DNA from: Nitrosopumilus sp.
GTDB lineage: Archaea; Thermoproteota; Nitrososphaeria; Nitrososphaerales; Nitrosopumilaceae
Assembly: GCF_025699125.1 (NCBI RefSeq)
Contig: NZ_JAILWC010000005.1
Coordinates: 1-64,000 of the forward strand
Length of the DNA: 64,000 nt
Reading direction: 5' to 3'
This document shows, one piece after another, positions 1-64,000 of this stretch. How positions within the stretch are numbered: position 1 is the first letter of the stretch; every line of letters begins with the position of its first letter. Below the pieces are notes generated by a model that saw only the letters and a list, made by a program, of their open reading frames with translations, had not been told where the DNA came from and ran no database searches. The position numbers were made by a program, and so were the translations under genes.

Positions 1-190
1 AAGAAAGAAAACAAAAACTAGAAGAAAAACAAGAAGAACAAAAACAAAAAGCTGAAGAAAGAAAACAAAAACTAGAAGAAAAACAAGAAGAACAAAAACA
101 AAAAGCTGAAGAAAGAAAACAAAAACTAGAAGAAAAACAAGAAGAACAAAAACAAAAAGCTGAAGAAAGAAAACAAAAACTCGAAGAAAA
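1..190 (+). repeat. 54-bp in-frame tandem repeat, at least 3.4 copies
   Basis: Units begin at 3, 57, 111 and 165 and are nearly identical at DNA level, each encoding 18 residues (ERKQKLEEKQEEQKQKAE). The last copy diverges after about position 182. The array continues off the left edge. There are no spacers, so this is a protein-coding repeat and not CRISPR. Confidence 0.95.
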
Positions 191-992
191 GAAAATTAAA
201 TTAGATTCTAATAGAAAAAAACTTGAAGAAAAATTATCTGAAAAGATAAACAAATATGAAGAAAAATTGAGGGAAATTAAAGAAAAACATCTCAACCGAT
301 TTAATTCTGATTTTTCAGATAATACAGAAAAATTTTCAACTACATTAAATCTGGACAATGAAATAAATAAAAAATCAGAAGAAATCCGTAAAAAACTTGA
401 GGAAAAACAAGAAAAATTAGATTTTAGAACGCAAAGAATTCTTGAGAAAATTAATGATGGTGATTATTTAGGTGATAAGATTGGCTCATCTACCAAAATT
501 GAAACTTATGAGCTTGTTTTTGATTCTGTTACTGCAACAGGAATTCATAACAATACACAATCATCATTTCTTGAAGGTAATATGATCTTCAAGATGTTTG
601 ATAAGAGTAAATCAAATCTAAAATTAGAATTACAAGAATGTCACATTTTTGTGGATAACGTTCCTTACAATTGTGGTTTTGGTAAAGCTAGAACCATTAC
701 TTCTGGAGATTCTGGCGTTAAAGATTCATTAGTTATTCTTGCATTCTTGGAAGACGCTATTATTGAAGAAGTTCATTCCACCCTCAAAATTTCATTAAGT
801 GCTGATTCCCCTATAGGTGATATTGATAATTCATCACAAGTTTCGATTTTAGGACCTCAAAGTAAAATTTCTGGCATGTGGTTTTTAGATGGAACTGGAA
901 CTTTAACTAGAACTGTTTTAACAATTGATGATTCAACGGATGATGAAATTACTGTTGAATTAAATGAATCTATTGGTATTAGCGGGAATTAA
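3..992 (+). CDS. Coiled-coil repeat protein, 5' end outside window
   Basis: The frame is open from the left edge, so the true start lies upstream. The first ATG in the window (267) is internal. Residues 1 to about 60 are an 18-residue Glu/Lys/Gln repeat encoded by 54-bp units, then more charged helix up to about residue 150, which predicts a long coiled coil. The last about 170 residues are different: a beta-rich, Gly/Ser/Thr-rich domain with two Cys (ECHIF, YNCGF), looking like a globular extracellular domain. A secreted repeat protein follows after 2 bp, so the two may be co-transcribed. I do not recognise the family. A structural or cell-surface role is inference. Confidence 0.75.
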   Translation, partial: ERKQKLEEKQEEQKQKAEERKQKLEEKQEEQKQKAEERKQKLEEKQEEQKQKAEERKQKLEEKKIKLDSNRKKLEEKLSEKINKYEEKLREIKEKHLNRFNSDFSDNTEKFSTTLNLDNEINKKSEEIRKKLEEKQEKLDFRTQRILEKINDGDYLGDKIGSSTKIETYELVFDSVTATGIHNNTQSSFLEGNMIFKMFDKSKSNLKLELQECHIFVDNVPYNCGFGKARTITSGDSGVKDSLVILAFLEDAIIEEVHSTLKISLSADSPIGDIDNSSQVSILGPQSKISGMWFLDGTGTLTRTVLTIDDSTDDEITVELNESIGISGN

Positions 993-994
993 CA

Positions 995-1681
995 ATGCTT
1001 AGGAAAAATTTATTTTTTTCACTTGGTTTTATTTTCTCAATTCTATTAATTTCCTGTCCTTCACTCTCTTTTGGTGAAAAGGGCACTGTATCCGTTGAAT
1101 CATTTGATGTCCATTATGATATTGAAAATGGGATTCTTGAATCAATTTTCTTAGATCCTGATTTTATAGAATTACTCATAACAATGAATACATCATCGGA
1201 TGGTACTTTTGAAATTACAATTCCCAGAAATCTTTTAGATGCAAAATTTGATGCATCTGATGATGTTTTTTTCATTTTAGTTGATGGATTTGAAACTGAT
1301 TATGTAGAAATAAACTCTGATTCAGACTCTAGAACACTTGTAATTCCATTTTTTTCTGGTGACTCTGTAATTGATATTATTGGAACAAATGCACTTAATC
1401 CGTTTTCAACAGAACCTGAAATCCCATCATGGATTAAGAATAATGCAGGATGGTGGGCTGGTGGACAAATCGATGATACTGCCTTTATTCAAGGAATTCA
1501 ATATTTGATTACTGAGGGAATAATGACTATTCCTCAAACTGAATCTGTAGCATCATCTGGAAATGAAATCCCATCATGGATTAAGAATAATGCAGGATGG
1601 TGGGCTGGTGGACAAATCGATGATACTGCCTTTATTCAAGGAATTCAATATTTGATTACCAATGGTATTTTAGATGTCTAA
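995..1681 (+). CDS. Secreted protein with two C-terminal WIKNNAGWW repeats
   Basis: An N-terminal signal peptide is clear (MLRKNL, then a hydrophobic run ending near SFGEKG). A beta-rich domain of about 110 residues follows. The C-terminus holds two copies of a 30-odd residue module starting EIPSWIKNNAGWWAGG and containing FIQGIQYLI. This module is typical of exported thaumarchaeal proteins, from family knowledge; its biochemical role is unknown. The two copies are encoded by 95 bp of identical DNA (1418-1512 and 1565-1659). The start lies 2 bp after the preceding stop, so co-transcription is likely. An extracellular or cell-wall location is inferred. Confidence 0.85.
   Translation: MLRKNLFFSLGFIFSILLISCPSLSFGEKGTVSVESFDVHYDIENGILESIFLDPDFIELLITMNTSSDGTFEITIPRNLLDAKFDASDDVFFILVDGFETDYVEINSDSDSRTLVIPFFSGDSVIDIIGTNALNPFSTEPEIPSWIKNNAGWWAGGQIDDTAFIQGIQYLITEGIMTIPQTESVASSGNEIPSWIKNNAGWWAGGQIDDTAFIQGIQYLITNGILDV
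1418..1512 (+). repeat. 95-bp exact direct repeat, copy 1
   Basis: Identical to 1565-1659, offset 147 bp. It encodes the EIPSWIKNNAGWW module. Perfect identity including synonymous positions indicates recent duplication or gene conversion. Confidence 0.95.
1565..1659 (+). repeat. 95-bp exact direct repeat, copy 2
   Basis: Second copy of the module-coding repeat at 1418-1512, in the same frame of the same gene. Confidence 0.95.
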
Positions 1682-1688
1682 CTAGGGT

Positions 1689-4007
1689 TCAATCCAATAA
1701 ATTATGCATGGATTTCAAATCTTTCTTAAACGGTTCCAAAATTTCTGGAATTTCTACCTTGATTGAATCTTTTAATGATAGACTCTGAGACTTTTTCTCA
1801 TTCCATACTTTTGAATTAAAATCAGTAATTTCTTTAGTAATACTACTTTGCTCTTCAAGGTTTTCTGCTTCAATTTGCTTTTGCTTATGAATACTTTCTT
1901 TTGAATACAAAGTTTTCCACAAATATTCTGTGATAAATGGAGTTATTGGTGCTAATAATTTCAAAATGGTTGACAATGTTTTATGTAAAGTAAAAATTGC
2001 TCCATCTCTTTCTTCATCAGAGAACCCTATTCCATATGCTCTTGCTTTGACCATTTCAATATAATGTGCTGCAAACAAATTCCATGTAAATTCTCTAATA
2101 GCAATTGCTGGAATGAAAAAATTATATTCTTCATATCCTTTCTTACATTCTTTAACTAGATTGTCTAATTCTGATAAAATCCATTTGTCTGACGCAGTAG
2201 TTTTTCCGGATTCAATAACTGGGAAACTGGACAAAAATCTTGAGACATTCCACAATTTACTAAGAAATTTTTTAGTGGATTCTATTTTTTGTTCATTACA
2301 TCTAAAATCATACCCATGATTGATTTCACTTGCACTCCAAAATCTGAAAGTGTCAGCACCCAGTTTTTCAATTACAGGCAAAGGATCAATTGCATTTCCT
2401 TTACTCTTACTCATCTTCATTCCCTTTTCATCAAGACCATATCCCATTACCCAAGCTTCGTTCCATGGTTTCTTCCCTGTAAGCTGCTCACACCTAAGTA
2501 GCGTATAGTATAACCATGTTCTGACAATATCTTTAGCTTGAGGTCTTATTGATGTAGGATACACCTTGTTGAAAAATCCCTCATCCCTATTGTATTTGCT
2601 AATGAATAGTGGTGATACACTAGAATCCATCCATGTATCAAATGTGCGCTCCTCTCCAACAAATTCAGTTGAATCGCATTTGAGGCAATTATTAATTGGG
2701 CATTCTTCACTCCATGGTTTATAATATTTCCCAGGCTCAGGAACATGTGGTTCTGAGCATTTTTTGCAGTACCATATTGGAATTTCAGTACCATAATACC
2801 GTCTTCTAGATATTGGCCAGTCAATATTGATGGATTCTAGCCAATTCATCAGAATTTGCTTATGCATTGGTGGATAAAATTCAATTTCCTGTCCCAACGC
2901 TTTTATTTTTTCAACTGATTCTTTTTGTTTAAGATAATACTCTTCCATTGGGATAATTTCAATTGGTGTTTTGCTTCTCTCTGAAACGGGTGTTCTGTGA
3001 CTAATCTCTTCTATTTTTTCTAAAAATCCTCTAGATTCTAAGTCTTCTATGATTTTTGTTCTAGCTTGCTTTGGTTTCAGTCCAGTATATTCTCCTGCAA
3101 CCTCAGTCATTTTTCCATCTAATCCAATTGCCACGATCTCCTCTAACTCTAGTTCTCTAAACAATGCAACATCATTTTGATCACCATAACTACATACCAT
3201 TACAGCACCAGAACCAAATTCTTGCTGAGCAGAATGATGTGTTCGTAGTTCAACTTCGGCATTCGTAATTGGAACAATTACTTTTTTTCCTATGTGTTTA
3301 GTGTATCTTTCATCTTCAGGATTTACAATGATTGTTCTACATGCACAGAGTAATTCTGGTCTTGTACTTGCAATGATTATTTCTTGGTCTGTATCTTTAA
3401 TTTTAAATTTCATGTAAACTAATTTTGTAGATAAATCCTCGTATGTGATTTCTGCGTCTGCAATCGTTGTTCCAGATACCCAATCATAATTATTCGGTCT
3501 GTTTGCAAGATATACTTGTCCTTTTTTCCACAAGTTGATGAATGTTGATTGTGTTAGTGTTCTGTATTCTTCTGAATCTGTTCGGTAATAATTTGCAAAA
3601 TCTCCACTAATCCCCAAACTTTTCATAATCAGAATCATTTCAGCTTCTAAATCATCTAACGCATCTCTGCACAAATTCAGAAATTCTCCTCTGTCAGTTT
3701 CTCTCATTCTGATATTATGTTTCTTCTCGGTGTACAATTCAACTGGTAATCCATTTCTATCAATCCCTATAGGAAAGTAGACATTTTTTCCTGCCATTCT
3801 TGCTGTGCGTGCAATCATATCAATTTGTGAATAATGAGCAGCGGCTCCGATATGCCATGGCCTTCCTGAAGGATATGGTGGTGGAGTATCTATGGTATAG
3901 TTGTCTTCGGTTGGTAAAAAGTCATAAATTTTTTCATTCTCCCACTGTTTTAGAATTTCCTTCTCTAATTCTGGATTCCATGCTTTTTCTGATATTTTAG
4001 GTTCCAT
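1689..4007 (-). CDS. valS: Valine--tRNA ligase
   Basis: Class I aminoacyl-tRNA synthetase charging tRNA-Val with valine. The HIGH-like signature is PSGRPWHIG near residues 46-54 and the KMSKS loop is KMSKSKGN at 531-538. ValRS-specific FDTWMDSSVSPL lies at 456-467. The CP1 editing domain contains ASTRPELL near 213 and precedes a Cys cluster (C414, C417, C436, C441, C444) likely binding zinc. At 772 residues it matches compact archaeal ValRS, with a C-terminal anticodon-binding helical domain. It lies 7 bp downstream of the QueD-like gene on the same strand, suggesting a shared transcript. Confidence 0.96.
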   Translation of the reverse strand: MEPKISEKAWNPELEKEILKQWENEKIYDFLPTEDNYTIDTPPPYPSGRPWHIGAAAHYSQIDMIARTARMAGKNVYFPIGIDRNGLPVELYTEKKHNIRMRETDRGEFLNLCRDALDDLEAEMILIMKSLGISGDFANYYRTDSEEYRTLTQSTFINLWKKGQVYLANRPNNYDWVSGTTIADAEITYEDLSTKLVYMKFKIKDTDQEIIIASTRPELLCACRTIIVNPEDERYTKHIGKKVIVPITNAEVELRTHHSAQQEFGSGAVMVCSYGDQNDVALFRELELEEIVAIGLDGKMTEVAGEYTGLKPKQARTKIIEDLESRGFLEKIEEISHRTPVSERSKTPIEIIPMEEYYLKQKESVEKIKALGQEIEFYPPMHKQILMNWLESINIDWPISRRRYYGTEIPIWYCKKCSEPHVPEPGKYYKPWSEECPINNCLKCDSTEFVGEERTFDTWMDSSVSPLFISKYNRDEGFFNKVYPTSIRPQAKDIVRTWLYYTLLRCEQLTGKKPWNEAWVMGYGLDEKGMKMSKSKGNAIDPLPVIEKLGADTFRFWSASEINHGYDFRCNEQKIESTKKFLSKLWNVSRFLSSFPVIESGKTTASDKWILSELDNLVKECKKGYEEYNFFIPAIAIREFTWNLFAAHYIEMVKARAYGIGFSDEERDGAIFTLHKTLSTILKLLAPITPFITEYLWKTLYSKESIHKQKQIEAENLEEQSSITKEITDFNSKVWNEKKSQSLSLKDSIKVEIPEILEPFKKDLKSMHNLLD

Positions 4008-4014
4008 TTCTTAA

Positions 4015-4830
4015 TTATCTTGAAATATTTGAAATGATGTGAGACCCTTTATTGTAACCTTCATAGATGTAAACACCTACTGCTTCTACATTAGATGGCA
4101 TTTTTGGTGCTAATAATTTTATAATCTCACTTGACAGATTCTCTACTGTAGCTTCTCCTTCTAAAAGATAAGTTGTGTTCTTTGGAACTTGTAATTCAAA
4201 CATTCCTTTAGGACCTTCAAATTGAATGTGGTAATGTGAATCGTCTTCTTTCTTTAGATATTTTCTGTTGATAAAAAATTTATGATCAAATACATTTACA
4301 ACTTCTTTAATGATTTTTTTAGCCTCTCCAAAATCTAAAAGTAAGTTATCTTTCATCTGCCCTACAAGTTCAACCATTACCGAAGATGTATGTCCATGTA
4401 AAATAGAACATTTCTCAACCAATGGAAGAATATGTGCATAATCAAATGAGAAAGACGCATCTTCTAAAAATATTGAACCCGTTTGTGGTGTTTTATCATA
4501 AAATACCACATCTTGTAATTCTTTAATCTGTGCAACGTATTTTGCATGACCTATTGCCATTACTTTTTCTTGAGGAAAGTCTTCTTTGATTTGCTTGTAT
4601 TTTTCAATATCTTCATCAGTATCAATTACTTCGATCAATCCTTTTTCTGTTTTAAAATCTACTGAGACCTCAATTCCATTTTTTAATATGATCTTGTGAT
4701 TGTATTGGTATTCCTCTTCAAGAAATGTTAACATTTGAGCTACTGTTAATTCCGTTCTCGTTTTGAGCAAATTACCCTTTTTATCGATATATCTAAAATC
4801 TGAATCTAAAATTGTCGGACTTGCTGTCAT
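4015..4830 (-). CDS. QueD/6-pyruvoyl-tetrahydropterin synthase family protein with N-terminal extension
   Basis: Residues about 120-271 form a T-fold 6-pyruvoyl-tetrahydropterin/6-carboxy-tetrahydropterin synthase domain, which converts 7,8-dihydroneopterin triphosphate. Zn ligands are His133 (SFDYAH) and the HGH pair at 145-147. Cys141 gives the CxxxHGH spacing of QueD-type enzymes, pointing to the preQ0/archaeosine route, though a pterin role is possible since a pterin carbinolamine dehydratase gene lies just upstream. The first about 115 residues are not part of the family core. They show a helix, then VDF (57-59) and LIEV (65-68), reminiscent of a PD-(D/E)xK nuclease fold. The start is the ATG at 4830. 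Confidence 0.85.
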   Translation of the reverse strand: MTASPTILDSDFRYIDKKGNLLKTRTELTVAQMLTFLEEEYQYNHKIILKNGIEVSVDFKTEKGLIEVIDTDEDIEKYKQIKEDFPQEKVMAIGHAKYVAQIKELQDVVFYDKTPQTGSIFLEDASFSFDYAHILPLVEKCSILHGHTSSVMVELVGQMKDNLLLDFGEAKKIIKEVVNVFDHKFFINRKYLKKEDDSHYHIQFEGPKGMFELQVPKNTTYLLEGEATVENLSSEIIKLLAPKMPSNVEAVGVYIYEGYNKGSHIISNISR

Positions 4831-4897
4831 TTGAAGTCATCTGGCTTTGGATATAATATAAATTCTGTAATGATGGTCCTAAAATTCCTCATTAAAT

Positions 4898-5173
4898 CTA
4901 TGCTAAAGAATTTAGGATTTTGGCAAGATTGATGTCATTTTTTGTTATTCCTCCAGCATCATGAGTAGTTAATTCTATAGTGATTCGATTGTATACATTA
5001 AACCATTCTGGATGATGATTCATTTTTTCAATCTCCATAGCTGCTCTAGTCATAAAACCAAATGCTTGGTTAAAATTTTCAAATTTAAATTCCTTATGTA
5101 ATTTTTCGTTAACAATGCTCCAACCTGGCAAATTCTTTAATTGTTCATCAATTTCTGTTTGTGATAATCGCAT
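4898..5173 (-). CDS. phhB: Pterin-4a-carbinolamine dehydratase
   Basis: A 91-residue protein matching the PCD/DCoH family: LPGWSI near residue 14, the catalytic His pair in [11 protein letters not shown] (about 52-62) and TTHDAGGIT near 69-77. It dehydrates 4a-hydroxytetrahydropterin, recycling a pterin cofactor. It shares strand and neighbourhood with the QueD/PTPS-family gene, consistent with linked pterin metabolism. No aromatic amino acid hydroxylase is visible nearby, so its physiological substrate here is unknown. PCD-like proteins can also have roles in molybdopterin biology. It is divergent from the asparagine-synthase-like gene, with 68 bp between. Confidence 0.93.
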
Positions 5174-5241
5174 TAAATTGTCTTAATATAACGTTAAATT
5201 AAAAGATTGATTCAATACCTTCCTATGGAGTTTGCATTGTA

Positions 5242-6003
5242 ATGGCTATGAATGAATTGAATAAAAAATTACTTGAAAATATTAAAAATTCTATTTCCGA
5301 GACTGTTCCTAAAAAGAAAATCGGAATTGCATTTTCAGGAGGTGTAGATAGTACATTAATTTCAAAAATCTGCTACAGTATGAATTATGATATTGTTTTA
5401 TTGACAATTGGATTTTCTGAATCACATGATATTTTATTTGCAAAGCAAGTCAATGAATATCTAAAATACCCTCATCATATTCTAGAGATTGATTCTAAAC
5501 CTTTTCCTGATGTTTCTTTAAAAATTAAACAAAAAATACAAACCGAAAATTTATCTTGGAATGAAAACTGTATTGCATTTTATTATGTTTCTAAACTGGC
5601 AAATAGATTAGAACTTGATACTGTAATTACAGCTAATGGTATAGATGAATTATTTTGTGGCTATAACGCCTATAGAGAAGCATTTTCAGAAGGAGAATCT
5701 AAAATTCATGAGGTAATGATTGCAAAATTAAACAATGAATTAGAAATGATGAAGGCCGTAAATCTCATCGCATCTGAATTTGGAGTAAAAATACTTCAAC
5801 CTTTACTTTCTTCAAAATTTATAGAGTATGCAAAAACTATCCCAATATCTGAAAAAATTCATGATTCTGAAGATTTGTACCGAAAACACATTATAAGAAA
5901 ATTAGCAAGTGACATTAAAGTTCCAGAACTTTCTTGCACAAAACGAAAGAAGGCATTACAATATGGATCAAAAATTCATAAAGCCTTGCTAAAAACTAGA
6001 TGA
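5242..6003 (+). CDS. Asparagine synthase-like ATP pyrophosphatase
   Basis: The ATP-PPase P-loop SGGVDS is at residues 32-37, followed by an asparagine-synthase C-domain pattern (ANGIDELFCGYNAY near 131-144, then LQPLLS). At 253 residues it lacks the N-terminal glutaminase domain of AsnB. It would need free ammonia or a partner if it makes asparagine, or it may adenylate another carboxylate. Ammonia as nitrogen donor would fit an ammonia oxidiser, but that is inference. ATG codons lie at 5242 and 5248. The 3' end overlaps convergent purB by 8 bp. Confidence 0.8.
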   Translation: MAMNELNKKLLENIKNSISETVPKKKIGIAFSGGVDSTLISKICYSMNYDIVLLTIGFSESHDILFAKQVNEYLKYPHHILEIDSKPFPDVSLKIKQKIQTENLSWNENCIAFYYVSKLANRLELDTVITANGIDELFCGYNAYREAFSEGESKIHEVMIAKLNNELEMMKAVNLIASEFGVKILQPLLSSKFIEYAKTIPISEKIHDSEDLYRKHIIRKLASDIKVPELSCTKRKKALQYGSKIHKALLKTR

Positions 6004-7357
6004 ATTTTCTAATTGTATTTTGAACAGATTTTTCTACATTCTTTATAATTGCAGAAGATGCGCCAAGATGTTTTTCTGGTGAAAATATTGAATCAATTTC
6101 TTTATCGGTTAATTTTGAAGAAAATGCTTTGTCCTTTTTGATTGCATCGATATACTGCATTCCCTTATCATTTGCCTCAAATGCAACTCTCTGAACATCC
6201 TTGTATGCTACAAATCTGGGTATTCCTTTTTTGATTAGTGCTTCTAAGACAAATTCAGCAAAAATTTGTCCTTTGGTGATGTACAAATTATCTACAATTC
6301 TTTTTTCGTTAACCATCAAGTTTGAAACAATTCTAGTCATGGTTTCAAGCATTTCATCAACCAAAATGGATACTGTTGGAATTACAAATCTTTCATTAGC
6401 TGAATTTGACAAATCACGTTCATGCCATAATGGAATATTCTCAAAAGAAACTGCAACTTGACTTCTTACTAATTTAGATAATGATGACACTCTTTCACTT
6501 TTGATTGGATTTCTTTTAACAGGAACCGCACTACTTCCCATTTGACCTTTCTTGAATTGTTCTGCTACTTCAGCAATCTCTGTTCTTTGTAAGTTTCTAA
6601 TTTCTATTGCAATTTTTTCTAAAGTTGCTCCAATTAGTGCTAATTCAAATACGTATTCTGCATATCTTTCTCTTGGAATGACTTGTGTTGTAACTTCTGC
6701 TGGAAATAATTTCAATCTTTTAGCTACTCTTTTTTGTACCTCAAGTGATTTTGCACCCATTAGAGATCCTGTTCCAACAACCCCTAATGTCTTACAAATT
6801 AAAATTCTCTTTTTGATTTCTTCTATTCTTTCTACATGTTTTGCCATTTCTGCTGCCCAATTTGCAAATTTTAATCCAAATGATATGATACTTGCATGTT
6901 GTCCATGAGTTCTTCCAACAGCTGGAATTTTTTCATACTTTATTGCTTTTTTTGCAAGAATTGATGCCATCTTTGCAACTTTTGGTTCAATGATTTGTAA
7001 TGCATCTCGCATTTGCATTGAGTTACTCGTATCTACTAAATCATTACTTGTTAATCCATAATGTATCCATGGTCTGGCATTTTTACTACATTTTTCACTT
7101 AATGATTCTACAAGAGCTGCAGTGTCATGATCACTTTTTACTTCCAACTGTTTAATTCTTTTAGCCGAAATTTTTCCAGACATTGCAATTTTGAATATTT
7201 CTTTACCTACACTTTTTGAGATCATTCCTATCTCACTTTGTGAAATTGCAGCTGCTCCTTCAATCTCTAGTTGGTAATCCACTTTCTTCTGTTCACTAAA
7301 AATAATCAACATTTCTTTTGTTCCATAACGACCACTATCAATAGGTAAAATTGCCAA
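5996..7357 (-). CDS. purB: Adenylosuccinate lyase
   Basis: Acts twice in purine synthesis, cleaving SAICAR and adenylosuccinate with release of fumarate. Family hallmarks are TSNDLVDT in the N-terminal third, GRTHGQHASI (catalytic His) and the signature loop GSSAVPVKRNP, in which the serine pair carries the catalytic base. Its 453 residues are standard. The N-terminus MAILPIDSGRYG is typical, supporting the ATG at 7357. purA is in the same window (24.8 kb) but not adjacent. It overlaps the convergent asparagine-synthase-like gene by 8 bp. Confidence 0.96.
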   Translation of the reverse strand: MAILPIDSGRYGTKEMLIIFSEQKKVDYQLEIEGAAAISQSEIGMISKSVGKEIFKIAMSGKISAKRIKQLEVKSDHDTAALVESLSEKCSKNARPWIHYGLTSNDLVDTSNSMQMRDALQIIEPKVAKMASILAKKAIKYEKIPAVGRTHGQHASIISFGLKFANWAAEMAKHVERIEEIKKRILICKTLGVVGTGSLMGAKSLEVQKRVAKRLKLFPAEVTTQVIPRERYAEYVFELALIGATLEKIAIEIRNLQRTEIAEVAEQFKKGQMGSSAVPVKRNPIKSERVSSLSKLVRSQVAVSFENIPLWHERDLSNSANERFVIPTVSILVDEMLETMTRIVSNLMVNEKRIVDNLYITKGQIFAEFVLEALIKKGIPRFVAYKDVQRVAFEANDKGMQYIDAIKKDKAFSSKLTDKEIDSIFSPEKHLGASSAIIKNVEKSVQNTIRKFI

Positions 7358-7402
7358 TAATCTTACTCTTTTTACACAGAAAATAAATCTACTTGTGAAC
7401 GA

Positions 7403-7513
7403 TTAATTCACTCTATCTCGTAATTCATGGCAATCGCATAAACAACCTTTCTTACATTTCATTCTCTTACAGTCAGAACACACTTTTTTGTTCCAATATG
7501 GTGCAGTATTCAT
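7403..7513 (-). CDS. Cys-rich 36-residue protein
   Basis: A short reading frame from an ATG at 7513 to a TAA at 7403, in the gap between purB and the small membrane protein. It encodes CSDC, CKKGC and CDCH motifs: six Cys and one His in about 18 residues, plus many Lys. The spacing suggests a small zinc- or copper-binding peptide. Its start lies 1 bp from the stop of the gene upstream on the same strand (7515), so it is probably translated from the same transcript. I know no family for it. Confidence 0.6.
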   Translation of the reverse strand: MNTAPYWNKKVCSDCKRMKCKKGCLCDCHELRDRVN

Positions 7514-7514
7514 A

Positions 7515-7736
7515 TTAGTATCTCTGGGTTGCCTTGAAATTTCCTTTTTTTATCTGAAAGAGGATTTTGATTAAATAAAGTGTCCAAATACCCATTAAAA
7601 TAAAATATAAAATACTCACATCTGGCTCTTCTGAAATTACATCTTTTTCAACCTCTTCTGGTTGATCAAATGGCGTTACATACACAATACCAAGAAAAAT
7701 TGGAATCCCGACTAATACAATTAATGGTATTGCCAT
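7515..7736 (-). CDS. Small membrane protein, two TM helices
   Basis: 73 residues with a hydrophobic N-terminal helix (residues 1-22) and a second at about 45-63, separated by an acidic loop (EEVEKDVISEEPDV), and a basic tail. Lies 6 bp downstream of the CBS-domain gene on the same strand, so likely in one operon with it and with the Cys-rich peptide. No family recognised. Confidence 0.7.
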   Translation of the reverse strand: MAIPLIVLVGIPIFLGIVYVTPFDQPEEVEKDVISEEPDVSILYFILMGIWTLYLIKILFQIKKGNFKATQRY

Positions 7737-7742
7737 GATTTT

Positions 7743-8204
7743 TTAATTATATGGACTATAATTTGAATAAATTTTTGCTACAGAATGAAAATACATGTCT
7801 TTGATATCATCTTCAACACAAACTGCTAATAAATTAACAATATCTGACGCTGTAATTATTCCAACTATATTACCATCATCAATAACAGGTAATTTTCTTA
7901 TGCCTCTATCATGCATCAAGTCTGCTGCAGTTCTAACTGATTCGTCTGAATTTATTGAAAATAGTGGTGATGACATAATTTGTTTTATTGGAGTGCTGAT
8001 TTGATATGCATGAGCTGCAACTTTTACCGCAAAATCTCTATCTGTAACAATTCCAATTGGCGTGTTTTCTTCCATGACGATGACTGCTCCAACTTTAGAA
8101 TCTTCCATCATTTTTGCAGTTTCATTCACTGTTAATGATGCATCCACAGAAATTACTGACTTTGTCATTACATCTGCTATTGTCGTTGTTTTTGCGTCTG
8201 TCAT
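7743..8204 (-). CDS. Tandem CBS-domain protein
   Basis: A 153-residue stand-alone CBS pair. The first copy is DVMTKSVISVDASLTVNE to about residue 65, including GIVTDRDFAVKV; the second is QIMSSPLFSINSDESV to about 130, including GIITASDIVNLL. CBS pairs bind adenine nucleotides and act as energy or redox sensors. Without a fused effector, the partner cannot be read from sequence. It is divergent from a universal stress protein gene, sharing an about 115-bp intergenic region; both families sense nucleotides. Confidence 0.9.
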   Translation of the reverse strand: MTDAKTTTIADVMTKSVISVDASLTVNETAKMMEDSKVGAVIVMEENTPIGIVTDRDFAVKVAAHAYQISTPIKQIMSSPLFSINSDESVRTAADLMHDRGIRKLPVIDDGNIVGIITASDIVNLLAVCVEDDIKDMYFHSVAKIYSNYSPYN

Positions 8205-8290
8205 TTTACAAGTATATTTTCTCTAATTACATATTTTATAGTCGCTTAGAATATCAAAGATGAAAATCATCATAGGCAATATCAACTAAA

Positions 8291-8300
8291 TTTAAATAAA
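8291..8300 (+). promoter_or_regulatory. TATA-like box for the Usp gene
   Basis: The sequence tttaaataaa is centred about 25 bp before the ATG at 8321. Archaeal TATA boxes lie about 25-27 bp before the start site, so this predicts a leaderless mRNA starting at or near the ATG. It also supports ATG 8321 over the TTG at 8315. Confidence 0.5.
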
Positions 8301-8320
8301 AAATTCCCTAGATTTTGATT

Positions 8321-8746
8321 ATGGGGATTCAAATTAAGAAAATTCTTGTTCCTTTAGATGGTTCTTCTAATTCTTTTCGGGGTCTTGATTTTGCTATTCA
8401 TATGGCAAGAGAATGCCAGGCAACAATAACTGGTTTGTATGTTGCGGGAATTGCTAAGCCTCGAACTAATGATCCAATAACTCCTTTAGAGAAAATTTTG
8501 TTGGATAATGCACAAAAAATTATGAAAAAAGCCAAGTTAAAGTCAGCACAAAAAGGAATTCTCTTTTTTGATAGAGTGACATATGGTGATGATGGAAAAA
8601 GAATTGTTGAAACAGCCGAAAAACACAACTTTGATCTTATTGTAATTGGATCTAGAGGTATGGGTGCTGCAAAAGAGATTTTTCTAGGAAGTACATCGAA
8701 TTACGTACTTCATAAATCCAAAAAACCTGTACTCATAATAAAATAA
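8321..8746 (+). CDS. Universal stress protein (UspA family)
   Basis: A single Usp domain of 141 residues: an N-terminal beta strand KKILVPLDGSSNS, a middle VTYGD segment, and the ATP-binding glycine motif near the end (VIGSRGMGAAKEIFLGSTSNYV). The G-2x-G-9x-G(S/T) pattern indicates the ATP-binding subclass. An in-frame TTG at 8315 would add two residues, but the ATG fits the TATA box better. A second Usp gene is at 54.7 kb. Role: stress tolerance, details unknown. Confidence 0.92.
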   Translation: MGIQIKKILVPLDGSSNSFRGLDFAIHMARECQATITGLYVAGIAKPRTNDPITPLEKILLDNAQKIMKKAKLKSAQKGILFFDRVTYGDDGKRIVETAEKHNFDLIVIGSRGMGAAKEIFLGSTSNYVLHKSKKPVLIIK

Positions 8747-8772
8747 GTTATCCCAGAAAAAATCTTTAGATT

Positions 8773-8913
8773 TTAAACATCTGTTCCTGTTATTGTCCAA
8801 TCTAGTGCTCTAAGAACACCTTGATAATATTTCATAGCGTCCATAGAACCACATTCTACTAATCTTTTTTCAATTTCTTTTCTATATTCTTCAATTTCTT
8901 TTTCAGTTTTCAT
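8773..8913 (-). CDS. Charged 46-residue protein
   Basis: Short frame from an ATG at 8913 to a TAA at 8773. It encodes an amphipathic charged helix (KTEKEIEEYRKEIEKRL), one Cys, then a helix with YYQGVLRALDW. The sequence has codon use and composition like real genes here, and fills an otherwise empty 245-bp gap. No family recognised. Confidence 0.55.
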   Translation of the reverse strand: MKTEKEIEEYRKEIEKRLVECGSMDAMKYYQGVLRALDWTITGTDV

Positions 8914-8991
8914 GAATATTTTATCACAACAATATTCGATTCATTAATCTTTTGATTCTAAATTAATCCTTTTTCTAACCTTGAATGAATT

Positions 8992-9192
8992 CTAACTTCT
9001 TGATCTTTTTCGTACAGCTGCATTTTTCTTTGATGATCTGGCTTCTTGTGTCTTTGCTTTTGATTTTGTAACCTTCCCTTCAGGTTTGATGCTTTTTCCA
9101 CTTCGTCTGGCAGCACGAGAGGTTTCTGCTCTAATTTTTTGTTCTTTTTTTTGCTGTTCTATTTCTTTTTCAGTTAATTTTTTTCTTGCCAC
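8992..9192 (-). CDS. Small Lys/Arg-rich protein
   Basis: 66 residues, very basic. A helical charged N-terminus (KKLTEKEIEQQKKEQ) is followed by RRSGKSIKPEGK and a Lys/Arg/Ser tail ending RKRSRS. The composition suggests nucleic-acid binding, but there is no fold signature. Divergent from rtcB, with about 120 bp between. Function unknown. Confidence 0.6.
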   Translation of the reverse strand: MARKKLTEKEIEQQKKEQKIRAETSRAARRSGKSIKPEGKVTKSKAKTQEARSSKKNAAVRKRSRS

Positions 9193-9276
9193 AAAGAATA
9201 AAGTATTTTATCATAGATAAATTAGATCATCGATTTCATATTTATTTCCAAAATCTTTTTTCGATTCTTCTGATGA

Positions 9277-9284
9277 TTTAAATT
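9277..9284 (+). promoter_or_regulatory. TATA-like box for rtcB
   Basis: The AT run tttaaatt is centred about 32 bp before the rtcB ATG at 9313. The spacing allows a transcript with a leader of a few bases. Position-based inference only. Confidence 0.4.
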
Positions 9285-9312
9285 GGATTGAAAAGAATTT
9301 TTACCAATACTC

Positions 9313-10761
9313 ATGTCTTCTACTACACCAAGAAAAATTGGGGAAAATCAATATCAAATTGATGTCGATTCAAATTTTGGAATGAAAGTTCCTGTTAGGA
9401 TTTACGCAGATGAACCGTTATTACAAAAAATGTTATCTGATAGAACTATTATGCAGGCACGAAATGTCGCCTCAATTCCTGGAATTGTGGGACATAGTGT
9501 TGTTTTGCCTGATGGACATGAGGGTTATGGTTTTCCAGTAGGCGGTGTAGCAGCAATGGATGCTGAAGAGGGAATGATTAGCCCTGGTGGTGTAGGATAT
9601 GATATCAATTGTGGAGTTAGGTTACTTCGTTCAAATTTAGATGAACAAACAGTTCGTTCTAAACTAAAAGAACTTGTAAATGATCTTTTCAGCTCTATTC
9701 CTTCAGGAGTTGGTTCTAAAGGTGCTGTAAAACTTACTCATTCAGAACTTGATGAGGTTTTGGTTAAAGGTGTGAACTGGGCAATTGATCATGGTTATGG
9801 TTCATCAAATGATTCGGATGTTTGTGAAGAAAATGGACAAATTCAAAATGCTGATCCAAACAAAGTTTCTGATAAAGCAAGGAAAAGAGGTGCCCCTCAA
9901 CTTGGTAGCTTGGGTTCTGGAAATCATTTTCTTGAGGTACAAAAGGTTTCAGAAATACATGATGAAAAAGCAGCAAACAGAATGGGAATTAAAGAAGGAA
10001 CGATAACTGTTTTGATTCATTGCGGTTCTAGAGGTTTTGGTCATCAAGTTTGCAGTGATTATCTTAGAGTTTCAGAACAAGCCATGCAAAAATATGGTAT
10101 TGATTTGCCTGATAGAGAACTTGCGTGTGTTCCAAACAACTCTGAAGAAGGTGAATCATATAGAAAAGCAATGTTTGCAGCATTAAATTTTGCATGGAGT
10201 AATAGGCAAATGCTCACTCACTGGACTAGGAATTCTTTTGAACGTGTATTTCACCAAACAGAATCTGATCTTGATATGAAGTTAGTTTATGATGTTGCCC
10301 ATAATATTGCAAAAGTGGAAAACCACCATGTTGATGGAAAGGAAAGAAAACTTGTTGTACATAGAAAAGGTGCAACTAGAGCATTTCCTGCAAACCGTGA
10401 AGAAATTCCTTCCAAATATCGTGATTTGGGCCAACCTGTTTTAGTTCCTGGCTCTATGGGAACTTCAAGCTGGATTTTACTTGGTCAACCAAATTCTATG
10501 AATTTGAGTTTTGGCTCCACTGCTCATGGTGCTGGTAGGACAATGTCTAGATCTAAAGCTAGACGGAACTATACTGAAAATGATGTTAAAAAGTCTCTTA
10601 ATGATCAGGGAATATTTATCAAAGCATTAACAAGAGATGGGGTTGTGGAAGAAACTCCTCAAGCATACAAAGATGTTGATGCCGTAGTTAACGTATCCCA
10701 TAATTTAGGAATAGCCACAAAAGTAGCAAAATTAGTGCCTATTGGTGTGATTAAAGGTTGA
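9313..10761 (+). CDS. rtcB: tRNA-splicing ligase RtcB
   Basis: GTP- and Mn-dependent RNA ligase joining 2',3'-cyclic phosphate and 5'-OH ends, the archaeal tRNA exon ligase. The full 482-residue family architecture is present: LPDGHEGYGFPVGGVAA, GGVGYDINCGVRLL (metal Cys), LGSGNHFLEV, HCGSRGFGHQV, VPGSMGTSSW, and HGAGRTMSR with the His that is guanylylated. The downstream PDCD5-like gene overlaps its stop by 4 bp (TTGA), so the two are translationally linked. No archease gene is seen here. Confidence 0.97.
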   Translation: MSSTTPRKIGENQYQIDVDSNFGMKVPVRIYADEPLLQKMLSDRTIMQARNVASIPGIVGHSVVLPDGHEGYGFPVGGVAAMDAEEGMISPGGVGYDINCGVRLLRSNLDEQTVRSKLKELVNDLFSSIPSGVGSKGAVKLTHSELDEVLVKGVNWAIDHGYGSSNDSDVCEENGQIQNADPNKVSDKARKRGAPQLGSLGSGNHFLEVQKVSEIHDEKAANRMGIKEGTITVLIHCGSRGFGHQVCSDYLRVSEQAMQKYGIDLPDRELACVPNNSEEGESYRKAMFAALNFAWSNRQMLTHWTRNSFERVFHQTESDLDMKLVYDVAHNIAKVENHHVDGKERKLVVHRKGATRAFPANREEIPSKYRDLGQPVLVPGSMGTSSWILLGQPNSMNLSFGSTAHGAGRTMSRSKARRNYTENDVKKSLNDQGIFIKALTRDGVVEETPQAYKDVDAVVNVSHNLGIATKVAKLVPIGVIKG

Positions 10762-11174
10762 GCGAAGAAGATTTTGAACTTGAAAGATTAAAGGCAAAAC
10801 GACTTGCTGAAATGCAAAAAAATATTTCTTCTCGACAAGCAACTAATGAATCTCCAGACACTAAAAAGAAAAATATTGCGAAACCTAGAGATTCACTTGT
10901 AAAAATTCTTAGATTTCGAGGATTAGAAGTTTTGGAAAACGCTGAAACTCAATTTCCAAATGAAACAAAAATTATTGTAGAAAAATTATCTGAATTAATT
11001 AAAACAGGTGAAATTAATGAAACACTTGATGGCGGAAAATTATTGATGTTGTTTAGATCAGTTGGACTCAATGTTAGAATGGAAACTAAAATTAACGTTG
11101 AACAAGATGGAAAATTTGTATCATTAAGTGACAAACTTAGTAGCAAATCATCTCAAAATAGTGATGAAGAATGA
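10758..11174 (+). CDS. PDCD5/TFAR19-family DNA-binding protein
   Basis: 138 residues. The N-terminal helix EDFELERLKAKRLAEMQ and the core with VLRFRGLEVLENAE-like helices followed by VEKLSELIKTGEI match the dsDNA-binding PDCD5 family found in archaea and eukaryotes. A Lys-rich linker (about 25-45) and an acidic tail flank the core. The start is a TTG overlapping the rtcB stop; the next gene overlaps its own stop by ATGA. It thus sits in a three-gene operon. Function in archaea is poorly known; DNA binding is family knowledge. Confidence 0.8.
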   Translation: MSEEDFELERLKAKRLAEMQKNISSRQATNESPDTKKKNIAKPRDSLVKILRFRGLEVLENAETQFPNETKIIVEKLSELIKTGEINETLDGGKLLMLFRSVGLNVRMETKINVEQDGKFVSLSDKLSSKSSQNSDEE

Positions 11175-11482
11175 ATATTGTTTTAGAAATTGGAACAAAA
11201 AACTATGTTGATGATCTATTGTCAATTAAAAAATCACTCTCTCACATGGAAAGTCTTCTGGCATGTTATAATGGATATGCTCTCAGCGAGCCTTCTACAA
11301 AATTTGGATGGACTTTTTTTAAACTGGCTTTTAAACCTGAATTACAAACTGGTATTGAAGAAAAGTTTTCTGACATGATAGAAAAATATCAATGGAGCAG
11401 TCCTACACAAAAATTTACGAAATTTATGACTGATTATTTTCTTTCTAGAGGATGTAATGTTAAAATAAAATTGTCTGACTAA
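11171..11482 (+). CDS. Hypothetical protein, third gene of rtcB operon
   Basis: 103 residues, starting in a 4-bp ATGA overlap with the PDCD5-like gene, so translational coupling is likely. It looks compact and alpha/beta, with [20 protein letters not shown] in the middle and a short basic end. No signal peptide, TM helix or known motif. It overlaps convergent rps11 by 4 bp. Context hints at RNA or chromatin work, but this is weak. Confidence 0.75.
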
Positions 11483-11982
11483 ACTCTTCTTCCTCTTTTT
11501 CCACCTTTCTTTCTGGTGGTATCATGAGGAATAGGTGTTACATCATCAATTCTTCCAATCTTAAATCCGCCTCTTGCCAAAGCTCTAATTGCAGCTTGTG
11601 CTCCTGGGCCCGGTACTCTGGAACCAACTCCACCCACAGCACGAACTCTTATGTGAAATCCTGTAAATCCTTTGGTCCTTGCAGATTCTACCACTGCATT
11701 TGCAGCTTTCATTGCAGCAAATGGTGATGATTCATACCTATCGGCATTAACATGGATTCCACCTGAACTAATAGCAACAGTCTCTGCACCAGTAAGATCA
11801 GTCATGTGAATAATTGTGTTATTGTAACTACTGTAAATATGGGCAATTCCCCATTTATCAGGTCCTTCTTTCTTAGCCTCTGGTTGAGCTTTAGTTTCTA
11901 CTACGTCAGTTTCTACTTCCTCACTTGGCATTTCTGCCTCTTCAACTGAAACTTCTTCAACTTGTGCTTCGATTTCTGACAA
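11479..11982 (-). CDS. rps11: Small ribosomal subunit protein uS11
   Basis: The core from about residue 42 is uS11: [21 protein letters not shown], the [10 protein letters not shown] region, [18 protein letters not shown], and the C-terminal [16 protein letters not shown] that contacts 16S rRNA in the platform. The first about 40 residues are an acidic extension (Glu/Val-rich) not present in typical 130-residue uS11. The first downstream in-frame Met is well inside the acidic part (residue 18), so the extension seems genuine. It stands apart from other ribosomal genes here. Confidence 0.96.
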
Positions 11983-12098
11983 TGTCTACTCACACCTTAA
12001 AGGGTTTAAAAAACATTGATTTTCTAACTTTGCCTACATTTGGTTGCTTTACTAGAAAATGATGATTGTTCATATACTATTTCTATCATGTTTCTTTA

Positions 12099-12419
12099 AT
12101 GGCATCAATTCTCGTATTGGCAATTGGTATTGGAATCACCGTTGCGCTGGTAGGTTCTGTAGTATTTCAAATTCTTACACCGATCAATGAAGATGTTTTA
12201 TCTCCTCTTGAAGAAAAATGTCAACAGATTGCTAATGAAGGATATAAAATTCACTCACTTTATCCTGATTCGAATCCTGAAGATCTTCTTGAGTCTGATA
12301 TGAAACGATTGATGTATCTTGATGATATATGGATTAAAGAATGTGTTTCTGTTCTTCCTACCGATTCAATATTTGACATTGTAAATAATGTTGAACGTGA
12401 TTTTTCCTATGGTGAATAA
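12099..12419 (+). CDS. Membrane-anchored hypothetical protein
   Basis: About 106 residues from the ATG at 12099; a TTG at 12066 would add 11 residues. An N-terminal TM helix (residues 2-26, SILVLAIGIGITVALVGSVV) is followed by a soluble acidic domain with two Cys (EKCQQI, KECVSV). The topology is likely one-pass with the C-domain on one face of the membrane. Ends 3 bp before convergent thiL. Family not recognised. Confidence 0.7.
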   Translation: MASILVLAIGIGITVALVGSVVFQILTPINEDVLSPLEEKCQQIANEGYKIHSLYPDSNPEDLLESDMKRLMYLDDIWIKECVSVLPTDSIFDIVNNVERDFSYGE

Positions 12420-12422
12420 CCA

Positions 12423-13370
12423 TCAAAAATGTTTCCAGCCTAAATCTTTTAGAATCACATAATCTTTTTCTGCTTTTACAAATACCCCTTTTCCTGAAGT
12501 TACTTGCCCAATTTGTATAATCGGTGTTTTAAGTGATCTGGCATTTTTTATAATAATTTGTTTATATTTTGGAGATACTGTAAATACGAATTCATATTCT
12601 TCCCCTCCATGAAAAACTAACGAATTCAAATCTAATTTATGGGATTTTGCATAATTTTCTAAATCATTATCTGCAGGTATATTGTTGATTAGGAATTTCT
12701 TTTTACTTTGTTTTGACATTTCATTTAGAGTTGTAGATAATCCATCACTGGAATCCATTGATGATGAAAAATATTTTTTATTTTTTAATCCAAATTTGAG
12801 CTTTGGTTTTGGATTAATCATTGATTTTATTGATTTTGCTGCAAATTTTCCACTCTCTTTTCTTTTACCAAGAAGCAAATCTAATCCAACAGATGTATAT
12901 CCAAACGGTCCAGTTACAAAAATCAGATCTCCTTTTTTAGAACCTTTTCGAGTTACTATATTATTTGAATTTCCAAAAAGAGTTACATTAAACACAATTT
13001 CCTTACCTGCATTCGTATCTCCACCCAAAATTTTTATTCCATACTCACTAGATGCTTTTTTGAAACCCTTTACAATATCTAAAATTTTTGAACGAGAAAT
13101 TTTTTTTGGTAAATTTACTGAAATTATTCCGTACTCAGGTTTTATTCCTTTAGCTGCAAAATCACTTACACATGCAATTATGCTTTTCCTTGCAGCGTCT
13201 GCTAATTTCATTTTAGGTGGTATATCTGTACTTTCTACTAATGTGTCTGTCTTAGATATGATTTTGATTTTTCCTAAATTGAATATTTCTACATCTTCAG
13301 AAATAAATTCATCGTTTCCTAATCCCTTTTGAAAAATTTTGATTATTGAAGATTCATCTAATTTTGTCAT
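12423..13370 (-). CDS. thiL: Thiamine-monophosphate kinase
   Basis: PurM-like ATP-binding kinase that makes thiamine diphosphate from the monophosphate. Features: acidic metal site in SKTDTLVESTDIP, the KSIIACVSDFAAKG helix, ILGGDTNAGKE, a MDSSDGLSTTL catalytic loop and HGGEEYEFVFTV near the C-terminus. Length 315 is normal. Its start overlaps the end of the phosphohexomutase gene by 17 bp on the same strand, so the pair is an operon. No other thiamine genes are nearby. Confidence 0.94.
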   Translation of the reverse strand: MTKLDESSIIKIFQKGLGNDEFISEDVEIFNLGKIKIISKTDTLVESTDIPPKMKLADAARKSIIACVSDFAAKGIKPEYGIISVNLPKKISRSKILDIVKGFKKASSEYGIKILGGDTNAGKEIVFNVTLFGNSNNIVTRKGSKKGDLIFVTGPFGYTSVGLDLLLGKRKESGKFAAKSIKSMINPKPKLKFGLKNKKYFSSSMDSSDGLSTTLNEMSKQSKKKFLINNIPADNDLENYAKSHKLDLNSLVFHGGEEYEFVFTVSPKYKQIIIKNARSLKTPIIQIGQVTSGKGVFVKAEKDYVILKDLGWKHF

Positions 13371-14652
13371 AACTTTGTTTCACTATCTCTAATGTTTTCT
13401 TTGTAATTTTTTTACATTTGTCTTCATTATTTGATTCTGCGGAAACTCTTATGATGTCTTCAGTATTTGATTTTCTGATCAAAACCCAACTGTCTTCGTC
13501 AATAATTCCTTTAATTCCATCCTGTGTGTTTACTTCAGAATATTCTTTTAAAAATTTATTTTTTATCTCTTCTATTACTTTATCATGAAAATTTGAATCC
13601 ACATTAGTTTTTTCTCTAATTTGAAAATAATTTTTCATGTAATTTAATATTTCATTAAATTTTGGACTTCCTAACATGGATGCAATTAAACCACTTGTTA
13701 AGATTCCTTCCCTGCAATAATTAAACTCCGGTAAAATAAAACCCCCACTACTTCCTTCCCCTCCTGCTTGAGCATTAGTTTTAAGCATCATTTCTATGAC
13801 ATTCGCTTCTCCTACTTTTGATCTTTTAACAGAACCACCTTTTTCTTTGATGAATTTTTCTATTGAAATGCTTGTATCGATACTCAAAACAAAATCTTTG
13901 TATCCCAATTCAAGAGATTTTGCTACCCCTAATCCTAATGTTACGTCTGGAGTTTGTTTTTCTCCATTTCTTACTACTACTAAGCGATCTCCGTCTAAAT
14001 CAAATGCAAACCCGATTTCTTTTTTCATAGATGCCGAAATTAATTCGGATAATTCATCTGATGTAGGATCTGGCCCTCTAGAACATTGTGAAAGTTCTTC
14101 ATTTAATACCTCCACATTACATCCTGATGCCCTTAGCAAATCTGGCGCAAATCCCTTTGCTGCACCTCCGCCAATATCTATCACTATGTCTGGAGAATTC
14201 TCAATGTCTCCTATGATTTTTTTTGCGTCTTCGACATATGTTGATGTAATGTCTTGTTCAATTCCAATTTTTGATTTTGAATTTTCCTGATGTTCGATTA
14301 TTTTAGGTAGTTCATGTTCATTAATTCCTCTTCCTTCAATAATGAATTTCATTCCATTCCATTCTATTGGATTGTGAGACGAAGAAACTACTAACCCTGC
14401 ACCATATTTTCTTGCTTCTCTAAAAACTACGGGAGTTGGTACAGTTTCTAAATTATACACATCAATTCCGTTTTTCATCAGTTCTGCGCTGGCAGTATTT
14501 TTTATCATAGGGCCTGAAGGTCTGGTGTCTTTCCCAATCACGCATTTTTGTGATTTGATTAAACTTGAAAAATTATTACAAAATTCTAATACATCTTTTA
14601 GATTGAGATCTTCTCCAAATATTCCTCTTACTCCAGAAATTGTTTTCTTCAA
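13354..14652 (-). CDS. glmM: Phosphoglucosamine/phosphomanno-mutase family enzyme
   Basis: Alpha-D-phosphohexomutase, 432 residues, interconverting hexose 1- and 6-phosphates. Catalytic serine loop VVSSSHNPIEWNG (about 103-115), metal loop DLDGDRLVV (about 217-225), sugar-binding GGEGSSGGF (about 297-305) and phosphate-binding RKSNTEDIIRVSAES near the end. The N-terminal FGEDLN replaces the usual FG(T)xG. Substrate (glucosamine, mannose or glucose) cannot be fixed by reading. The GlmM-like sugar loop EGSSGG favours glucosamine-1-phosphate. Operon with thiL. Confidence 0.88.
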   Translation of the reverse strand: MKKTISGVRGIFGEDLNLKDVLEFCNNFSSLIKSQKCVIGKDTRPSGPMIKNTASAELMKNGIDVYNLETVPTPVVFREARKYGAGLVVSSSHNPIEWNGMKFIIEGRGINEHELPKIIEHQENSKSKIGIEQDITSTYVEDAKKIIGDIENSPDIVIDIGGGAAKGFAPDLLRASGCNVEVLNEELSQCSRGPDPTSDELSELISASMKKEIGFAFDLDGDRLVVVRNGEKQTPDVTLGLGVAKSLELGYKDFVLSIDTSISIEKFIKEKGGSVKRSKVGEANVIEMMLKTNAQAGGEGSSGGFILPEFNYCREGILTSGLIASMLGSPKFNEILNYMKNYFQIREKTNVDSNFHDKVIEEIKNKFLKEYSEVNTQDGIKGIIDEDSWVLIRKSNTEDIIRVSAESNNEDKCKKITKKTLEIVKQSYDKIR

Positions 14653-14705
14653 TTAATCCAACTCGGAAAGGCTTTTTATTAACTCTGATGGATTTATCCA
14701 AAAGT

Positions 14706-14779
14706 GCCTTGGTAGCTCAGCCTGGTAGAGCGAACGCCTCGTAAGCGTTAGGTCGTGGGTTCGTACCCCATCCAGGGCT
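14706..14779 (+). tRNA. tRNA-Thr (CGU)
   Basis: A full cloverleaf of 74 nt. The acceptor GCCTTGG pairs with CCAGGGC (one G-T), D stem GCTC/GAGC, anticodon stem AACGC/GCGTT around loop CTCGTAA (anticodon CGT, reading ACG), T arm GTGGG-TTCGTAC-CCCAT. The discriminator is T. No encoded CCA and no intron. Confidence 0.95.
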
Positions 14780-14820
14780 TTGTTTTGTTATTTTTAAAAT
14801 TAATTCCATTTTTTAGATCT

Positions 14821-14898
14821 TTATTCATCAAAGGTTTCGATATCTATTTCTAATTCTTTTCCTAAACCTTCCCACCACTGTGTTGTTTGTTCCGTCAT
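14821..14898 (-). CDS. Possible acidic micropeptide (25 residues)
   Basis: ATG at 14898 to TAA at 14821, encoding MTEQTTQWWEGLGKELEIDI and a short acidic end. It resembles other very short acidic peptides in this genome (see 22480). Too short for statistical support. Could be chance. Confidence 0.35.
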   Translation of the reverse strand: MTEQTTQWWEGLGKELEIDIETFDE

Positions 14899-14985
14899 GC
14901 TCCCCTGATAAAATACATTGAATCGTCCTTTATAGATCTGTCGGTTGAATAATTACTGATCATTTCTTAACAATTTCTAAAAGAT

Positions 14986-15174
14986 CTATTCTTCTTTTTC
15001 ATCTCGTTTTCTTTTCATTTTTCTATATATGATTATCAAAAGTGTACCTCCAGCACAACCCCAAAATAATTCTGATGTGCCATTTTTTATCCCATATGGT
15101 TCGAATACACCTACAAATCCAAGAGACATTATTGCTACAAGAACTAAACCTACCATTTCAAGTATTTTTACCAT
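14986..15174 (-). CDS. Small membrane protein, two TM helices
   Basis: 62 residues: hydrophobic helix at about 7-27 (VGLVLVAIMSLGFVGVF), a short loop, second helix at about 37-50 (WGCAGGTLLIIIY), then a Lys/Arg/Glu tail that should face the cytoplasm. Lies divergently beside another two-TM protein gene (15236). No family recognised. Confidence 0.6.
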   Translation of the reverse strand: MVKILEMVGLVLVAIMSLGFVGVFEPYGIKNGTSELFWGCAGGTLLIIIYRKMKRKRDEKEE

Positions 15175-15235
15175 GATCTTCTATTGTAATCATGTGATAT
15201 CAAAAAGATATATGGTTTTGTAAATCAAACCATTT

Positions 15236-15448
15236 GTGGATAAATATCTTCTAATAATCTTAATTTTTATGGTTGTGACAATCCCTGTAGCGTTTATTGA
15301 ACCATCTTCAGGACACGTTCGAGATCCTCCCCTTATTCCACTGTTTTATGCAGCAATAGCAGGAATAATTATTATTTTAGTTTACAGTTCTTACAAAGAA
15401 AAACAAGAACGACAAAAAGCTAATGCTAAACGAAGATCTAGAAAATAG
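15236..15448 (+). CDS. Small membrane protein, two TM helices
   Basis: 70 residues from a GTG start. TM helices at about 3-20 and 33-50 with a loop containing SSGHVRDPP, followed by a strongly basic cytoplasmic tail (KEKQERQKANAKRRSRK). Converges on the HTH regulator gene with 3 bp between. No known family. Confidence 0.65.
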   Translation: MDKYLLIILIFMVVTIPVAFIEPSSGHVRDPPLIPLFYAAIAGIIIILVYSSYKEKQERQKANAKRRSRK

Positions 15449-15451
15449 ATT

Positions 15452-15742
15452 TTAAAGTTCTAATCCAAAAGATTCTGCAATACTTGAAAAGTTTGCATAT
15501 GATTCCAAATACTGTCTTCCCTTTGGTGTAATTACAAAAGTATTCTTTCCATCAAATTCAATTTTGTTAATTAATCCTGCACCTGTTAAATTCTGCAAGA
15601 ATTTGGATAATCTTGAATGTGATAAATTTGCCTTTGTAAGAAGCGAAGTTGTCTTGATACCCTCTTGTCCTGACTGTTCTGTAGCGGTTAGTAAATCTGC
15701 AACTATCTGCATACTAGTTCTGTAGGAAACCATATAGTACAT
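15452..15742 (-). CDS. Winged-helix transcriptional regulator (HTH_45-like)
   Basis: 96 residues forming one winged helix. The recognition helix region is KANLSHSRLSKFLQNLTGAG and the wing is KNTFVITPKGRQYLESY, with a C-terminal helix for dimerisation ending ESFGLEL. This stand-alone family is abundant in thaumarchaea. A close paralogue is at 22554-22841, with similar layout (KANISHSRISRIL, ADNFGLNI). The target is not known. The start ATG at 15742 is preceded by further near-in-frame Met codons; residue 4 or later could be used. Confidence 0.85.
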   Translation of the reverse strand: MYYMVSYRTSMQIVADLLTATEQSGQEGIKTTSLLTKANLSHSRLSKFLQNLTGAGLINKIEFDGKNTFVITPKGRQYLESYANFSSIAESFGLEL

Positions 15743-15808
15743 AATTTAAAACTCAGATATAAGGGTATTACCATTAATTCAGATCAGATAAATAAGCTCT
15801 AGGTTGAT

Positions 15809-16399
15809 TTGTCTGCATTGTCTTCTCAATCATCCATACCTTGGTTTGATGACTTTGTAGGTGTCGCATATAGATATTATGACCTTAGAATGAATGTTGT
15901 TCCTTTATTTACTGACAGAAAAGAATCTGCGTCTATTTGGCACGATACAATCCACTGGTGGGTAGATCCGTCTATCAAAATACGATTTGTAGAAATTGGT
16001 GATAACTATTGGTTCATTATGGGATCAGATTCCCAAAAGCCTGATACCAACCTATCTTTTTTCAAAATATTGCCAAAATCTGAAAATTATGAACGATTTA
16101 AGAAAGGACATGGTGGTGAAGCATATGTTAGATTAGGAGTGTATGCAAAAAAATCTCTTGATGACGTAAAAAAAGATGCTTTGTGTGATTGTAGTCATGA
16201 AGCTCAAGATCATGATGAGAATGATAATGATGTATGTCTTTACAACAATTGTGATTGTAAAAAATTTTCTAGCTTTCAAATAAATTTATTGAAAAGAAAA
16301 AAAACTACCACTGATATAAAATTTTTAGAAGAAAACGATGTAAAAGATGATCCTCTTGCATGGAATTGTCTTAATGTAAATAAATATTCAAAAATCTAG
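15809..16399 (+). CDS. Hypothetical protein with Cys/His cluster
   Basis: 196 residues from a TTG start. The N-terminal about 120 residues are rich in Trp and Tyr (WFDDFVGVAYRYYD, WHDTIHWWVDP) and look globular. At about 144-169 lies CDCSHEAQDHD, then CLYNNCDCKKF, a pattern of five Cys plus two His resembling a small metal-binding insert. No TM or signal. The last bases overlap the convergent zinc-ribbon gene at 16396. Function unknown. Confidence 0.75.
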   Translation: MSALSSQSSIPWFDDFVGVAYRYYDLRMNVVPLFTDRKESASIWHDTIHWWVDPSIKIRFVEIGDNYWFIMGSDSQKPDTNLSFFKILPKSENYERFKKGHGGEAYVRLGVYAKKSLDDVKKDALCDCSHEAQDHDENDNDVCLYNNCDCKKFSSFQINLLKRKKTTTDIKFLEENDVKDDPLAWNCLNVNKYSKI

Positions 16400-16560
16400 T
16401 CCAAATGTTTGTTAACTCTAACATGCTCTCCCGGATAATGTTCATTAATTTTCTTGGAATAGCAATTTCCGCAAATCGAACCTTCTATTCCCCATTCATC
16501 CATTGGGTTGAATCTAAGTTGAATTTTTTCACTACAAATAGCACATTTTTCTTTTGACAC
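16396..16560 (-). CDS. Zinc-ribbon protein, 54 residues
   Basis: A small frame from a GTG at 16560 (an in-frame TTG lies just upstream) to a TAG at 16396. It has CAIC near residues 6-9 and CGNC at 30-33, the two knuckles of a treble-clef or rubredoxin-like zinc site, then a basic/His tail (EHYPGEHVRVNKH). Overlaps the convergent gene by 3 bp. Similar tiny two-knuckle proteins are at 23663, 46862 and 55444. Confidence 0.7.
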   Translation of the reverse strand: MSKEKCAICSEKIQLRFNPMDEWGIEGSICGNCYSKKINEHYPGEHVRVNKHLD

Positions 16561-16727
16561 CAAGTGCTTCTGGTATTTTTAATCAATATAAAAAACATTC
16601 TCGTAGAAAACAATACTCATAAAAAATCATGTTAAATATCACTGGGTTTTACTAAATTTAGGTAGATAGTCTGACCAATGTAAACCTCCTGCAAGATTTT
16701 TACTTGGTTGGGCTTCTGCCTTCAAAA

Positions 16728-18479
16728 TTAAAATAAACTATTTGCTAGTTTTTTTAATGCGGATATTTCATCATCTTCTTGTCTAATTTTTTTATCAATA
16801 ACGCGTAGCATCGTATCATTCCAGACGTGTTGAGAAAAGAAATTGTGCTTAGTATTGGCTAATTCAATTTCATCATCTACGACAGTGTCCTCAAGAAATT
16901 TAGTAACCACTATATCTGTGATTTTTAAAATTCTAGAATTTAGTTTGAAACTGCGAAAAATAGGCTCCAACTTTCTAATATCTCCTTTATAATCTCCTTT
17001 TGATTCAAGAATTTTCTTATGGATTATTCTAAAATAAACTGCAACAAAAAATAATGTTGCATATCTTTTTGTTTTGTGTCCTCCTTGTTTTCCGTACTTT
17101 AATGATTTTTTTGCAAATTCTTTGACAAGATATGGATACAGCAAAAGTCTGTAATCATCTTTTAAATTGTCATTAAAAATATCATCATATTTGCTTCCTC
17201 TCGGAAGAAATTGAGCTGGTGAACTATAAGCTTCTGTAGGTCTTTGTTCAATTCCTGCAACTAAAGATTGAATTGCATCTTTGGCAACAATGACTTTTTT
17301 ATGATTGTCTGGAAGATAATTATTATAAATTAAATCTCCTTCATATTCGCATTGTTTAGATTTTGATTTGGTATCGAAAGAACCTGCTTGAATTTCATAA
17401 AAATATCCGCAGTTTCTTAACTGTGATTTGATTGATTTATGAAAATCCATCAACGAAACGAGATCTTTTCCTCTAACAGAATTTTGAGAATTTCTATATT
17501 TTGTAATATTGTTTTGTTCTTGTTCATCATTTGCTTTGATTATTGTAACTGTCATGGAACCTTCCATATTTTTTGTTCTCTTTGCATGATCTAGAATTGA
17601 GTTTGATGTTTGAGCACCATTAACAATTTGAGGAGCATGAAGCTCAATCAAATTCTCTCCCAATTCTGTAAAGTCACTAACTACAATAGTGATTCCATTA
17701 TTGTAAAAAAAGAATTTACTTGGATTACTTTGCAGCGTTTCGCGTAATCCTTTGTTAACTGTAGTCTTGAATTGCATCCATTGTCTAATATTTGATTCAA
17801 AAACATAATCCCTACTTTTACTCACAAATTCAGTTAATTCTCTTAATTTTAGAATACCTAATATTGTATTTTCATGTCTGAGCATTCTCTCTAATTTGAT
17901 TGATGATTTTTTTCCTGCTGCTGGTTTTTTTATTCTGTCCCATAATTTTTGAATTATTTTTTCTTCATCTATGATCTCAACTAATTCATCTTCATATTCT
18001 ACTTTCTGATCCGTAACATAGCAACATTTTATCTTTAGATTTTTTTCTTTAATTTTTGTTACAAGCTGGGCTAATTCAGGTCTCATTTTTGTCACATCTT
18101 TTGCAAATAATCGTTTTGCATCTTCTTTGAATTTTGCAATTGCTTCTAATGAATGAGATGTGCCATATTTTGATTGAAATAATCTGATTGTATTGTCTGA
18201 AAAATCTACAGGTAGATAGGCATCTATCCCAAGATCATTTGCTCCATCCACAATTGCATCTGCTGCATCATCTTCTGTGGCTTCAAAAACTCTTGTTAGA
18301 ACCCATTGAAGAAAATTATTTCCTTTTTCTACATCACTTTTTGAATTTTCTGCATATTCATGAATGCTTCCTCGAATATTTTCAGCAAATCCTTCAAGAG
18401 GTAAACTAGAGTTTTTTTGTATTAAAAGGGTATGTGAACCTGGAATGTATTCTAACAATCCATTTCCGTTGTGAGTCAA
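16728..18479 (-). CDS. AIPR-family (abortive infection phage resistance) protein
   Basis: 583 residues. The central AIPR domain carries FYNNGITIV (258-266) and PQIVNGAQTS (283-292), then a QNNITKYRNSQNSVRG segment, all typical of this phage-resistance family. Upstream, DGANDLGIDAY (78-88) and FQSK (101-104) give a D...QxK pattern, as in Mrr-like PD-(D/E)xK nucleases. So the protein is probably a nuclease effector acting on phage or host nucleic acid. The start is TTG 18479; an AT-rich TATA-like stretch is about 20 bp upstream. It stands alone, with no recognisable modification gene nearby. Confidence 0.85.
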   Translation of the reverse strand: MTHNGNGLLEYIPGSHTLLIQKNSSLPLEGFAENIRGSIHEYAENSKSDVEKGNNFLQWVLTRVFEATEDDAADAIVDGANDLGIDAYLPVDFSDNTIRLFQSKYGTSHSLEAIAKFKEDAKRLFAKDVTKMRPELAQLVTKIKEKNLKIKCCYVTDQKVEYEDELVEIIDEEKIIQKLWDRIKKPAAGKKSSIKLERMLRHENTILGILKLRELTEFVSKSRDYVFESNIRQWMQFKTTVNKGLRETLQSNPSKFFFYNNGITIVVSDFTELGENLIELHAPQIVNGAQTSNSILDHAKRTKNMEGSMTVTIIKANDEQEQNNITKYRNSQNSVRGKDLVSLMDFHKSIKSQLRNCGYFYEIQAGSFDTKSKSKQCEYEGDLIYNNYLPDNHKKVIVAKDAIQSLVAGIEQRPTEAYSSPAQFLPRGSKYDDIFNDNLKDDYRLLLYPYLVKEFAKKSLKYGKQGGHKTKRYATLFFVAVYFRIIHKKILESKGDYKGDIRKLEPIFRSFKLNSRILKITDIVVTKFLEDTVVDDEIELANTKHNFFSQHVWNDTMLRVIDKKIRQEDDEISALKKLANSLF

Positions 18480-18554
18480 TTGAAATTTCTAATATGTTAT
18501 ATATTTAGAGAATTTGGTAATTATGTAATAACTTTGTTTTGGACGTGATGCTTT

Positions 18555-18965
18555 GTGATAAAAAAAATAACTATTTTGAGCGTAATTGGAGTTGCATTAA
18601 TTGTAATTCTTGCATCATCTCTTTCAAGTAATTCTGATGATGAAAATAAAGAAACATCTGATGTGATTTTGAAAGGTGATGTTATTATGCCTACAAAAGT
18701 TTCACGTCCAGGATGTGAGGTAAAAGACATTTGCTATATTCCCTCTAAAATTTTCGTTGAAAAAGGTAAACAGGTAACATGGATAAATGAGGATTCAGCA
18801 TTTCATAGTGTAACTTCTGGTTTTTACGATGAACCTACTGAACTTTTTGATAGTGGATATTTAGATCCCTTTGAATCATTTTCGCTTACTTTTGATAATG
18901 AGGGAACATATGATTATTTTTGTACTCTTCATCCTTGGATGAAGGGACAAGTAATAGTAGAATAA
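18555..18965 (+). CDS. Membrane-anchored cupredoxin (plastocyanin-like)
   Basis: 136 residues from a GTG start. An N-terminal TM or signal helix (about 5-24) is followed by a Ser/Asp linker and a cupredoxin domain. The copper ligands are visible: His in SAFHSV and the C-terminal cluster FCTLHPWMKG giving Cys, His and Met. It is a type 1 copper electron carrier on the outer face of the membrane. Copper proteins replace cytochrome c in ammonia-oxidising archaea (family knowledge). A Cys pair (PGCEVKDIC) is conserved in the second cupredoxin at 51.5 kb. Confidence 0.92.
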   Translation: MIKKITILSVIGVALIVILASSLSSNSDDENKETSDVILKGDVIMPTKVSRPGCEVKDICYIPSKIFVEKGKQVTWINEDSAFHSVTSGFYDEPTELFDSGYLDPFESFSLTFDNEGTYDYFCTLHPWMKGQVIVE

Positions 18966-19036
18966 GGTACCCGAGGGAGTCGAACCCCCTTGTATAAGCT
19001 TTGCAGGCTCACGCATAACCGTTCTGCCAGAGTACC
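18965..19036 (-). tRNA. tRNA-Cys (GCA)
   Basis: On the minus strand: acceptor GGTACTC with GGGTACC (one T-G pair), a short D arm, anticodon stem TGAGC/GCTTA around loop CTGCAAA (anticodon GCA), and T arm GGGGG-TTCGACT-CCCTC with one wobble. 72 nt with T discriminator. Its 3' base touches the stop codon of the cupredoxin gene on the other strand. No encoded CCA, no intron. Confidence 0.93.
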
Positions 19037-19075
19037 GTTTTAAAAAACACAAAATGAACAATTAAACTCTTTAGA

Positions 19076-19306
19076 TTAGAATTTGTTAAATGGCTTTGAA
19101 GCCAACTTCACATCTTCACCTTTTACCGTTTTTCTACCTGCATGAGAAGCCATATCTACGGCACTTTTTGCAATACTGTCTGCAATCTCTTCAATCACCC
19201 TTCTCAATTCATCTGCTGATTCATCACTTACTCTTTCAGCTCCAGCTTTTTTCAAAATTCTATACATTGCAGATAATCCAAGTTCTGATGCTCTCATGAA
19301 TTCCAT
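19076..19306 (-). CDS. Archaeal histone
   Basis: 76 residues forming a single histone fold: helix 1 [16 protein letters not shown], long helix 2 [27 protein letters not shown], then [12 protein letters not shown], the canonical loop 2 plus helix 3. Archaeal histones form dimers and longer hypernucleosomes that wrap DNA. The N-terminus is slightly longer than minimal HMf-type histones. An alternative start is the Met at residue 4. Divergent from the tatD-like gene. Confidence 0.94.
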
Positions 19307-19393
19307 TTCAATTTTTTCCGAAAAAAGATTATGAGTGAAAAAATATCACTAAGGAATCGATTTATACAGACTATTTTAAGAATTGATAAAGAA

Positions 19394-20149
19394 ATGGCAT
19401 GGTATATTGATTCTCACATACACTTGTCTGATTCAACATATGCCTCAGATATTGGATTTATTTTAGAGGAAATGAAATATCTAAAAATCAAAGCATGTTG
19501 TGTTTCAATGAATGTTGAAAATTCTTTACAAACTTTAAAGTTAGCACAAAAAAGTAATCTTGTTTTACCTTTTATTGGAATTCATCCTGAATGTGCGAAT
19601 GATGATCTTGAAAAAATGATTAATTTAATAGAAAATAACTTTACTCATATTTCTGGAATTGGAGAAATAGGCTTAGATCCCACTTATGTACATAGTCCTG
19701 AAGAAGAAAAAAAACAAAAACATGTTTTTGAAACTTTATTGTCAATTGCAGAAAAATTTAACAAACCTGTCTCTATTCATTCAAGAAAAAGTCTTGATGA
19801 TGTTTTTGAAATAATGACATCCTTTAGCACTAAACATGCATTACTTCATTGGTTTGACGGTAGTAAAAAACAACTCAAAAAAGCAATGGATATGGGATTT
19901 TTTGTATCTTATGGGCCAGTTATGGTTTATGCAAATGATAAACAAACTTTAGTATCTGTTACAGATGAATCAAAAATTCTTGTTGAAACAGACGGTCCAG
20001 TAAAATTCTCTAGGTGTTTTGAAATGAAATCTGGGCAAGTAACTTTCATACCTAGTGTGATATTTTGTGCCTCAAAAATTCTAGGAAAAACGTTTGATGA
20101 AATGTCATTTTTATTGGAAAAAAATTCAAATTCATTCCTTGGAATATAG
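19394..20149 (+). CDS. TatD-family metal-dependent hydrolase/DNase
   Basis: TIM-barrel amidohydrolase-like nuclease. Metal ligands: DSHIHL at the N-terminus, the GEIGLDPTY Glu, HSRK, and late ETDGP. It ends with the standard helical segment. I chose ATG 19394, which puts the HxH motif at residues 7-9 as usual. An in-frame ATG at 19331 would add 21 residues and leave only 24 bp to the divergent histone start. Family members act as 3'-5' DNases; the substrate here is unproven. Confidence 0.88.
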   Translation: MAWYIDSHIHLSDSTYASDIGFILEEMKYLKIKACCVSMNVENSLQTLKLAQKSNLVLPFIGIHPECANDDLEKMINLIENNFTHISGIGEIGLDPTYVHSPEEEKKQKHVFETLLSIAEKFNKPVSIHSRKSLDDVFEIMTSFSTKHALLHWFDGSKKQLKKAMDMGFFVSYGPVMVYANDKQTLVSVTDESKILVETDGPVKFSRCFEMKSGQVTFIPSVIFCASKILGKTFDEMSFLLEKNSNSFLGI

Positions 20150-20181
20150 GTATAAAATACCCTCCATTCTTAAAACGACTA

Positions 20182-20478
20182 TTGGATAGAATCAAACGTC
20201 TTTCATACGAGGTATTGGTAGATCATAAATCTAAATTTGGTGAAGATTTTGCCAATAATAAAAAAGCACTAGATCAAATTTCTATTATTCGTTCTAAAGG
20301 TTTGAAAAATGAAATTGCAGGTTATATTACAAAATTTATCAAAAAAGAGATCCGAGAAGAAAAATTCAAACAATCTAGAATTGAATCTTCACGTGTAGAA
20401 GAACAAGTAGATGAGGAGATTCAATCTCAAGCACCTGAAACTGTTACAGAAGTAACACCTGAAGAAAAAATAGAATAA
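20182..20478 (+). CDS. rps17e: Small ribosomal subunit protein eS17
   Basis: 98 residues. The core RIKRLSYEVLVDH, then NKKALDQISIIRSKGLKNEIAGYITKFIKKE, aligns with archaeal/eukaryotic eS17 (IIxSKxLRNxIAGYxT). The last about 35 residues are an acidic tail (Glu/Val/Pro/Thr) not in typical eS17. The start is TTG 20182. eS17 binds the small-subunit head. It is followed after 40 bp by the Cgi121 fusion gene on the same strand. Confidence 0.9.
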   Translation: MDRIKRLSYEVLVDHKSKFGEDFANNKKALDQISIIRSKGLKNEIAGYITKFIKKEIREEKFKQSRIESSRVEEQVDEEIQSQAPETVTEVTPEEKIE

Positions 20479-20518
20479 TAAATTAAGTATTAATTTTAGA
20501 ATTTTTGATTAGATTCGT

Positions 20519-21292
20519 ATGATTTCTGTAAAATTAGTTGGAGGCGCTAAAAAGTCTTTTTTGAAAGAAATTTTGGAAATTGACAAATCTGATATCTCTA
20601 TTCAAGAATTATTGGAATTATTATTAGAATTAAAGCCTGTTGACTCACCAAAATTGGATATGGAGAATATTCTAATCGCAATCAATGGTGTAGATTCTTC
20701 AGCTATGAATGGAAAATCTACAATAATAAAAAATAATGATCTTGTGAGTATCATTCCAGTAATTCATGGAGGAACATCAAAAAAAATTACCTTTGAAATA
20801 TTGTCAAAACAAATCCAAATAATTGAAATCAAAGGTAAATCAACCATTGATGTAAAATTCATTGATGATTTAAGAAAAAAATATCCAAAAATTCTATTTC
20901 AGGCTGTATCAAGTAATTTCATAATGAATGTCTATCATTTAAAAAAAATCTTATCCTTATCTCTTGAATCTAAAAAAAATAATATTTTACTTTCAAATAA
21001 GCTTGAAACAGATATCCTGATGCGATTTGCATTGACTAAACAAATATCTGATGCAATAATGACTGCAGGAATAAAACCCAGAACTAATTTTATTCTAATT
21101 GCTATTGGGAATAAAAAATTTTTAAATTTATTGTTTGATGATTTGTCTACACTATCGGTGAATTTATTTTCAAAAAAAAATGACTCTTTTCTCAAAAAAC
21201 ATTTTAAAATTACACAAAAACAAATTGATTCTGCATACTCAAAAAATCCTTTAGAAGATATTTTGGTTGAAAAAGCAGCAGTCTTACTCTGA
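20519..21292 (+). CDS. Ubiquitin-like (MoaD/ThiS-type) domain fused to Cgi121
   Basis: 257 residues in two parts. Residues 1 to about 86 resemble a small beta-grasp protein: ISVKLVGGAKKSF, IQELLELLLEL, ILIAINGVDS, then DLVSIIPVIHGGT, the characteristic end of MoaD/ThiS/SAMP proteins, here with the GG at 84-85 internal. From about 90 to the end is a Cgi121-family domain (LFQAVSS, LTKQISDAIMTAGIKPRTN, FILIAIGNK), the KEOPS subunit that presents tRNA 3' ends for t6A modification. The gene converges on THUMP-sua5, and Sua5 makes the t6A precursor. The fusion and its location suggest tRNA modification. Whether the beta-grasp part conjugates or carries sulfur is unknown. Confidence 0.8.
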   Translation: MISVKLVGGAKKSFLKEILEIDKSDISIQELLELLLELKPVDSPKLDMENILIAINGVDSSAMNGKSTIIKNNDLVSIIPVIHGGTSKKITFEILSKQIQIIEIKGKSTIDVKFIDDLRKKYPKILFQAVSSNFIMNVYHLKKILSLSLESKKNNILLSNKLETDILMRFALTKQISDAIMTAGIKPRTNFILIAIGNKKFLNLLFDDLSTLSVNLFSKKNDSFLKKHFKITQKQIDSAYSKNPLEDILVEKAAVLL

Positions 21293-21805
21293 TATACTGC
21301 GTTTTGTTTTTTCTACACTTAGTATGTCTGATTTTTTCAGAATAGAAATTCCTGTTTTATTTCCCAAAATCTCAATTAAAATAATTTTGTCGGGAAATTC
21401 AAGTGATACCTTATTTTTTATTTTATTTGCAATTTTTGAAATAATTTCTTGACTGGATATGTCTGAATTTCTTTTTTCTATTGAAATTCTATATGTCTCT
21501 CCATCCAAAATCTGTTTTGAATCTTCAGAGATAATTTTTTCAATTTCTTCAATTTTTGTTTCAACAATTCTTTGAATCGGGATTACTCTTAGGCAATATC
21601 TTATACTCCATGGCTCATCAAGTAGCATCTCTTTCATTTTTCCTACAACCTCTACAGGATTTAGATTCGTTTCAGCAGTCAAAATACCTGACATATTTGT
21701 GATTGAGATTTTTGCATCAGAATCTCCGTATTCTTCTAAAATGTCTCTTAATTCATCCTCAGTTTCTGTTTCCAGATGTCTGGCACAAGTAATTATCAAA
21801 TTCAT
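21284..21805 (-). CDS. THUMP-domain protein (Tan1-like)
   Basis: 173 residues. NLIITCARHLETETEDEL at the N-terminus and a C-terminal region with YRISIEKRNSDISSQEII, then GNKTGISIL, are the THUMP RNA-binding pattern. Eukaryotic Tan1 and archaeal homologues bind tRNA and assist ac4C formation. No catalytic domain is attached. It overlaps sua5 by 4 bp (ATGA), so translation is coupled. The 3' end overlaps the convergent Cgi121 fusion by 9 bp. Confidence 0.88.
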   Translation of the reverse strand: MNLIITCARHLETETEDELRDILEEYGDSDAKISITNMSGILTAETNLNPVEVVGKMKEMLLDEPWSIRYCLRVIPIQRIVETKIEEIEKIISEDSKQILDGETYRISIEKRNSDISSQEIISKIANKIKNKVSLEFPDKIILIEILGNKTGISILKKSDILSVEKTKRSISE

Positions 21806-22398
21806 ACTTTTAAAATATCCTCTTTACTTAACGAGCCTTCTCGAATAATTTTGATTTTTTCATTTTCTATTTCAATTATGGTTGATTCTGCTTTACTTGT
21901 AATTGTTCCTCCGTCAACAAAAATATCATAGTTTTCTATACTTCTAAAACATTCATCTGGATTGGTAAATGATGGATGACCTGAAATATTTGCACTAGTT
22001 CCTACTAAAAATTTACATTCCTTCAAAATTTTTAATATACAATCATGTTTGGGAACTCTTATAGCTATTTTATCATTCAAACTTAATGTTTTTTTTAAAT
22101 CTTCATCAATTAATTTTGAAACTATCGTAAGGGGTCCTGGCCAAAACTTTTCTACAATTTTTTCTGTGAATTTATCTAAAAATACAATTTTCTTTGCAGT
22201 CTTAATTGAATATGTTAAAACTGGTAATGATTTGGAGATATCTCTAGATTTAATATCATAAATTTTTTTTACAGCTTCATCATTATATGGATCACATCCT
22301 ATACCATATACTGTATCAGTGGGGTAAACTACAATCCCTCCCCTATTGATAATCTCTAACGCTTTTCCTATTCCCTCTTGATCACATTTTACTCTCAT
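21802..22398 (-). CDS. sua5: L-threonylcarbamoyladenylate synthase (Sua5/YrdC)
   Basis: 198 residues, the YrdC-type catalytic domain only, without the C-terminal Sua5 domain. Motifs: GGIVVYPTDTVYGIGCD (about 15-31), KSRDISKSLPVL, FWPGPLTIV, and GTSANISGHPS. It makes threonylcarbamoyl-AMP from Thr, bicarbonate and ATP for t6A37 in tRNA. Together with the facing Cgi121 fusion gene, this places two steps of t6A synthesis within 2 kb. Operon with the THUMP gene. Confidence 0.94.
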   Translation of the reverse strand: MRVKCDQEGIGKALEIINRGGIVVYPTDTVYGIGCDPYNDEAVKKIYDIKSRDISKSLPVLTYSIKTAKKIVFLDKFTEKIVEKFWPGPLTIVSKLIDEDLKKTLSLNDKIAIRVPKHDCILKILKECKFLVGTSANISGHPSFTNPDECFRSIENYDIFVDGGTITSKAESTIIEIENEKIKIIREGSLSKEDILKV

Positions 22399-22479
22399 TG
22401 TTCATTATAGTTTTTTTTGTTTAATTATCATTTACTTTTGAATACATTTTTAATAGAATGGTATTTTCATTTGTAAAGT

Positions 22480-22557
22480 ATGTCAAATCCTTCTGATTAT
22501 GAAGATACAGAATTTGAAGATGATTTTGATGATGACTTTGATGAAGTAGAAAACTAA
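22480..22557 (+). CDS. Possible acidic micropeptide (25 residues)
   Basis: ATG at 22480 to TAA at 22555-22557. It encodes a peptide with about half Asp/Glu, interspersed with Phe (DDFDDDFDE). It overlaps the convergent HTH gene by 4 bp. Such short acidic frames can be real in compact archaeal genomes, but evidence here is limited to position and frame. Confidence 0.4.
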   Translation: MSNPSDYEDTEFEDDFDDDFDEVEN

Positions 22558-22841
22558 ATATTTAATCCAAAATTGTCTGCAAAATTTGTAAATGTGTTAT
22601 ATGCTTGAAGAAATTCTCTACCTGTTTGACTAATTCTATATTTGTTTGAACCTTGAGAATCAACTTGTTCCAAAAGTCCTTGAGATACTAAGGTTTTTAG
22701 AATTCTAGAAATTCTTGAATGAGAAATATTTGCTTTTCTAATTAGGTATGTTACTGTTGCTCCATCCTCGTCTTGTAGATCATCTCTAGTCGTTGATAGA
22801 ATATCTCCAATGATTTTCATATGTGTTCTATATTCTGCCAT
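22554..22841 (-). CDS. Winged-helix transcriptional regulator (HTH_45-like)
   Basis: 95 residues, clear paralogue of the protein at 15452-15742. The recognition region is RKANISHSRISRILKTLVSQG, the wing SNKYRISQTGREFL, and the end ADNFGLNI. An insert DDLQDEDGA lies in the first loop. Family knowledge: small dimeric archaeal regulators. It is separated from the membrane protein gene by about 120 bp and is on the same strand. Confidence 0.85.
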   Translation of the reverse strand: MAEYRTHMKIIGDILSTTRDDLQDEDGATVTYLIRKANISHSRISRILKTLVSQGLLEQVDSQGSNKYRISQTGREFLQAYNTFTNFADNFGLNI

Positions 22842-22960
22842 TTACTTAATAGAATATTATTCTAATTTCTATGAGAGTTCATTGATATTTTCCAATAAAC
22901 CAAAAAGATAAAAGAATTTGACAATTTTTTCATCTCTGCTTTTCTGAGCCTGTATTCAAA

Positions 22961-23602
22961 CTATTCAAAATCATCATCAAACTTTATTCTAGTTAATGGG
23001 ACTTTACTTATTGGAATGAATAATGCTACTAATCCTCCAATTTTGATTGTCATTGATGCTGTGTATAATATTGATTCAGGGAATACAAAAGAATACCATC
23101 CTAAAAATTCGCCCAATGCTAAAAGTCCTAAACCAACAGCTACTGAAATTGCCCCTTTGTTCTTATTTTCAAAATATGACAACATTGTTTCTATTGCACC
23201 ATATGCTAACAAAATGAAAGACACTGATCTGAAAATATGCTCTAATTGAACTGAAGAAACTAAGAATAAAGGTAAGATTCCTACTGATCTAAAATAACTT
23301 GATTTAGGAAAAAAAGATTTTATGCTATGTGAAAGTGCAATGAAAAAATATCCTATTGTTTGAATGGCAATTCCTAAAGTTTGTACCCATCGTTCTATGG
23401 TTCCAGATTTTATAACAAAATCTTCTATAATGTAACCCATCCATATAACAAAAAATCCTAAACTAATTGACAAAAATGCAATTGATAATCTAAACAATGT
23501 AGGACTTCCAGTGTTTCTAAATCCTATAATTGACATTACTCCTATGACTAATCCTACTAAAAACCCTACAAGATTAAGGATGTTTTCTAACAAAAATTCC
23601 AA
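22961..23602 (-). CDS. Polytopic membrane protein
   Basis: 213 residues, mostly hydrophobic with about six or seven predicted TM helices (starting LVGFLVGLVIGVMSIIGF, ending GGLVALFIPI). The charged tail is short and acidic (KFDDDFE). No conserved catalytic residues or transporter signature seen. Comparable small membrane proteins are common in Nitrosopumilus; function unknown. Confidence 0.75.
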   Translation of the reverse strand: MEFLLENILNLVGFLVGLVIGVMSIIGFRNTGSPTLFRLSIAFLSISLGFFVIWMGYIIEDFVIKSGTIERWVQTLGIAIQTIGYFFIALSHSIKSFFPKSSYFRSVGILPLFLVSSVQLEHIFRSVSFILLAYGAIETMLSYFENKNKGAISVAVGLGLLALGEFLGWYSFVFPESILYTASMTIKIGGLVALFIPISKVPLTRIKFDDDFE

Positions 23603-23662
23603 TGATGTTTAGAACCTCTTTGAACTAATTATTTTAATCTGATGAATGATTTTACCATGTTG

Positions 23663-23872
23663 TTAATCCCATTCATCCAAAGATCCTGAAGTATGACCTT
23701 CTGTACTTCCGGTATAATCTCCAAGAATATCTGAATATTTAGATTCATTATGTGCAACAAATTTAACATATTCTCCATAACTCATATCGAAATCACATGA
23801 ACCACATTTTACAACTGAAAAATCCATTGCCAATTCTGCATCTTCTTTACATTTAGGGCATTTTATCTTCAT
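23663..23872 (-). CDS. Zinc-ribbon protein
   Basis: 69 residues: CPKCKED at 4-10 and CGSCDFD at 22-28 form the zinc knuckles of a short ribbon. The remainder is polar (YGEYVKFVAHNESKY) with a Gly/Ser/Asp tail. The start ATG at 23872 places the first knuckle right at the N-terminus. Likely a small nucleic-acid or protein-binding accessory; no defined function. Confidence 0.75.
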   Translation of the reverse strand: MKIKCPKCKEDAELAMDFSVVKCGSCDFDMSYGEYVKFVAHNESKYSDILGDYTGSTEGHTSGSLDEWD

Positions 23873-23950
23873 ATTGGCTTTTGGTCTTTGTTAATTATTA
23901 TTACTTTAGATTCAAAAAAAGATAAAAGTAGTTTATTATTGATAATTTCT

Positions 23951-24232
23951 ATGAGTCGTATTTGTACCAAATGTAAAAACCCTATTCCTGATACTGAACA
24001 ATTAGGTGTTGTTGCTGAGAAATATCCTACTTGTAACAAATGTTGGGCTGAATGGAAAGAATATCAAATAATGGTAATGAATGAGATGAAACTTGACATG
24101 TCTATGCTTGATCATAGAAAATTGTTGAAAAAACATGAAAAGATCTTTGTAGGTGTATTATCTCCTGAAGGAGAAGTTATTGATTATACAAATGAGGATA
24201 ATAGGAAACCTGATGAGCCTACTAGTGCCTAA
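23951..24232 (+). CDS. Zinc-ribbon/Fe-trafficking-like small protein
   Basis: 93 residues from ATG 23951. The preceding 21 in-frame codons (to 23888) are hydrophobic and low-complexity, and I take them as untranslated. CTKC and CNKC give a zinc or iron site. Between and after them, WAEWKEYQIMVMNEMKLDMS and HRKLLKKHEKIF resemble the W...W...Q...NE...L pattern of the YggX iron-trafficking family. The combination suggests an iron- or redox-protective role, as inference. Overlaps the convergent gene by 4 bp. Confidence 0.75.
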   Translation: MSRICTKCKNPIPDTEQLGVVAEKYPTCNKCWAEWKEYQIMVMNEMKLDMSMLDHRKLLKKHEKIFVGVLSPEGEVIDYTNEDNRKPDEPTSA

Positions 24233-24690
24233 AATTTCAAGTGTTTTTTAGCATTATCTGGTATAACTATCATTACCCTTCTTTTTGCATTTTCATCCAA
24301 ACCGTTGATGATTTTTTTTATGGTGTTAGCAAGAATTTCTTTCTCCTTCTCTTCTAATGTTAAAAACACTTCTAAAATTCCATCTAAATTAAAGGAGATT
24401 AATTTTTGAGGTGATTGGGAAACTTCAACAATATATGCCGTAAACAATCCTTTTCTCTGTTCTTCTGAAAACGTAGTTAAAATTTTGAGCCATGTTCTGA
24501 AAAGCTTTGAAAAATTAGGGAACGGGATTGTTGGACCTGCCTCTAACGCATTATTGATCACTTCCTTTTGGTCCAATTCGGACAATGAAAAAAATTCCAT
24601 CATTCTTTTTTTAAGAATTGGATTTCTTAGAAAATCTGGAAGATTAGCTAAATTAATTATAATATTTCCAGCAAAATTTTCTCCTACCAT
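24229..24690 (-). CDS. Hypothetical alpha-helical protein
   Basis: 153 residues, apparently all-helical with repeated leucines (LANLPDFLRNPIL, LSELDQKEVINNAL, LEVFLTLEEKEKEILANTI). No Cys, no TM helix, no signature. It is divergent from purA, with about 80 bp for two promoters. Conserved-looking but unassigned. Confidence 0.7.
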   Translation of the reverse strand: MVGENFAGNIIINLANLPDFLRNPILKKRMMEFFSLSELDQKEVINNALEAGPTIPFPNFSKLFRTWLKILTTFSEEQRKGLFTAYIVEVSQSPQKLISFNLDGILEVFLTLEEKEKEILANTIKKIINGLDENAKRRVMIVIPDNAKKHLKF

Positions 24691-24769
24691 CGATCTAATC
24701 GAATTATTACTGAATATAAAATCATGTGGTAATACTTTAGCTTAAATAAACGAAATAGAATTGCACTAC

Positions 24770-25771
24770 ATGACATCAACTGTAGTTGTTGGCGGATTTT
24801 TTGGTGATGAAGGGAAAGGAAAAATAATTTCGTATTTAGCAATCAAAGATAATCCTACAATTATAGTTCGTGGTGGTGCTGGCCCTAATGCTGGTCATAC
24901 CATTAGAGACGGTGATAAAGTGTATAAAGTTAGAATGCTCCCAAGTGGTTTTTTGAATAAAAATGCCAAAGTAATGATCGGTCCAGGAGTTGTAATTAAT
25001 CCCGAAGTTCTTAAAAAAGAAATTAACGATTTTGAAGTTTCAGGACGTTCATTTATTGATAAACACTGTGGAATTATTGAGGAAACTCATCTTATTAGAG
25101 ATTCTAAAGGTGAATTAAAAGATAAAATTGGCAGTACTGGTTCTGGCACAGGACCTGCCAATGCTGATAGAGCCATGAGAGTTTTGAAACTTGCAAAGGA
25201 TTTTGATTCACTGTCTTCTCTTATCACGGATGTTCCTCAAGAAATTAACACTGCATTAAGTAAAAATGAACATGTTTTGGTGGAAGGTACTCAAGGAACT
25301 TTTCTTTCCTTATGGCATGGAACATATCCATTTGTTACCTCAAAAGATGTTACTGCATCTGGTATTTGTGCTGATGTGGGCCTTGGACCTACAAAAGTAG
25401 ATGAGGTGATTGTTGTTTTCAAATCCTATGTCACGCGTGTTGGAACTGGTCCTCTAGCAAAAGAATTGTCTTTAGATGAAGCAGAAAAAAAAGGATGGTC
25501 TGAATTTGGTACTGTCACAGGTCGTCAAAGACGTGCAGCTGATTTTGATTTTGATTTAGCTAGGCGTGCAATCATGCTTAATGGAGCGACACAAATCTCT
25601 ATTACAAAATTAGATGTACTTTTTTCAGATTGTGCAGGTAAAACATCCTTTGATGACTTATCTGATGATGCAAAATCATTCATAAAAAATATTGAAAATG
25701 AATTAAACACGCCTGTAACAATTATTGGTACTGGTCCTGCAGTTAATGATGTAATTGATAGAAGAAACTAG
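24770..25771 (+). CDS. purA: Adenylosuccinate synthetase
   Basis: GTP-dependent ligase that joins IMP and aspartate to adenylosuccinate, the step before PurB. N-terminal VVVGGFFGDEGKGK holds the GTP phosphate loop with the catalytic Asp; GPNAGHTI carries the catalytic His. VEGTQGTFLSLWHGTYPFVTS and TGRQRRAADFD are the later IMP-binding elements. About 333 residues, the shorter archaeal form. ATG 24770 puts the P-loop at the N-terminus; a TTG at 24761 adds three residues. Confidence 0.96.
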   Translation: MTSTVVVGGFFGDEGKGKIISYLAIKDNPTIIVRGGAGPNAGHTIRDGDKVYKVRMLPSGFLNKNAKVMIGPGVVINPEVLKKEINDFEVSGRSFIDKHCGIIEETHLIRDSKGELKDKIGSTGSGTGPANADRAMRVLKLAKDFDSLSSLITDVPQEINTALSKNEHVLVEGTQGTFLSLWHGTYPFVTSKDVTASGICADVGLGPTKVDEVIVVFKSYVTRVGTGPLAKELSLDEAEKKGWSEFGTVTGRQRRAADFDFDLARRAIMLNGATQISITKLDVLFSDCAGKTSFDDLSDDAKSFIKNIENELNTPVTIIGTGPAVNDVIDRRN

Positions 25772-25820
25772 GCTCCAAATTTTTGGATAAGTTTAATTTG
25801 ATAATCTACAATAAACATCT

Positions 25821-26507
25821 GTGGATAAATTACAAACTACTACCATTGATAAATTCCCACGTTACATTCAAGTACATTCAACTTTAGAATTTACTAGGCT
25901 CGTTTGTGCACTTGAGCGTGCACCACGCGTATCTTTTTTACATGATCATAATGGGAAAAAAATATTATCAGTGCAGATGGATATTCTAAAAGAAAAACCA
26001 ATTGTATATTATACTCCTCTAGAACATAATGGTCATTATCTTTGTTATGGATTAAAAGGTGGAAAAGAGGAATCTGCAATTGTAGATACCACTTCTGATG
26101 CAAGTAAACTTTATTCTCCTATTGTTAGAATCAAATCCCTTCCTAAAACATTACAACCAGGAAATGGCACTCTTGATAGATATCAGCCAATTGAATTGGA
26201 AGATTTGTACAGTCTAGCAAAACTTACTTGGGGTTTTGAAGAAATTCCTTTTCCCTTATTCTTATTTCCACGTAATGATAAATGGTTAATTGGAGTTTTT
26301 ATGAACTTTAATGATGAAGGGACGTCATATTTTTGTCATGTGGTTTTAGACGAAGATCCGGATAAACCGTTCTTAAAATTCTCAACTACAGATGGAACAT
26401 TACCATCCTTTGTGGAAAATCCTTCTGAGCATGGTTACTCTTATATTAAAATAATAAAATTAAAAGACACACATCCTTTAGTTGATTATGGTCACCTTCC
26501 AAACTAG
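25821..26507 (+). CDS. Conserved hypothetical protein upstream of pyrF
   Basis: 228 residues from a GTG start, predicted soluble and beta-rich, with aromatic-rich strands (GTSYFCHVVLDEDPDKPFLKF). A few conserved-looking motifs are visible (QIELEDLY-like and FPLFLFPRNDKWLIGVFM, in short stretches), but no known family emerges. It overlaps the start of pyrF by 20 bp, so co-transcription is expected. A role in nucleotide metabolism would be guesswork. Confidence 0.75.
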   Translation: MDKLQTTTIDKFPRYIQVHSTLEFTRLVCALERAPRVSFLHDHNGKKILSVQMDILKEKPIVYYTPLEHNGHYLCYGLKGGKEESAIVDTTSDASKLYSPIVRIKSLPKTLQPGNGTLDRYQPIELEDLYSLAKLTWGFEEIPFPLFLFPRNDKWLIGVFMNFNDEGTSYFCHVVLDEDPDKPFLKFSTTDGTLPSFVENPSEHGYSYIKIIKLKDTHPLVDYGHLPN

Positions 26508-27228
26508 ACTTTCACAGATCTCTAAAATTAATGGAAAAGTAATCCTTGCAAATGATTATGATCACTCTGTAAAAAATCTGGAAACAAAAACTATCCAAAA
26601 TATTAAACAATTACATCCTTTTCTGTGTGGCATTAAACTAAATTTTCATTTACTATTGCCACTCAGTGCTAAAGAAATTCTTAAAATCAATAATACTGCT
26701 CACAGATATGGTTTACAAACAATTGCCGACATAAAACTAAATGATATAGGAAATACAAATCGAGTTACAACAGAACATCTTTGGAATTTAGGTTTTGATG
26801 CAGTAATTGCAAATCCAATCATGGGTCTTGATAGTTTAAAAAATTTGGTTAAATTATCTCACAAAAATGGAAAAGGTGTTATTACTTTATGTCACATGAG
26901 TGCCCCAGAAGCTAGATTGTCATATGACATGGAAATCAAAATGGGTAAAAAACAACAATTATACCAATTATTTCTAAATTGGGCTTTGATTGCAAAAGTT
27001 GATGGCATTGTTGTTGGAGCAACTTTTCCAAAAATTATTCAATATTGTTCTAAAAAGGCAGGCAAAAATTTAAAGATCTTTTCTCCTGGTGTTGGAACTC
27101 AAGGTGGAAATGCAAATGAAGTAATTTCGTCTGGAACCGATTATTTGATTGTAGGTAGAACCATACTAAATTCTAAAAACCCTTTAAGTGTTGCAAAAGA
27201 ATTACAATTACAAAGTTTTGGAAAGTAA
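26488..27228 (+). CDS. pyrF: Orotidine 5'-phosphate decarboxylase
   Basis: TIM-barrel decarboxylase making UMP from OMP. ILANDYDH in the first strand and the catalytic array DIKLNDIGNTN (DxKxxD) are present; later GVITLCHMSAPE, the KVDGIVVGAT strand, then SPGVGTQGG and DYLIVGRTI form the phosphate site. 247 residues, long-form class. The start ATG at 26488 overlaps the upstream gene. The TTG at 26482 is possible. Ends overlapping convergent Nudix by 21 bp. Confidence 0.93.
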   Translation: MVTFQTRLSQISKINGKVILANDYDHSVKNLETKTIQNIKQLHPFLCGIKLNFHLLLPLSAKEILKINNTAHRYGLQTIADIKLNDIGNTNRVTTEHLWNLGFDAVIANPIMGLDSLKNLVKLSHKNGKGVITLCHMSAPEARLSYDMEIKMGKKQQLYQLFLNWALIAKVDGIVVGATFPKIIQYCSKKAGKNLKIFSPGVGTQGGNANEVISSGTDYLIVGRTILNSKNPLSVAKELQLQSFGK

Positions 27229-27627
27229 CATCTGAGCTCTAGTTAAAACTGTTTTTGCATTATCAAATGTTGTTTTTTCCATCGCTGTATTGTAATCCGT
27301 CCATGTATAATTTTGATGTTCATGTGAAATTTCAACTTTTTCAGTTTTTGTTTCGGCCAAGAAAAATACTACTTTTTTATGAATTAATTCTCCTTGATAT
27401 TGAAAATTATATTCAATCCACTCTTCAAAATTTTCTACAAATCTGATGTCTGTTATTCCTGTTTCTTCTTTTGTTTCTCTAATTGCAGTCTGATGTGTTG
27501 TCTCATTCACTTCCATTTTTCCTTTTACAAAATCCCAATGCCCTGATGGATAATGCAATAATAAAAATAAGTTTTTTGAATCTTCTTTTCTGAATATCAC
27601 GATTCCTGCTGATGTCTCTTCAATCAT
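27208..27627 (-). CDS. Nudix hydrolase (Ap4A-pyrophosphatase-like)
   Basis: 139 residues with the Nudix box at about 36-58: GKMEVNET, then RETKEETGI, matching GX5EX7REUXEEXGU. The early SAGIVIFR and YPSGHWDFVKG elements are typical of diadenosine tetraphosphate hydrolases of the archaeal/animal type. It would clear Ap4A or related nucleotides. It overlaps uppS by 4 bp (ATGA), forming an operon with it. Confidence 0.9.
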   Translation of the reverse strand: MIEETSAGIVIFRKEDSKNLFLLLHYPSGHWDFVKGKMEVNETTHQTAIRETKEETGITDIRFVENFEEWIEYNFQYQGELIHKKVVFFLAETKTEKVEISHEHQNYTWTDYNTAMEKTTFDNAKTVLTRAQMLLSKTL

Positions 27628-28397
27628 TTTCCTAACCTTCTTTTTCTTTCCTGGAAAGTTCTAATTGCTCTCATCAAATCAATTTTTCTAAACTCTGGCC
27701 AAAAAATATCCATAAATACTAATTCACTATATGCACTTTGCCACATTAGAAATCCACTCAATCTTTTTTCTCCTGATGTTCTCAATATCATATCTGGGGA
27801 TGATTGAGGTAAATGTGACGTGTAAAGATTTGCTTCGATCTCTTTTTTATTGATGTCTTCAACATTTAATGAACCATCTTTAATTTTTTCTCCTATTTTT
27901 TTTACAGCATCTACTAATTCATATTGTCCTCCATATGCTAATGCTATGTTTAGAAAATGGTTATGGTAATTTTTTGTAGCTTCATCCAATCTTCCAAGAA
28001 TTTCTTTTATTGAATCTGGTAAAAGTTCGATTCTCCCAATTCCCTTAACTCTCATTTTACATCGATGAATTCTTGGATCATTGTATAATTTTTCTAATCT
28101 CATCCGAATTAATTCATAAAGATATTCTAATTCATCATCCTTTCGATTCAGATTCTCTGCTGATAATGCATACAGTGTTACGATTTTAATATCAAATTCC
28201 TCACACCAATCTAAAAGATTTTCTACTGCATCGGCTCCTTTCCAATGACCTTTTTTTGGCATTGTTAGATGTCTTTTAGCCCATCTTCTATTTCCATCTA
28301 AAATTAATGCAACATGATTTGGAATGTCGCCATTCTGAATTTCTCTTTCTAGCCTTCTTCCATAGATTTTGTAAAGTCCAGATAATTGAAAAATCAC
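27624..28397 (-). CDS. uppS: Cis-prenyltransferase (polyprenyl diphosphate synthase)
   Basis: 257 residues of the cis-IPPS family. HVALILDGNRRWAK holds the catalytic Asp for the isoprenyl diphosphate. ALSAENLNR and the late DMILRTSGEKRLSGFLMWQSAYSEL-type region (in parts) are conserved. In archaea it builds the long lipid carrier used in N-glycosylation and cell-wall assembly. Coupled to the Nudix gene by ATGA overlap. Confidence 0.94.
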   Translation of the reverse strand: MIFQLSGLYKIYGRRLEREIQNGDIPNHVALILDGNRRWAKRHLTMPKKGHWKGADAVENLLDWCEEFDIKIVTLYALSAENLNRKDDELEYLYELIRMRLEKLYNDPRIHRCKMRVKGIGRIELLPDSIKEILGRLDEATKNYHNHFLNIALAYGGQYELVDAVKKIGEKIKDGSLNVEDINKKEIEANLYTSHLPQSSPDMILRTSGEKRLSGFLMWQSAYSELVFMDIFWPEFRKIDLMRAIRTFQERKRRLGK

Positions 28398-28496
28398 TTC
28401 TTTTATTTTACTAATATCCGTTCACCTCTTGATTAGTATGTGATTGGAGATATCAGTGTTATTCAGAAATTTATCTTTATTCCTAAAGACTGTTAT

Positions 28497-29642
28497 TTAG
28501 TCTGAAATCATTTCTTGATTTTTATGCTTCCTATATTTCTTGAACAAAATAGTGGCTGAAATCAATGTTGCAGCTAATCCTCCCAACAAAGGTGGAATCA
28601 AAGTAAATGAACTTTCTTCATAAATCATAACGTTAGTGAATTGTGCTACTGTTGGATATAATGAAATTAGAACTATAATTCTTAAGCTATCGCTAATTTG
28701 TCTTGGAATCCCTCCTATCCAATTACTAAGTAGTGTACCTGCAAAAATTGCTCCCATACCAATCCATAAAATTGGTAATGCTCCAACAACAAATTGTCCA
28801 ATTATCATCTTGTCTGTAATTTTTGAAATTAATTGTGTATCTGCTTCAATTAATTCTGAATCCACAGAATTGATTCCGGCAGGAACCGATGAAAGTATCA
28901 ATAATATTCCTGCAACCATTGTAAACATTCTGATAAAACCCATCGGAGTTGGTTTTGACCAATTTGATAATGCTCTATCTATATCAAATGCTCTGATCAA
29001 AAATGCTCCTCCTAAAATACTCACAAGTACTGCAAATATTTCTGCAGTATATCCAAATGCAGTTGCAATTCCACCAATTAACAAAAGAATTCCAGGAACT
29101 CCCAAAAAGAATTTGGAATATTTTGAATCGTAAGCAAGCATTTTTAGATATTTTCCAAAAACTGCATAGGAATATTCTACACTTCTACTTACTTTCATCA
29201 CAACTCGTTGGACTGATACTACTGGTAGAACATTTTGTATTACTGGAATTACACTTTCATCATCTTCTCCGTCAGAAACTATGACTGCTCCATTTGCAGA
29301 AAAATTCTCTAAAACCTTTCTTGTCTCAGCTAATATTTTTTCATCTGCTTGAACTCCTCTATCTTTAACTCCTGCAACAGTTATTACTTCAACTTGGTAT
29401 CCCTTACTGATCAAATCTTCGTATGTCTTTATTGCTGCAAAAATTGAATTTGAATCAGCATCTTCAGGATCTTCCAATGCTAATCTCTGAGCTGCCTCAA
29501 TACATGCATCTCTACCTATAACCGGTGTGGTGATCCTAGCTTTTTCTCCTACATCATTATCTCTATCAATGCAAATAACAAGTAATCTATTGGCTGCTGA
29601 CGCATTAACATCTTTTTCCACCTTGTCAGATTGCTGAGACAT
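28497..29642 (-). CDS. DUF373 family membrane protein
   Basis: 381 residues. N-terminal soluble domain to about residue 160 begins LLVICIDRDNDVGEKA and has IVSDGEDDESV, the DUF373 pattern. From about 185 there are five to six TM helices (FFLGVPGILLLIGGI, FAVLVSILGGAF, MFTMVAGILLIL and later). The first about 18 residues are a polar extension. The function of DUF373 proteins is unknown; they are widespread in archaea. Confidence 0.9.
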   Translation of the reverse strand: MSQQSDKVEKDVNASAANRLLVICIDRDNDVGEKARITTPVIGRDACIEAAQRLALEDPEDADSNSIFAAIKTYEDLISKGYQVEVITVAGVKDRGVQADEKILAETRKVLENFSANGAVIVSDGEDDESVIPVIQNVLPVVSVQRVVMKVSRSVEYSYAVFGKYLKMLAYDSKYSKFFLGVPGILLLIGGIATAFGYTAEIFAVLVSILGGAFLIRAFDIDRALSNWSKPTPMGFIRMFTMVAGILLILSSVPAGINSVDSELIEADTQLISKITDKMIIGQFVVGALPILWIGMGAIFAGTLLSNWIGGIPRQISDSLRIIVLISLYPTVAQFTNVMIYEESSFTLIPPLLGGLAATLISATILFKKYRKHKNQEMISD

Positions 29643-29712
29643 TCTATTTCTATTAGCGAATTACTTTTTAATGATTTCCAACCACTCTGATTAGTAAAAT
29701 TGGGTTTTGAGC

Positions 29713-30213
29713 CTAATTCGGTCTTTGCTCTTCGGAATTTCTTGCATAATCTAGAGATTCTTTTTTCAATGATTCTATTTTTTCTATGACTTCATCTATT
29801 TCCGCATCTGTGCTTCCTTTTTCAATTAAATTGGCTAACACCTTGGTTTCACCAATATACGAATTGAATTTTTTCATTGCGTTCATGTAGCTAATGTAGC
29901 TATCTTGCCATATTTCTGGAGGTTTTGATGTTACAAATTCACTAATTTGAGATGTTACTTGTGATGAAGTAACTTCTGCTACTACAATATAGTCTCGTGG
30001 AGAAATTTCACCATTACGGAGGTCTTGATATTCAATTTCTATTGATTCTTGTAGTACTTCATGGATATTCTTTACACCATCAAGATACCCCTCATAATCA
30101 GATACTACAAAAGTTGTTTCATCCTCTGGCGGAACTAACCACAACAAAAAACTGGCACCAGTAATTGCAGCTAAAATTATGACCGTTATTACAATCCCTT
30201 TTTTTGATGCCAT
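29713..30213 (-). CDS. Membrane-anchored hypothetical protein
   Basis: 166 residues: a TM anchor at about 6-26 (IVITVIILAAITGASFLLWL) followed by an extracytoplasmic, acidic, helical domain. The only clear features are charged helices (LANLIEKGSTDAEIDEVIEKIESL) read in pieces. Upstream is a 250-bp AT-rich gap shared with the DUF5679 gene. Family unknown. Confidence 0.75.
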   Translation of the reverse strand: MASKKGIVITVIILAAITGASFLLWLVPPEDETTFVVSDYEGYLDGVKNIHEVLQESIEIEYQDLRNGEISPRDYIVVAEVTSSQVTSQISEFVTSKPPEIWQDSYISYMNAMKKFNSYIGETKVLANLIEKGSTDAEIDEVIEKIESLKKESLDYARNSEEQRPN

Positions 30214-30429
30214 TTTGTAATTTTATGGTCAGGGTGTTTATAATTGGTAATAATTCAAAAAATTATAATTTACATACAAACATTTGAAAAAAAAATACTA
30301 TTGTACTGAATTTCGCAGATTTTTTTTATAAATTGGTTATATTAAATGGATTTTTTAATAATTTTTACTTTTTACAGCCTAAAAAAATTACGTCTATCCA
30401 GTCTATAGTTAAATAAATTTCACAGCCTC

Positions 30430-30441
30430 TTCCTAAATACC
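30430..30441 (+). promoter_or_regulatory. Putative TATA element for DUF5679 gene
   Basis: The AT run within ttcctaaatacc is centred about 28 bp before the ATG at 30464. A second AT-rich box (gttaaataaattt) lies further upstream near 30409. Assignment is positional. Confidence 0.35.
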
Positions 30442-30463
30442 CGTAAGATTGACAAATTTTAGA

Positions 30464-30616
30464 ATGGTTCAAGCATATTGCGTAAAATGCAGAGCAAAAA
30501 GGGATATCAAAGATCCCAAAGAAACTAAACTAAAGAATGGACGTCCAGCTGTAAAAGGCACGTGTCCTACTTGTGGAACTAATGTATTCCGTATTGGTGC
30601 AATGCCAAAAGAATAA
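30464..30616 (+). CDS. DUF5679-type small zinc-ribbon protein
   Basis: 50 residues: AYCVKCRAKRDI, then TKLKNGRPAVKGTCPTCG and a final VFRIG. Two CxxC knuckles around a basic strand identify the DUF5679 family, seen next to archaeal translation or topoisomerase genes. It precedes aIF2-beta by 55 bp on the same strand. Likely nucleic-acid binding. Too short for routine gene calling, but the sequence is unmistakably a zinc ribbon. Confidence 0.88.
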   Translation: MVQAYCVKCRAKRDIKDPKETKLKNGRPAVKGTCPTCGTNVFRIGAMPKE

Positions 30617-30671
30617 CTTCTAACAAAAGTCCACTCGAATTCTCTTTTTCAAAACCCATATAGGGTCTAGT

Positions 30672-31109
30672 GTGCATTATCATTTATTGACTAAAGCAGA
30701 ATATGAAAAACTACTCAAACGTATTCAGGACAAACTAGGTGATAATAATGAAGATTCTTCGACTAGGTTTGAACTTCCTATTGTAGATGTAATGTGGGAA
30801 GGACAAAAAACTTTTCTTCGTAATTTTTCCGAATTTCCAAAGGTTCTTCGGAGAGATCCTGATAAAGTTCTCCAATATCTCTCAAAAGAATTTGCAGTTC
30901 CTGCTGAAAGACTTGGTGATAAAGCAATGTTTGTAGGACGACGAGCTCCTGATGATTTTACAAGATTATTTCAAATTTATGTTAAAGATTACCTTGAATG
31001 TCCCACATGTAAAAGTCCAGATACTAAAATCCTTAAAGAAAATCGCATCTCATTTTTAATTTGTGAAGCATGTGGTGCAAAGTCTACTTTGAAGGGTAAA
31101 TATGCGTAA
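30672..31109 (+). CDS. Translation initiation factor aIF2, beta subunit
   Basis: 145 residues: an N-terminal helix, the aIF2-beta/aIF5 core (KTFLRNFSEFPKVLRRDPDKVLQYLSKE in part), and a C-terminal zinc ribbon CPTC/CEAC with KSPDTKILKENR between. aIF2 delivers initiator tRNA to the ribosome. The start is GTG 30672. It heads a co-directional run: DUF424, rio1, KH, top6B, top6A. The stop overlaps the DUF424 ATG by one base. Confidence 0.95.
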   Translation: MHYHLLTKAEYEKLLKRIQDKLGDNNEDSSTRFELPIVDVMWEGQKTFLRNFSEFPKVLRRDPDKVLQYLSKEFAVPAERLGDKAMFVGRRAPDDFTRLFQIYVKDYLECPTCKSPDTKILKENRISFLICEACGAKSTLKGKYA

Positions 31110-31405
31110 TGCAGTTCTCAGTACGTGTAACTGAGTATCAAAAAAATATGATGCTCAATATCTGTGATGCTGAATTGTTAGGGAAAAAAATTATTCAGGA
31201 TGAATTAAACATCCATATCAGTGAAAGCTATTATGGTCAACGATTTGTTGAGAAAGATGAAGCAATTAATTTGCTAAAACAATCTTCAATCATAAACATG
31301 GTCGGAAAAGAAACAATTTCATTGTCTATTGATCTTGGAGTAGGTTCTGAAAATGGAGTTAAAACAATTTCTGGTGTTCCATTTCTGATCGTTTTTAATA
31401 TGTAA
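31109..31405 (+). CDS. DUF424 family protein
   Basis: 98 residues matching the archaeal DUF424 pattern: MLNICDAELLGKKI, ISESYYGQRFV, SSIINMVGKETI and GVPFLIVF. Found near translation genes in archaea; one report class links it to aIF2, but its activity is unsettled. It overlaps aIF2-beta by one base. It ends 84 bp before rio1. Confidence 0.9.
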   Translation: MQFSVRVTEYQKNMMLNICDAELLGKKIIQDELNIHISESYYGQRFVEKDEAINLLKQSSIINMVGKETISLSIDLGVGSENGVKTISGVPFLIVFNM

Positions 31406-31488
31406 TGTTCTGATAGATTTGATTTTTGATTCTTGTTTATTTTTTTACAAAGGAAATCTCTTTTATCTAGTATTTTCAACAACACTCA

Positions 31489-32313
31489 TTGCCTAATGAT
31501 ATGAATTCTGATGATATAATGTCTGATGATTTACTTTTTGATGATTTGAGTAGAAAGATAGAATCTAAGGTTGATAAAAAATTAATTTTTAAATCTAAAC
31601 GAGGAGGTCTGAAGGACGGATTCAAAAAAGGTAAAGTGATCAATGAAGTTTTGGATAAACCAACTGTCATGACTCTTTACAAAATGATTACGGATCATGT
31701 TATTGCATATGTCAATGGAGCTATAAGTGCTGGAAAAGAATCAGTTCTTTTTTGGGGTGTTGATGAAAATGATGTTAATGTAGCGTTAAAAATTTATTTG
31801 GTTAGTACATCAAATTTTAAAAAACGTGAACCATACATACTTGGTGATCCAAGATTTTCTCATATCAAAAAAGGTACAAAAAATTTAGTTTATCTGTGGG
31901 CAAAAAAGGAATTTCGTAACTTATCTCAATGCTATGAGGCTGGAATTCCAGTTCCGAGACCGCTTTACCTTGTAAAAAATATCCTAATGATGGAATTTAT
32001 AGGTAAAGATGGTGCCCCATCCAAATTATTATTATATTCAGAAGTTGATGAAGATGATTATCATAAAGCAATTTGTATCATTAAGGATCTTTACAATAAA
32101 GCAAAATTGGTTCATGGTGATTTTTCAGAATATAATATTTTTAAAACAGAAAATGGATTGGTAGTTTTTGATCTGGGTTCTGGAGTTGATCTTAGACATC
32201 CAAATGCACAAGAATTTCTTAAAAGAGATATTAATAACATTACAAAATTCTTCCATAAAAGAGGAATTTCTGTTGAAGATCCAATTAAATTATTTGAGGA
32301 AATTGTACAATGA
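31489..32313 (+). CDS. rio1: RIO1-type serine/threonine protein kinase
   Basis: 274 residues. RIO kinase features: VNVALKIYLVSTSNFK (ATP-site Lys, Rio1 loop), the hinge LMMEFIGKDG, the catalytic loop VHGDFSEYNIF with Asp and Asn, and metal-binding VFDLGSGV. Rio1 works in late small-subunit maturation. An acidic tail-like N-terminus (residues 1-20) precedes. The start is TTG 31489 or ATG 31501 (in frame). The KH gene overlaps its stop by ATGA. Confidence 0.94.
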   Translation: MPNDMNSDDIMSDDLLFDDLSRKIESKVDKKLIFKSKRGGLKDGFKKGKVINEVLDKPTVMTLYKMITDHVIAYVNGAISAGKESVLFWGVDENDVNVALKIYLVSTSNFKKREPYILGDPRFSHIKKGTKNLVYLWAKKEFRNLSQCYEAGIPVPRPLYLVKNILMMEFIGKDGAPSKLLLYSEVDEDDYHKAICIIKDLYNKAKLVHGDFSEYNIFKTENGLVVFDLGSGVDLRHPNAQEFLKRDINNITKFFHKRGISVEDPIKLFEEIVQ

Positions 32314-32882
32314 GTTTTGAAAAATTAATTCGTATTCCAAATGATAGAATTGCTGTTTTAATTGGAAAATCGGGTAATGTGAAATCAAAAATTGAATCTA
32401 TATGTCATGTTTCTTTAGACATTGATGGTGAAACTGGTGAAGTTTTTATTAAATCTCAAGGTGATGTAGAAAAAATTCAACCATTCAAAGCAATGGAAAT
32501 TGTTACAGCTATTGGTAGAGGTTTTTCACCAGAAAATGCTATGACTTTATTGCAAGGTGAAAATGCATTGCATGTAATTGATCTTAGAGAATTTGCTGGA
32601 AAATCTAATGCCAATGTTGAAAGGATAAAAGGGAGGATCATTGGAGAAGGTGGTAGAGCTAGACGAAATATGGAAAATCTTAGTGGTACTCATATCTCAG
32701 TTTATGGAAAAACTGTTTCAATTATTGGTGATTCAAGTAAATTACGATTAGCTGTAGATGCAATATCTTCTATTTCAAGTGGAAGTATGCATGGAGCAGT
32801 TTATACAAAATTAGAAGCTGCAAATCGAAGAGACAAACAAGAAAAAATGAAATTATGGGAAGATCAAGATGTCTTTGATTAA
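32310..32882 (+). CDS. KH-domain RNA-binding protein (Pno1/Krr1-like)
   Basis: 190 residues with two KH modules: the first with the loop GKSGNVKSKI near residues 19-28, the second with GEGGRARRNM near 111-120. This is the archaeal homologue of Pno1/Dim2, which with Rio1 matures 16S rRNA. ATGA overlap with rio1 and 14-bp overlap with top6B tie ribosome maturation to topoisomerase expression. Confidence 0.93.
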   Translation: MSFEKLIRIPNDRIAVLIGKSGNVKSKIESICHVSLDIDGETGEVFIKSQGDVEKIQPFKAMEIVTAIGRGFSPENAMTLLQGENALHVIDLREFAGKSNANVERIKGRIIGEGGRARRNMENLSGTHISVYGKTVSIIGDSSKLRLAVDAISSISSGSMHGAVYTKLEAANRRDKQEKMKLWEDQDVFD

Positions 32883-34740
32883 AGAAAAATTTAACCAAAT
32901 TTCACCTAGTGAATTCTTTTACAGTAACCGTGATTTAGCTGGATTTAGCAATCCTACGCGCTCTCTTTACACTGCAGTAAGAGAATTTGTTGAAAATGCA
33001 TTAGATGCATGTGATCAAAAAGGAATCCTCCCAGATGTTCATTTAATTATCAAGGCTGTAGATCCTGAAAAATCTGATCCAAAACCATACATTTTGACTG
33101 TAAAAGATAACGGGCCTGGAATAGATCCTGAACACATTCCACTTGCATTTGGTACTGTATTGTATGGTTCCAAATTTGGACTTAAACAGGCAAGAGGTAT
33201 GTTTGGACTTGGTGCAACTATGGCAATTCTGTATGGACAAATTACAACTAACAAACCTGTTACTGTGAAAAGTTCTGTAGATGGAAACACTCAAGATGAA
33301 TTTGAATTATTATTGGATATTCAAAAAAACAAACCTGTGATTGTAAAGCACACTACAAAAGAAGTTTCAAAGAAAGGTCTTTCAGTGAGTATTTGTTTAG
33401 AAGGTGATTATTCTAAAGCAGGAAACAAAATCAGAGACTATGTTTATGAAACTTCTTTGATTACTCCTTATGCATCAATAACTTTTGATGATCCTAAAGG
33501 AGAAAAATTCTCTCATCCACGATTTGTAAAAGACATACCTCCACCTCCAACAATAATTAGACCTCATCCTCATGGAATTGATGTAGAAAGAATAAGAAGA
33601 ATGATTGTTGAATCTCAATTTGAAATTCCAAATATTGATGATGCAATGATTGAAAAAGTACGAAAAGATCTCGGTTTATCGATGAAAAATCTTAGCTTTA
33701 CTGCAATTATGGACAAGGCAAAGAAAAAATGGAAAACTTTGTCACGTCAAGTTAGAGTAGTTATTGCTTTGATGTCATTTCTAAAAATGGATTTTGAAAA
33801 ACTAAACAAAATAAAAATTGAAGATATTGATATGCCTAACAAAAAATTATTTTATTGGGATTTTGGTGATTCACAATCAAAATCTGTAGACATGGATCCT
33901 GAAAGTTCCTATTTCAAACAATTAACTAATACTGTTCAAGGCGAACCTTTGACTACGTTTTTGACTAAAAGATTTCAAAGAATAGGTCCTACTACTGCAC
34001 TCAAATTTGCAGAATTTGCTGGATTCAAACCTGAAAAACGAATGGGTACTATGACAAATCAAGAATTAGTTAACCTGAGTGACTCTCTTCAAAAATTTGA
34101 CGATTTTCTTGCACCTGATCCAAGCTGTCTTGCCCCTTTAGGAGAAGGACCTCTAGAGAAAGGAATACAGAAATTTTTTAATCCTGACTTTGCTGCTGTA
34201 GTTCAACGTCCTGCATCTGCATATTCTGGATTTCCTTTCATAATTGAGATGGGAATTGCCTATGGTGGTGATATTAAAACTGGTGGGCCACATGTTTACA
34301 GATATGCAAATAGAATTCCATTGCTCTATGATGAAGGTAGTGATGTAGTACTCAAAGTTGTTAATGACACTGATTGGGGTAGATACAAGGTTAAAGGCGA
34401 TCCTCCATTCATAATCGTGTCTCATATTTGCTCTACTAGAATTCCATACAAGACTGCAGGAAAAGAAAACGTTGCTGATAGACCTGAAATAGAAAGAGAG
34501 CTCAGATTGGGATTACAATACCTGTCCAGAAAATTAGCTGCATACATGTCTAAAAGAGGACAAGCTGATATGGCAAAAAAGCGAGCAAATCTTTATGCAA
34601 AATACATTCCTTTAATTGCAACTTTTGCCACAGAACTAGCAGGGAAGAAAAAAGAACCTAATTTTAAAAAAATATTAGAAAATGAAAATATTGAATCTAA
34701 AAAAACAGTAGATGAGGAAAATGAAGTTGAAAACCAATAA
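32869..34740 (+). CDS. top6B: DNA topoisomerase VI subunit B
   Basis: 623 residues. GHKL ATPase: EFVENALDACD (Mg-binding Asn), DNGPGIDPEHIP and GMFGLGATMAILYGQ. An H2TH-type segment (about 255-300) and a transducer domain follow, with a C-terminal charged tail. It powers strand passage with subunit A in the type IIB enzyme that relaxes and decatenates DNA. The next gene (top6A) starts 29 bp inside this one. Confidence 0.97.
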   Translation: MSLIKEKFNQISPSEFFYSNRDLAGFSNPTRSLYTAVREFVENALDACDQKGILPDVHLIIKAVDPEKSDPKPYILTVKDNGPGIDPEHIPLAFGTVLYGSKFGLKQARGMFGLGATMAILYGQITTNKPVTVKSSVDGNTQDEFELLLDIQKNKPVIVKHTTKEVSKKGLSVSICLEGDYSKAGNKIRDYVYETSLITPYASITFDDPKGEKFSHPRFVKDIPPPPTIIRPHPHGIDVERIRRMIVESQFEIPNIDDAMIEKVRKDLGLSMKNLSFTAIMDKAKKKWKTLSRQVRVVIALMSFLKMDFEKLNKIKIEDIDMPNKKLFYWDFGDSQSKSVDMDPESSYFKQLTNTVQGEPLTTFLTKRFQRIGPTTALKFAEFAGFKPEKRMGTMTNQELVNLSDSLQKFDDFLAPDPSCLAPLGEGPLEKGIQKFFNPDFAAVVQRPASAYSGFPFIIEMGIAYGGDIKTGGPHVYRYANRIPLLYDEGSDVVLKVVNDTDWGRYKVKGDPPFIIVSHICSTRIPYKTAGKENVADRPEIERELRLGLQYLSRKLAAYMSKRGQADMAKKRANLYAKYIPLIATFATELAGKKKEPNFKKILENENIESKKTVDEENEVENQ

Positions 34741-35845
34741 AGAAAAAAATAAGATAAAAGATAGGAGTAAAAAAGCTGATGAAAAACAAAAGAATATTCT
34801 TGAGATGCTTAAAAGTCATGGTGCCAAAATATATGATGATCTAGAAAATGGACAATTTCCAAAATTCTCCATTCCAAGTAGATCTGTGAGCAACATTGTT
34901 TATGATAAAAATCTGAGACAATACATTTTGGGAAATAATTCTGCAATTAGAAGTTCCAGAAATTCTTCTCAATTAAGATCTTTTACACAATTGATGTGGC
35001 TTGCATTCTTTGCAAATAGATTAACTCAAGAAAAAAAATCATCTACTTTGAGAGATGTTTATTATTCATCACAAGCATTTGCAATTGAATTTGAAGATCA
35101 ATCAGAATCGGATAATATTATAGTAGATTTGGAAGCAGTCACCTCAAAACCTAGAGAAGATTTTCACATATTCCCTGAAGAGAGAAGCTCTATTTTTGGT
35201 GATTTGAATATTGAATATACAATTCCTGGATATGAAGGAAAAACCATGAACTTATCAAATCATCCTGATGGTTATTCTATTGGTCCAAGTTTGACAACTG
35301 CAGAATTAGTTGATACAAGTGCTGAAATTGTAATTGCTATTGAAAAAGGTGGTCTTTTTACAAGATTTGTTGAAGAACAAATTGATAAAAAATTCAAATC
35401 TATTATTATCAATACAGGCGGTCAAGCCCCTCGTTCAACTAGAACTTTACTAAAAAGACTTCATGAAGAGATGAGCTTACCTGTAATTGTTCTTACAGAT
35501 GGAGATGTGTATGGAGAACATATTGCTATGGTTATAAAATCTGGTTCTGCAAATGCAGCACATCTAAGAGAGCTTACAGTTCCTGATGCAAAATGGGTGG
35601 GAGTATGGGCTACTGATATTGAAAAATATAAACTCCCTACGATTCCTATGACTGAATCTGACATAAAACGATGTTATGATTTACAAAAAGATCCTAGATA
35701 TCAAGATGGCATTTGGAAAAAAGAGCTTGATGTATTTTTAAGACTGAAAAGAAAAGCAGAATTAGAGGCTTTCTCAAAATACGGTCTTACAAATATTACT
35801 GAAAAATATCTTCCACAAAAATTAGAACTAGCAAAAAGTCTTTAA
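34712..35845 (+). CDS. top6A: DNA topoisomerase VI subunit A
   Basis: 377 residues, Spo11-like. The catalytic tyrosine is in TLRDVYYSSQAF (about 109-120); the Toprim domain has the Glu in AIEKGGLF and Asp cluster in LTDGDVYGEHI. The N-terminus before the winged helix is Lys-rich. ATG 34712 overlaps top6B; a second in-frame ATG is at 34721. It forms the A2B2 heterotetramer with Top6B. Confidence 0.97.
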   Translation: MRKMKLKTNKEKNKIKDRSKKADEKQKNILEMLKSHGAKIYDDLENGQFPKFSIPSRSVSNIVYDKNLRQYILGNNSAIRSSRNSSQLRSFTQLMWLAFFANRLTQEKKSSTLRDVYYSSQAFAIEFEDQSESDNIIVDLEAVTSKPREDFHIFPEERSSIFGDLNIEYTIPGYEGKTMNLSNHPDGYSIGPSLTTAELVDTSAEIVIAIEKGGLFTRFVEEQIDKKFKSIIINTGGQAPRSTRTLLKRLHEEMSLPVIVLTDGDVYGEHIAMVIKSGSANAAHLRELTVPDAKWVGVWATDIEKYKLPTIPMTESDIKRCYDLQKDPRYQDGIWKKELDVFLRLKRKAELEAFSKYGLTNITEKYLPQKLELAKSL

Positions 35846-36328
35846 TTATTTTATTCTAAGTGTTAAGACGCCGTTTCTATATTTGAAATCAAATATCTGC
35901 ATCTCATTTGCACCTTCTATTGGAACCTCCTTTGAAAATCCTGCAGTTCCACGAATGTATAAAATTCCATCAACTAATCTGACTGCAATTTTGTCTTCAG
36001 GACCTGGAACTTCAGCTACAAAAACAAATTCTCCTTCACCTTTGATCAAATCGTAAACCCAATTCTTTGTTTCTTGTTCTCTTGCTTGAGTGTATAGTGG
36101 CTTTTGATCTTTTGTCATTTTCTTCAAGACTCTAACCCAATAAAACATCGTTAAAGCTGCTGCACCAATCAAAATAAAACTCACAAACCCTGAATCAGCT
36201 CTTTGTGTCATGATGTAGATTATTCCTAAAAACAGAATTACGATAATTGGTATCACAAAATTTAATGACTGTTCATTTGAATATGCTCCCTTATAACTTG
36301 CCAAACAGTAAAAATTTGGGTTTGCCAA
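35846..36328 (-). CDS. Membrane-anchored Hsp20/CS-like domain protein
   Basis: 160 residues from TTG 36328, though the start is unsure; a GTG at about residue 24 would begin the first TM. Two TM helices (about 24-40 and 48-66) precede a C-terminal domain of about 75 residues with the alpha-crystallin pattern: FVFVAEVPGPEDKIAVRLVDG, LYIRG, IFDFKYRNGVLTLRI. Small heat shock domains normally are soluble, so the TM anchor is notable. It is convergent with top6A, adjacent by zero bp. Confidence 0.75.
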   Translation of the reverse strand: MANPNFYCLASYKGAYSNEQSLNFVIPIIVILFLGIIYIMTQRADSGFVSFILIGAAALTMFYWVRVLKKMTKDQKPLYTQAREQETKNWVYDLIKGEGEFVFVAEVPGPEDKIAVRLVDGILYIRGTAGFSKEVPIEGANEMQIFDFKYRNGVLTLRIK

Positions 36329-36412
36329 ATATAAAGTATCTTTGGTTTTTGACCATTATGTCCTTTATTATATTTCGATTATTCTATTTGTCAATGATGC
36401 CAATATATCTAG

Positions 36413-36616
36413 ATGAAATGCTATCACCAAGATGTCACTCAAACTGTTTTAGAGGATATCAAGTCAGATGTCATCCAAAAAGACTTTGAGACAAAACTCC
36501 GAAAAGTACTCTTACTATCATCTCTAATCCTAAAAAAGACTGATTTATCTGAAAAGGTTAAGCGAAATGCCATAAAAATTCTTAATGATGCTAAAAAGGA
36601 AAATACCCTTCAGTAA
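36413..36616 (+). CDS. Small helical hypothetical protein
   Basis: 67 residues, two amphipathic helices with many Lys/Leu (KSDVIQKDFETKLRKVLLLS, LSEKVKRNAIKIL). No motif or TM. The frame and ATG at 36413 look usable, but an overlapping frame starting near 36393 competes, so the gene call is tentative. Confidence 0.5.
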   Translation: MKCYHQDVTQTVLEDIKSDVIQKDFETKLRKVLLLSSLILKKTDLSEKVKRNAIKILNDAKKENTLQ

Positions 36617-37130
36617 AACATCTTGTGGTCGTTGCCGCCTCTACATTATGCTTTACAAGTATTAAAACTAGAGATCCAGCTACCGAAAATCGATTGCAGA
36701 TACAAGAGTTACTGAGGTGACCATCAGAAATAAGTGCAAAAGTCTTAAAAGCACTATTTCAATTGAAATTATTTTTGAATATCATAGTGTGTAACTTCTT
36801 TTTTATCTTGAATCTGCTCCTGATAATCTATTGCTATTATGCAATCATATGTGTGATATTTTTGTTTTGTATGATGTATCTAAATTAATTTTATTCTAAC
36901 ATGCTGATATTTTAAAGATGTGTGTATGTGTTTATAACTATACTCCATTGTAAAAATAAAAATAATTTATTCAAACAATTTCTACACTCCAATATTATTA
37001 TTGTATGGATGTTTATACTTGAGATGGTAATACTTGGTAAATTAAATAATATTGTATGATTCACATTAGAGCTTATTTTCAATACGTTTGTTGACAAAAT
37101 ATTAACTATCACTTTTTTCAAATAACCTCA
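36617..37130. other. 514-bp intergenic region before ectoine genes
   Basis: No convincing reading frame on either strand. The left part (about 36617-36760) is less AT-rich than the rest and contains a short inverted pair (agtgc/gcact near 36733-36755), so it may hold a small RNA or leader. The right part is very AT-rich and contains the probable promoter for the ectoine operon. Confidence 0.5.
37097..37105 (+). promoter_or_regulatory. Putative TATA box for the ectoine operon
   Basis: The AT stretch aaaatatta is centred about 30 bp before the ATG at 37131, consistent with a near-leaderless transcript covering the leading gene and ectABCD. No regulator site is evident. Confidence 0.4.
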
Positions 37131-37505
37131 ATGACTAATGAAGATATGGTAAAAAATTTGGCAGATAATTTTCAAAATAAAGGGTTAGAAATACTATATG
37201 CAATGTGCAATGGATATAATGAACCTGCAGATGTCCAAGGTGTCAAACCTGATATAATAGGATGGGATTCTGAACAGGAAATCTATCATTTGGGAATTGT
37301 TGCAGACTCTGAGACTATCACATTTGATTCTACTAAAGAAAAAATGGAAATTTTGGCAAAGATGATGATGGGTGTTGGAACATCAGAAGGAAAGCATCTG
37401 CCCTTTTATGTTGGAGTTACAAAAGATGCAAGTGATATTGCCGATAAAAAACTACAAGAAACCAACTTGTTATCTCAAGGAAATATACAAAAAATTCTAG
37501 TTTGA
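37131..37505 (+). CDS. Unknown protein heading the ectoine operon
   Basis: 124 residues, soluble. It has NLADNFQNKGLEILYAMCNGY at the start, VKPDIIGWDSE in the centre followed by YHLGIVADSETI, and a C-terminal half with LPFYVGVTKDAS. The PD...G pattern and strand order are reminiscent of PD-(D/E)xK folds, but the catalytic (D/E)xK is missing. The ectA ATG is 6 bp after its stop, so it is probably co-transcribed. A regulatory or osmotic-stress role is inference. I do not recognise the family. Confidence 0.75.
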   Translation: MTNEDMVKNLADNFQNKGLEILYAMCNGYNEPADVQGVKPDIIGWDSEQEIYHLGIVADSETITFDSTKEKMEILAKMMMGVGTSEGKHLPFYVGVTKDASDIADKKLQETNLLSQGNIQKILV

Positions 37506-37511
37506 GCGGAT

Positions 37512-38015
37512 ATGTCTTCAATAATTTTCAGAGAACCATCAATTAGTGATGCTGATTCTATCTGGAATTTGGTAAAAAATAACAAACCCCTTGATGAGAA
37601 TTCCAAATATCTTTATGTCTTACTTTGCCATCAATTCTCAAAAACATGTGTAGTGGCAGAATCTGGTTCTGATATTATCGGCTTTCTTTCGGGATTCATC
37701 TCTCCTAAAAGTCCAGACACTCTTTTTGTATGGCAGGCAGCTGTATCTAATGCATTTAGAAATAAAGGGATAGCCAAGGAACTTGTGTTAAAGGCACTAT
37801 CTCAAACAGATCCTGATGTTAGATTTGTTGAGGCTACTGTTACTCCCTCTAACAAAGCATCTTTGAAATTTTTGCAAAATATAGCTACTCAACTTGATGG
37901 TGATTTTAAAAAGACACCTATGTTCTCAACCAAAATTCTGGGGGATGATCATGAACCAGAAGATCTTATTAGAATTGGACCTATTCAAAAAAATCTTTTG
38001 GAGGTAACAGCATGA
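37512..38015 (+). CDS. ectA: L-2,4-diaminobutyrate acetyltransferase (EctA)
   Basis: 167 residues, GNAT fold: IIFREPSISDADSIW at the N-terminus, the acetyl-CoA loop NAFRNKGIAKELV (Q/RxxGxG/A-type), then EATVTPSNKASLKF, a conserved EctA segment. It acetylates 2,4-diaminobutyrate at the 4-amino group. Its stop overlaps the ectB ATG by 4 bp. Order and spacing are as expected for an ectoine operon. Confidence 0.95.
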   Translation: MSSIIFREPSISDADSIWNLVKNNKPLDENSKYLYVLLCHQFSKTCVVAESGSDIIGFLSGFISPKSPDTLFVWQAAVSNAFRNKGIAKELVLKALSQTDPDVRFVEATVTPSNKASLKFLQNIATQLDGDFKKTPMFSTKILGDDHEPEDLIRIGPIQKNLLEVTA

Positions 38016-39307
38016 AACAAATTAATGCACTAGAATCACAGGTAAGATCATATTGCCGAAAATATCCTGTGATGTTTGAAAAAGCAAAAGGTCCATTCCT
38101 AATTGATAAAGATGGAAAAAAATATTTTGATTTTCTTTGTGGTGCAGGTTCATTAAATTATGGACATAATAATTCTATTATGAAAAAAGAAATCATTAAT
38201 TATCTAAATGATGATGGAATTACACATAGTTTAGATCTTGCAACAAAATCAAAAGAAGAATTTTTGAATTCATTTTCAAAACATATTTTGGCTCCTAGAA
38301 ATCTAAACTACAAGATACAATTTACCGGACCTACTGGTACCAATGCAGTAGAAGCCGCATTAAAGATTGCAAGAAAGGTAACTGGTAGAACAAAAATTAT
38401 TTCATTTACAAATGGTTTTCATGGTGTTACATTAGGTTCAGTAGCCGCTACAGGAAATAGTTTTCATAGAGGTGGTGCTGGAACTTCATTAAATGATGTT
38501 ATCTTTATGCCATATGATGGTTATATGGGAAAGAAAATAAACACAATTGATTATCTACGACGTGTCTTAGAGGATAACAGTAGTGGAATTGATCTTCCAG
38601 CTGCTGTAATTTTAGAAACCATTCAAGGCGAAGGTGGAATAAACATAGCAAGCTCAAAATGGCTTCAATCATTGCAGGACTTATGTCATGAATTTGGAAT
38701 ATTGATGATTGTAGATGACATTCAGGTAGGATGTGGTCGTACAGGTACTTTTTTCAGTTTTGAGAATGTAGGAATCGAACCTGATTTGGTTGTAATGTCC
38801 AAATCTCTTAGTGGATTTGGATTACCTTTCTCTTTGCTTTTACTAAAACCTGATCTTGACAAGTGGAAACCAGGAGAGCATAATGGAACGTTTAGAGGAA
38901 ATAATTTGGCTTTTCTTACTGCCAAGACCGCGATTGATTATTTTTGGACTACTCAGGAATTGGAAGCAGAAATTACCCTCAAATCAAATATTCTGAAAGA
39001 GAGATTAGAAAAAATGGCTAAAGAAAACATATCGTCAGATATTGAAGTACGTGGAAAAGGAATGGTCTATGGAATTGATTGTATTCTTGAAGATTTGGCC
39101 AGTGCCATTCAACACAGATGCTTTGAAAATGGGTTAATTCTTGAAACATGTGGATCCGATGATCATGTAGTAAAACTTCTTCCTGCTTTGACAATTTCTG
39201 ACGATGAATTAAGAGAGGGTTTGGATATACTGGAGAAAAGTATCAAGCAAGTAATGAACCAATCTGACTTTCAAAAAAAACTTGAGGCTGAAATTGTTGA
39301 GAAATGA
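38012..39307 (+). CDS. ectB: Diaminobutyrate--2-oxoglutarate aminotransferase (EctB)
   Basis: 431 residues, class III aminotransferase. N-terminal ESQVRSYCRKYPVMFEKA is diagnostic for EctB. GPTGTNAVEAALKIARKVTGR and TNGFHGVTLGS bind PLP phosphate. DDIQVGCGRTG and SKSLSGFGLPFSLLLLKP contain the PLP-Lys (SKSLSG with K). It converts aspartate semialdehyde to diaminobutyrate. Overlaps ectC by 4 bp. Confidence 0.96.
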   Translation: MKQINALESQVRSYCRKYPVMFEKAKGPFLIDKDGKKYFDFLCGAGSLNYGHNNSIMKKEIINYLNDDGITHSLDLATKSKEEFLNSFSKHILAPRNLNYKIQFTGPTGTNAVEAALKIARKVTGRTKIISFTNGFHGVTLGSVAATGNSFHRGGAGTSLNDVIFMPYDGYMGKKINTIDYLRRVLEDNSSGIDLPAAVILETIQGEGGINIASSKWLQSLQDLCHEFGILMIVDDIQVGCGRTGTFFSFENVGIEPDLVVMSKSLSGFGLPFSLLLLKPDLDKWKPGEHNGTFRGNNLAFLTAKTAIDYFWTTQELEAEITLKSNILKERLEKMAKENISSDIEVRGKGMVYGIDCILEDLASAIQHRCFENGLILETCGSDDHVVKLLPALTISDDELREGLDILEKSIKQVMNQSDFQKKLEAEIVEK

Positions 39308-39708
39308 TAGTACGAAATACTGAATTACTTCGTGGTACAAACCGACAAGTTAATTCAAAAAATTGGTCTAGCACAAGACTTCTTTTAAAAGATGATGACA
39401 TGGGTTTCTCGTTTCATGAAACAATCCTTTATCCTAACACTGAAACTAAAATTTGGTACAAAAATCATCTTGAAGCCGTATATTGTATAGAAGGAGTTGG
39501 TGAGGTAGAAGAAGCTGATGGATTAAAACACAGTATTCGTCCTGGAATAATCTATGCGTTGGATAAACATGATAAACATATTCTTAGAGCATTTTCAAAA
39601 ATGAGAATGATATGTGTATTTAATCCTGCACTTGTCGGACCTGAAACACATGATCCAGAAGGAGTATATCCATTATTAACAACAGGAGAAAAAAATGTCT
39701 CAAAGTAA
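39304..39708 (+). CDS. ectC: L-ectoine synthase (EctC)
   Basis: 134 residues, single cupin. MIVRNTELLRGTNRQVN matches the EctC N-terminus; cupin motifs KNHLEAVYCIEGVGEVE and GIIYALDKHDKHILRA are visible. It cyclises gamma-acetyl-diaminobutyrate to ectoine. Final residues overlap the start of ectD by 14 bp. Confidence 0.95.
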   Translation: MIVRNTELLRGTNRQVNSKNWSSTRLLLKDDDMGFSFHETILYPNTETKIWYKNHLEAVYCIEGVGEVEEADGLKHSIRPGIIYALDKHDKHILRAFSKMRMICVFNPALVGPETHDPEGVYPLLTTGEKNVSK

Positions 39709-40606
39709 ATCTCAATTTGATTTTTATCCAACAAGAATGAACTCTGAATCAAAAATTATTCCACGAACTGATCCTGTTGTGTATTCTGATTCATATGATG
39801 ATCTTTCTAAAGAACAAGTAGAATTTTTTGAGAACAATGGATATTTGATATTTGATGATTTGTTTTCTTCTGATGAGGTCAACAAACTTTTCGAAGAATT
39901 AAAATCTCTTTCTCGTGATGAAACAAAAAAGAAATTACCTCAATTCATCTTAGAAGAAACTCATAGAGACGTGCGTTCTATTTTTGAAATTCATAAAATC
40001 AGTAAAATTTATGGTAATCTTTGTAAAGACAAGAGAGTTTTAAAAAAAGTACAACAACTCCTTGGAAGCAAAGTATACATTCACCAATCACGAGTAAATC
40101 TAAAACCCGGATTTGATGGTAAAGAATTCTATTGGCATTCGGATTTTGAGACTTGGCATTCTGAGGATGGGATGCCTAACATGCATGCAGTATCATGTTC
40201 AATTAGTCTTACAAAAAACTATGAGTTTAATGGACCCTTGATGGTTATTCCTGGTTCTCACAAAGAATTTGTTTCATGCAGTGGGAAAACCCCTGATGAA
40301 CACTACAAACAATCTCTAAAAAGACAAGAGATAGGCACACCTGATAAAGAAATCTTGGAACAAATGGTTGAAAAAAGTAAAATTGTATCGGCAAAGGGCA
40401 ATGCAGGGTCTGTCATCATTTTTGATTGTAATATAATGCATGGTTCTAATGGAAACATCACTCCTTATCCTAGAAGTAATGCCTTCTTTGTTTACAACAG
40501 CATCCACAACAAACTAGTTGAACCATTTTGTGGATTGAATCCTAGACCTGATTATATTGCAGACAGAGAATTCTCGCCTCTTGAATCTGTAGAAAGTTTT
40601 CTTTGA
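39695..40606 (+). CDS. ectD: Ectoine hydroxylase (EctD)
   Basis: 303 residues, non-haem Fe(II)/2-oxoglutarate dioxygenase of the PhyH family. The iron site is in FYWHSDFETWHSEDGMP (His and Asp), with the distal His in FDCNIMHGS. FSSDEVNKLFEEL and SRVNLKPGFDGKEF are family regions. It makes 5-hydroxyectoine using O2. Together with EctABC, the organism can make both osmolytes. The N-terminus up to about residue 35 is polar. Gene end is followed by the facing mscS gene. Confidence 0.96.
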   Translation: MSQSKSQFDFYPTRMNSESKIIPRTDPVVYSDSYDDLSKEQVEFFENNGYLIFDDLFSSDEVNKLFEELKSLSRDETKKKLPQFILEETHRDVRSIFEIHKISKIYGNLCKDKRVLKKVQQLLGSKVYIHQSRVNLKPGFDGKEFYWHSDFETWHSEDGMPNMHAVSCSISLTKNYEFNGPLMVIPGSHKEFVSCSGKTPDEHYKQSLKRQEIGTPDKEILEQMVEKSKIVSAKGNAGSVIIFDCNIMHGSNGNITPYPRSNAFFVYNSIHNKLVEPFCGLNPRPDYIADREFSPLESVESFL

Positions 40607-40743
40607 TTTGTTAGTTTCATGATTTTCTATTATTCAGAATCATATTTGCAATAATCGCTTTAGTTATCTACAAAAATATTTTATAAAAAACAATTCTATG
40701 ATACAATTATCATAATTAAATTTCAAAGTTTAAGTTACTACGT

Positions 40744-42435
40744 CTAAAATTTGTTCATTTCTCCAGGTCCGTATTCATCATATGTTTTCTTTCTTAGTTC
40801 GTCGAGCTTTTCTATTTCTTTTTCTTCTCTGATCTGATTTCCTGAATAAATTGTGCGTATAGGCCATGGAATTCTTATGTCGTGTTTCTTAAATTCTTGA
40901 TATATCATCAATCTGAGATTACTTTTCATTTTAAACTGCGAACCATAATCTCTAACATATATCCACATTTCAAACATTAATGCTGAATCTCCAAAATCAT
41001 CAAAAAGAACCCAAGGTTGCGTTACATCTACTATTTCATGATCACACCCACAGCTAGGTTTATTCTTATCAAGGTATGGGCATCTTTCTTGAACTGCCAA
41101 ATGCCTGCCATTTTCATCTACAATTTCTTTCATTGCTCTCTTTCCGACTTTAACTAGAATTGAGCAAACTTGTTGAGGATCATTTAGATACGACGTGCCT
41201 ATTTTTATAAGGGCGGGAACATACCCATAATCCTTTGAAAAATTAACTACTTTCGTTCCTACCATCTGTCTTGTAGGAAAAATTGCAATTGATTCGTTTA
41301 ATGCATGTCTTATGTAAGTGATCCTTGTGGTTATTTTGTGCACATATCCATTGTAATCTTCAATTAAAACACGATCTCCTTCTACGAATACCTTGTCCTT
41401 TCTAATCATTAAATATGCAAACAAATTTTCTAAAGTCTCTTTTAATGCAAATCCAATACCTACTCCCAATCCTGCAAGAGCTGTCCCCAAAACAAACAAG
41501 TCTACGTTCCACCATACTAAAAGACCAATTAAAAAACCCGAAAAAATCAAAGGAGGAATAAATGACGTCAAGGATTTTGGCATTAACTCTTTTTGTTTTT
41601 CAGAATATCCTGCAGGCCTTGCACCCGGTTTGATTGGGTCATAGTAACGTAATCTTTTCTCACTTCTCCATTGATCGATAGAAAAAATTTCATTTGGTTC
41701 AGCACCCGGTCTTAGTTTCTGACCTACTTGGTTATTACCGCTTGTGCAATCTTGATAATACTTTTCATATTTCTCTCTCTCTGATTTTTTCCATGTCTCA
41801 AATGGATCTTTTACTAACGGGACAAGCGTGCCAATTTCAAATCCCTTATTCGTTCTAAATTTTTCAAGCGTTTTTCTACCTTCTTTTGTTTCAAGCAGTC
41901 GTTTGAATTCTGCCTTATCCATGTCTTCGGGAGGTTCTTTTGGTGGTTGCCATTTGTATATCGTGTGGAAAAAATCATTATCATCATCACCAAATCCTCT
42001 TTTCTCTTTCCATATTATGAAATCCTGCTTTTCTTCATTAGAGGCATTTTGCTTTCTGATGACTATTGGAATCAAATATGATGTCGTATAGCCTATTATC
42101 ACCAGATTCAAACTGTTCAAAATCTTTGCAAAAATTTGTTGAGGTGTATCTATTCCTTGTTGATCATCAAGAAATATCCCTGTGATTTGAACATAACCAT
42201 TTACTGCTGTAATTAAAATTAATGCAAAAATTGGTAAAAGTACACTTCTAACAAAATTTGACAGATGTGATCTTGTATAGCTAAATTTTCTTGTTAATAT
42301 CCAGTTTGAAAATTTTCTGTATACAAGAATGATCGTAATTATTCCTACCAATAATGTCAAACAAGCGAATTGAAGGGATTCATCAGATAATAATAACTCT
42401 GAAACAGAATTAAACTCTCCAATAACTTCGGCCAT
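40744..42435 (-). CDS. mscS: MscS-type mechanosensitive channel
   Basis: 563 residues, larger than E. coli MscS. TM helices lie at about 17-35, 60-85 and 105-125, then a long soluble loop (about 130-290) with many charged residues, followed by TM helices and the pore-lining TM3 region (LVWWNVDLFVLGTALAGLGVGIGFALKETLENL in part). The beta domain has EGDRVLIEDYNGYVHKI. It releases osmolytes on hypo-osmotic shock. Next to ectABCD, as in N. maritimus, this links ectoine synthesis to its release. The DKNKPSCGCDHE insert has a Cys cluster. Confidence 0.9.
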   Translation of the reverse strand: MAEVIGEFNSVSELLLSDESLQFACLTLLVGIITIILVYRKFSNWILTRKFSYTRSHLSNFVRSVLLPIFALILITAVNGYVQITGIFLDDQQGIDTPQQIFAKILNSLNLVIIGYTTSYLIPIVIRKQNASNEEKQDFIIWKEKRGFGDDDNDFFHTIYKWQPPKEPPEDMDKAEFKRLLETKEGRKTLEKFRTNKGFEIGTLVPLVKDPFETWKKSEREKYEKYYQDCTSGNNQVGQKLRPGAEPNEIFSIDQWRSEKRLRYYDPIKPGARPAGYSEKQKELMPKSLTSFIPPLIFSGFLIGLLVWWNVDLFVLGTALAGLGVGIGFALKETLENLFAYLMIRKDKVFVEGDRVLIEDYNGYVHKITTRITYIRHALNESIAIFPTRQMVGTKVVNFSKDYGYVPALIKIGTSYLNDPQQVCSILVKVGKRAMKEIVDENGRHLAVQERCPYLDKNKPSCGCDHEIVDVTQPWVLFDDFGDSALMFEMWIYVRDYGSQFKMKSNLRLMIYQEFKKHDIRIPWPIRTIYSGNQIREEKEIEKLDELRKKTYDEYGPGEMNKF

Positions 42436-42684
42436 TTTAATTCCTATACGATAATGAAAATAAAATTAAAACATTAAACGTCATAAATCTTGTTTGAAAT
42501 TTTATTATTTATTCTCCAATAAGCTAATTTGTTTATAATCAATTTTGTAGCTTAAAAATCTGAGCCCAAAACGACCTTTTATGTTCATCAGGCATTGCCT
42601 ATGAACTATGTCTATATTTAAAATTGTAACGGAAATAATTTTTCGATCTTTTAATAACTAGTTTATTTTGTATAATATAACAAC

Positions 42685-43710
42685 ATGAAAATATCATTCC
42701 TAGCAATTTTTGTAGTCGCTGTTTTGTTGACAGGAACCATTGCAGGCCCTATTGGGTTAATTCAATCTGCAGATGCTCTAAAAAGTAAAGGAAACTCTGC
42801 CAGTGCAATTAACTCCAAAAAAGTTTGTGGAGATAGACTTTGTTCTGAACCTCCAAAAAATGAGGTAAAATCTTCTGATAAAACAAAAGAAGAAATAAAA
42901 TCTGAAAAGAAAACAGAATCTGCTACAAAAGCACAAGAAGCTCCAAAAAAGGATACAAAATCTGAGACAATGGAAAAAGCCCAAGAAGTAGCCACATTGA
43001 AAGTTCCCAAGACTGTTACTGGTGTGATTACTTCAGTACAAGATCCTGGACAAGGACATGAAAATCATCAACTTGCTATACTTTTACCACCCAGTGACAA
43101 AGTATATCGTGGATATGTCTCTTTTACTGCAACTGAAAATGTTCAGCTAGTTGCATTACACGGTCCGCTAAAAGCAGGTATGGATAAAGGACAAGCAATT
43201 TGGACAACTGATGGTAAAACAAAATTTGGTCTAACATTTGTAGATAGAGAAAGCTCTACTGGTGTTTGGCAATTTACAGGAAATGCAGTAGCACTCCATA
43301 CAAAAAATACTGAACCATTCACCGTAAGCTATTCAATAACTTACACAGAACAAATTGTAGATGGTCAAAAAGTATTCAGAAGCACTATGACCTCAGTACA
43401 AGATCCTGGAATCGGACATGAAAATCACCAGCTTGCATTATTGTTAGCCCCAAGAGACAAAGCATATTCAGGATATTTGACATATGATGCATCTGAACCA
43501 GTTCAGATTGTGACTTTGATAGGACCGTTATCCAAAGGAGAACTTAGAGGATTGCCCTCATGGACTCCTGATGGTGAAACATTCTTTGCATTGTCGATTG
43601 TTCCTATAAAAGCTTCAGGCTCAGTACAATTTTCGGGAAATGCAATAGCACTCCATACTACAAATACTGAACCATTTACTGTAAGCTACTCTCTGGTGCT
43701 TACCAAGTAA
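42685..43710 (+). CDS. Secreted protein with duplicated 115-residue domain
   Basis: 341 residues. Signal peptide FLAIFVVAVLLTGTIAG, then a mature N-terminal KVCGDRLCSEPP pair of Cys and a Lys/Glu/Ser/Thr-rich, disordered linker (about 55-110). Two homologous domains follow: about 112-228 and 229-341, each with TSVQDPG(Q/I)GHENHQLA near the start and (L)HTxNTEPFTVSYS near the end. Probably a cell-surface protein. It lies in a set of three secreted protein genes on one strand. Confidence 0.85.
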   Translation: MKISFLAIFVVAVLLTGTIAGPIGLIQSADALKSKGNSASAINSKKVCGDRLCSEPPKNEVKSSDKTKEEIKSEKKTESATKAQEAPKKDTKSETMEKAQEVATLKVPKTVTGVITSVQDPGQGHENHQLAILLPPSDKVYRGYVSFTATENVQLVALHGPLKAGMDKGQAIWTTDGKTKFGLTFVDRESSTGVWQFTGNAVALHTKNTEPFTVSYSITYTEQIVDGQKVFRSTMTSVQDPGIGHENHQLALLLAPRDKAYSGYLTYDASEPVQIVTLIGPLSKGELRGLPSWTPDGETFFALSIVPIKASGSVQFSGNAIALHTTNTEPFTVSYSLVLTK

Positions 43711-43733
43711 TTTTTTTTATATGAAGAAAAATT

Positions 43734-45035
43734 ATGATAAACATGAATTTTCTTGCAATTTCAATAATGGCTATCTTGGTAACTGGTGTTATTGCCCCTT
43801 CATTACAATATTCTAATGCTGACATACTGCCACCCAACCATCAAGTGGATATAGGAATTCCAACAGAAGATGTTGTATGTGATAGTGGTTTGTATAAAGT
43901 CATACGTACTGTAAGTAATTCTATAGTATGTGTTAAAGCAAAAAATGTCTTAAAACTTGTTGCTAATGGATGGGCAACTACTGTTGACAAGGAACCTATT
44001 GATGAAGAGGTACTTAACACAATAATTAATAGAAAAAGCATTGATCTTGCCCAAATCAACATTCTTGAAACTGTTGCACTAAAGACACAAACTGGTACTG
44101 CCGCTTCTGGAAAATCAGTATCTAACTATGACATTATTTTTGAGATATGTGCTTATGCTCCAATTTATGCTCCCGATGTTAATGTTGCTTCTGACAGTGA
44201 AACCAAACACTATGAATTAGCAAATTTGATTGATGCTGATTCATGTGTGATTAGTGTAACAAAAATAAAGGCTACTGATCCAACTTCTATCAAAATTATT
44301 TTGCTAAACAAAGGAGATATCTCTGAAAAAGTTGTAATGCTTCAAAATGAACTTGATTCATTAAAAGAACAATTGACAACTATTAGATCATCCCTAAAAG
44401 TCACTGATCCTGATTCACAAAAACAAGGAGTCAAAATCGCTGAACTCCGAAAACAAATTAATGATAAACGTGAACAACTTCACAGAACCTTATTTGCTAT
44501 TCATTCACCTTCCACAGCAAAAGATAAAATTGGTGAAATGACATTCTCAGGAAAAGTTATTGAAGGAAATTCTGCAAGTGTGTTGTCTGTTTTAAATGCA
44601 ACGCAGACACCTGGTCTTTATGATGCTATATTTGAGGTATGTGCAGGATCAACTACAATAAAACTTCCAGTAATCAAAATAACTTCTGATAAACAATCTC
44701 AAACCATAAAGATGGGTGATAAGATATCTGCAAACTCTTGTCAAATGACTTCTGTAAAAATAGAGGCAAATGACAAATCTACAATATCTGTAACTCCTGC
44801 TGGAAATGCTGATTCATCAAACAAAGCATCTGACTTGGAAGTACGAATTAGTGGTTTACAAGCATCAATGATACAAGAAAAACAATCTCTAAAATCATTA
44901 ATTCATAATCCTGATAGACCTGAAAACTTTGTAGAACTAGTTGATACACATGTAATCAAAATTATGGAGTTGAGAAATCAACTAATTCTTGCAAAGGCAG
45001 AATTTAGCAAGATTATGTATCAAACCTATAACTAG
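43734..45035 (+). CDS. Secreted coiled-coil protein with duplicated Cys domains
   Basis: 433 residues with a signal peptide (FLAISIMAILVTGVIAPS). A short module with CDSGLYKVIRT and SIVCVKAKN follows, and is echoed in the protein at 45194. Two copies of a domain with Y-D-x-IFE-x-CA, ...SC, then a coiled coil follow at about 120-240 and 285-430 (LQNELDSLKEQL; LRKQINDKREQL; ISGLQASMIQEKQ). Cys residues may form disulfides. It starts 23 bp after the preceding stop, so is probably co-transcribed. Confidence 0.85.
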   Translation: MINMNFLAISIMAILVTGVIAPSLQYSNADILPPNHQVDIGIPTEDVVCDSGLYKVIRTVSNSIVCVKAKNVLKLVANGWATTVDKEPIDEEVLNTIINRKSIDLAQINILETVALKTQTGTAASGKSVSNYDIIFEICAYAPIYAPDVNVASDSETKHYELANLIDADSCVISVTKIKATDPTSIKIILLNKGDISEKVVMLQNELDSLKEQLTTIRSSLKVTDPDSQKQGVKIAELRKQINDKREQLHRTLFAIHSPSTAKDKIGEMTFSGKVIEGNSASVLSVLNATQTPGLYDAIFEVCAGSTTIKLPVIKITSDKQSQTIKMGDKISANSCQMTSVKIEANDKSTISVTPAGNADSSNKASDLEVRISGLQASMIQEKQSLKSLIHNPDRPENFVELVDTHVIKIMELRNQLILAKAEFSKIMYQTYN

Positions 45036-45193
45036 TATGGAAAATAAAATAATTCTTACATTCTCTTATTACAATTCTTGGTTTTAGTTTAATCCTATTT
45101 TGGGTCTAACTATGTCTATAACATAAGCTAATTACTTGAAAATAATAATATTTGTCTACTATGTCTTATGTCATATGTTGTTTTAGGTAATAC

Positions 45194-45757
45194 ATGATCT
45201 ATCTAATGAAGAAAATATGTTTATTTGCATTGGCATCCGTGCTTGTCTTAATAATAAGTTATGATGGTGCTTTTGCTACATCAGAAATAACTTTAGATGT
45301 TGACAAAACTAAGTTTGAACCAACTTCAAGAATATTTGTAACTGGAACAATTGATCCTGGAATTCAATTCTATGAACCAGTTGAAATTGTGATGTATGAT
45401 CCAAATGGAAACGCTATCATACACATTCAGAGTACAATTAATGAAAACAACCAATTTTCAGCTTTGATTACTGGCCCTTTAGGCTCCTTTGATTCAGGAG
45501 TCTATGGGATAGTGGCAACACATACTTCAACTAATGATATTGCAACTGTAGTTATTGAAATTGATGAATTCAAGGCTGATATTCGTAATATGATTATGGA
45601 TCCATTAGAACAAACTATTGCAGGAATACTCCCTAACAATGTAATTTGTGATGAAAATCTTATACTGATGGAAACTGAATCTGCTGAATCAGCAGCATGT
45701 GTTACCGCCTCAACTGCAATAGTTCTTGAAGACAGAAAATGGGGAAAAATACTCTGA
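45194..45757 (+). CDS. Secreted Ig-like domain protein
   Basis: 187 residues. The signal peptide starts at the ATG 45194 or 45206 and ends near GAFATSE. An Ig-like beta domain (TLDVDKTKFEPTSRIFVTG, ...GVYGIVATH) follows and resembles the repeats of the large protein at 58.4 kb. The C-terminus (NNVICDENLILME, AACVTAS, WGKIL) matches the Cys module of the preceding gene product. Probably cell-surface. Confidence 0.8.
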   Translation: MIYLMKKICLFALASVLVLIISYDGAFATSEITLDVDKTKFEPTSRIFVTGTIDPGIQFYEPVEIVMYDPNGNAIIHIQSTINENNQFSALITGPLGSFDSGVYGIVATHTSTNDIATVVIEIDEFKADIRNMIMDPLEQTIAGILPNNVICDENLILMETESAESAACVTASTAIVLEDRKWGKIL

Positions 45758-45803
45758 ATTTTTTATAAAAATCTGTTGAATATGCAAATATTGGATTTTT
45801 AAT

Positions 45804-45980
45804 TCATTCTGTAACTTTGATTTCTGAGGAATCTGCTTTAAACCCTATTTTGGCATGAGTTCCATCACAACTAGGTTGAGTTTGAGATCTTCCACATCTA
45901 CACAATGTTATGGATGTCTTTTCGTCAACCTCTACTAGTAATGGTCCATCTTTTAATGCTTTGATAATTACATTTGCCAT
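45804..45980 (-). CDS. CDGSH-type iron-sulfur protein
   Basis: 58 residues from ATG 45980 to TGA 45804. The cluster-binding signature is LCRCGRSQTQPSCDGTH: three Cys and one His (CxCx10-CDGTH), the ligands of a 2Fe-2S cluster in CDGSH proteins. It starts MANVIIKALKDGPLLVEV, like stand-alone family members. Such proteins may transfer or sense redox state; function here unknown. It stands alone between divergent and convergent neighbours. Confidence 0.9.
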   Translation of the reverse strand: MANVIIKALKDGPLLVEVDEKTSITLCRCGRSQTQPSCDGTHAKIGFKADSSEIKVTE

Positions 45981-46087
45981 AAATACAATTCAGAAATAAT
46001 CTTGTAAAAATCCTTTTAAGCTAAATTTGTAACTTTAAGCTTCTTTATGAAAAAGCACTAAAGTAATTTTAACAAGTAATCACATCA

Positions 46088-46303
46088 ATGACAAAATTAA
46101 CACAACTTCAAAAACTGGTAAATGAAAAAGGTGAGTTAATGGTAATGTCTGATACCGGTGAAAAATTCGAACTTCACAAGCATAATGTGAAGTTTGATGA
46201 ATCCTCTGATCTAGTTGAAATTGACGGTGGTACAAAGAAATTTTGGCTTATACCATCAAAGATAGCATACTACTGGACTCATGATAAAGCCAGAGAGGAC
46301 TAG
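46088..46303 (+). CDS. Hypothetical small protein
   Basis: 71 residues, soluble, mixed alpha/beta, with KGELMVMSDTGEKFELHKHN and a C-terminal FWLIPSKIAYYW. No motif recognised. Followed after 24 bp by another small gene on the same strand. Confidence 0.65.
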   Translation: MTKLTQLQKLVNEKGELMVMSDTGEKFELHKHNVKFDESSDLVEIDGGTKKFWLIPSKIAYYWTHDKARED

Positions 46304-46327
46304 TCTTATTTTTTTATTTTGTTAAAT

Positions 46328-46564
46328 ATGACAAAAATAAATAACATTGTACAAAGCAATCTCTCTAACAAAGAAATTAACTCTATTATTCATGTAATTA
46401 TTGAACCTCAAAAAATTCATGATGTCTTTTTTGAAAATCATACTGTCAAAATATTAATTCAAGATATGGATCATAAAACAATACAAAAATCTTCTGAACA
46501 ATTAAAAGAAATTTTGTATCCTATGATACCCACATCATACATAATCTCTCTTGAAAAATATTGA
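46328..46564 (+). CDS. Hypothetical small protein
   Basis: 78 residues from ATG 46328; a TTG at 46319 would add three. Small alpha/beta (IIHVIIEPQKIHDVFF, VKILIQDMDH). No Cys or TM. Near the 46088 gene and perhaps co-transcribed; function not recognised. Confidence 0.6.
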   Translation: MTKINNIVQSNLSNKEINSIIHVIIEPQKIHDVFFENHTVKILIQDMDHKTIQKSSEQLKEILYPMIPTSYIISLEKY

Positions 46565-46861
46565 TTTTTACTTCTTTCAAATATTGCAGACTTTATGTTT
46601 GAATTTTTAATCTTTTAGATTTCCTCATATCTTTAGTTTTTTTATGTGATACTTGATTTTTGTTTCAATCTTGCCAATGTTTTCTTTACTAGTAAAACAG
46701 TCACGTCCGGTGTTGTATTACATAATTTAAGTTCCAACCAAAAATTAGATATTTTACCGACTGTGTATTCGTAATAATAAGATCAAATGCTGTTTTTTAC
46801 TATTTTTTAGAGGCCCATTTTTATGTACAACCAGTTGTTTTGTAAAATATGATATACTGTA
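46565..46861. other. 297-bp intergenic region
   Basis: Very AT-rich. I see no reading frame with gene-like composition on either strand, only short frames of about 20 codons, and no clear RNA fold. Confidence 0.5.
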
Positions 46862-47050
46862 TCAAATATCTTGATTGATTTTTTTGACATTTTTACTAGC
46901 ATTGATATATTGAAAATTCCTTTTCTCACATTTTTCACATAATAGAAATATAATTGAGGCTTGAATGTCAATTTCACCAATAAACTTTCCACAACTAGAG
47001 CATTTTACCTGTTTTTTGTCATAAATATTCATTTTATCTAATATGGACAT
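46862..47050 (-). CDS. Two-knuckle zinc-ribbon protein
   Basis: 62 residues from ATG 47050: CSSCGKFIGE (CxxC at 17-20) and LLCEKCEKR (CxxC at 38-41) separated by a hydrophobic stretch (IDIQASIIF). Asn/Lys/Ile-rich tail. Looks like a small single-zinc fold. Divergent from the 47140 gene. Confidence 0.65.
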   Translation of the reverse strand: MSILDKMNIYDKKQVKCSSCGKFIGEIDIQASIIFLLCEKCEKRNFQYINASKNVKKINQDI

Positions 47051-47139
47051 ATTTTTATTTATTTTATATTAAGCTCGACTCTTGAAATTACTACTTTTTA
47101 TGAACGTGATCTTATAGTTATCTGAAACATAGATAGTAT

Positions 47140-47364
47140 ATGACCTATGAAGTTTTAGTGACTTGTAATGACGGAAAACGAAATTATGCAATTAAGAGAC
47201 TGAAAGAATTTCACGATATAAAGAATATACAACAAAGAAAAAATCCAAACGAAGTTTTAGCACAAGTAAAATCTGATGATAAGAACTATGTGATGACAAA
47301 TATAGTTCAAAGAATTCAAGACATAGATGGAATTTCTGGTACATCTGTTCTACCATTTGTCTAA
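47140..47364 (+). CDS. Small RAM/ACT-like domain protein
   Basis: 74 residues: TYEVLVTCNDGKRNYAIKRL, then LAQVKSDDKNYVMTNIV and GISGTSVLPFV. The beta-alpha-beta order resembles the C-terminal effector (RAM) domain of Lrp/AsnC regulators without a DNA-binding part. It could bind a small ligand or partner; inference from pattern only. Confidence 0.65.
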   Translation: MTYEVLVTCNDGKRNYAIKRLKEFHDIKNIQQRKNPNEVLAQVKSDDKNYVMTNIVQRIQDIDGISGTSVLPFV

Positions 47365-47468
47365 AACAAAATTATTTTTTATTTTGTAATCTTGCTAAAT
47401 TTTATTGAGTTTGCATAAATTTTTTCTGATGTGTTTATTATTTAATTGTGTAAAATTGTTCATGATTA

Positions 47469-47786
47469 ATGGCAACAAAAAGACGATCAGCTACTAGAAA
47501 AGCAAAAAGATCCGTAAGAAAAGCTGCAAGAACAACAAAAAGAACAGCAGCCAAAGCAAAGAAAACTGTTAGAAAAGCAAAAAAAACGGTAAGAAAAACT
47601 GCAAGAACAGTTAGCAAAGCAAAGAGAAGAGCACAACTAGTAGCAAATAAGAGAAAAAGAGATCTTCAGAAAGCAAACACCAAAGTCAAAAGCATGAAGA
47701 AGGCTCTAAGAAATGCAGAAAAAGCTGCTAGAAAACAAAAATCGACATATCAAAAGGCTCTAAAAAGAGCAACCCAAACCAAATAA
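47469..47786 (+). CDS. Histone H1-like Lys/Arg/Ala-rich protein
   Basis: 105 residues, about half Lys or Arg with much Ala and Thr: KRRSATRKAKRSVRKAARTT, then two near-identical KKTVRK units, then a helical end. No acidic residues apart from a few near the C-terminus. It resembles the AKP-rich tails of bacterial or eukaryotic H1-like proteins and likely binds DNA. The 3-bp repeats at DNA level may drive expansion. An archaeal histone is at 19.1 kb; this one would add a basic linker-type factor. Confidence 0.75.
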   Translation: MATKRRSATRKAKRSVRKAARTTKRTAAKAKKTVRKAKKTVRKTARTVSKAKRRAQLVANKRKRDLQKANTKVKSMKKALRNAEKAARKQKSTYQKALKRATQTK

Positions 47787-47858
47787 TTTTTCTCTTTTTT
47801 TATTTTTAATTACATTGAAACTCGCTAATACTAAGAATCTCTATTTGGGTATAATTTT

Positions 47859-48659
47859 TTAGGAAATGTTGAATAGTTTTTTTGCATTTTTAAACATAAA
47901 ATTATCTCTGAACTCTTTTTTGATATTTAATTTAGCTACAAAATTAAGATATGAATCCATCGAACTAATTGGCCAATCTGTTCCATATAATAAATAACGT
48001 GGTTCTCCTGCATAATTTATCAATTCTGCAACTTTTTCCTTCACCATCTTTTCAAAAAAATGATCAAAAGAACCTACTACTAGACCTGAAACGTCTGCAT
48101 AGACATTTTTATTTTTATAAATGACCTCTTGTGCATCTTGAATCCAAGGGTTTCCTAAATGACACATGACTATTTTTAATTCAGGATTGTCCACTGCAAC
48201 TTCATCAAGATTCAAAGGTCTTGCAAAACGAAGTTTACCTTTCTCAGAGTATGTGTCACCTGTGTGAAACATTGCAGGGATTCCAAATTCTACACATGTA
48301 TCATATACTTTTTGATATTTTTCATCATATGGATAATAGTGTTCATAACCAGAATAAATTTTCAAAGCTTTAATTTTTCCATTTTTAATCAGTTCTCTAT
48401 ACTCTTTTAGATCTTCTTCTGTGTGATTATCAATTGTGAATCCTGCCGCGACTCCAAGATTATCATATTTCTTTATGGCCTCAATAATTTGTTTTGTAGA
48501 TGGTCTTTTAGAATTTACTTTATATGATGATAAAATTATAGCATAATCTACATTATTCCCATTCATTTCGTTTTGCAGTTCTTCAATTCTGTCATCTAAG
48601 GATGGAACGTTTTGCAATAATTCGTACTGGTTGACGTGAACATGGCAATCAATGATCAT
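47859..48659 (-). CDS. Amidohydrolase (TIM-barrel metal hydrolase)
   Basis: 266 residues. Metal ligands: MIIDCHVHVNQ (HxH), HTGDTYSE, CHLGNP and GTDWPISS near the end, typical of the amidohydrolase-2 family. It may hydrolyse or decarboxylate an aromatic or cyclic compound; the substrate is unclear. It overlaps the GNAT gene by 11 bp on the same strand, so an operon is likely. Confidence 0.85.
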   Translation of the reverse strand: MIIDCHVHVNQYELLQNVPSLDDRIEELQNEMNGNNVDYAIILSSYKVNSKRPSTKQIIEAIKKYDNLGVAAGFTIDNHTEEDLKEYRELIKNGKIKALKIYSGYEHYYPYDEKYQKVYDTCVEFGIPAMFHTGDTYSEKGKLRFARPLNLDEVAVDNPELKIVMCHLGNPWIQDAQEVIYKNKNVYADVSGLVVGSFDHFFEKMVKEKVAELINYAGEPRYLLYGTDWPISSMDSYLNFVAKLNIKKEFRDNFMFKNAKKLFNIS

Positions 48660-49305
48660 TTTTTTCTACAAACTTTGGATTTTTCCATTCAATAAAAGTT
48701 GCATAGTTTAATGAGCGTGGATCTTTCATATAATTTGGTAAAATTTTGATGAATTTGAATTTGTTTCGAAATTGAAAAAGTAATACAGGCTCTTTGATTT
48801 CATGTCGCTTAACTTTTTGTACATATTCTAATGGAGACATATTTTTTGCGTGTTCGCAATAATTGAGTATTCTGCCACCGGCAATAATTCTACGTAAATT
48901 AAGTTTTATAGCAAGATTCTTTCTTGCATTATACAGTTTTGTAGCAACTCCTAATCTTCTATAATCGGGATGTGATGATATATCTGCACCATACAATGTG
49001 TCTCCTTTGGGATCGTGATTTTCGAAGAAACTATTTCCACACACAGACATCCATGTATGCTCTTTGTGTTCTGGATGAAGTGTGATTATTAAACTACTGC
49101 AAGAACCTACAATTTTTCCTTTATACTCTGCTACAAATTGTCCTTCTGGGAAAACTTGAAGATGTGCCTTCAAATGTTTTGGCTTCCAGAAAATTCCTTT
49201 TGAGGCTATGGTTGGAAAAGATATCTTTTGTAACTCTACGATTTGAGGAAAGTCTTTTTCTTCCATTTGTCTAACTGTGACTGTATATTTTTTTTCAGAA
49301 TTCAT
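48649..49305 (-). CDS. GNAT-family N-acetyltransferase
   Basis: 218 residues. GNAT features: VRQMEEKDFPQIVELQ, QFVAEYKGKIVGS, and the acetyl-CoA loop DYRRLGVATKLYNAR. The C-terminal part (from about 165) carries a family-specific extension (KRHEIKEPVLLFQFR). It is the first gene of a pair with the amidohydrolase. The substrate is unknown. Confidence 0.85.
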   Translation of the reverse strand: MNSEKKYTVTVRQMEEKDFPQIVELQKISFPTIASKGIFWKPKHLKAHLQVFPEGQFVAEYKGKIVGSCSSLIITLHPEHKEHTWMSVCGNSFFENHDPKGDTLYGADISSHPDYRRLGVATKLYNARKNLAIKLNLRRIIAGGRILNYCEHAKNMSPLEYVQKVKRHEIKEPVLLFQFRNKFKFIKILPNYMKDPRSLNYATFIEWKNPKFVEKNDH

Positions 49306-49544
49306 TTTAAATCATTATTTGAAAACATGGAAAACATTTTTAATAATATTGTTAAGATTTTACTTTAATTTTAATGACATCCCTTGGTTCATTTTTTGTT
49401 TATTAGTTAGTTCATTGGTTTTTTCAGGCAATAAAGAACTGTAAGATCATGATTTGATGTCTTTGTACTAAGTTCTCCGTATTTTTTTTGAAGAACTTCA
49501 TATTCCTTATTTCTACATTATATCGTGTTTTAGTGGAATTCATT

Positions 49545-50468
49545 TTATGATTTGATGTCTATACTTTTGATGTATTTTGCTGCAAACGGTTTAAGAAGTT
49601 TGGATACCTTTCGAATTGTCACTATACTGATGTCTGTTTTTTGTGAAATTTTTGCCATTGGAATATAGTCATTGTTATTAATTGCTGAGAGATATATTGA
49701 TGCACTAGCTATGCCTATTGGATTTTTACCTACATGACTTCCATCCTTTTTAAAATCATCAATTATTTTGTGTGCAAGTCTAGCTGTCTTTTCGCTAACT
49801 GACAATGTATTTGCGACTTTGGATGTATAATCTATTTCTGTTGCATTTATTTTCAATTCTAGGCTTTTTACAAGTCGTCTATATGTTTTAGATAATAGTT
49901 TTCTTTTCATGTTTGCAACTTTAGATATCTCATCAGCGCTTCTTGGAATACTAAGCTGTTTACATGCGGTGTATACTGATGCTGCCATAATTGAGGGGAT
50001 TGAACTGCCTCTGATAATATTTTTCTCCATTGCTTTTCTATAGATATATGCTGAATGTTCTTTTGCGTTTTCTGGAATATTGAGTTTGCTGGCATAAGCA
50101 TCTAAAATAGTAAATGCTCTAACAAGATTTTTCTCTTTTTTATCCATCTTAATACGTGAATCCCAAAATCTTAATCTTGAAAAATGTATTTTGTTTTTAA
50201 CAAGTATTTTATTTCCATTTGCATCAAAATTCCCTTTTGATATTATGGATGATTTTGACATATCTGATATGGCAATTTTTGATGGGGGACCATTTCGTGT
50301 TTTATTCATATAGTCATCCTTAGTTAACATGTTTGATTCATCAGATCTATCTACTGATTTCTCTAATAACACAATTCCGCAATTACTACAAAAAATTTCC
50401 CCTGTATTGACATCTGTGATTGGTGATGTGTGTTTTTCATTAAAACAATATTCTAGTATTTGTTTCAT
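49545..50468 (-). CDS. tfb: Transcription initiation factor B (TFB)
   Basis: 307 residues, TFIIB homologue. The zinc ribbon starts YCFNEKHTSPITDVNTGEIFCSNCG, so one ligand is His or the first pair is changed from CxxC. The B-finger/linker includes RFWDSRIK. Two cyclin repeats: AYASKLNIPENAKEHSAYIYRKA to KSLELKI, then VANTLSVSEKTARLAHKI to PFAAKYIK. TFB bridges TBP-promoter and RNA polymerase. Thaumarchaea encode several TFBs, and this shows divergence typical of a secondary copy. Upstream 124 bp are gene-free. Confidence 0.93.
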   Translation of the reverse strand: MKQILEYCFNEKHTSPITDVNTGEIFCSNCGIVLLEKSVDRSDESNMLTKDDYMNKTRNGPPSKIAISDMSKSSIISKGNFDANGNKILVKNKIHFSRLRFWDSRIKMDKKEKNLVRAFTILDAYASKLNIPENAKEHSAYIYRKAMEKNIIRGSSIPSIMAASVYTACKQLSIPRSADEISKVANMKRKLLSKTYRRLVKSLELKINATEIDYTSKVANTLSVSEKTARLAHKIIDDFKKDGSHVGKNPIGIASASIYLSAINNNDYIPMAKISQKTDISIVTIRKVSKLLKPFAAKYIKSIDIKS

Positions 50469-50591
50469 AATCCTTAATTTGTGTATAATTTTTATTACTT
50501 TTCATAATGTTATAAGCTGAAAATAACCTGATCAGCTTAATAGTGATTGATAATGCTATTGAAAATTATTCAATCCTTGCTGATTATTTCA

Positions 50592-50975
50592 TTAATTGAT
50601 GATTTTTCTAAACAAATTCAATACTGTATTGGCGATCAAACGGGAATTGGCATTTTTTTTAACTGATATCATTACCAAATTACCATAAATTGGAATACTT
50701 ATCATTTGAATTTTTTTTCTATATGTTACAATAAATTCTAATTGACCCAATTCATCATCAAAATCTTTAATTAAAGACGATTCTAATTTCAATTTCAAGT
50801 ATAGACCTCTGGATTTTTTATCTGGTAGTAAAAATTTTACTCTGTTTTGTTTTTTCTCAAGAATCAAATTGCCCATTTTGTTCAATATGCAAATATATCG
50901 AATATCCTTATTTTGTAAAATCTTTTTACAAATATCATCAAAGTTTTTAATTTTTTTACTTGTTATTATTGCCAT
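50592..50975 (-). CDS. Hypothetical protein (thaumarchaeal-type, Roadblock-like shape)
   Basis: 127 residues from ATG 50975, which lies 10 bp after the preceding stop; an upstream in-frame Met would overlap that gene. Alternating strands and helices: IRYICILNKMGNLILE, FLLPDKKSRGLYLKL, LEFIVTYRKKIQMISIPIYG, then a C-terminal helix. The alpha/beta layout resembles Roadblock/LC7-type proteins, but similarity is not certain. Family not securely recognised. Confidence 0.7.
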   Translation of the reverse strand: MAIITSKKIKNFDDICKKILQNKDIRYICILNKMGNLILEKKQNRVKFLLPDKKSRGLYLKLKLESSLIKDFDDELGQLEFIVTYRKKIQMISIPIYGNLVMISVKKNANSRLIANTVLNLFRKIIN

Positions 50976-50985
50976 GAAATAATCT

Positions 50986-51402
50986 CTAGTTATTTTGTGA
51001 TTTTTCTGGCCACATTTCCTCCCATGTATCATAAAATGCATTCATAGAATTCTGGTATGTGTCAAGTCTAACAATGGTGTTATTATACAATCTTTGTTGC
51101 ATGTTAAATCCAAAATCTTGAAGATTCTTTTTTGATGGCTCATCTAAGATTTTTTTATGTTCTTCCTTCATACTGGGAAAATCTTTCATATAATCCATGT
51201 TGATTTTTTTGATCCAGGAATTTACAAACATCTTCATAGTGTTGGGATTTGTTTTTTCCGCTTTTTTTATTACTTCGGAATATATTTTATTCATTTCTAA
51301 AATAGAATTTTGTGCTACTGTAATTGATGATTTTAGTGTCATCATGTTGTGAAAATATCTACATTTTAAATCATGCCAAGATGTGGATTGTTTTACTTGC
51401 AT
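50986..51402 (-). CDS. Helical hypothetical protein, phasin/PhaE-like composition
   Basis: 138 residues, nearly all helix, Met/Asn/Lys-rich: VIKKAEKTNPNTMKMFVNSW, QQRLYNNTIVRLDTYQNSMN, ending AFYDTWEEMWPEK. Amphipathic helices of this kind occur in PHA granule-associated PhaE or phasins, a weak resemblance. Probably in an operon with the gene at 50592. Function unknown. Confidence 0.65.
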   Translation of the reverse strand: MQVKQSTSWHDLKCRYFHNMMTLKSSITVAQNSILEMNKIYSEVIKKAEKTNPNTMKMFVNSWIKKINMDYMKDFPSMKEEHKKILDEPSKKNLQDFGFNMQQRLYNNTIVRLDTYQNSMNAFYDTWEEMWPEKSQNN

Positions 51403-51526
51403 ATTCTGTATTGTGTTTGAACTTAGATAGATTCTTGTAAGCTTTCTATGTGAAAATAAGCTTGAAAAGATAATGTTATCATTTTTGTATACATAATGTC
51501 AAATGTAATCTGCCCTAAATATTATT

Positions 51527-52144
51527 ATGGAAAATCAAGATGAAAAATTTGGAATTGTAATGTCTATTGTTGTGACTGCTATTGCACTTGTACTTGTTGG
51601 TAGCACAAGTGCTACACATGATGGGTCAATTTCTGCTCAGGGCGAATGGGTAATTGATCAAACAACTTCAGAATTGAAAAATGTTCCAGATACGATACAA
51701 GATCTTACATCTGATGCATTAGATACTGCCGATACTATAATTGAAGAATCTAATTCTATGTATGAAGCAGTAGATAGGACTACAAATACGATTGAGAATA
51801 AATTGCCAAATGTTCCAAAAGTAATAAAACAAAATGATGGGAAGTTACTTGAACTAGTCAGTATTCCTCCAGAAACTAGTGTTCCTGGATGTGAAGAGTC
51901 AAACACGTGTTTTCTTCCAGCAGTTGCTACTTTGTCAACTGGTGGTGAAGTAATATGGACAAACCATGATGATATTCCTCATACAATTACTTCTGGAAAT
52001 CCACAAAATGGTCCTGATGGGTTATTTGACAGTGGATTGATGATGCCTGGTGATACTTACTCTCTTACGTTTGATCTTGTGTTTGAATATGATTACTTTT
52101 GTCTTGTTCATCCTTGGATGCAAGGCAGCATAGTAGTTACATAA
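51527..52144 (+). CDS. Membrane-anchored cupredoxin with helical stalk
   Basis: 205 residues. TM helix at about 8-25 (IVMSIVVTAIALVLVGST), a helical Asp/Thr-rich stalk (about 45-105), then a cupredoxin domain: PGCEESNTC, IPHTITSG (His) and FCLVHPWMQG (Cys, His, Met). Same domain as the cupredoxin at 18.5 kb but with a long stalk, so the copper site is held away from the membrane. It likely carries electrons or binds copper outside the cell. Confidence 0.9.
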   Translation: MENQDEKFGIVMSIVVTAIALVLVGSTSATHDGSISAQGEWVIDQTTSELKNVPDTIQDLTSDALDTADTIIEESNSMYEAVDRTTNTIENKLPNVPKVIKQNDGKLLELVSIPPETSVPGCEESNTCFLPAVATLSTGGEVIWTNHDDIPHTITSGNPQNGPDGLFDSGLMMPGDTYSLTFDLVFEYDYFCLVHPWMQGSIVVT

Positions 52145-52257
52145 TCTCTTTTTTTAATCTGAAAATTCTCTAATGAGAAAAATCTAATTTGGATATTTGT
52201 ATTTAGTCATAACTAATAATATTGAGTATTTTAAAAATTCAAAAATCTTTTAATAAT

Positions 52258-52338
52258 TTAAGGAAAATTCTTTCTGCCTATACGCCATTTTTCCAATCTT
52301 TTTCTTTCATATTCTTCTAAATCTCGATTTTTTACCAT
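52258..52338 (-). CDS. Possible 26-residue charged peptide
   Basis: ATG 52338 to TAA 52258: MVKNRDLEEYERKRLEKWRI and a short basic end. The highly charged helix is coherent, unlike random AT-rich sequence. Without homologues the call is tentative. Confidence 0.4.
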   Translation of the reverse strand: MVKNRDLEEYERKRLEKWRIGRKNFP

Positions 52339-52443
52339 GACATTACTACGTTAGCATAATCTATAACAAATAATCAATAACCTACTTGAAATTAAATGAA
52401 TGAGCTTACGAACTCATAAAAACTATTTTTGTTAAATTGCTTC

Positions 52444-52698
52444 ATGGGAACTTCCTATTTACTTCTACTGTGTACGGTTCACAAAAACATTGAGATTGCA
52501 GACACCATTCGAAAATTTCCGGGGGTGAAGGAAGCTATCCCTGTAATAGGTGCATATGATTGTGTTGTAAAAACTGAAATGACGTCTCCTGACGACGTTA
52601 ATAATCTTGTTTTGACTAGTATCCGTCCTCTAGCTCATGTACGTAGTGTTCTTACTTTGCATGATGCGCCAAAATTGCTTTTATCAGAAAATGCCTGA
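52444..52698 (+). CDS. Stand-alone Lrp/AsnC ligand-binding (RAM) domain protein
   Basis: 84 residues from ATG 52444. YLLLLCTVHKNIEIADTIRK, then PVIGAYDCVVKTEM and HVRSVLTLHDAP match the beta-alpha-beta RAM domain of Lrp regulators without the HTH. Family knowledge: stand-alone RAM proteins can pair with full regulators and tune them by amino acid binding. The next gene starts 8 bp inside this one. Confidence 0.8.
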   Translation: MGTSYLLLLCTVHKNIEIADTIRKFPGVKEAIPVIGAYDCVVKTEMTSPDDVNNLVLTSIRPLAHVRSVLTLHDAPKLLLSENA

Positions 52699-52855
52699 CA
52701 ATTCTGAGATAAGTATCTACGTTTTTGATGATACTATAGTTGTAAAAAACAAAAAAAATCTGCAAAAACAATTTCCACGATGTGGAATTACAAAAGTAGA
52801 ATCCTTTGTTTTAGATATGGCAAAACAAGGACATTTGGATGAACTTTTGTGTTGA
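52691..52855 (+). CDS. Small hypothetical protein coupled to RAM gene
   Basis: 54 residues from ATG 52691, which overlaps the RAM gene end. ISIYVFDDTIVVKNKKNL, one Cys in FPRCG and another at the end. No motif. Translational coupling suggests a linked role. Confidence 0.65.
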   Translation: MPDNSEISIYVFDDTIVVKNKKNLQKQFPRCGITKVESFVLDMAKQGHLDELLC

Positions 52856-52917
52856 AATGTATTATGTTTTTTAATATATATCACAACTGCTTTTAATGAG
52901 TTTAATTATTTTTAATT

Positions 52918-53715
52918 ATGATAAATTTTGAAAACACCTCCGCAGAATTTTTGGAACTTGCAAGTGAAGTTAGGCTCAAAATATTATTTGATTTAATTCA
53001 GAAACCATCAAGACTTACTACGCTGTCAAAAAAATACAATGTTACTCCACAAGAAATTCATAGAAACTTTGAACGTATGTCCAATTCTGGTTTAATCGTT
53101 AAACAGGGAAACAACTTTTATGCACTAACCACTTTTGGCAAAGCAATTTGTACCCAAATCCATTCATTTTCTTATCTTTCTCAAAATAAAAAATATTTCA
53201 CATCTCATAATTTTGGAAATCTTCCCTCTAAATTTTTACGACGTATTGGTGATTTGAGCAATTCTGAGGAGATAATTGGTGTATCAAAAGTGTTGGAGAC
53301 CTGGAAGAAAATCTATCGAACTGCAGATGACTATATTTTCAATATTTTGAATGAAACTCCTCTAGATCTTATTGAATTAATGATTAAGCGAGTAAAACGT
53401 GGGACCAAATACTGTCATATCATTTCTGAGGATGCCTCAATACCCAAAGGAAGAAAGCAACTACTTGAAAAGTCCGGATTTTATCCTTTGTTAGAATCTA
53501 ACAAAATTGAAAGAAGAATGATAAAATCAGTTCAAGTTTCAGTTATTTTAAATGAAAAATATGCAGGATTGATGTTTCCTGATTTGACAGGAAAACCAGA
53601 TCTTCGTTCAATGTTTTTTAGCCAGGATGATGCATTTAGAGAATGGTGTTTGGACTATTTTAAACACTGCTGGAACGTTTCAGACCCTTTCAAGGAATTT
53701 AAATTAAAAGAATAA
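52918..53715 (+). CDS. ArsR-type HTH regulator with DUF1724-like C-domain
   Basis: 265 residues: an N-terminal winged helix (EFLELASEVRLKILFDLIQ, LTTLSKKYNVTPQEIHRNFERM) followed by a C-terminal domain with DLIELMIKRVKRGTKYCHI and a tail ending HCWNVSDPF. The overall pattern resembles FilR1/DUF1724 regulators described in methanogens and other archaea. It would sense a small ligand and bind DNA. It is the first gene of a run ending in a Usp gene. Confidence 0.85.
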   Translation: MINFENTSAEFLELASEVRLKILFDLIQKPSRLTTLSKKYNVTPQEIHRNFERMSNSGLIVKQGNNFYALTTFGKAICTQIHSFSYLSQNKKYFTSHNFGNLPSKFLRRIGDLSNSEEIIGVSKVLETWKKIYRTADDYIFNILNETPLDLIELMIKRVKRGTKYCHIISEDASIPKGRKQLLEKSGFYPLLESNKIERRMIKSVQVSVILNEKYAGLMFPDLTGKPDLRSMFFSQDDAFREWCLDYFKHCWNVSDPFKEFKLKE

Positions 53716-53775
53716 GCTGAAAATAAATTTCAAAGCTTACAAGAGCCTATATTCTTAAAACATTAAAATCCAAAT

Positions 53776-53961
53776 ATGGAAAAATTTTTTGATCCTAAAA
53801 AATCATACGTTGCATGTGAAGAAACTATCAAAAATTATCTGTGTTCTCTTTCTGATTCTCAACTCAAAACATTGTTTGATAATTTGGAATATACCCCTTT
53901 TTCAAAACTGTTGATGCAAGAATACAAAAAACGATTTCGAAATACAAATATCAATAGATGA
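53776..53961 (+). CDS. Small hypothetical protein
   Basis: 61 residues, helical and charged (EKFFDPKKSYVACEETIKNYL). Two Cys (ACEET, LCSLS). No motif. Four bp before the next gene. Confidence 0.6.
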   Translation: MEKFFDPKKSYVACEETIKNYLCSLSDSQLKTLFDNLEYTPFSKLLMQEYKKRFRNTNINR

Positions 53962-53965
53962 AATT

Positions 53966-54217
53966 ATGAAAACAAATAATCGAATGCATAGTACTTTTAC
54001 AATGAAAAAACTATTTGATACATGCAAACTAGAAGGACAGTGGAAACGTGTTGATGATTCTATTCCTCTTTGCTATGTTTCACTAGAAGACGGTGCGTCA
54101 ATAGAACTTAAAATGATTAAAGCTAATTTCACTGAATCATACAGTTTCAAAAAAAACTCTTTCATAATAATTAAAGATAGTATTGCTGAATTTTATGAAG
54201 AGGATTTATCTGGATAA
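53966..54217 (+). CDS. Small hypothetical protein
   Basis: 83 residues with KLFDTCKLEGQWKRVDD and a middle beta-rich region. Two Cys. It is 2 bp before the MscS-like gene. Unassigned. Confidence 0.6.
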   Translation: MKTNNRMHSTFTMKKLFDTCKLEGQWKRVDDSIPLCYVSLEDGASIELKMIKANFTESYSFKKNSFIIIKDSIAEFYEEDLSG

Positions 54218-54219
54218 AA

Positions 54220-54732
54220 TTGCCTGAAATATTATTTGCAATATTATCACTAGTAATTACTATTACATTCTATTTTATCACAAGACACGTAATAAATACA
54301 AAATTACAAGATCTTCAGGGATCTGACAAACTATTGGGAATGATTCTGATCTTTATTACTTTAGGTGAGGTGGTGTATCTTGGAACCACTTTTGGTTTAT
54401 TTAATATGGCTTTAGAAATGATTACTTCGATTGGAGCGACGGCTGTAGTTATTGGAATAGCGCTACAAAATCAATTAAAAAATGCAATTTCTGGTATTAC
54501 TATTTTTTTGAGTTCACAAATTAATGTAGGTGATACAATAGAATTTGATTATGTAGAATGTACGATCACAGGCTTGCATTTAACAAAAATAACTGCAATT
54601 ACTACGGAAGGAGTAAGGGTAATAATTCCTAATCATAAGTTCAGTGAAGAAATGGTCCAAATTTATCCAAGAAGTCTAAACTTGATGCAAGAAAACAATA
54701 ACGGGAACAAAATTGCCCCTAAAACAAAATGA
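54220..54732 (+). CDS. Small MscS-like channel protein
   Basis: 170 residues from TTG 54220. TM helices at about 3-24, 38-58 and 62-82; the pore helix region is GATAVVIGIALQNQLKNAISGITIFLSSQ (read in parts), followed by INVGDTIEFDYVECTITGL and IIPNHKFSEEMV, the MscS beta domain. It lacks the C-terminal alpha/beta domain of full MscS. It may be a minimal mechanosensitive channel. It overlaps the Usp gene by 4 bp. Confidence 0.88.
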   Translation: MPEILFAILSLVITITFYFITRHVINTKLQDLQGSDKLLGMILIFITLGEVVYLGTTFGLFNMALEMITSIGATAVVIGIALQNQLKNAISGITIFLSSQINVGDTIEFDYVECTITGLHLTKITAITTEGVRVIIPNHKFSEEMVQIYPRSLNLMQENNNGNKIAPKTK

Positions 54733-55163
54733 TTCCAAAAAATATAGCCGTAGTTTTTGTTACTGAAAATATTAAGAAAAGGACATTTGATTATGGGCTT
54801 GATTTTGCAAAAAAATTTGACAGTAAAATTATCATTCTCCAATCTCTATACAGACAACCTCCAAAATTTGCTTTTTTTGAAACAAAAGGTGACGAAAAAC
54901 GAAGAGAGCGACAAAAAAAATCTTGCTTGAAATCTCTTGAGGATTTTGTTAAAATGGGAGAAAAATTTGATATCTCAGTCAAGACTAAAGTAGTTCTTTC
55001 AGATCCTATCTCTAAAGGAATCATATCATATGTGAATAGCAAAGATATTGATCTTGTCATTTTAGATTCACTTAAACTCAAATCTTTTGAAGAAGTATTT
55101 TTTGGAAATATTGTATCTGAACTACACAAAAATCTGAAATGTCCTATTTTACTTCTTAACTAA
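54729..55163 (+). CDS. Universal stress protein (UspA family)
   Basis: 144 residues. N-terminal IAVVFVTENIKKRTF, the middle VKTKVVLSDPI, and a C-terminal DLVILDSLKLKSFEEVFFGNIVS, where the Gly-rich ATP motif of Usp is degenerate (no GxxG). So this may be the non-ATP-binding Usp type. Overlaps the MscS-like gene (ATGA). Confidence 0.85.
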   Translation: MIPKNIAVVFVTENIKKRTFDYGLDFAKKFDSKIIILQSLYRQPPKFAFFETKGDEKRRERQKKSCLKSLEDFVKMGEKFDISVKTKVVLSDPISKGIISYVNSKDIDLVILDSLKLKSFEEVFFGNIVSELHKNLKCPILLLN

Positions 55164-55443
55164 TCTTCCAAATTCAGTTTGCTCCATGAAATTAATCTAA
55201 TTCATTTATGAAATGTAACATATTTTTGAAATGATATTTTGTGTGTAATGACTTGTTTCTTACCTGAATGTTGGCCAAATAGATCTTGTAAAAAACATCG
55301 TGGAAATTCCATAAAACGAAAAAATATTATTAATGCTAATTTATTCAAAATGACCTTACATCTATGGAGTTACTAAACCATGTCCATATCAATCTGGAAC
55401 ATTGAAAAATTTTGATTATGTGTCTACATTTGGTATCTGAAGA

Positions 55444-55563
55444 TTAAATTTCTGGTTCTTTTTTAGAACATTTTTCACATAACACTGGTTTATCTCGAAC
55501 ATAAACTAATTTTGCATCTTTCTCTGTTATTCCACACCTAAAGCATTCATCTACTCTTACCAT
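55444..55563 (-). CDS. Two-knuckle zinc-ribbon peptide (39 residues)
   Basis: From ATG 55563 to TAA 55444: DECFRCGITEKDAK and LCEKCSKKE; CxxC pairs at residues 7-10 and 29-32, spacing typical of a single zinc site. Other tiny ribbons are at 16396, 23663 and 46862. Codon and residue use is gene-like. Confidence 0.65.
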   Translation of the reverse strand: MVRVDECFRCGITEKDAKLVYVRDKPVLCEKCSKKEPEI

Positions 55564-55766
55564 GCTATATTGTGTCTTTTCTAATATTTTTCTTTTTAAT
55601 TTTGAATTAGTAGAATTTTATGATATGCAATCACATGTTTTATGATAACATCTGGGAAGAGTATAGTTTTAGTGAAATCTAGATTTAAAAAATAACATAA
55701 AAAATTCAGTCAATATTCTCTATTACTAATCTTTGATTTTTATTACCATTTTTCAAAATTGCATCA

Positions 55767-55985
55767 TTGACTGGGGATGGATCATCTAAAATTTCAATTC
55801 GTGAAATTGTATTAAAGGGAACCATTATTGCTCTGATTGTCACTATTCCATCGCTTTCTACATTTGTTCTGATATGGATTCTTCTTGATGATCTATTTTT
55901 AGGAGTAATATTGGGTGCTTTTGTTCATTTTATTGCTATGGGATTCTCTTTAAAAATTTCTAAGAAAATACTAGTCAAAAAATAG
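55767..55985 (+). CDS. Small membrane protein, two TM helices
   Basis: 72 residues from TTG 55767. TM helices at about 18-36 and 41-61 with a short Asp-rich turn. Basic C-terminal tail (KISKKILVKK). Unassigned. Confidence 0.65.
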   Translation: MTGDGSSKISIREIVLKGTIIALIVTIPSLSTFVLIWILLDDLFLGVILGAFVHFIAMGFSLKISKKILVKK

Positions 55986-56027
55986 ATGAATAGATCATTT
56001 ATTTCATCGTAATTCATTTTCAAAATA

Positions 56028-56381
56028 ATGGATTTGTCTAGAATTGAAAATGATCTAATTTCTGAAATCAAATTAGAACCAATTCAAGCTAAAACGTATC
56101 TGTTGGTTACCTGTTTCGGAAAAATGTCTCCTGCAAAAATTGCTGAAAAATTAAACATATCTGTGGAAGATGCAAAAAAGGCATCCATGGATTTAATGAC
56201 TCTTGGTGCTTTTATTGATATTACTGAAACCGAATTTGAAGCAATGCATCCAAGGTTTACTGCAGTTAATATGTACAGAAGAATGTGTGAGCGAAAAAAT
56301 ATTCCCTTTGGTCGAAACAAAATTGTCGATAATATAGGAGTAATTTTAGAAAAATCCTATGATGATGCAAGAACTAAATAA
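56028..56381 (+). CDS. TrmB-like winged-helix protein
   Basis: 117 residues. LEPIQAKTYLLVTCFGKMSPAKIAEKLNISVEDAKKASMDLM, read in pieces, is the HTH pattern of the TrmB family, with a short C-terminal tail. There is no sugar-binding domain. A small transcription factor of unknown target. Confidence 0.75.
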   Translation: MDLSRIENDLISEIKLEPIQAKTYLLVTCFGKMSPAKIAEKLNISVEDAKKASMDLMTLGAFIDITETEFEAMHPRFTAVNMYRRMCERKNIPFGRNKIVDNIGVILEKSYDDARTK

Positions 56382-56403
56382 TGCTAATAATGGATGACCA
56401 ACA

Positions 56404-56802
56404 TTGAGTGTTGACACAGAAACTTGTAAACATCAGCCGGTTTACTTTGGAGTAGTAAACATCAACATAGATGAGAGAACCATTGGGTCTGTCGATGTTT
56501 GGAGATGTGGAGTTTGCAAGAAACGATTTTGTGAAGAAAAGCAATTGGGAATTGAAGAAATCGCAGATCTGGTAGGAATGCCAAAAATTGACCCTGATGC
56601 AAAATGGGCAGTTACTATATGTAAATTACAACAAGGAAAATACAAATGGAAATTAGTAAGACTAACTGAAAACGGAGAAATAAAACATGAATGTCTTGAT
56701 GAACAAATAATTCCACTCAAAATAAACAATTTCAAAATTGAAGATGATAAGCATTGGAGCTTTTTAATTGATGATAATATTAACAAGGCAGTAGAAATTT
56801 AA
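56404..56802 (+). CDS. Hypothetical protein with Cys pairs
   Basis: 132 residues from TTG 56404. CKHQPVYFGV, WRCGVCKKRFCEEK and two later Cys suggest a zinc site in the N-terminal half. The C-terminal half is beta-rich. Co-directional with the TrmB-like gene (22-bp gap) and the next gene (8-bp gap). Confidence 0.7.
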   Translation: MSVDTETCKHQPVYFGVVNINIDERTIGSVDVWRCGVCKKRFCEEKQLGIEEIADLVGMPKIDPDAKWAVTICKLQQGKYKWKLVRLTENGEIKHECLDEQIIPLKINNFKIEDDKHWSFLIDDNINKAVEI

Positions 56803-56810
56803 TTTCTAAA

Positions 56811-57095
56811 ATGGATCTTAAAGTTCACATCAATAATATTCATGGGAGCCAGATGGCTGCAAAAATTACTGGAAAGTTTACTATAGATGGTAATGAATTT
56901 CGTTTTAATGCAATCGCATTTGGTAGAATAGGTGGACAAAATATTGGTGCAAAGATTTCAAAAAATACTGAGAAAGAATTAGAAAAATTAGGATACGATG
57001 TTGAAGAAGTTATTTTGGTGCTTCAGAAAAACTTACTCCAAGGAGATTTGACACTTCCAGAGGGTCTTAAAAAAGAATCATTTGTTGATGACTAA
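56811..57095 (+). CDS. Hypothetical small protein
   Basis: 94 residues. [21 protein letters not shown] and [14 protein letters not shown] in the first half, a helical second half ([20 protein letters not shown]). Beta-rich start, no Cys, no TM. It overlaps the convergent mtnP gene by 4 bp. Unassigned. Confidence 0.7.
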
Positions 57096-57883
57096 AATTC
57101 TGCTTCTTCTAATGCCTTAGCACAAGAACAATTTCTAGTTTTAGGAATTTGATCAATTAATTCTGTAAGCACTTTCTTTGTTTTCTCTACATTTTTTGAT
57201 AGTGTCTCTAACACTTCTTTTGCAGTAACTGGCTTTTCAGCCCAGACATCATAATCTGTAACTGTTGAAATTGATGCATAACACATTTGTGCTTCTCGTG
57301 CTAATTGACATTCTGGAACCAAAGTCATTCCAATAATATCTGCTCCCGTTGTTCTGTAGAATTTAGATTCTGCTTTAGTTGAAAACCTGGGACCTTCAAT
57401 GCAGACATAAGTGCAATCTTTGTGCATTTTCAAATCCTCATTGTCTGTAACCTTCAGAATTGATGCTTGTAATTCAGGACAAAAAGGATCTGCAACTGAA
57501 ATGTGGATTACTTTTCCTTCTTCTGAAAATGAACCATTTCGAGATTTTGTAAAGTCTAAAAATTGTGACGGTAATGCAAAATGTCCTGGTTCTAATTCTT
57601 CTTTAAGACTTCCAACTGCAGAAGGTGCAATAATTCTTGTAATTCCTAATTCTTTGAATGCCCAAATGTTTGCTTTAAAATTTATCATGTGTGGTGGAAT
57701 CGTGTGTTTTTTTCCATGTCTGGGAAGAAAAGCAATTTTTCTTCCATTGAAAATACCGACAGTTATGGTATCTGAAGGTTTGCCATATGGTGTATCAATA
57801 TCAATCTCTTGTGGATTTTCAAGTAGTCCTGAATCATAAATGCCAGTTCCCCCAAAAATCCCAATCTCTACATCTTTTTCCAT
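57092..57883 (-). CDS. mtnP: S-methyl-5'-thioadenosine phosphorylase
   Basis: 263 residues of the PNP/MTAP family: [28 protein letters not shown] (phosphate), then [13 protein letters not shown] and [14 protein letters not shown] (nucleoside site). It splits methylthioadenosine to adenine and methylthioribose-1-phosphate, feeding adenine to the adjacent apt gene. Overlaps apt by 1 bp. The C-terminal NCSCAKAL tail has a CxC, seen in archaeal MTAPs. Confidence 0.94.
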
Positions 57884-58395
57884 TAATATTTCACCAATGA
57901 TTTACAATTATAATTGCTAATTCCTTTCATTCCATTTAATTCTGTTAGCTCTATGATGAATGCAAATCCTGAAACTTTGCCTCCAACTTTTTCAATTAAT
58001 TTTGCAGATGCTTTTGCAGTACCCCCGGTAGCTAGTAAATCGTCACAGATGAGAACTCTTTGACCTTTCTCAATAATGTCTTTTTGAATTTCTATAGTGT
58101 CTTTTCCGTATTCAATTGTGTATGATAATTTGACTGTTTTTCCAGGCAATTTACCTGCTTTTCTAATCATCATCATGCCTTTGTTATATCGTGAGGCTAA
58201 AATACATGCAAGAATGAATCCGCGTGATTCAATTCCTGCAAAGACATCGATATCTTTAGTATGAAAATATTTAGAAAATTCATCTGCAATTTCTGTTAAT
58301 GCCGATGGATCTTTCAAGATTGGACTAAAATCTCTAAATAAAATACCTTTTTTAGGAAAATTTGGATATTCTGCTATTTTGTCTTTTAAGTTCAT
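57883..58395 (-). CDS. apt: Adenine phosphoribosyltransferase
   Basis: 170 residues. PRPP-binding motif [14 protein letters not shown] (about 112-125), the flexible loop region [11 protein letters not shown] and [18 protein letters not shown] at the N-terminus, typical of APRT. It converts adenine and PRPP to AMP, completing salvage from methylthioadenosine with MtnP downstream. ATG 58395. Confidence 0.95.
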
Positions 58396-58433
58396 GAGAA
58401 TCTACTTTTTAGGTGAAATAAAATTGTTTGATA

Positions 58434-60572
58434 CTATTCTATCTCAAAAGTTGTTTCAGCTGTATTTTGTGCGTCAGAAACTATTATTGTATATGTTCCA
58501 GGTTCAGTATCTGCTGGAATATACCATGGTAAATTAATGTCTCCTGCTTTAGATGCTGGCATCGAAAGAGGAGAGTTCAATATTGTTTGACCATCCGCAT
58601 CAACAATGTCTATTGAAACTGTTTGTTGAGCTCCAGCAACTTGAATGATTTTGGACTTGCCCAAATAACTATCAATTCCATCTGTAACTGAAATTATCAT
58701 GCCCTCTTGTTCTATATTCTTCACTTCTATTTCCACATCATCAAAATTTGATCCACTTTTTGCATGAATCTTCCATGTTCCTGTTTTAGCATCAGAAGGA
58801 ATTCTGAATGTTTCTTCAGAAATTCTTCCAATTTTATCAGAAAATGACTCTCTGACTTTGATTTCCTTTTCATCTGGATCAAACATAGTTATTGTAAGAA
58901 TAACATTAGGACTAGTCTTTCCTAAAATCAAAATAGAATCCCCTGGTCGATATTCTGTTTTTGTGGTGTTGATTTCTATTTCACCCGATCCTACTTGCAA
59001 ACCTACTGCAAAAATCTCTGTACTTTGGGCATTTCCTTTACTGACAACTGCTGAATATACACCTGACGTAAATCCCTTTAAATCAAGAGAATGAGAACCT
59101 CTTCCATCAGGTTGTAGCATTATAGATGTTGTTTCTCCTTTTGCTTTTCCTGCAGGATCAATGATTAACAAGTTAATAATTTCTGATGCTTTTCCTGTAA
59201 TTGAAATTATTGCTGTTTCCGTAGATTTGTAACTTGATTTATCAAATTCAATATTCACTGGGATTGAAGGTAATTGTCCTAATCCTACAAAAATAAATTC
59301 TTTATTTTTTTCTTGTGTTGCAATCAACGTGTATGTTCCTTCTGCTGTACTTTGAGTAGTTGGAAATTCAAATTCTACAAAACCTGACTCATCAATGTCA
59401 AAAATATCTGAGAATATCTCTTTTCCAAGAGGATTTTCTAAAGTTAATTCTATTGGTTTGTTTGGTAAAGCCGTTCCATTGAATGTAATAGTTTCTCCTG
59501 GATTAAATTTCAAACTAGTAGGGGTGATGATTATTACTTTATTTGATTCTACTGACCAGCTGATCGTTTTCTCTTCCCTTCCATCTGAAATAACACCTGT
59601 GTATTTTCCAAATGGTCTGTCTACTGGAACAATGAGAGGTTCTAATTTCCAATTTCCTTTGTTATCAATTTCTGTTGCTCTTGTTCTAATCTGTTCACCG
59701 TTTGGTCCAATAACCTCCAATGTAATTGGATTGCCTGGATTTCCAGTTCCTAAAATCTCCAAAAATTCCCCTCTATGAACTACATTTGGAACTCCTTGTA
59801 TTGTTAGTTTGATATTCTCATCTGCAATTCTAGGTTCTCCTTCATTAATTCTTAAACTGAGTTTTTTCTCTTCACCTTTTTTATCCTTAACAATGAAATC
59901 TACTCTGTCTGCTTTCTGTTCTTTTGGTATTTTCATTGAAGTTATAAAATGTCCGTCTTTATCTGTCTCGAAACTTCCAATCTTCATTGAGCCAATGTAA
60001 AAATCAAATTCTTGAGATGCTCCGAATTTATCACCTGTGACTCTAATCGATGAACCTACGTTTGGTTCTTTTGGTACTATTCTGAAAGATGATTCTGCAG
60101 AAATACTAATACTGGTATTTTCTTGTTGGTTCTCTGGATTTTCACTTGGTAAAGATAGTTCTTTTGGTAATACTTTTCCAGTGTCTATTTGTTTGTCTTC
60201 GCTATCTAATGCTTTCCAATTTATTCCAGCATTTACTTTGTCTGTTTTAACGCCAAACTTTACTGATTCTCCCTTTTTGATAGGTTCTGATGATGTAAAC
60301 ACAATTACTCCTTGTGGTGTCTTTTCTCCTATCCATCCTTTTTCAGTTTTAAAAGATTTGAAACTAAAATCACTCCCAACCCAAATCCTAAATGTATTGA
60401 CATTCTCATTTTGCTCATTTGTTAATTCAATAATTGTTGTCTCCTCTAGAGCAACACTGTTCACATTAATTTCTGCATAAGCTGGAATTACTGCTGCTAC
60501 TGAAAGTAATAATGCCATTGAAAGGATCATTCCTCTCACTGAGGATTTATTCATGCTGATCAGATTATCCAT
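58434..60572 (-). CDS. Large surface protein with Ig-like/bacterial-macroglobulin-type repeats
   Basis: 712 residues; signal peptide at about 10-32 (RGMILSMALLLSVAAVIPAYA). Then beta-sandwich repeats: residues about 160-250, 255-345, 345-435, 440-530, 530-620 and 625-712, often with PG(E/D)T/S and GxYT strands (FNPGETITFNGTALPN, YRPGDSILILGKTSPN). This is a long string of Ig-like folds typical of cell-envelope proteins. The Met at residue 7 (60554) may be the real start, giving a shorter signal peptide. Probably extracellular and perhaps part of the S-layer or an adhesin. Confidence 0.85.
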   Translation of the reverse strand: MDNLISMNKSSVRGMILSMALLLSVAAVIPAYAEINVNSVALEETTIIELTNEQNENVNTFRIWVGSDFSFKSFKTEKGWIGEKTPQGVIVFTSSEPIKKGESVKFGVKTDKVNAGINWKALDSEDKQIDTGKVLPKELSLPSENPENQQENTSISISAESSFRIVPKEPNVGSSIRVTGDKFGASQEFDFYIGSMKIGSFETDKDGHFITSMKIPKEQKADRVDFIVKDKKGEEKKLSLRINEGEPRIADENIKLTIQGVPNVVHRGEFLEILGTGNPGNPITLEVIGPNGEQIRTRATEIDNKGNWKLEPLIVPVDRPFGKYTGVISDGREEKTISWSVESNKVIIITPTSLKFNPGETITFNGTALPNKPIELTLENPLGKEIFSDIFDIDESGFVEFEFPTTQSTAEGTYTLIATQEKNKEFIFVGLGQLPSIPVNIEFDKSSYKSTETAIISITGKASEIINLLIIDPAGKAKGETTSIMLQPDGRGSHSLDLKGFTSGVYSAVVSKGNAQSTEIFAVGLQVGSGEIEINTTKTEYRPGDSILILGKTSPNVILTITMFDPDEKEIKVRESFSDKIGRISEETFRIPSDAKTGTWKIHAKSGSNFDDVEIEVKNIEQEGMIISVTDGIDSYLGKSKIIQVAGAQQTVSIDIVDADGQTILNSPLSMPASKAGDINLPWYIPADTEPGTYTIIVSDAQNTAETTFEIE

Positions 60573-60652
60573 CTCTCTCTTAAACCTTAAAGACTTTTTC
60601 TTACTTTGCTATTTCTTAGTTCAGTATATGTCATGAGCAAACTTCTTAAATC

Positions 60653-62746
60653 TCAAGCCTTGGCTTTTTGAAATTTACTTGGGTCTGGCTTGGTTGCAAT
60701 ATTTTGATACTGTCTTATTCTTTCAGCAATTAGCCTGTATAATGATCTGAATTGATCCTTTGTTTTATCTGTGAGAAAATTGGTGTCCTCAAGAGCAATT
60801 TTCTCACAAATATATCTGGTAATTTCTTCATTGTCAAATTTTCCCCAGTCATCTTCTCTATGATCTTGCCATATTTTTTTCAATTTTTCTAACACTCCTT
60901 TTCCCTCTTTGGATACAACTTCTTCAGGTGTGAGATTTGAAAATCCTTCACGTCTTAACTTTATTTCATAAGTCTGATTTACTGGATGTAGATAATCCTC
61001 AAGTGCGATATAGTCTTCGATGGATTCTAGTTTCTTTCCTTCCTTTTCAAAGAATATGGTTTGAATCGATGAAAACTCATTTGAAACTAACTGAGCAGAA
61101 ATCTGTTTTGATTCTTCAGAATTATCTAACAATACAAATGTTCTATAACCATGATTTCGATAAAAAATCGCCAATGGTAATACTGAATTTTTGTTATATG
61201 CTGCAACAACATTCAGAGGATTCATTGATATGTTTGGATCCTGCAAAAATTTATCAAATGCATTAAGATACATTGCATCCGACATTGTCTCTACAATAAT
61301 TATTGGTCTTGAATTTGTACCAATTTCTCTGTCTACTATAGATTCTACCTGACCTCTTGATAGCCCGTACAAAATCGGTGTTAATGTTTTATCATCTGCA
61401 TTCCAATAATCATAAAAGATTCTACTAAGGTGTTTTCTTCTGTCTAATTCTACAACAAGCAAGTTTCCTGGAGTATAATCAAATATCATAAATGGTGAAT
61501 GTGTTGCATACAGAACTTGATTTGAACCTGCTAAATTTTTCAGCAAATCTGAGATTCCCATTTGTTGTGTAGGGTGAAGATTTCTTGCAGGTTCATCTAA
61601 AAGTAGTAATGCTTCTTTTAGTTCTGCTCTTTGTGTTTCAGCAGCAAAGTTTACAATAAAAGAAAATGTCCATTTGAATCCCTCTGCTCTTCTATTTAGC
61701 AATCCTGTGTTTGTTATGGTTCCATCTTTGTGAACATCTGAAATAACCACACTCATAATATTTCCTGGATTGTATCTCAAATCTACATGGATGGGATCTC
61801 CTTTCCATGCTGGATTCAGTTTGCTGGTTAATCTGTTGCTTGCAGCATTTAGAAGTTTGATGCATTTTGAAGGACTCTCTTTTACTTCATCTAATTCTTT
61901 CATATCTAGTTCTGCAAGATAAAATAGATTTCTTACTGTCTCTGCCTTGTCAAACTCTTCAATGTATTCGATAGAGTCTGCTCTTTCCCCTCTTTCTTCT
62001 CTTAGAAATTCATTAAGATTGATGTTGCCGTAGATTTTTTTGTAATCCGAAAAATAGACAAATCTTGGATGTAGATCAGACGCAATAAAATTCTCTAGTG
62101 CTGTTTTTATGCTTTCACCGCTTAGTAAATTTGAAAATTGGTTTTCAGGATTCTCATAGATTTTTTCCCATTCTTCGATAACCTTTGGCTCCTGAATTGC
62201 AATAACGTGGAATTGATTACTAAATTCTGCCATGCCGCTATCAAAAACTTCTTGATTCTTTGGAACCTGTCCTTCAAAGAATTTTGTATTAATTTGTATT
62301 CTGAGATGGTTTGGAATAGTATCCAAAAATCCTAGAATCTGCCTTGTGAAATTTTCCCATGAATTAATTCCTTGACTCTCATCTTCACTAAGTTCTATAT
62401 CTTCAAATTCGTATTGAACTTTTGGCCTTCTATTTGTTCTAATTAATTTAATTTTTTTAATTTCTGGTAAACTTGGAAATTTTTCTTTTATCAATTCTCT
62501 TTCATGTTGATTAAGATCAAACTCTCCTTCTGCCAATCTAATCTCTTCTTTGAGCTCCTCATTCATTTCATCACAAAGATCTAATTCTGAAACCTGCTCA
62601 TCTCTATTCAACAAAGTCAATGCCTGAAGTATTGTTGTTTTTCCACTTTCATTTCTTCCAACAAAGGCAGCTAAATCTCCCACTGTTATCTCTCCAGAGT
62701 CATGAATACATCGATATGCTCTTACTCTGAACTTTCTAAGTCGCAT
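60653..62746 (-). CDS. OLD-family ATP-dependent nuclease
   Basis: 697 residues. N-terminal ABC-type ATPase: Walker A GRNESGKTT (30-38), a coiled-coil region, Walker B LLLLDEPARNLHP (380-392) and H-loop ATHSPF (414-419). A C-terminal TOPRIM region starts at IIIVETMSD (482-490) with D541 in FVLLDNSEES. Class 1 OLD nucleases and Gabija GajA have this layout; they defend against phage. The canonical second Asp of the DxD motif is Ser here. No UvrD-like GajB gene is adjacent, so this is a solitary OLD. Confidence 0.88.
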   Translation of the reverse strand: MRLRKFRVRAYRCIHDSGEITVGDLAAFVGRNESGKTTILQALTLLNRDEQVSELDLCDEMNEELKEEIRLAEGEFDLNQHERELIKEKFPSLPEIKKIKLIRTNRRPKVQYEFEDIELSEDESQGINSWENFTRQILGFLDTIPNHLRIQINTKFFEGQVPKNQEVFDSGMAEFSNQFHVIAIQEPKVIEEWEKIYENPENQFSNLLSGESIKTALENFIASDLHPRFVYFSDYKKIYGNINLNEFLREERGERADSIEYIEEFDKAETVRNLFYLAELDMKELDEVKESPSKCIKLLNAASNRLTSKLNPAWKGDPIHVDLRYNPGNIMSVVISDVHKDGTITNTGLLNRRAEGFKWTFSFIVNFAAETQRAELKEALLLLDEPARNLHPTQQMGISDLLKNLAGSNQVLYATHSPFMIFDYTPGNLLVVELDRRKHLSRIFYDYWNADDKTLTPILYGLSRGQVESIVDREIGTNSRPIIIVETMSDAMYLNAFDKFLQDPNISMNPLNVVAAYNKNSVLPLAIFYRNHGYRTFVLLDNSEESKQISAQLVSNEFSSIQTIFFEKEGKKLESIEDYIALEDYLHPVNQTYEIKLRREGFSNLTPEEVVSKEGKGVLEKLKKIWQDHREDDWGKFDNEEITRYICEKIALEDTNFLTDKTKDQFRSLYRLIAERIRQYQNIATKPDPSKFQKAKA

Positions 62747-62849
62747 CTAGCGATATTTAGTCGCCTTCGATTTAACTCATTCGTCAAATTGATCTGAATT
62801 TTCATTTTTTGCTAAATAGATATAAGGGAATCACAGGTGGTAAAACAAA

Positions 62850-63308
62850 ATGGTATCTAAAAAAATTTTTATTGTATTTGTTTTGCCTGTAATTTTTTCA
62901 ATAGTTTTCGGCTCTGCTGTAATGAGTGATATTTTACAAAAACCTGACAGAGAATTACACCTGTGGCCAATGTCTACTGGAGGACTCTCAATTCAAAACT
63001 CGTCAATTGAAATTATTGGCCTTTCCAAGCAATATTCAACCTCAGAACCTGTAGAAATTCAAATTAAAGTCCGAGATTCTTCTTTTGACTGTGGCGATCT
63101 ATATGTTACAATTTATTCATCCACAAACGATGTCGTAACACAAGGTGGATACTTTGAACAATGCTTTGAAAAAGGAAGCAATATGATTCCCACTGATGAT
63201 AAATTCTCAAAATCTATTGAGACTCCAGGCTCGTATGAGATAGTAGCAGAAATGGTTTCAAAACAGCTAAAGAGTGCTTCTGCAAGGGGATCATTTACTG
63301 TTAAATAG
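62850..63308 (+). CDS. Secreted hypothetical protein
   Basis: 152 residues with an N-terminal hydrophobic segment (KKIFIVFVLPVIFSIVFGSAV) that may be a signal or anchor. A beta-rich domain follows (GLSKQYSTSEPVEIQIKVRD, CGDLYVTIYS, EQCFEKG), with two Cys likely in a disulfide. Its Ig-like strand pattern resembles the repeats of the 58.4 kb protein. Unassigned. Confidence 0.75.
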   Translation: MVSKKIFIVFVLPVIFSIVFGSAVMSDILQKPDRELHLWPMSTGGLSIQNSSIEIIGLSKQYSTSEPVEIQIKVRDSSFDCGDLYVTIYSSTNDVVTQGGYFEQCFEKGSNMIPTDDKFSKSIETPGSYEIVAEMVSKQLKSASARGSFTVK

Positions 63309-63364
63309 GCCATGAATTTTTCTATGATAATTAGTAACTTGAATTTAAAAAATAAGGTGATTTA

Positions 63365-64000
63365 ATGGCAAAGAAAAAAGATACACTCTCAGCAGAAGCA
63401 GAAAAAATAAAGGCCGAACTAGATGCGTTAAAAAAGAAAAAGAAAGTTCTAGACTCTTCCTCATCTAAGAAAAAAACAGAGCCAAAACCACCAAAGAAAA
63501 AAGCTGAAGCAAAACCTACAAAGAAAAAAACAGAGCCAAAACCACCAAAGAAAAAAGCTGAAGCAAAACCTACAAAGAAAAAAACAGAGCCAAAACCACC
63601 AAAGAAAAAAGCTGAAGCAAAACCTACAAAGAAAAAAACAGAGCCAAAACCACCAAAAGAAAAAAAATTAACTAAAAAAGAATTAGAAGAAGCTAAAAAA
63701 GAAGCAGAAAAAACATTAGAAGAGGAATTAGAAGAACAACTTTCAGATGAGGAAATTGAAAACTTCCAAATTGAAAAAGTTGACATGGAAAGACTCACAA
63801 ACAAAGTATGTGATATTTTAGCAGAACGTGAATCCGATGGAATGTTTCAAAGTGAGTTGTGGAAAAAACTCAAACTTACAAGTCGTGACGGTTCTCGTTT
63901 AGCATTAAAACTTGAAAGAATGGGGACAATCACTAGAGAAAAACTTTTAGAGAAAGGACGTTGGACTTACAAATTAATTTTAAAGAAAACTCCAATCAGT
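63365..64000 (+). CDS. Lys/Pro-repeat protein with C-terminal winged helix, 3' end outside window
   Basis: Open from ATG 63365 to the right edge (212 codons seen). Residues about 35-98 are an 18-residue Lys/Pro/Glu/Ala/Thr repeat from 54-bp units. A charged helical linker (KKELEEAKKEAEKTLEEELE) follows. From about 140, a winged-helix domain with LTNKVCDILAERESDG, QSELWKKLKLTSRDGSRLALK and KGRWTYKLIL is seen. The basic repeats should bind nucleic acid, so a chromatin or transcription factor is likely. A Phe/Ser/Gly-rich frame on the opposite strand is only its mirror. Confidence 0.8.
   Translation, partial: MAKKKDTLSAEAEKIKAELDALKKKKKVLDSSSSKKKTEPKPPKKKAEAKPTKKKTEPKPPKKKAEAKPTKKKTEPKPPKKKAEAKPTKKKTEPKPPKEKKLTKKELEEAKKEAEKTLEEELEEQLSDEEIENFQIEKVDMERLTNKVCDILAERESDGMFQSELWKKLKLTSRDGSRLALKLERMGTITREKLLEKGRWTYKLILKKTPIS
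63467..63658 (+). repeat. 54-bp in-frame tandem repeat, about 3.5 copies
   Basis: Units start at 63467, 63521, 63575 and 63629 (partial), each encoding KKKTEPKPPKKKAEAKPT. The copies are identical or nearly so, which suggests recent slippage or unequal exchange. No spacers. Confidence 0.95.

Follow-up and report, generated by a model that had tools for sequence, protein, structure and literature searches.

We found that a gene in the window (the whole 64,000-nucleotide stretch of Nitrosopumilus DNA that was analysed) encodes, in one open frame, an Urm1/SAMP-like ubiquitin-like (Ubl) domain followed by the KEOPS subunit Cgi121, the two being joined at an internal HGG motif. Judging from sequence comparison and by analogy with known systems, this protein is probably (at roughly 0.65) a pro-Urm1–Cgi121 precursor that is cut after Gly85 by a type A JAMM protease.

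The bare architecture was already known. The preliminary description of this DNA implied that it was unreported, but the Ubl–Cgi121 fusion was published in 2010 and described as conserved throughout the Thaumarchaea sequenced by that time (Makarova & Koonin, PMC2948915). The 2010 gene is the same one, with the same architecture and, in N. maritimus, an S17 neighbour with which the fusion is cotranscribed. The same study pointed out a genomic link between the Ubl and tRNA-modification genes, likewise noted a Ubl-E1 fusion in Thaumarchaeota, and proposed either SAMPylation control of KEOPS or a coordinated function of the two parts (PMC2948915). Our literature search, with most subscription journals outside its scope, found no later paper or experimental follow-up on the Ubl–Cgi121 fusion. 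What is new here is a recurrent history of fused and split states, an invariant, disordered HGG and a testable precursor model; in the 2010 account the fusion was conserved in every thaumarchaeon available at that time, whereas here its state varies across the class, the GG is a conserved junction and a cut precursor is proposed.

The fusion gene and its neighbours

The fusion gene starts with ATG and encodes 257 amino acids plus a stop, with zero internal stops. Residues 17-85 matched the Pfam family ThiS (PF02597, E 1e-7 for the domain alone) and residues 118-254 matched CGI-121 (PF08617, E 3e-6), both above cut-off. The NCBIfam model for KEOPS complex subunit Cgi121 (NF011465) scored 169.5 bits on the fusion protein against a cut-off of 40, and the fusion protein was the sole match to PF08617 in the window genome. 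An AlphaFold2 model built from 52 family sequences (mean pLDDT 92) was made up of a beta-grasp at residues 1-82 and a Cgi121 domain at residues 89-257. The pLDDT fell below 50 only at residues 83-85, which are the HGG motif. The relative placement of the two domains is unreliable because the pTM was 0.68. The preliminary description, which had placed a Ubl beta-grasp and Cgi121 in one chain and had proposed structure prediction as a check, is thus borne out by the intact frame, the Pfam matches and the predicted folds. It had also named a frameshift that would make the two parts separate genes. Such a frameshift, or an annotation artefact, is ruled out by the single frame and by many full-length orthologues, found at 98% down to about 40% identity.

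Foldseek matched the fusion model to Cgi121 of the Bud32-Cgi121 complex (4ww7, E 3e-9), and yeast, human, plant and archaeal KEOPS Cgi121 were among the matches of the Cgi121 part. The Ubl part matched Urm1 (2k9x, E 1e-4) as well as TA0895 and SAMP1, and in profile searches its matches included Urm1 of Sulfolobus, trypanosome and yeast. The Urm1 proteins of Sulfolobus (4wwm) and trypanosome (2k9x), which are among the best matches, share the beta-grasp fold with the Ubl studied here and have an HGG-type tail, to which its internal HGG would correspond. Sulfolobus and eukaryotic Urm1 are free proteins, whereas here a second domain follows the Ubl in the same chain. The Ubl scored 26 bits with the curated Urm1 model NF053661 (cut-off 70) and 21.1 with the Pfam Urm1 model (cut-off 21.8), while the broader ThiS model was passed. 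We therefore label it Urm1/SAMP-like and not Urm1. A cofactor role of the MoaD or ThiS kind was rejected on the HGG tail and on the nearest solved structures, which are of Urm1/SAMP type; of the earlier MoaD/ThiS label the beta-grasp Ubl fold stands and the type does not.

Table 1. Features of the fusion gene and of its neighbours, with positions in the window; cut site and cut product are predicted
Feature	Positions	Strand	Evidence
Ribosomal protein S17e, upstream, co-directional	20182..20478	+	PF00833, E 9e-17
Pro-Urm1–Cgi121 fusion gene (putative precursor)	20519..21292	+	Single open frame, Pfam/NCBIfam matches, AlphaFold2 model
Urm1/SAMP-like beta-grasp domain, residues 1-85	20519..20773	+	PF02597 at residues 17-85; Urm1/SAMP structures by profile and fold
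HGG codons, residues 83-85; putative cut directly 3'	20765..20773	+	Invariance, codon usage, pLDDT <50, chain end in split genomes
Short linker and Cgi121 domain, residues 86-257	20774..21289	+	PF08617, NF011465, Foldseek to Cgi121/TPRKB structures
THUMP-domain protein, convergent	21284..21805	-	PF02926, E 8e-9; position conserved
Sua5/TsaC, L-threonylcarbamoyladenylate synthase (t6A pathway), convergent	21802..22398	-	PF01300, E 3e-54; TIGR00057, 175 bits, above cut-off
Tryptic peptide across the HGG junction of the uncut chain, this sequence: NNDLVSIIPVIHGGTSK			
C-terminal letters of the junction peptide if cut after HGG: NNDLVSIIPVIHGG			

The fusion gene faces a THUMP gene and a Sua5 gene, as had been described, and its end overlaps that of the THUMP gene by 9 bases. 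The S17e gene upstream, which the preliminary description did not mention, precedes the Ubl in most loci and is its conserved partner. Further away in the window we observed two possible defence genes, one for an AIPR-family protein (16728-18479, minus strand; PF10592, E 1e-59; the family takes its name from abortive infection) and one for a large OLD/AbiEii-like ATPase of the AAA_15/AAA_21 kind (60653-62746, minus strand). The window also contains an apparent ectoine/hydroxyectoine cluster (37512-40606, plus strand) with an acetyltransferase, a class III aminotransferase, an ectoine synthase and a PhyH-type dioxygenase.

Fused and split states across the class

We sampled 300 genomes of the class, 272 of which gave a match to the fusion protein, and read the loci with profiles for S17e, Ubl, Cgi121, THUMP and Sua5. 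The gene string S17e–Ubl–Cgi121 is conserved across the class, and the fusion is a variable state of that string. In the window's family (f1) the two parts are fused in all sampled members except one, and the fusion is kept across some 20 genera. Outside f1 fused genes were found in six of nine members of one f3 genus, in two genomes of f20 and in single genomes of f22 (G047) and f13 (G271). Most sister families carry the Ubl and Cgi121 as two genes side by side. The search for the fusion across thaumarchaea that had been suggested thus found it throughout the family bar one genome, but the class has mostly separate genes, and the wider sample does not bear out the claim that the fusion is universal in Thaumarchaea.

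In genomes with split genes the Ubl ends either exactly at HGG followed by the stop or 1-9 residues beyond, so the internal GG of the fusion is a true or near chain end elsewhere. The split genes abut each other or overlap, with the Cgi121 start lying inside the HGG codons at one locus (L044). On a tree of 106 genomes, the contrast of exact and past-HGG ends needs 12 changes, and the three states need 16.

Several individual loci deserve mention. The one f1 exception, a nearly complete genome (G028, locus L110), has a TGA after HGGA with Cgi121 continuing in frame, which is either a secondary fission or a sequence error. An f15 genome (G282, L063 561-1400) has the same Ubl joined to a phosphoribosyltransferase domain at HGG, and Cgi121 is the next gene. 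The fused Ubl–Cgi121 of G271 (L141 880-1614) has HCS replacing HGG, and no JAMM was found in this 82%-complete draft; this combination fits the precursor model, though it comes from one draft and a sequence error is possible. In the f3 genus g23 (L123, L129, L130, L056, L065) the string is broken, with the Ubl staying beside S17e and Cgi121 lying elsewhere beside THUMP and Sua5. A Nitrosopumilus-type fusion, 74% identical, was found under the title 'Proteobacteria bacterium' (L304, JADFJJ010000046.1), probably a mislabelled bin. The Ubl of f17, which ends in VVGGG and has no adjacent Cgi121, was set aside as not orthologous.

The HGG junction and the candidate protease

HGG was invariant in the 52 aligned family proteins and in all fused f1 loci, neither set having been selected by the motif. 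Codon usage was counted in 106 distinct fused loci, which were found by the motif itself: both HGG glycines use GGA, GGT, GGC and GGG, and the residue that follows is any of ten different letters. A comparison of 102 proteins gave the same picture of HGG. Many other Ubl positions are also invariant in the 52-row alignment of the fused family. A structural reason for the invariance of HGG is unlikely because it is the sole segment of the model with pLDDT below 50. Sequence comparison and model together thus argue that selection at HGG acts on the protein, at a place where no structure is predicted.

Only two Ubls were found with PF02597 in the window genome, both of them fused at an internal GG, though a diverged free Ubl may escape this search. 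At that sensitivity, cutting would be the only source of free Urm1. One strong E1 match, of UbaA/MoeB type (L034 1192-2523, contig C3), was obtained in the genome, which also has a TtuA/NcsA-type thiolase and Kae1 (PF00814, E 2e-70), with a Bud32-like kinase one gene further on. The E1, encoded directly 3' of a threonine-synthase-like gene, bears an N-terminal Ubl of its own, joined through an internal AGGS, and may itself be another such precursor.

JAMM proteins of the PF14464 family were present in 80 of 81 f1 genomes, mostly as two per genome. In a tree of the class's PF14464 JAMMs they formed two clades, type A and type B. The nearest PDB relative of the type A protein of the window genome (L161 1438-1872) is PfJAMM1 (E 7e-16), and its closest NCBIfam model is desampylase, under cut-off (56 of 130 bits). 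The type B JAMM-like protein of the genome (HSHPSG..., L162 1462-1860, contig C1) belongs to a group that nearly all genomes of the class have, the f7 genomes examined being without it. Types were assigned from the tree, with type B taken at a score >50 (profile with a single B sequence) and bit scores used for about 10 f3 genomes.

We then compared Ubl tails with JAMM content in 83 genomes outside f1. A type A JAMM was found in 25 of the 27 genomes whose Ubl continues past HGG; the other two are drafts (91% and 84% complete) with congeners that have type A. Among the 56 genomes with an exact HGG end, type A is present in 22 and absent from 34 (Fisher p 3e-6 across the 83 genomes). Shared ancestry weakens this association, which was not significant under phylogeny control (independent-pairs test) and reached p 0.08 when counted per family and JAMM state. 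In f4, f7, f9 and f10 type A is absent and all Ubls end exactly. In f18 the only genome with type A carries a tail of 8 residues and the three that lack it end exactly; in f16 three of four genomes are without type A and end exactly, as does the fourth, which has a divergent type A. Sequence comparison thus makes the link between type A JAMM and tails suggestive. The 22 genomes that have type A and end exactly indicate that this protease also acts on other substrates, and its presence is not diagnostic.

A proposed cut precursor and its alternatives

In the model that we favour, pro-Urm1–Cgi121 would be translated as a single chain downstream of S17e, and a JAMM metalloprotease of desampylase type, like PfJAMM1 and HvJAMM1, would cut it after Gly85. 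This would release an Urm1-like protein whose C-terminal HGG is free and which the UbaA-type E1 of the genome could adenylate. The activated protein may then serve in sulfur transfer to a tRNA thiolase of NcsA/TtuA type, in protein modification or in both. The freed Cgi121 would join Bud32 and Kae1 in KEOPS for t6A, and the fusion would give equal amounts of both products for two routes of anticodon-loop modification. That the chain is cut, which protease cuts it, what its products then do and what is gained by supplying them equally are all inferred from sequence and analogy.

The analogy is with several known systems. HvJAMM1 cuts SAMP1–MoaE exactly after the GG in vivo, restoring function, and cutting of SAMP1–MoaE without the GG was undetected (PMC4443979). 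DRJAMM cuts a natural MoaD–MoaE fusion (PMC8832034), and CsJAMM cuts SAMP precursors (PMC6043591). Like the MoaD–MoaE and SAMP1–MoaE chains, the protein studied here has an N-terminal Ubl, an internal GG and a C-terminal partner, and its genome encodes a PF14464-family JAMM. In those chains the partner is molybdopterin synthase and the cut is known by experiment, whereas here the partner is a KEOPS subunit, the tail is an Urm1-like HGG and the cut is predicted. Caldiarchaeum subterraneum, with CsUb-pre/CsRpn11 and CsSAMP/CsJAMM, offers archaeal Ubls with residues past the GG that are trimmed by the JAMM family (PMC6043591), although those precursors have short tails in place of a second folded domain, and the CsJAMM substrates (Csub_C0702; f20) are not established as counterparts of the Ubl studied here.

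Eukaryotic ubiquitin–ribosomal protein fusions likewise have the Ubl first and a GG junction, and their parts have separate functions after cutting. The logic is the one proposed here, with a different partner and different proteases. The eukaryotic fusions join a ribosomal protein to the Ubl, whereas here the ribosomal gene lies upstream, unfused.

The chain might instead stay uncut, with the Urm1 domain as a docking or regulatory module of KEOPS that, for example, brings the thiolase or E1 near and keeps its GG for non-covalent contacts. The retention of the fusion across the genera of f1, the good folding of both domains in one chain and the genomic link of the Ubl to tRNA-modification genes are in keeping with this. 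We nevertheless consider it unlikely. Most of the class makes separate proteins, with 12 changes of state on the tree, which indicates that function does not depend on a fixed tether; a disordered HGG with variable residues after it makes little sense if no free end is made; and the window genome would be left without free Urm1 at the sensitivity of PF02597. The preliminary description had suggested that the fusion may link Ubl chemistry or protein docking to KEOPS. A lasting tether of this kind is less likely than separation after synthesis, because the sister families mostly have separate genes whose Ubl stops at or just after HGG and because HGG is invariant in spite of being the sole disordered segment of the model. 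Its remark that the internal GG gives a free glycine only if the chain is cut was apt, and the comparative evidence favours the cut.

Less probable still is that the uncut chain is an inactive store, from which a JAMM cut under some condition activates KEOPS, Urm1 or both. SAMP1–MoaE offers a parallel, as its covalent form has no activity before the cut by HvJAMM1 (PMC4443979), and all the parts needed are present in the genome, but related genomes make both proteins separately, which leaves no switch possible. t6A is considered essential in archaea, which also argues against an off state. It is very improbable that overlapping genes were simply joined by chance, leaving Cgi121 with an N-terminal extension for which neither cutting nor tethering matters. 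Abutting or overlapping split genes, as at L044, would make such a fusion mutationally easy, and a single TGA splits the gene in G028. However, the Ubl and HGG are under strong constraint, with HGG invariant over saturated synonymous codons and many Ubl positions also invariant.

A wider reading, which is tentative and on which we would not quite bet, builds on the cut precursor. This family, whose marine archaea are abundant, may make its Urm1-like protein only within the precursor of a KEOPS subunit, so that one desampylase cut would yield a sulfur carrier or protein modifier and a t6A-complex subunit in 1:1 amounts, linking tRNA U34 thiolation with A37 t6A. Fusion of the same Ubl to Cgi121 would have arisen independently in other lineages, and in one of them the partner is a phosphoribosyltransferase; the junction would in each case be the GG.

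Although published in 2010, the fusion was left without an explanation, and within the literature searched the readings offered at that time were apparently never tested. If the precursor is indeed cut, archaea would have, in the Urm1 branch, an equivalent of the ubiquitin–ribosomal protein fusions. The cut would also explain how free Urm1 is supplied in a genome where only fused Ubls were found, and a single gene would connect two modifications of the anticodon loop.
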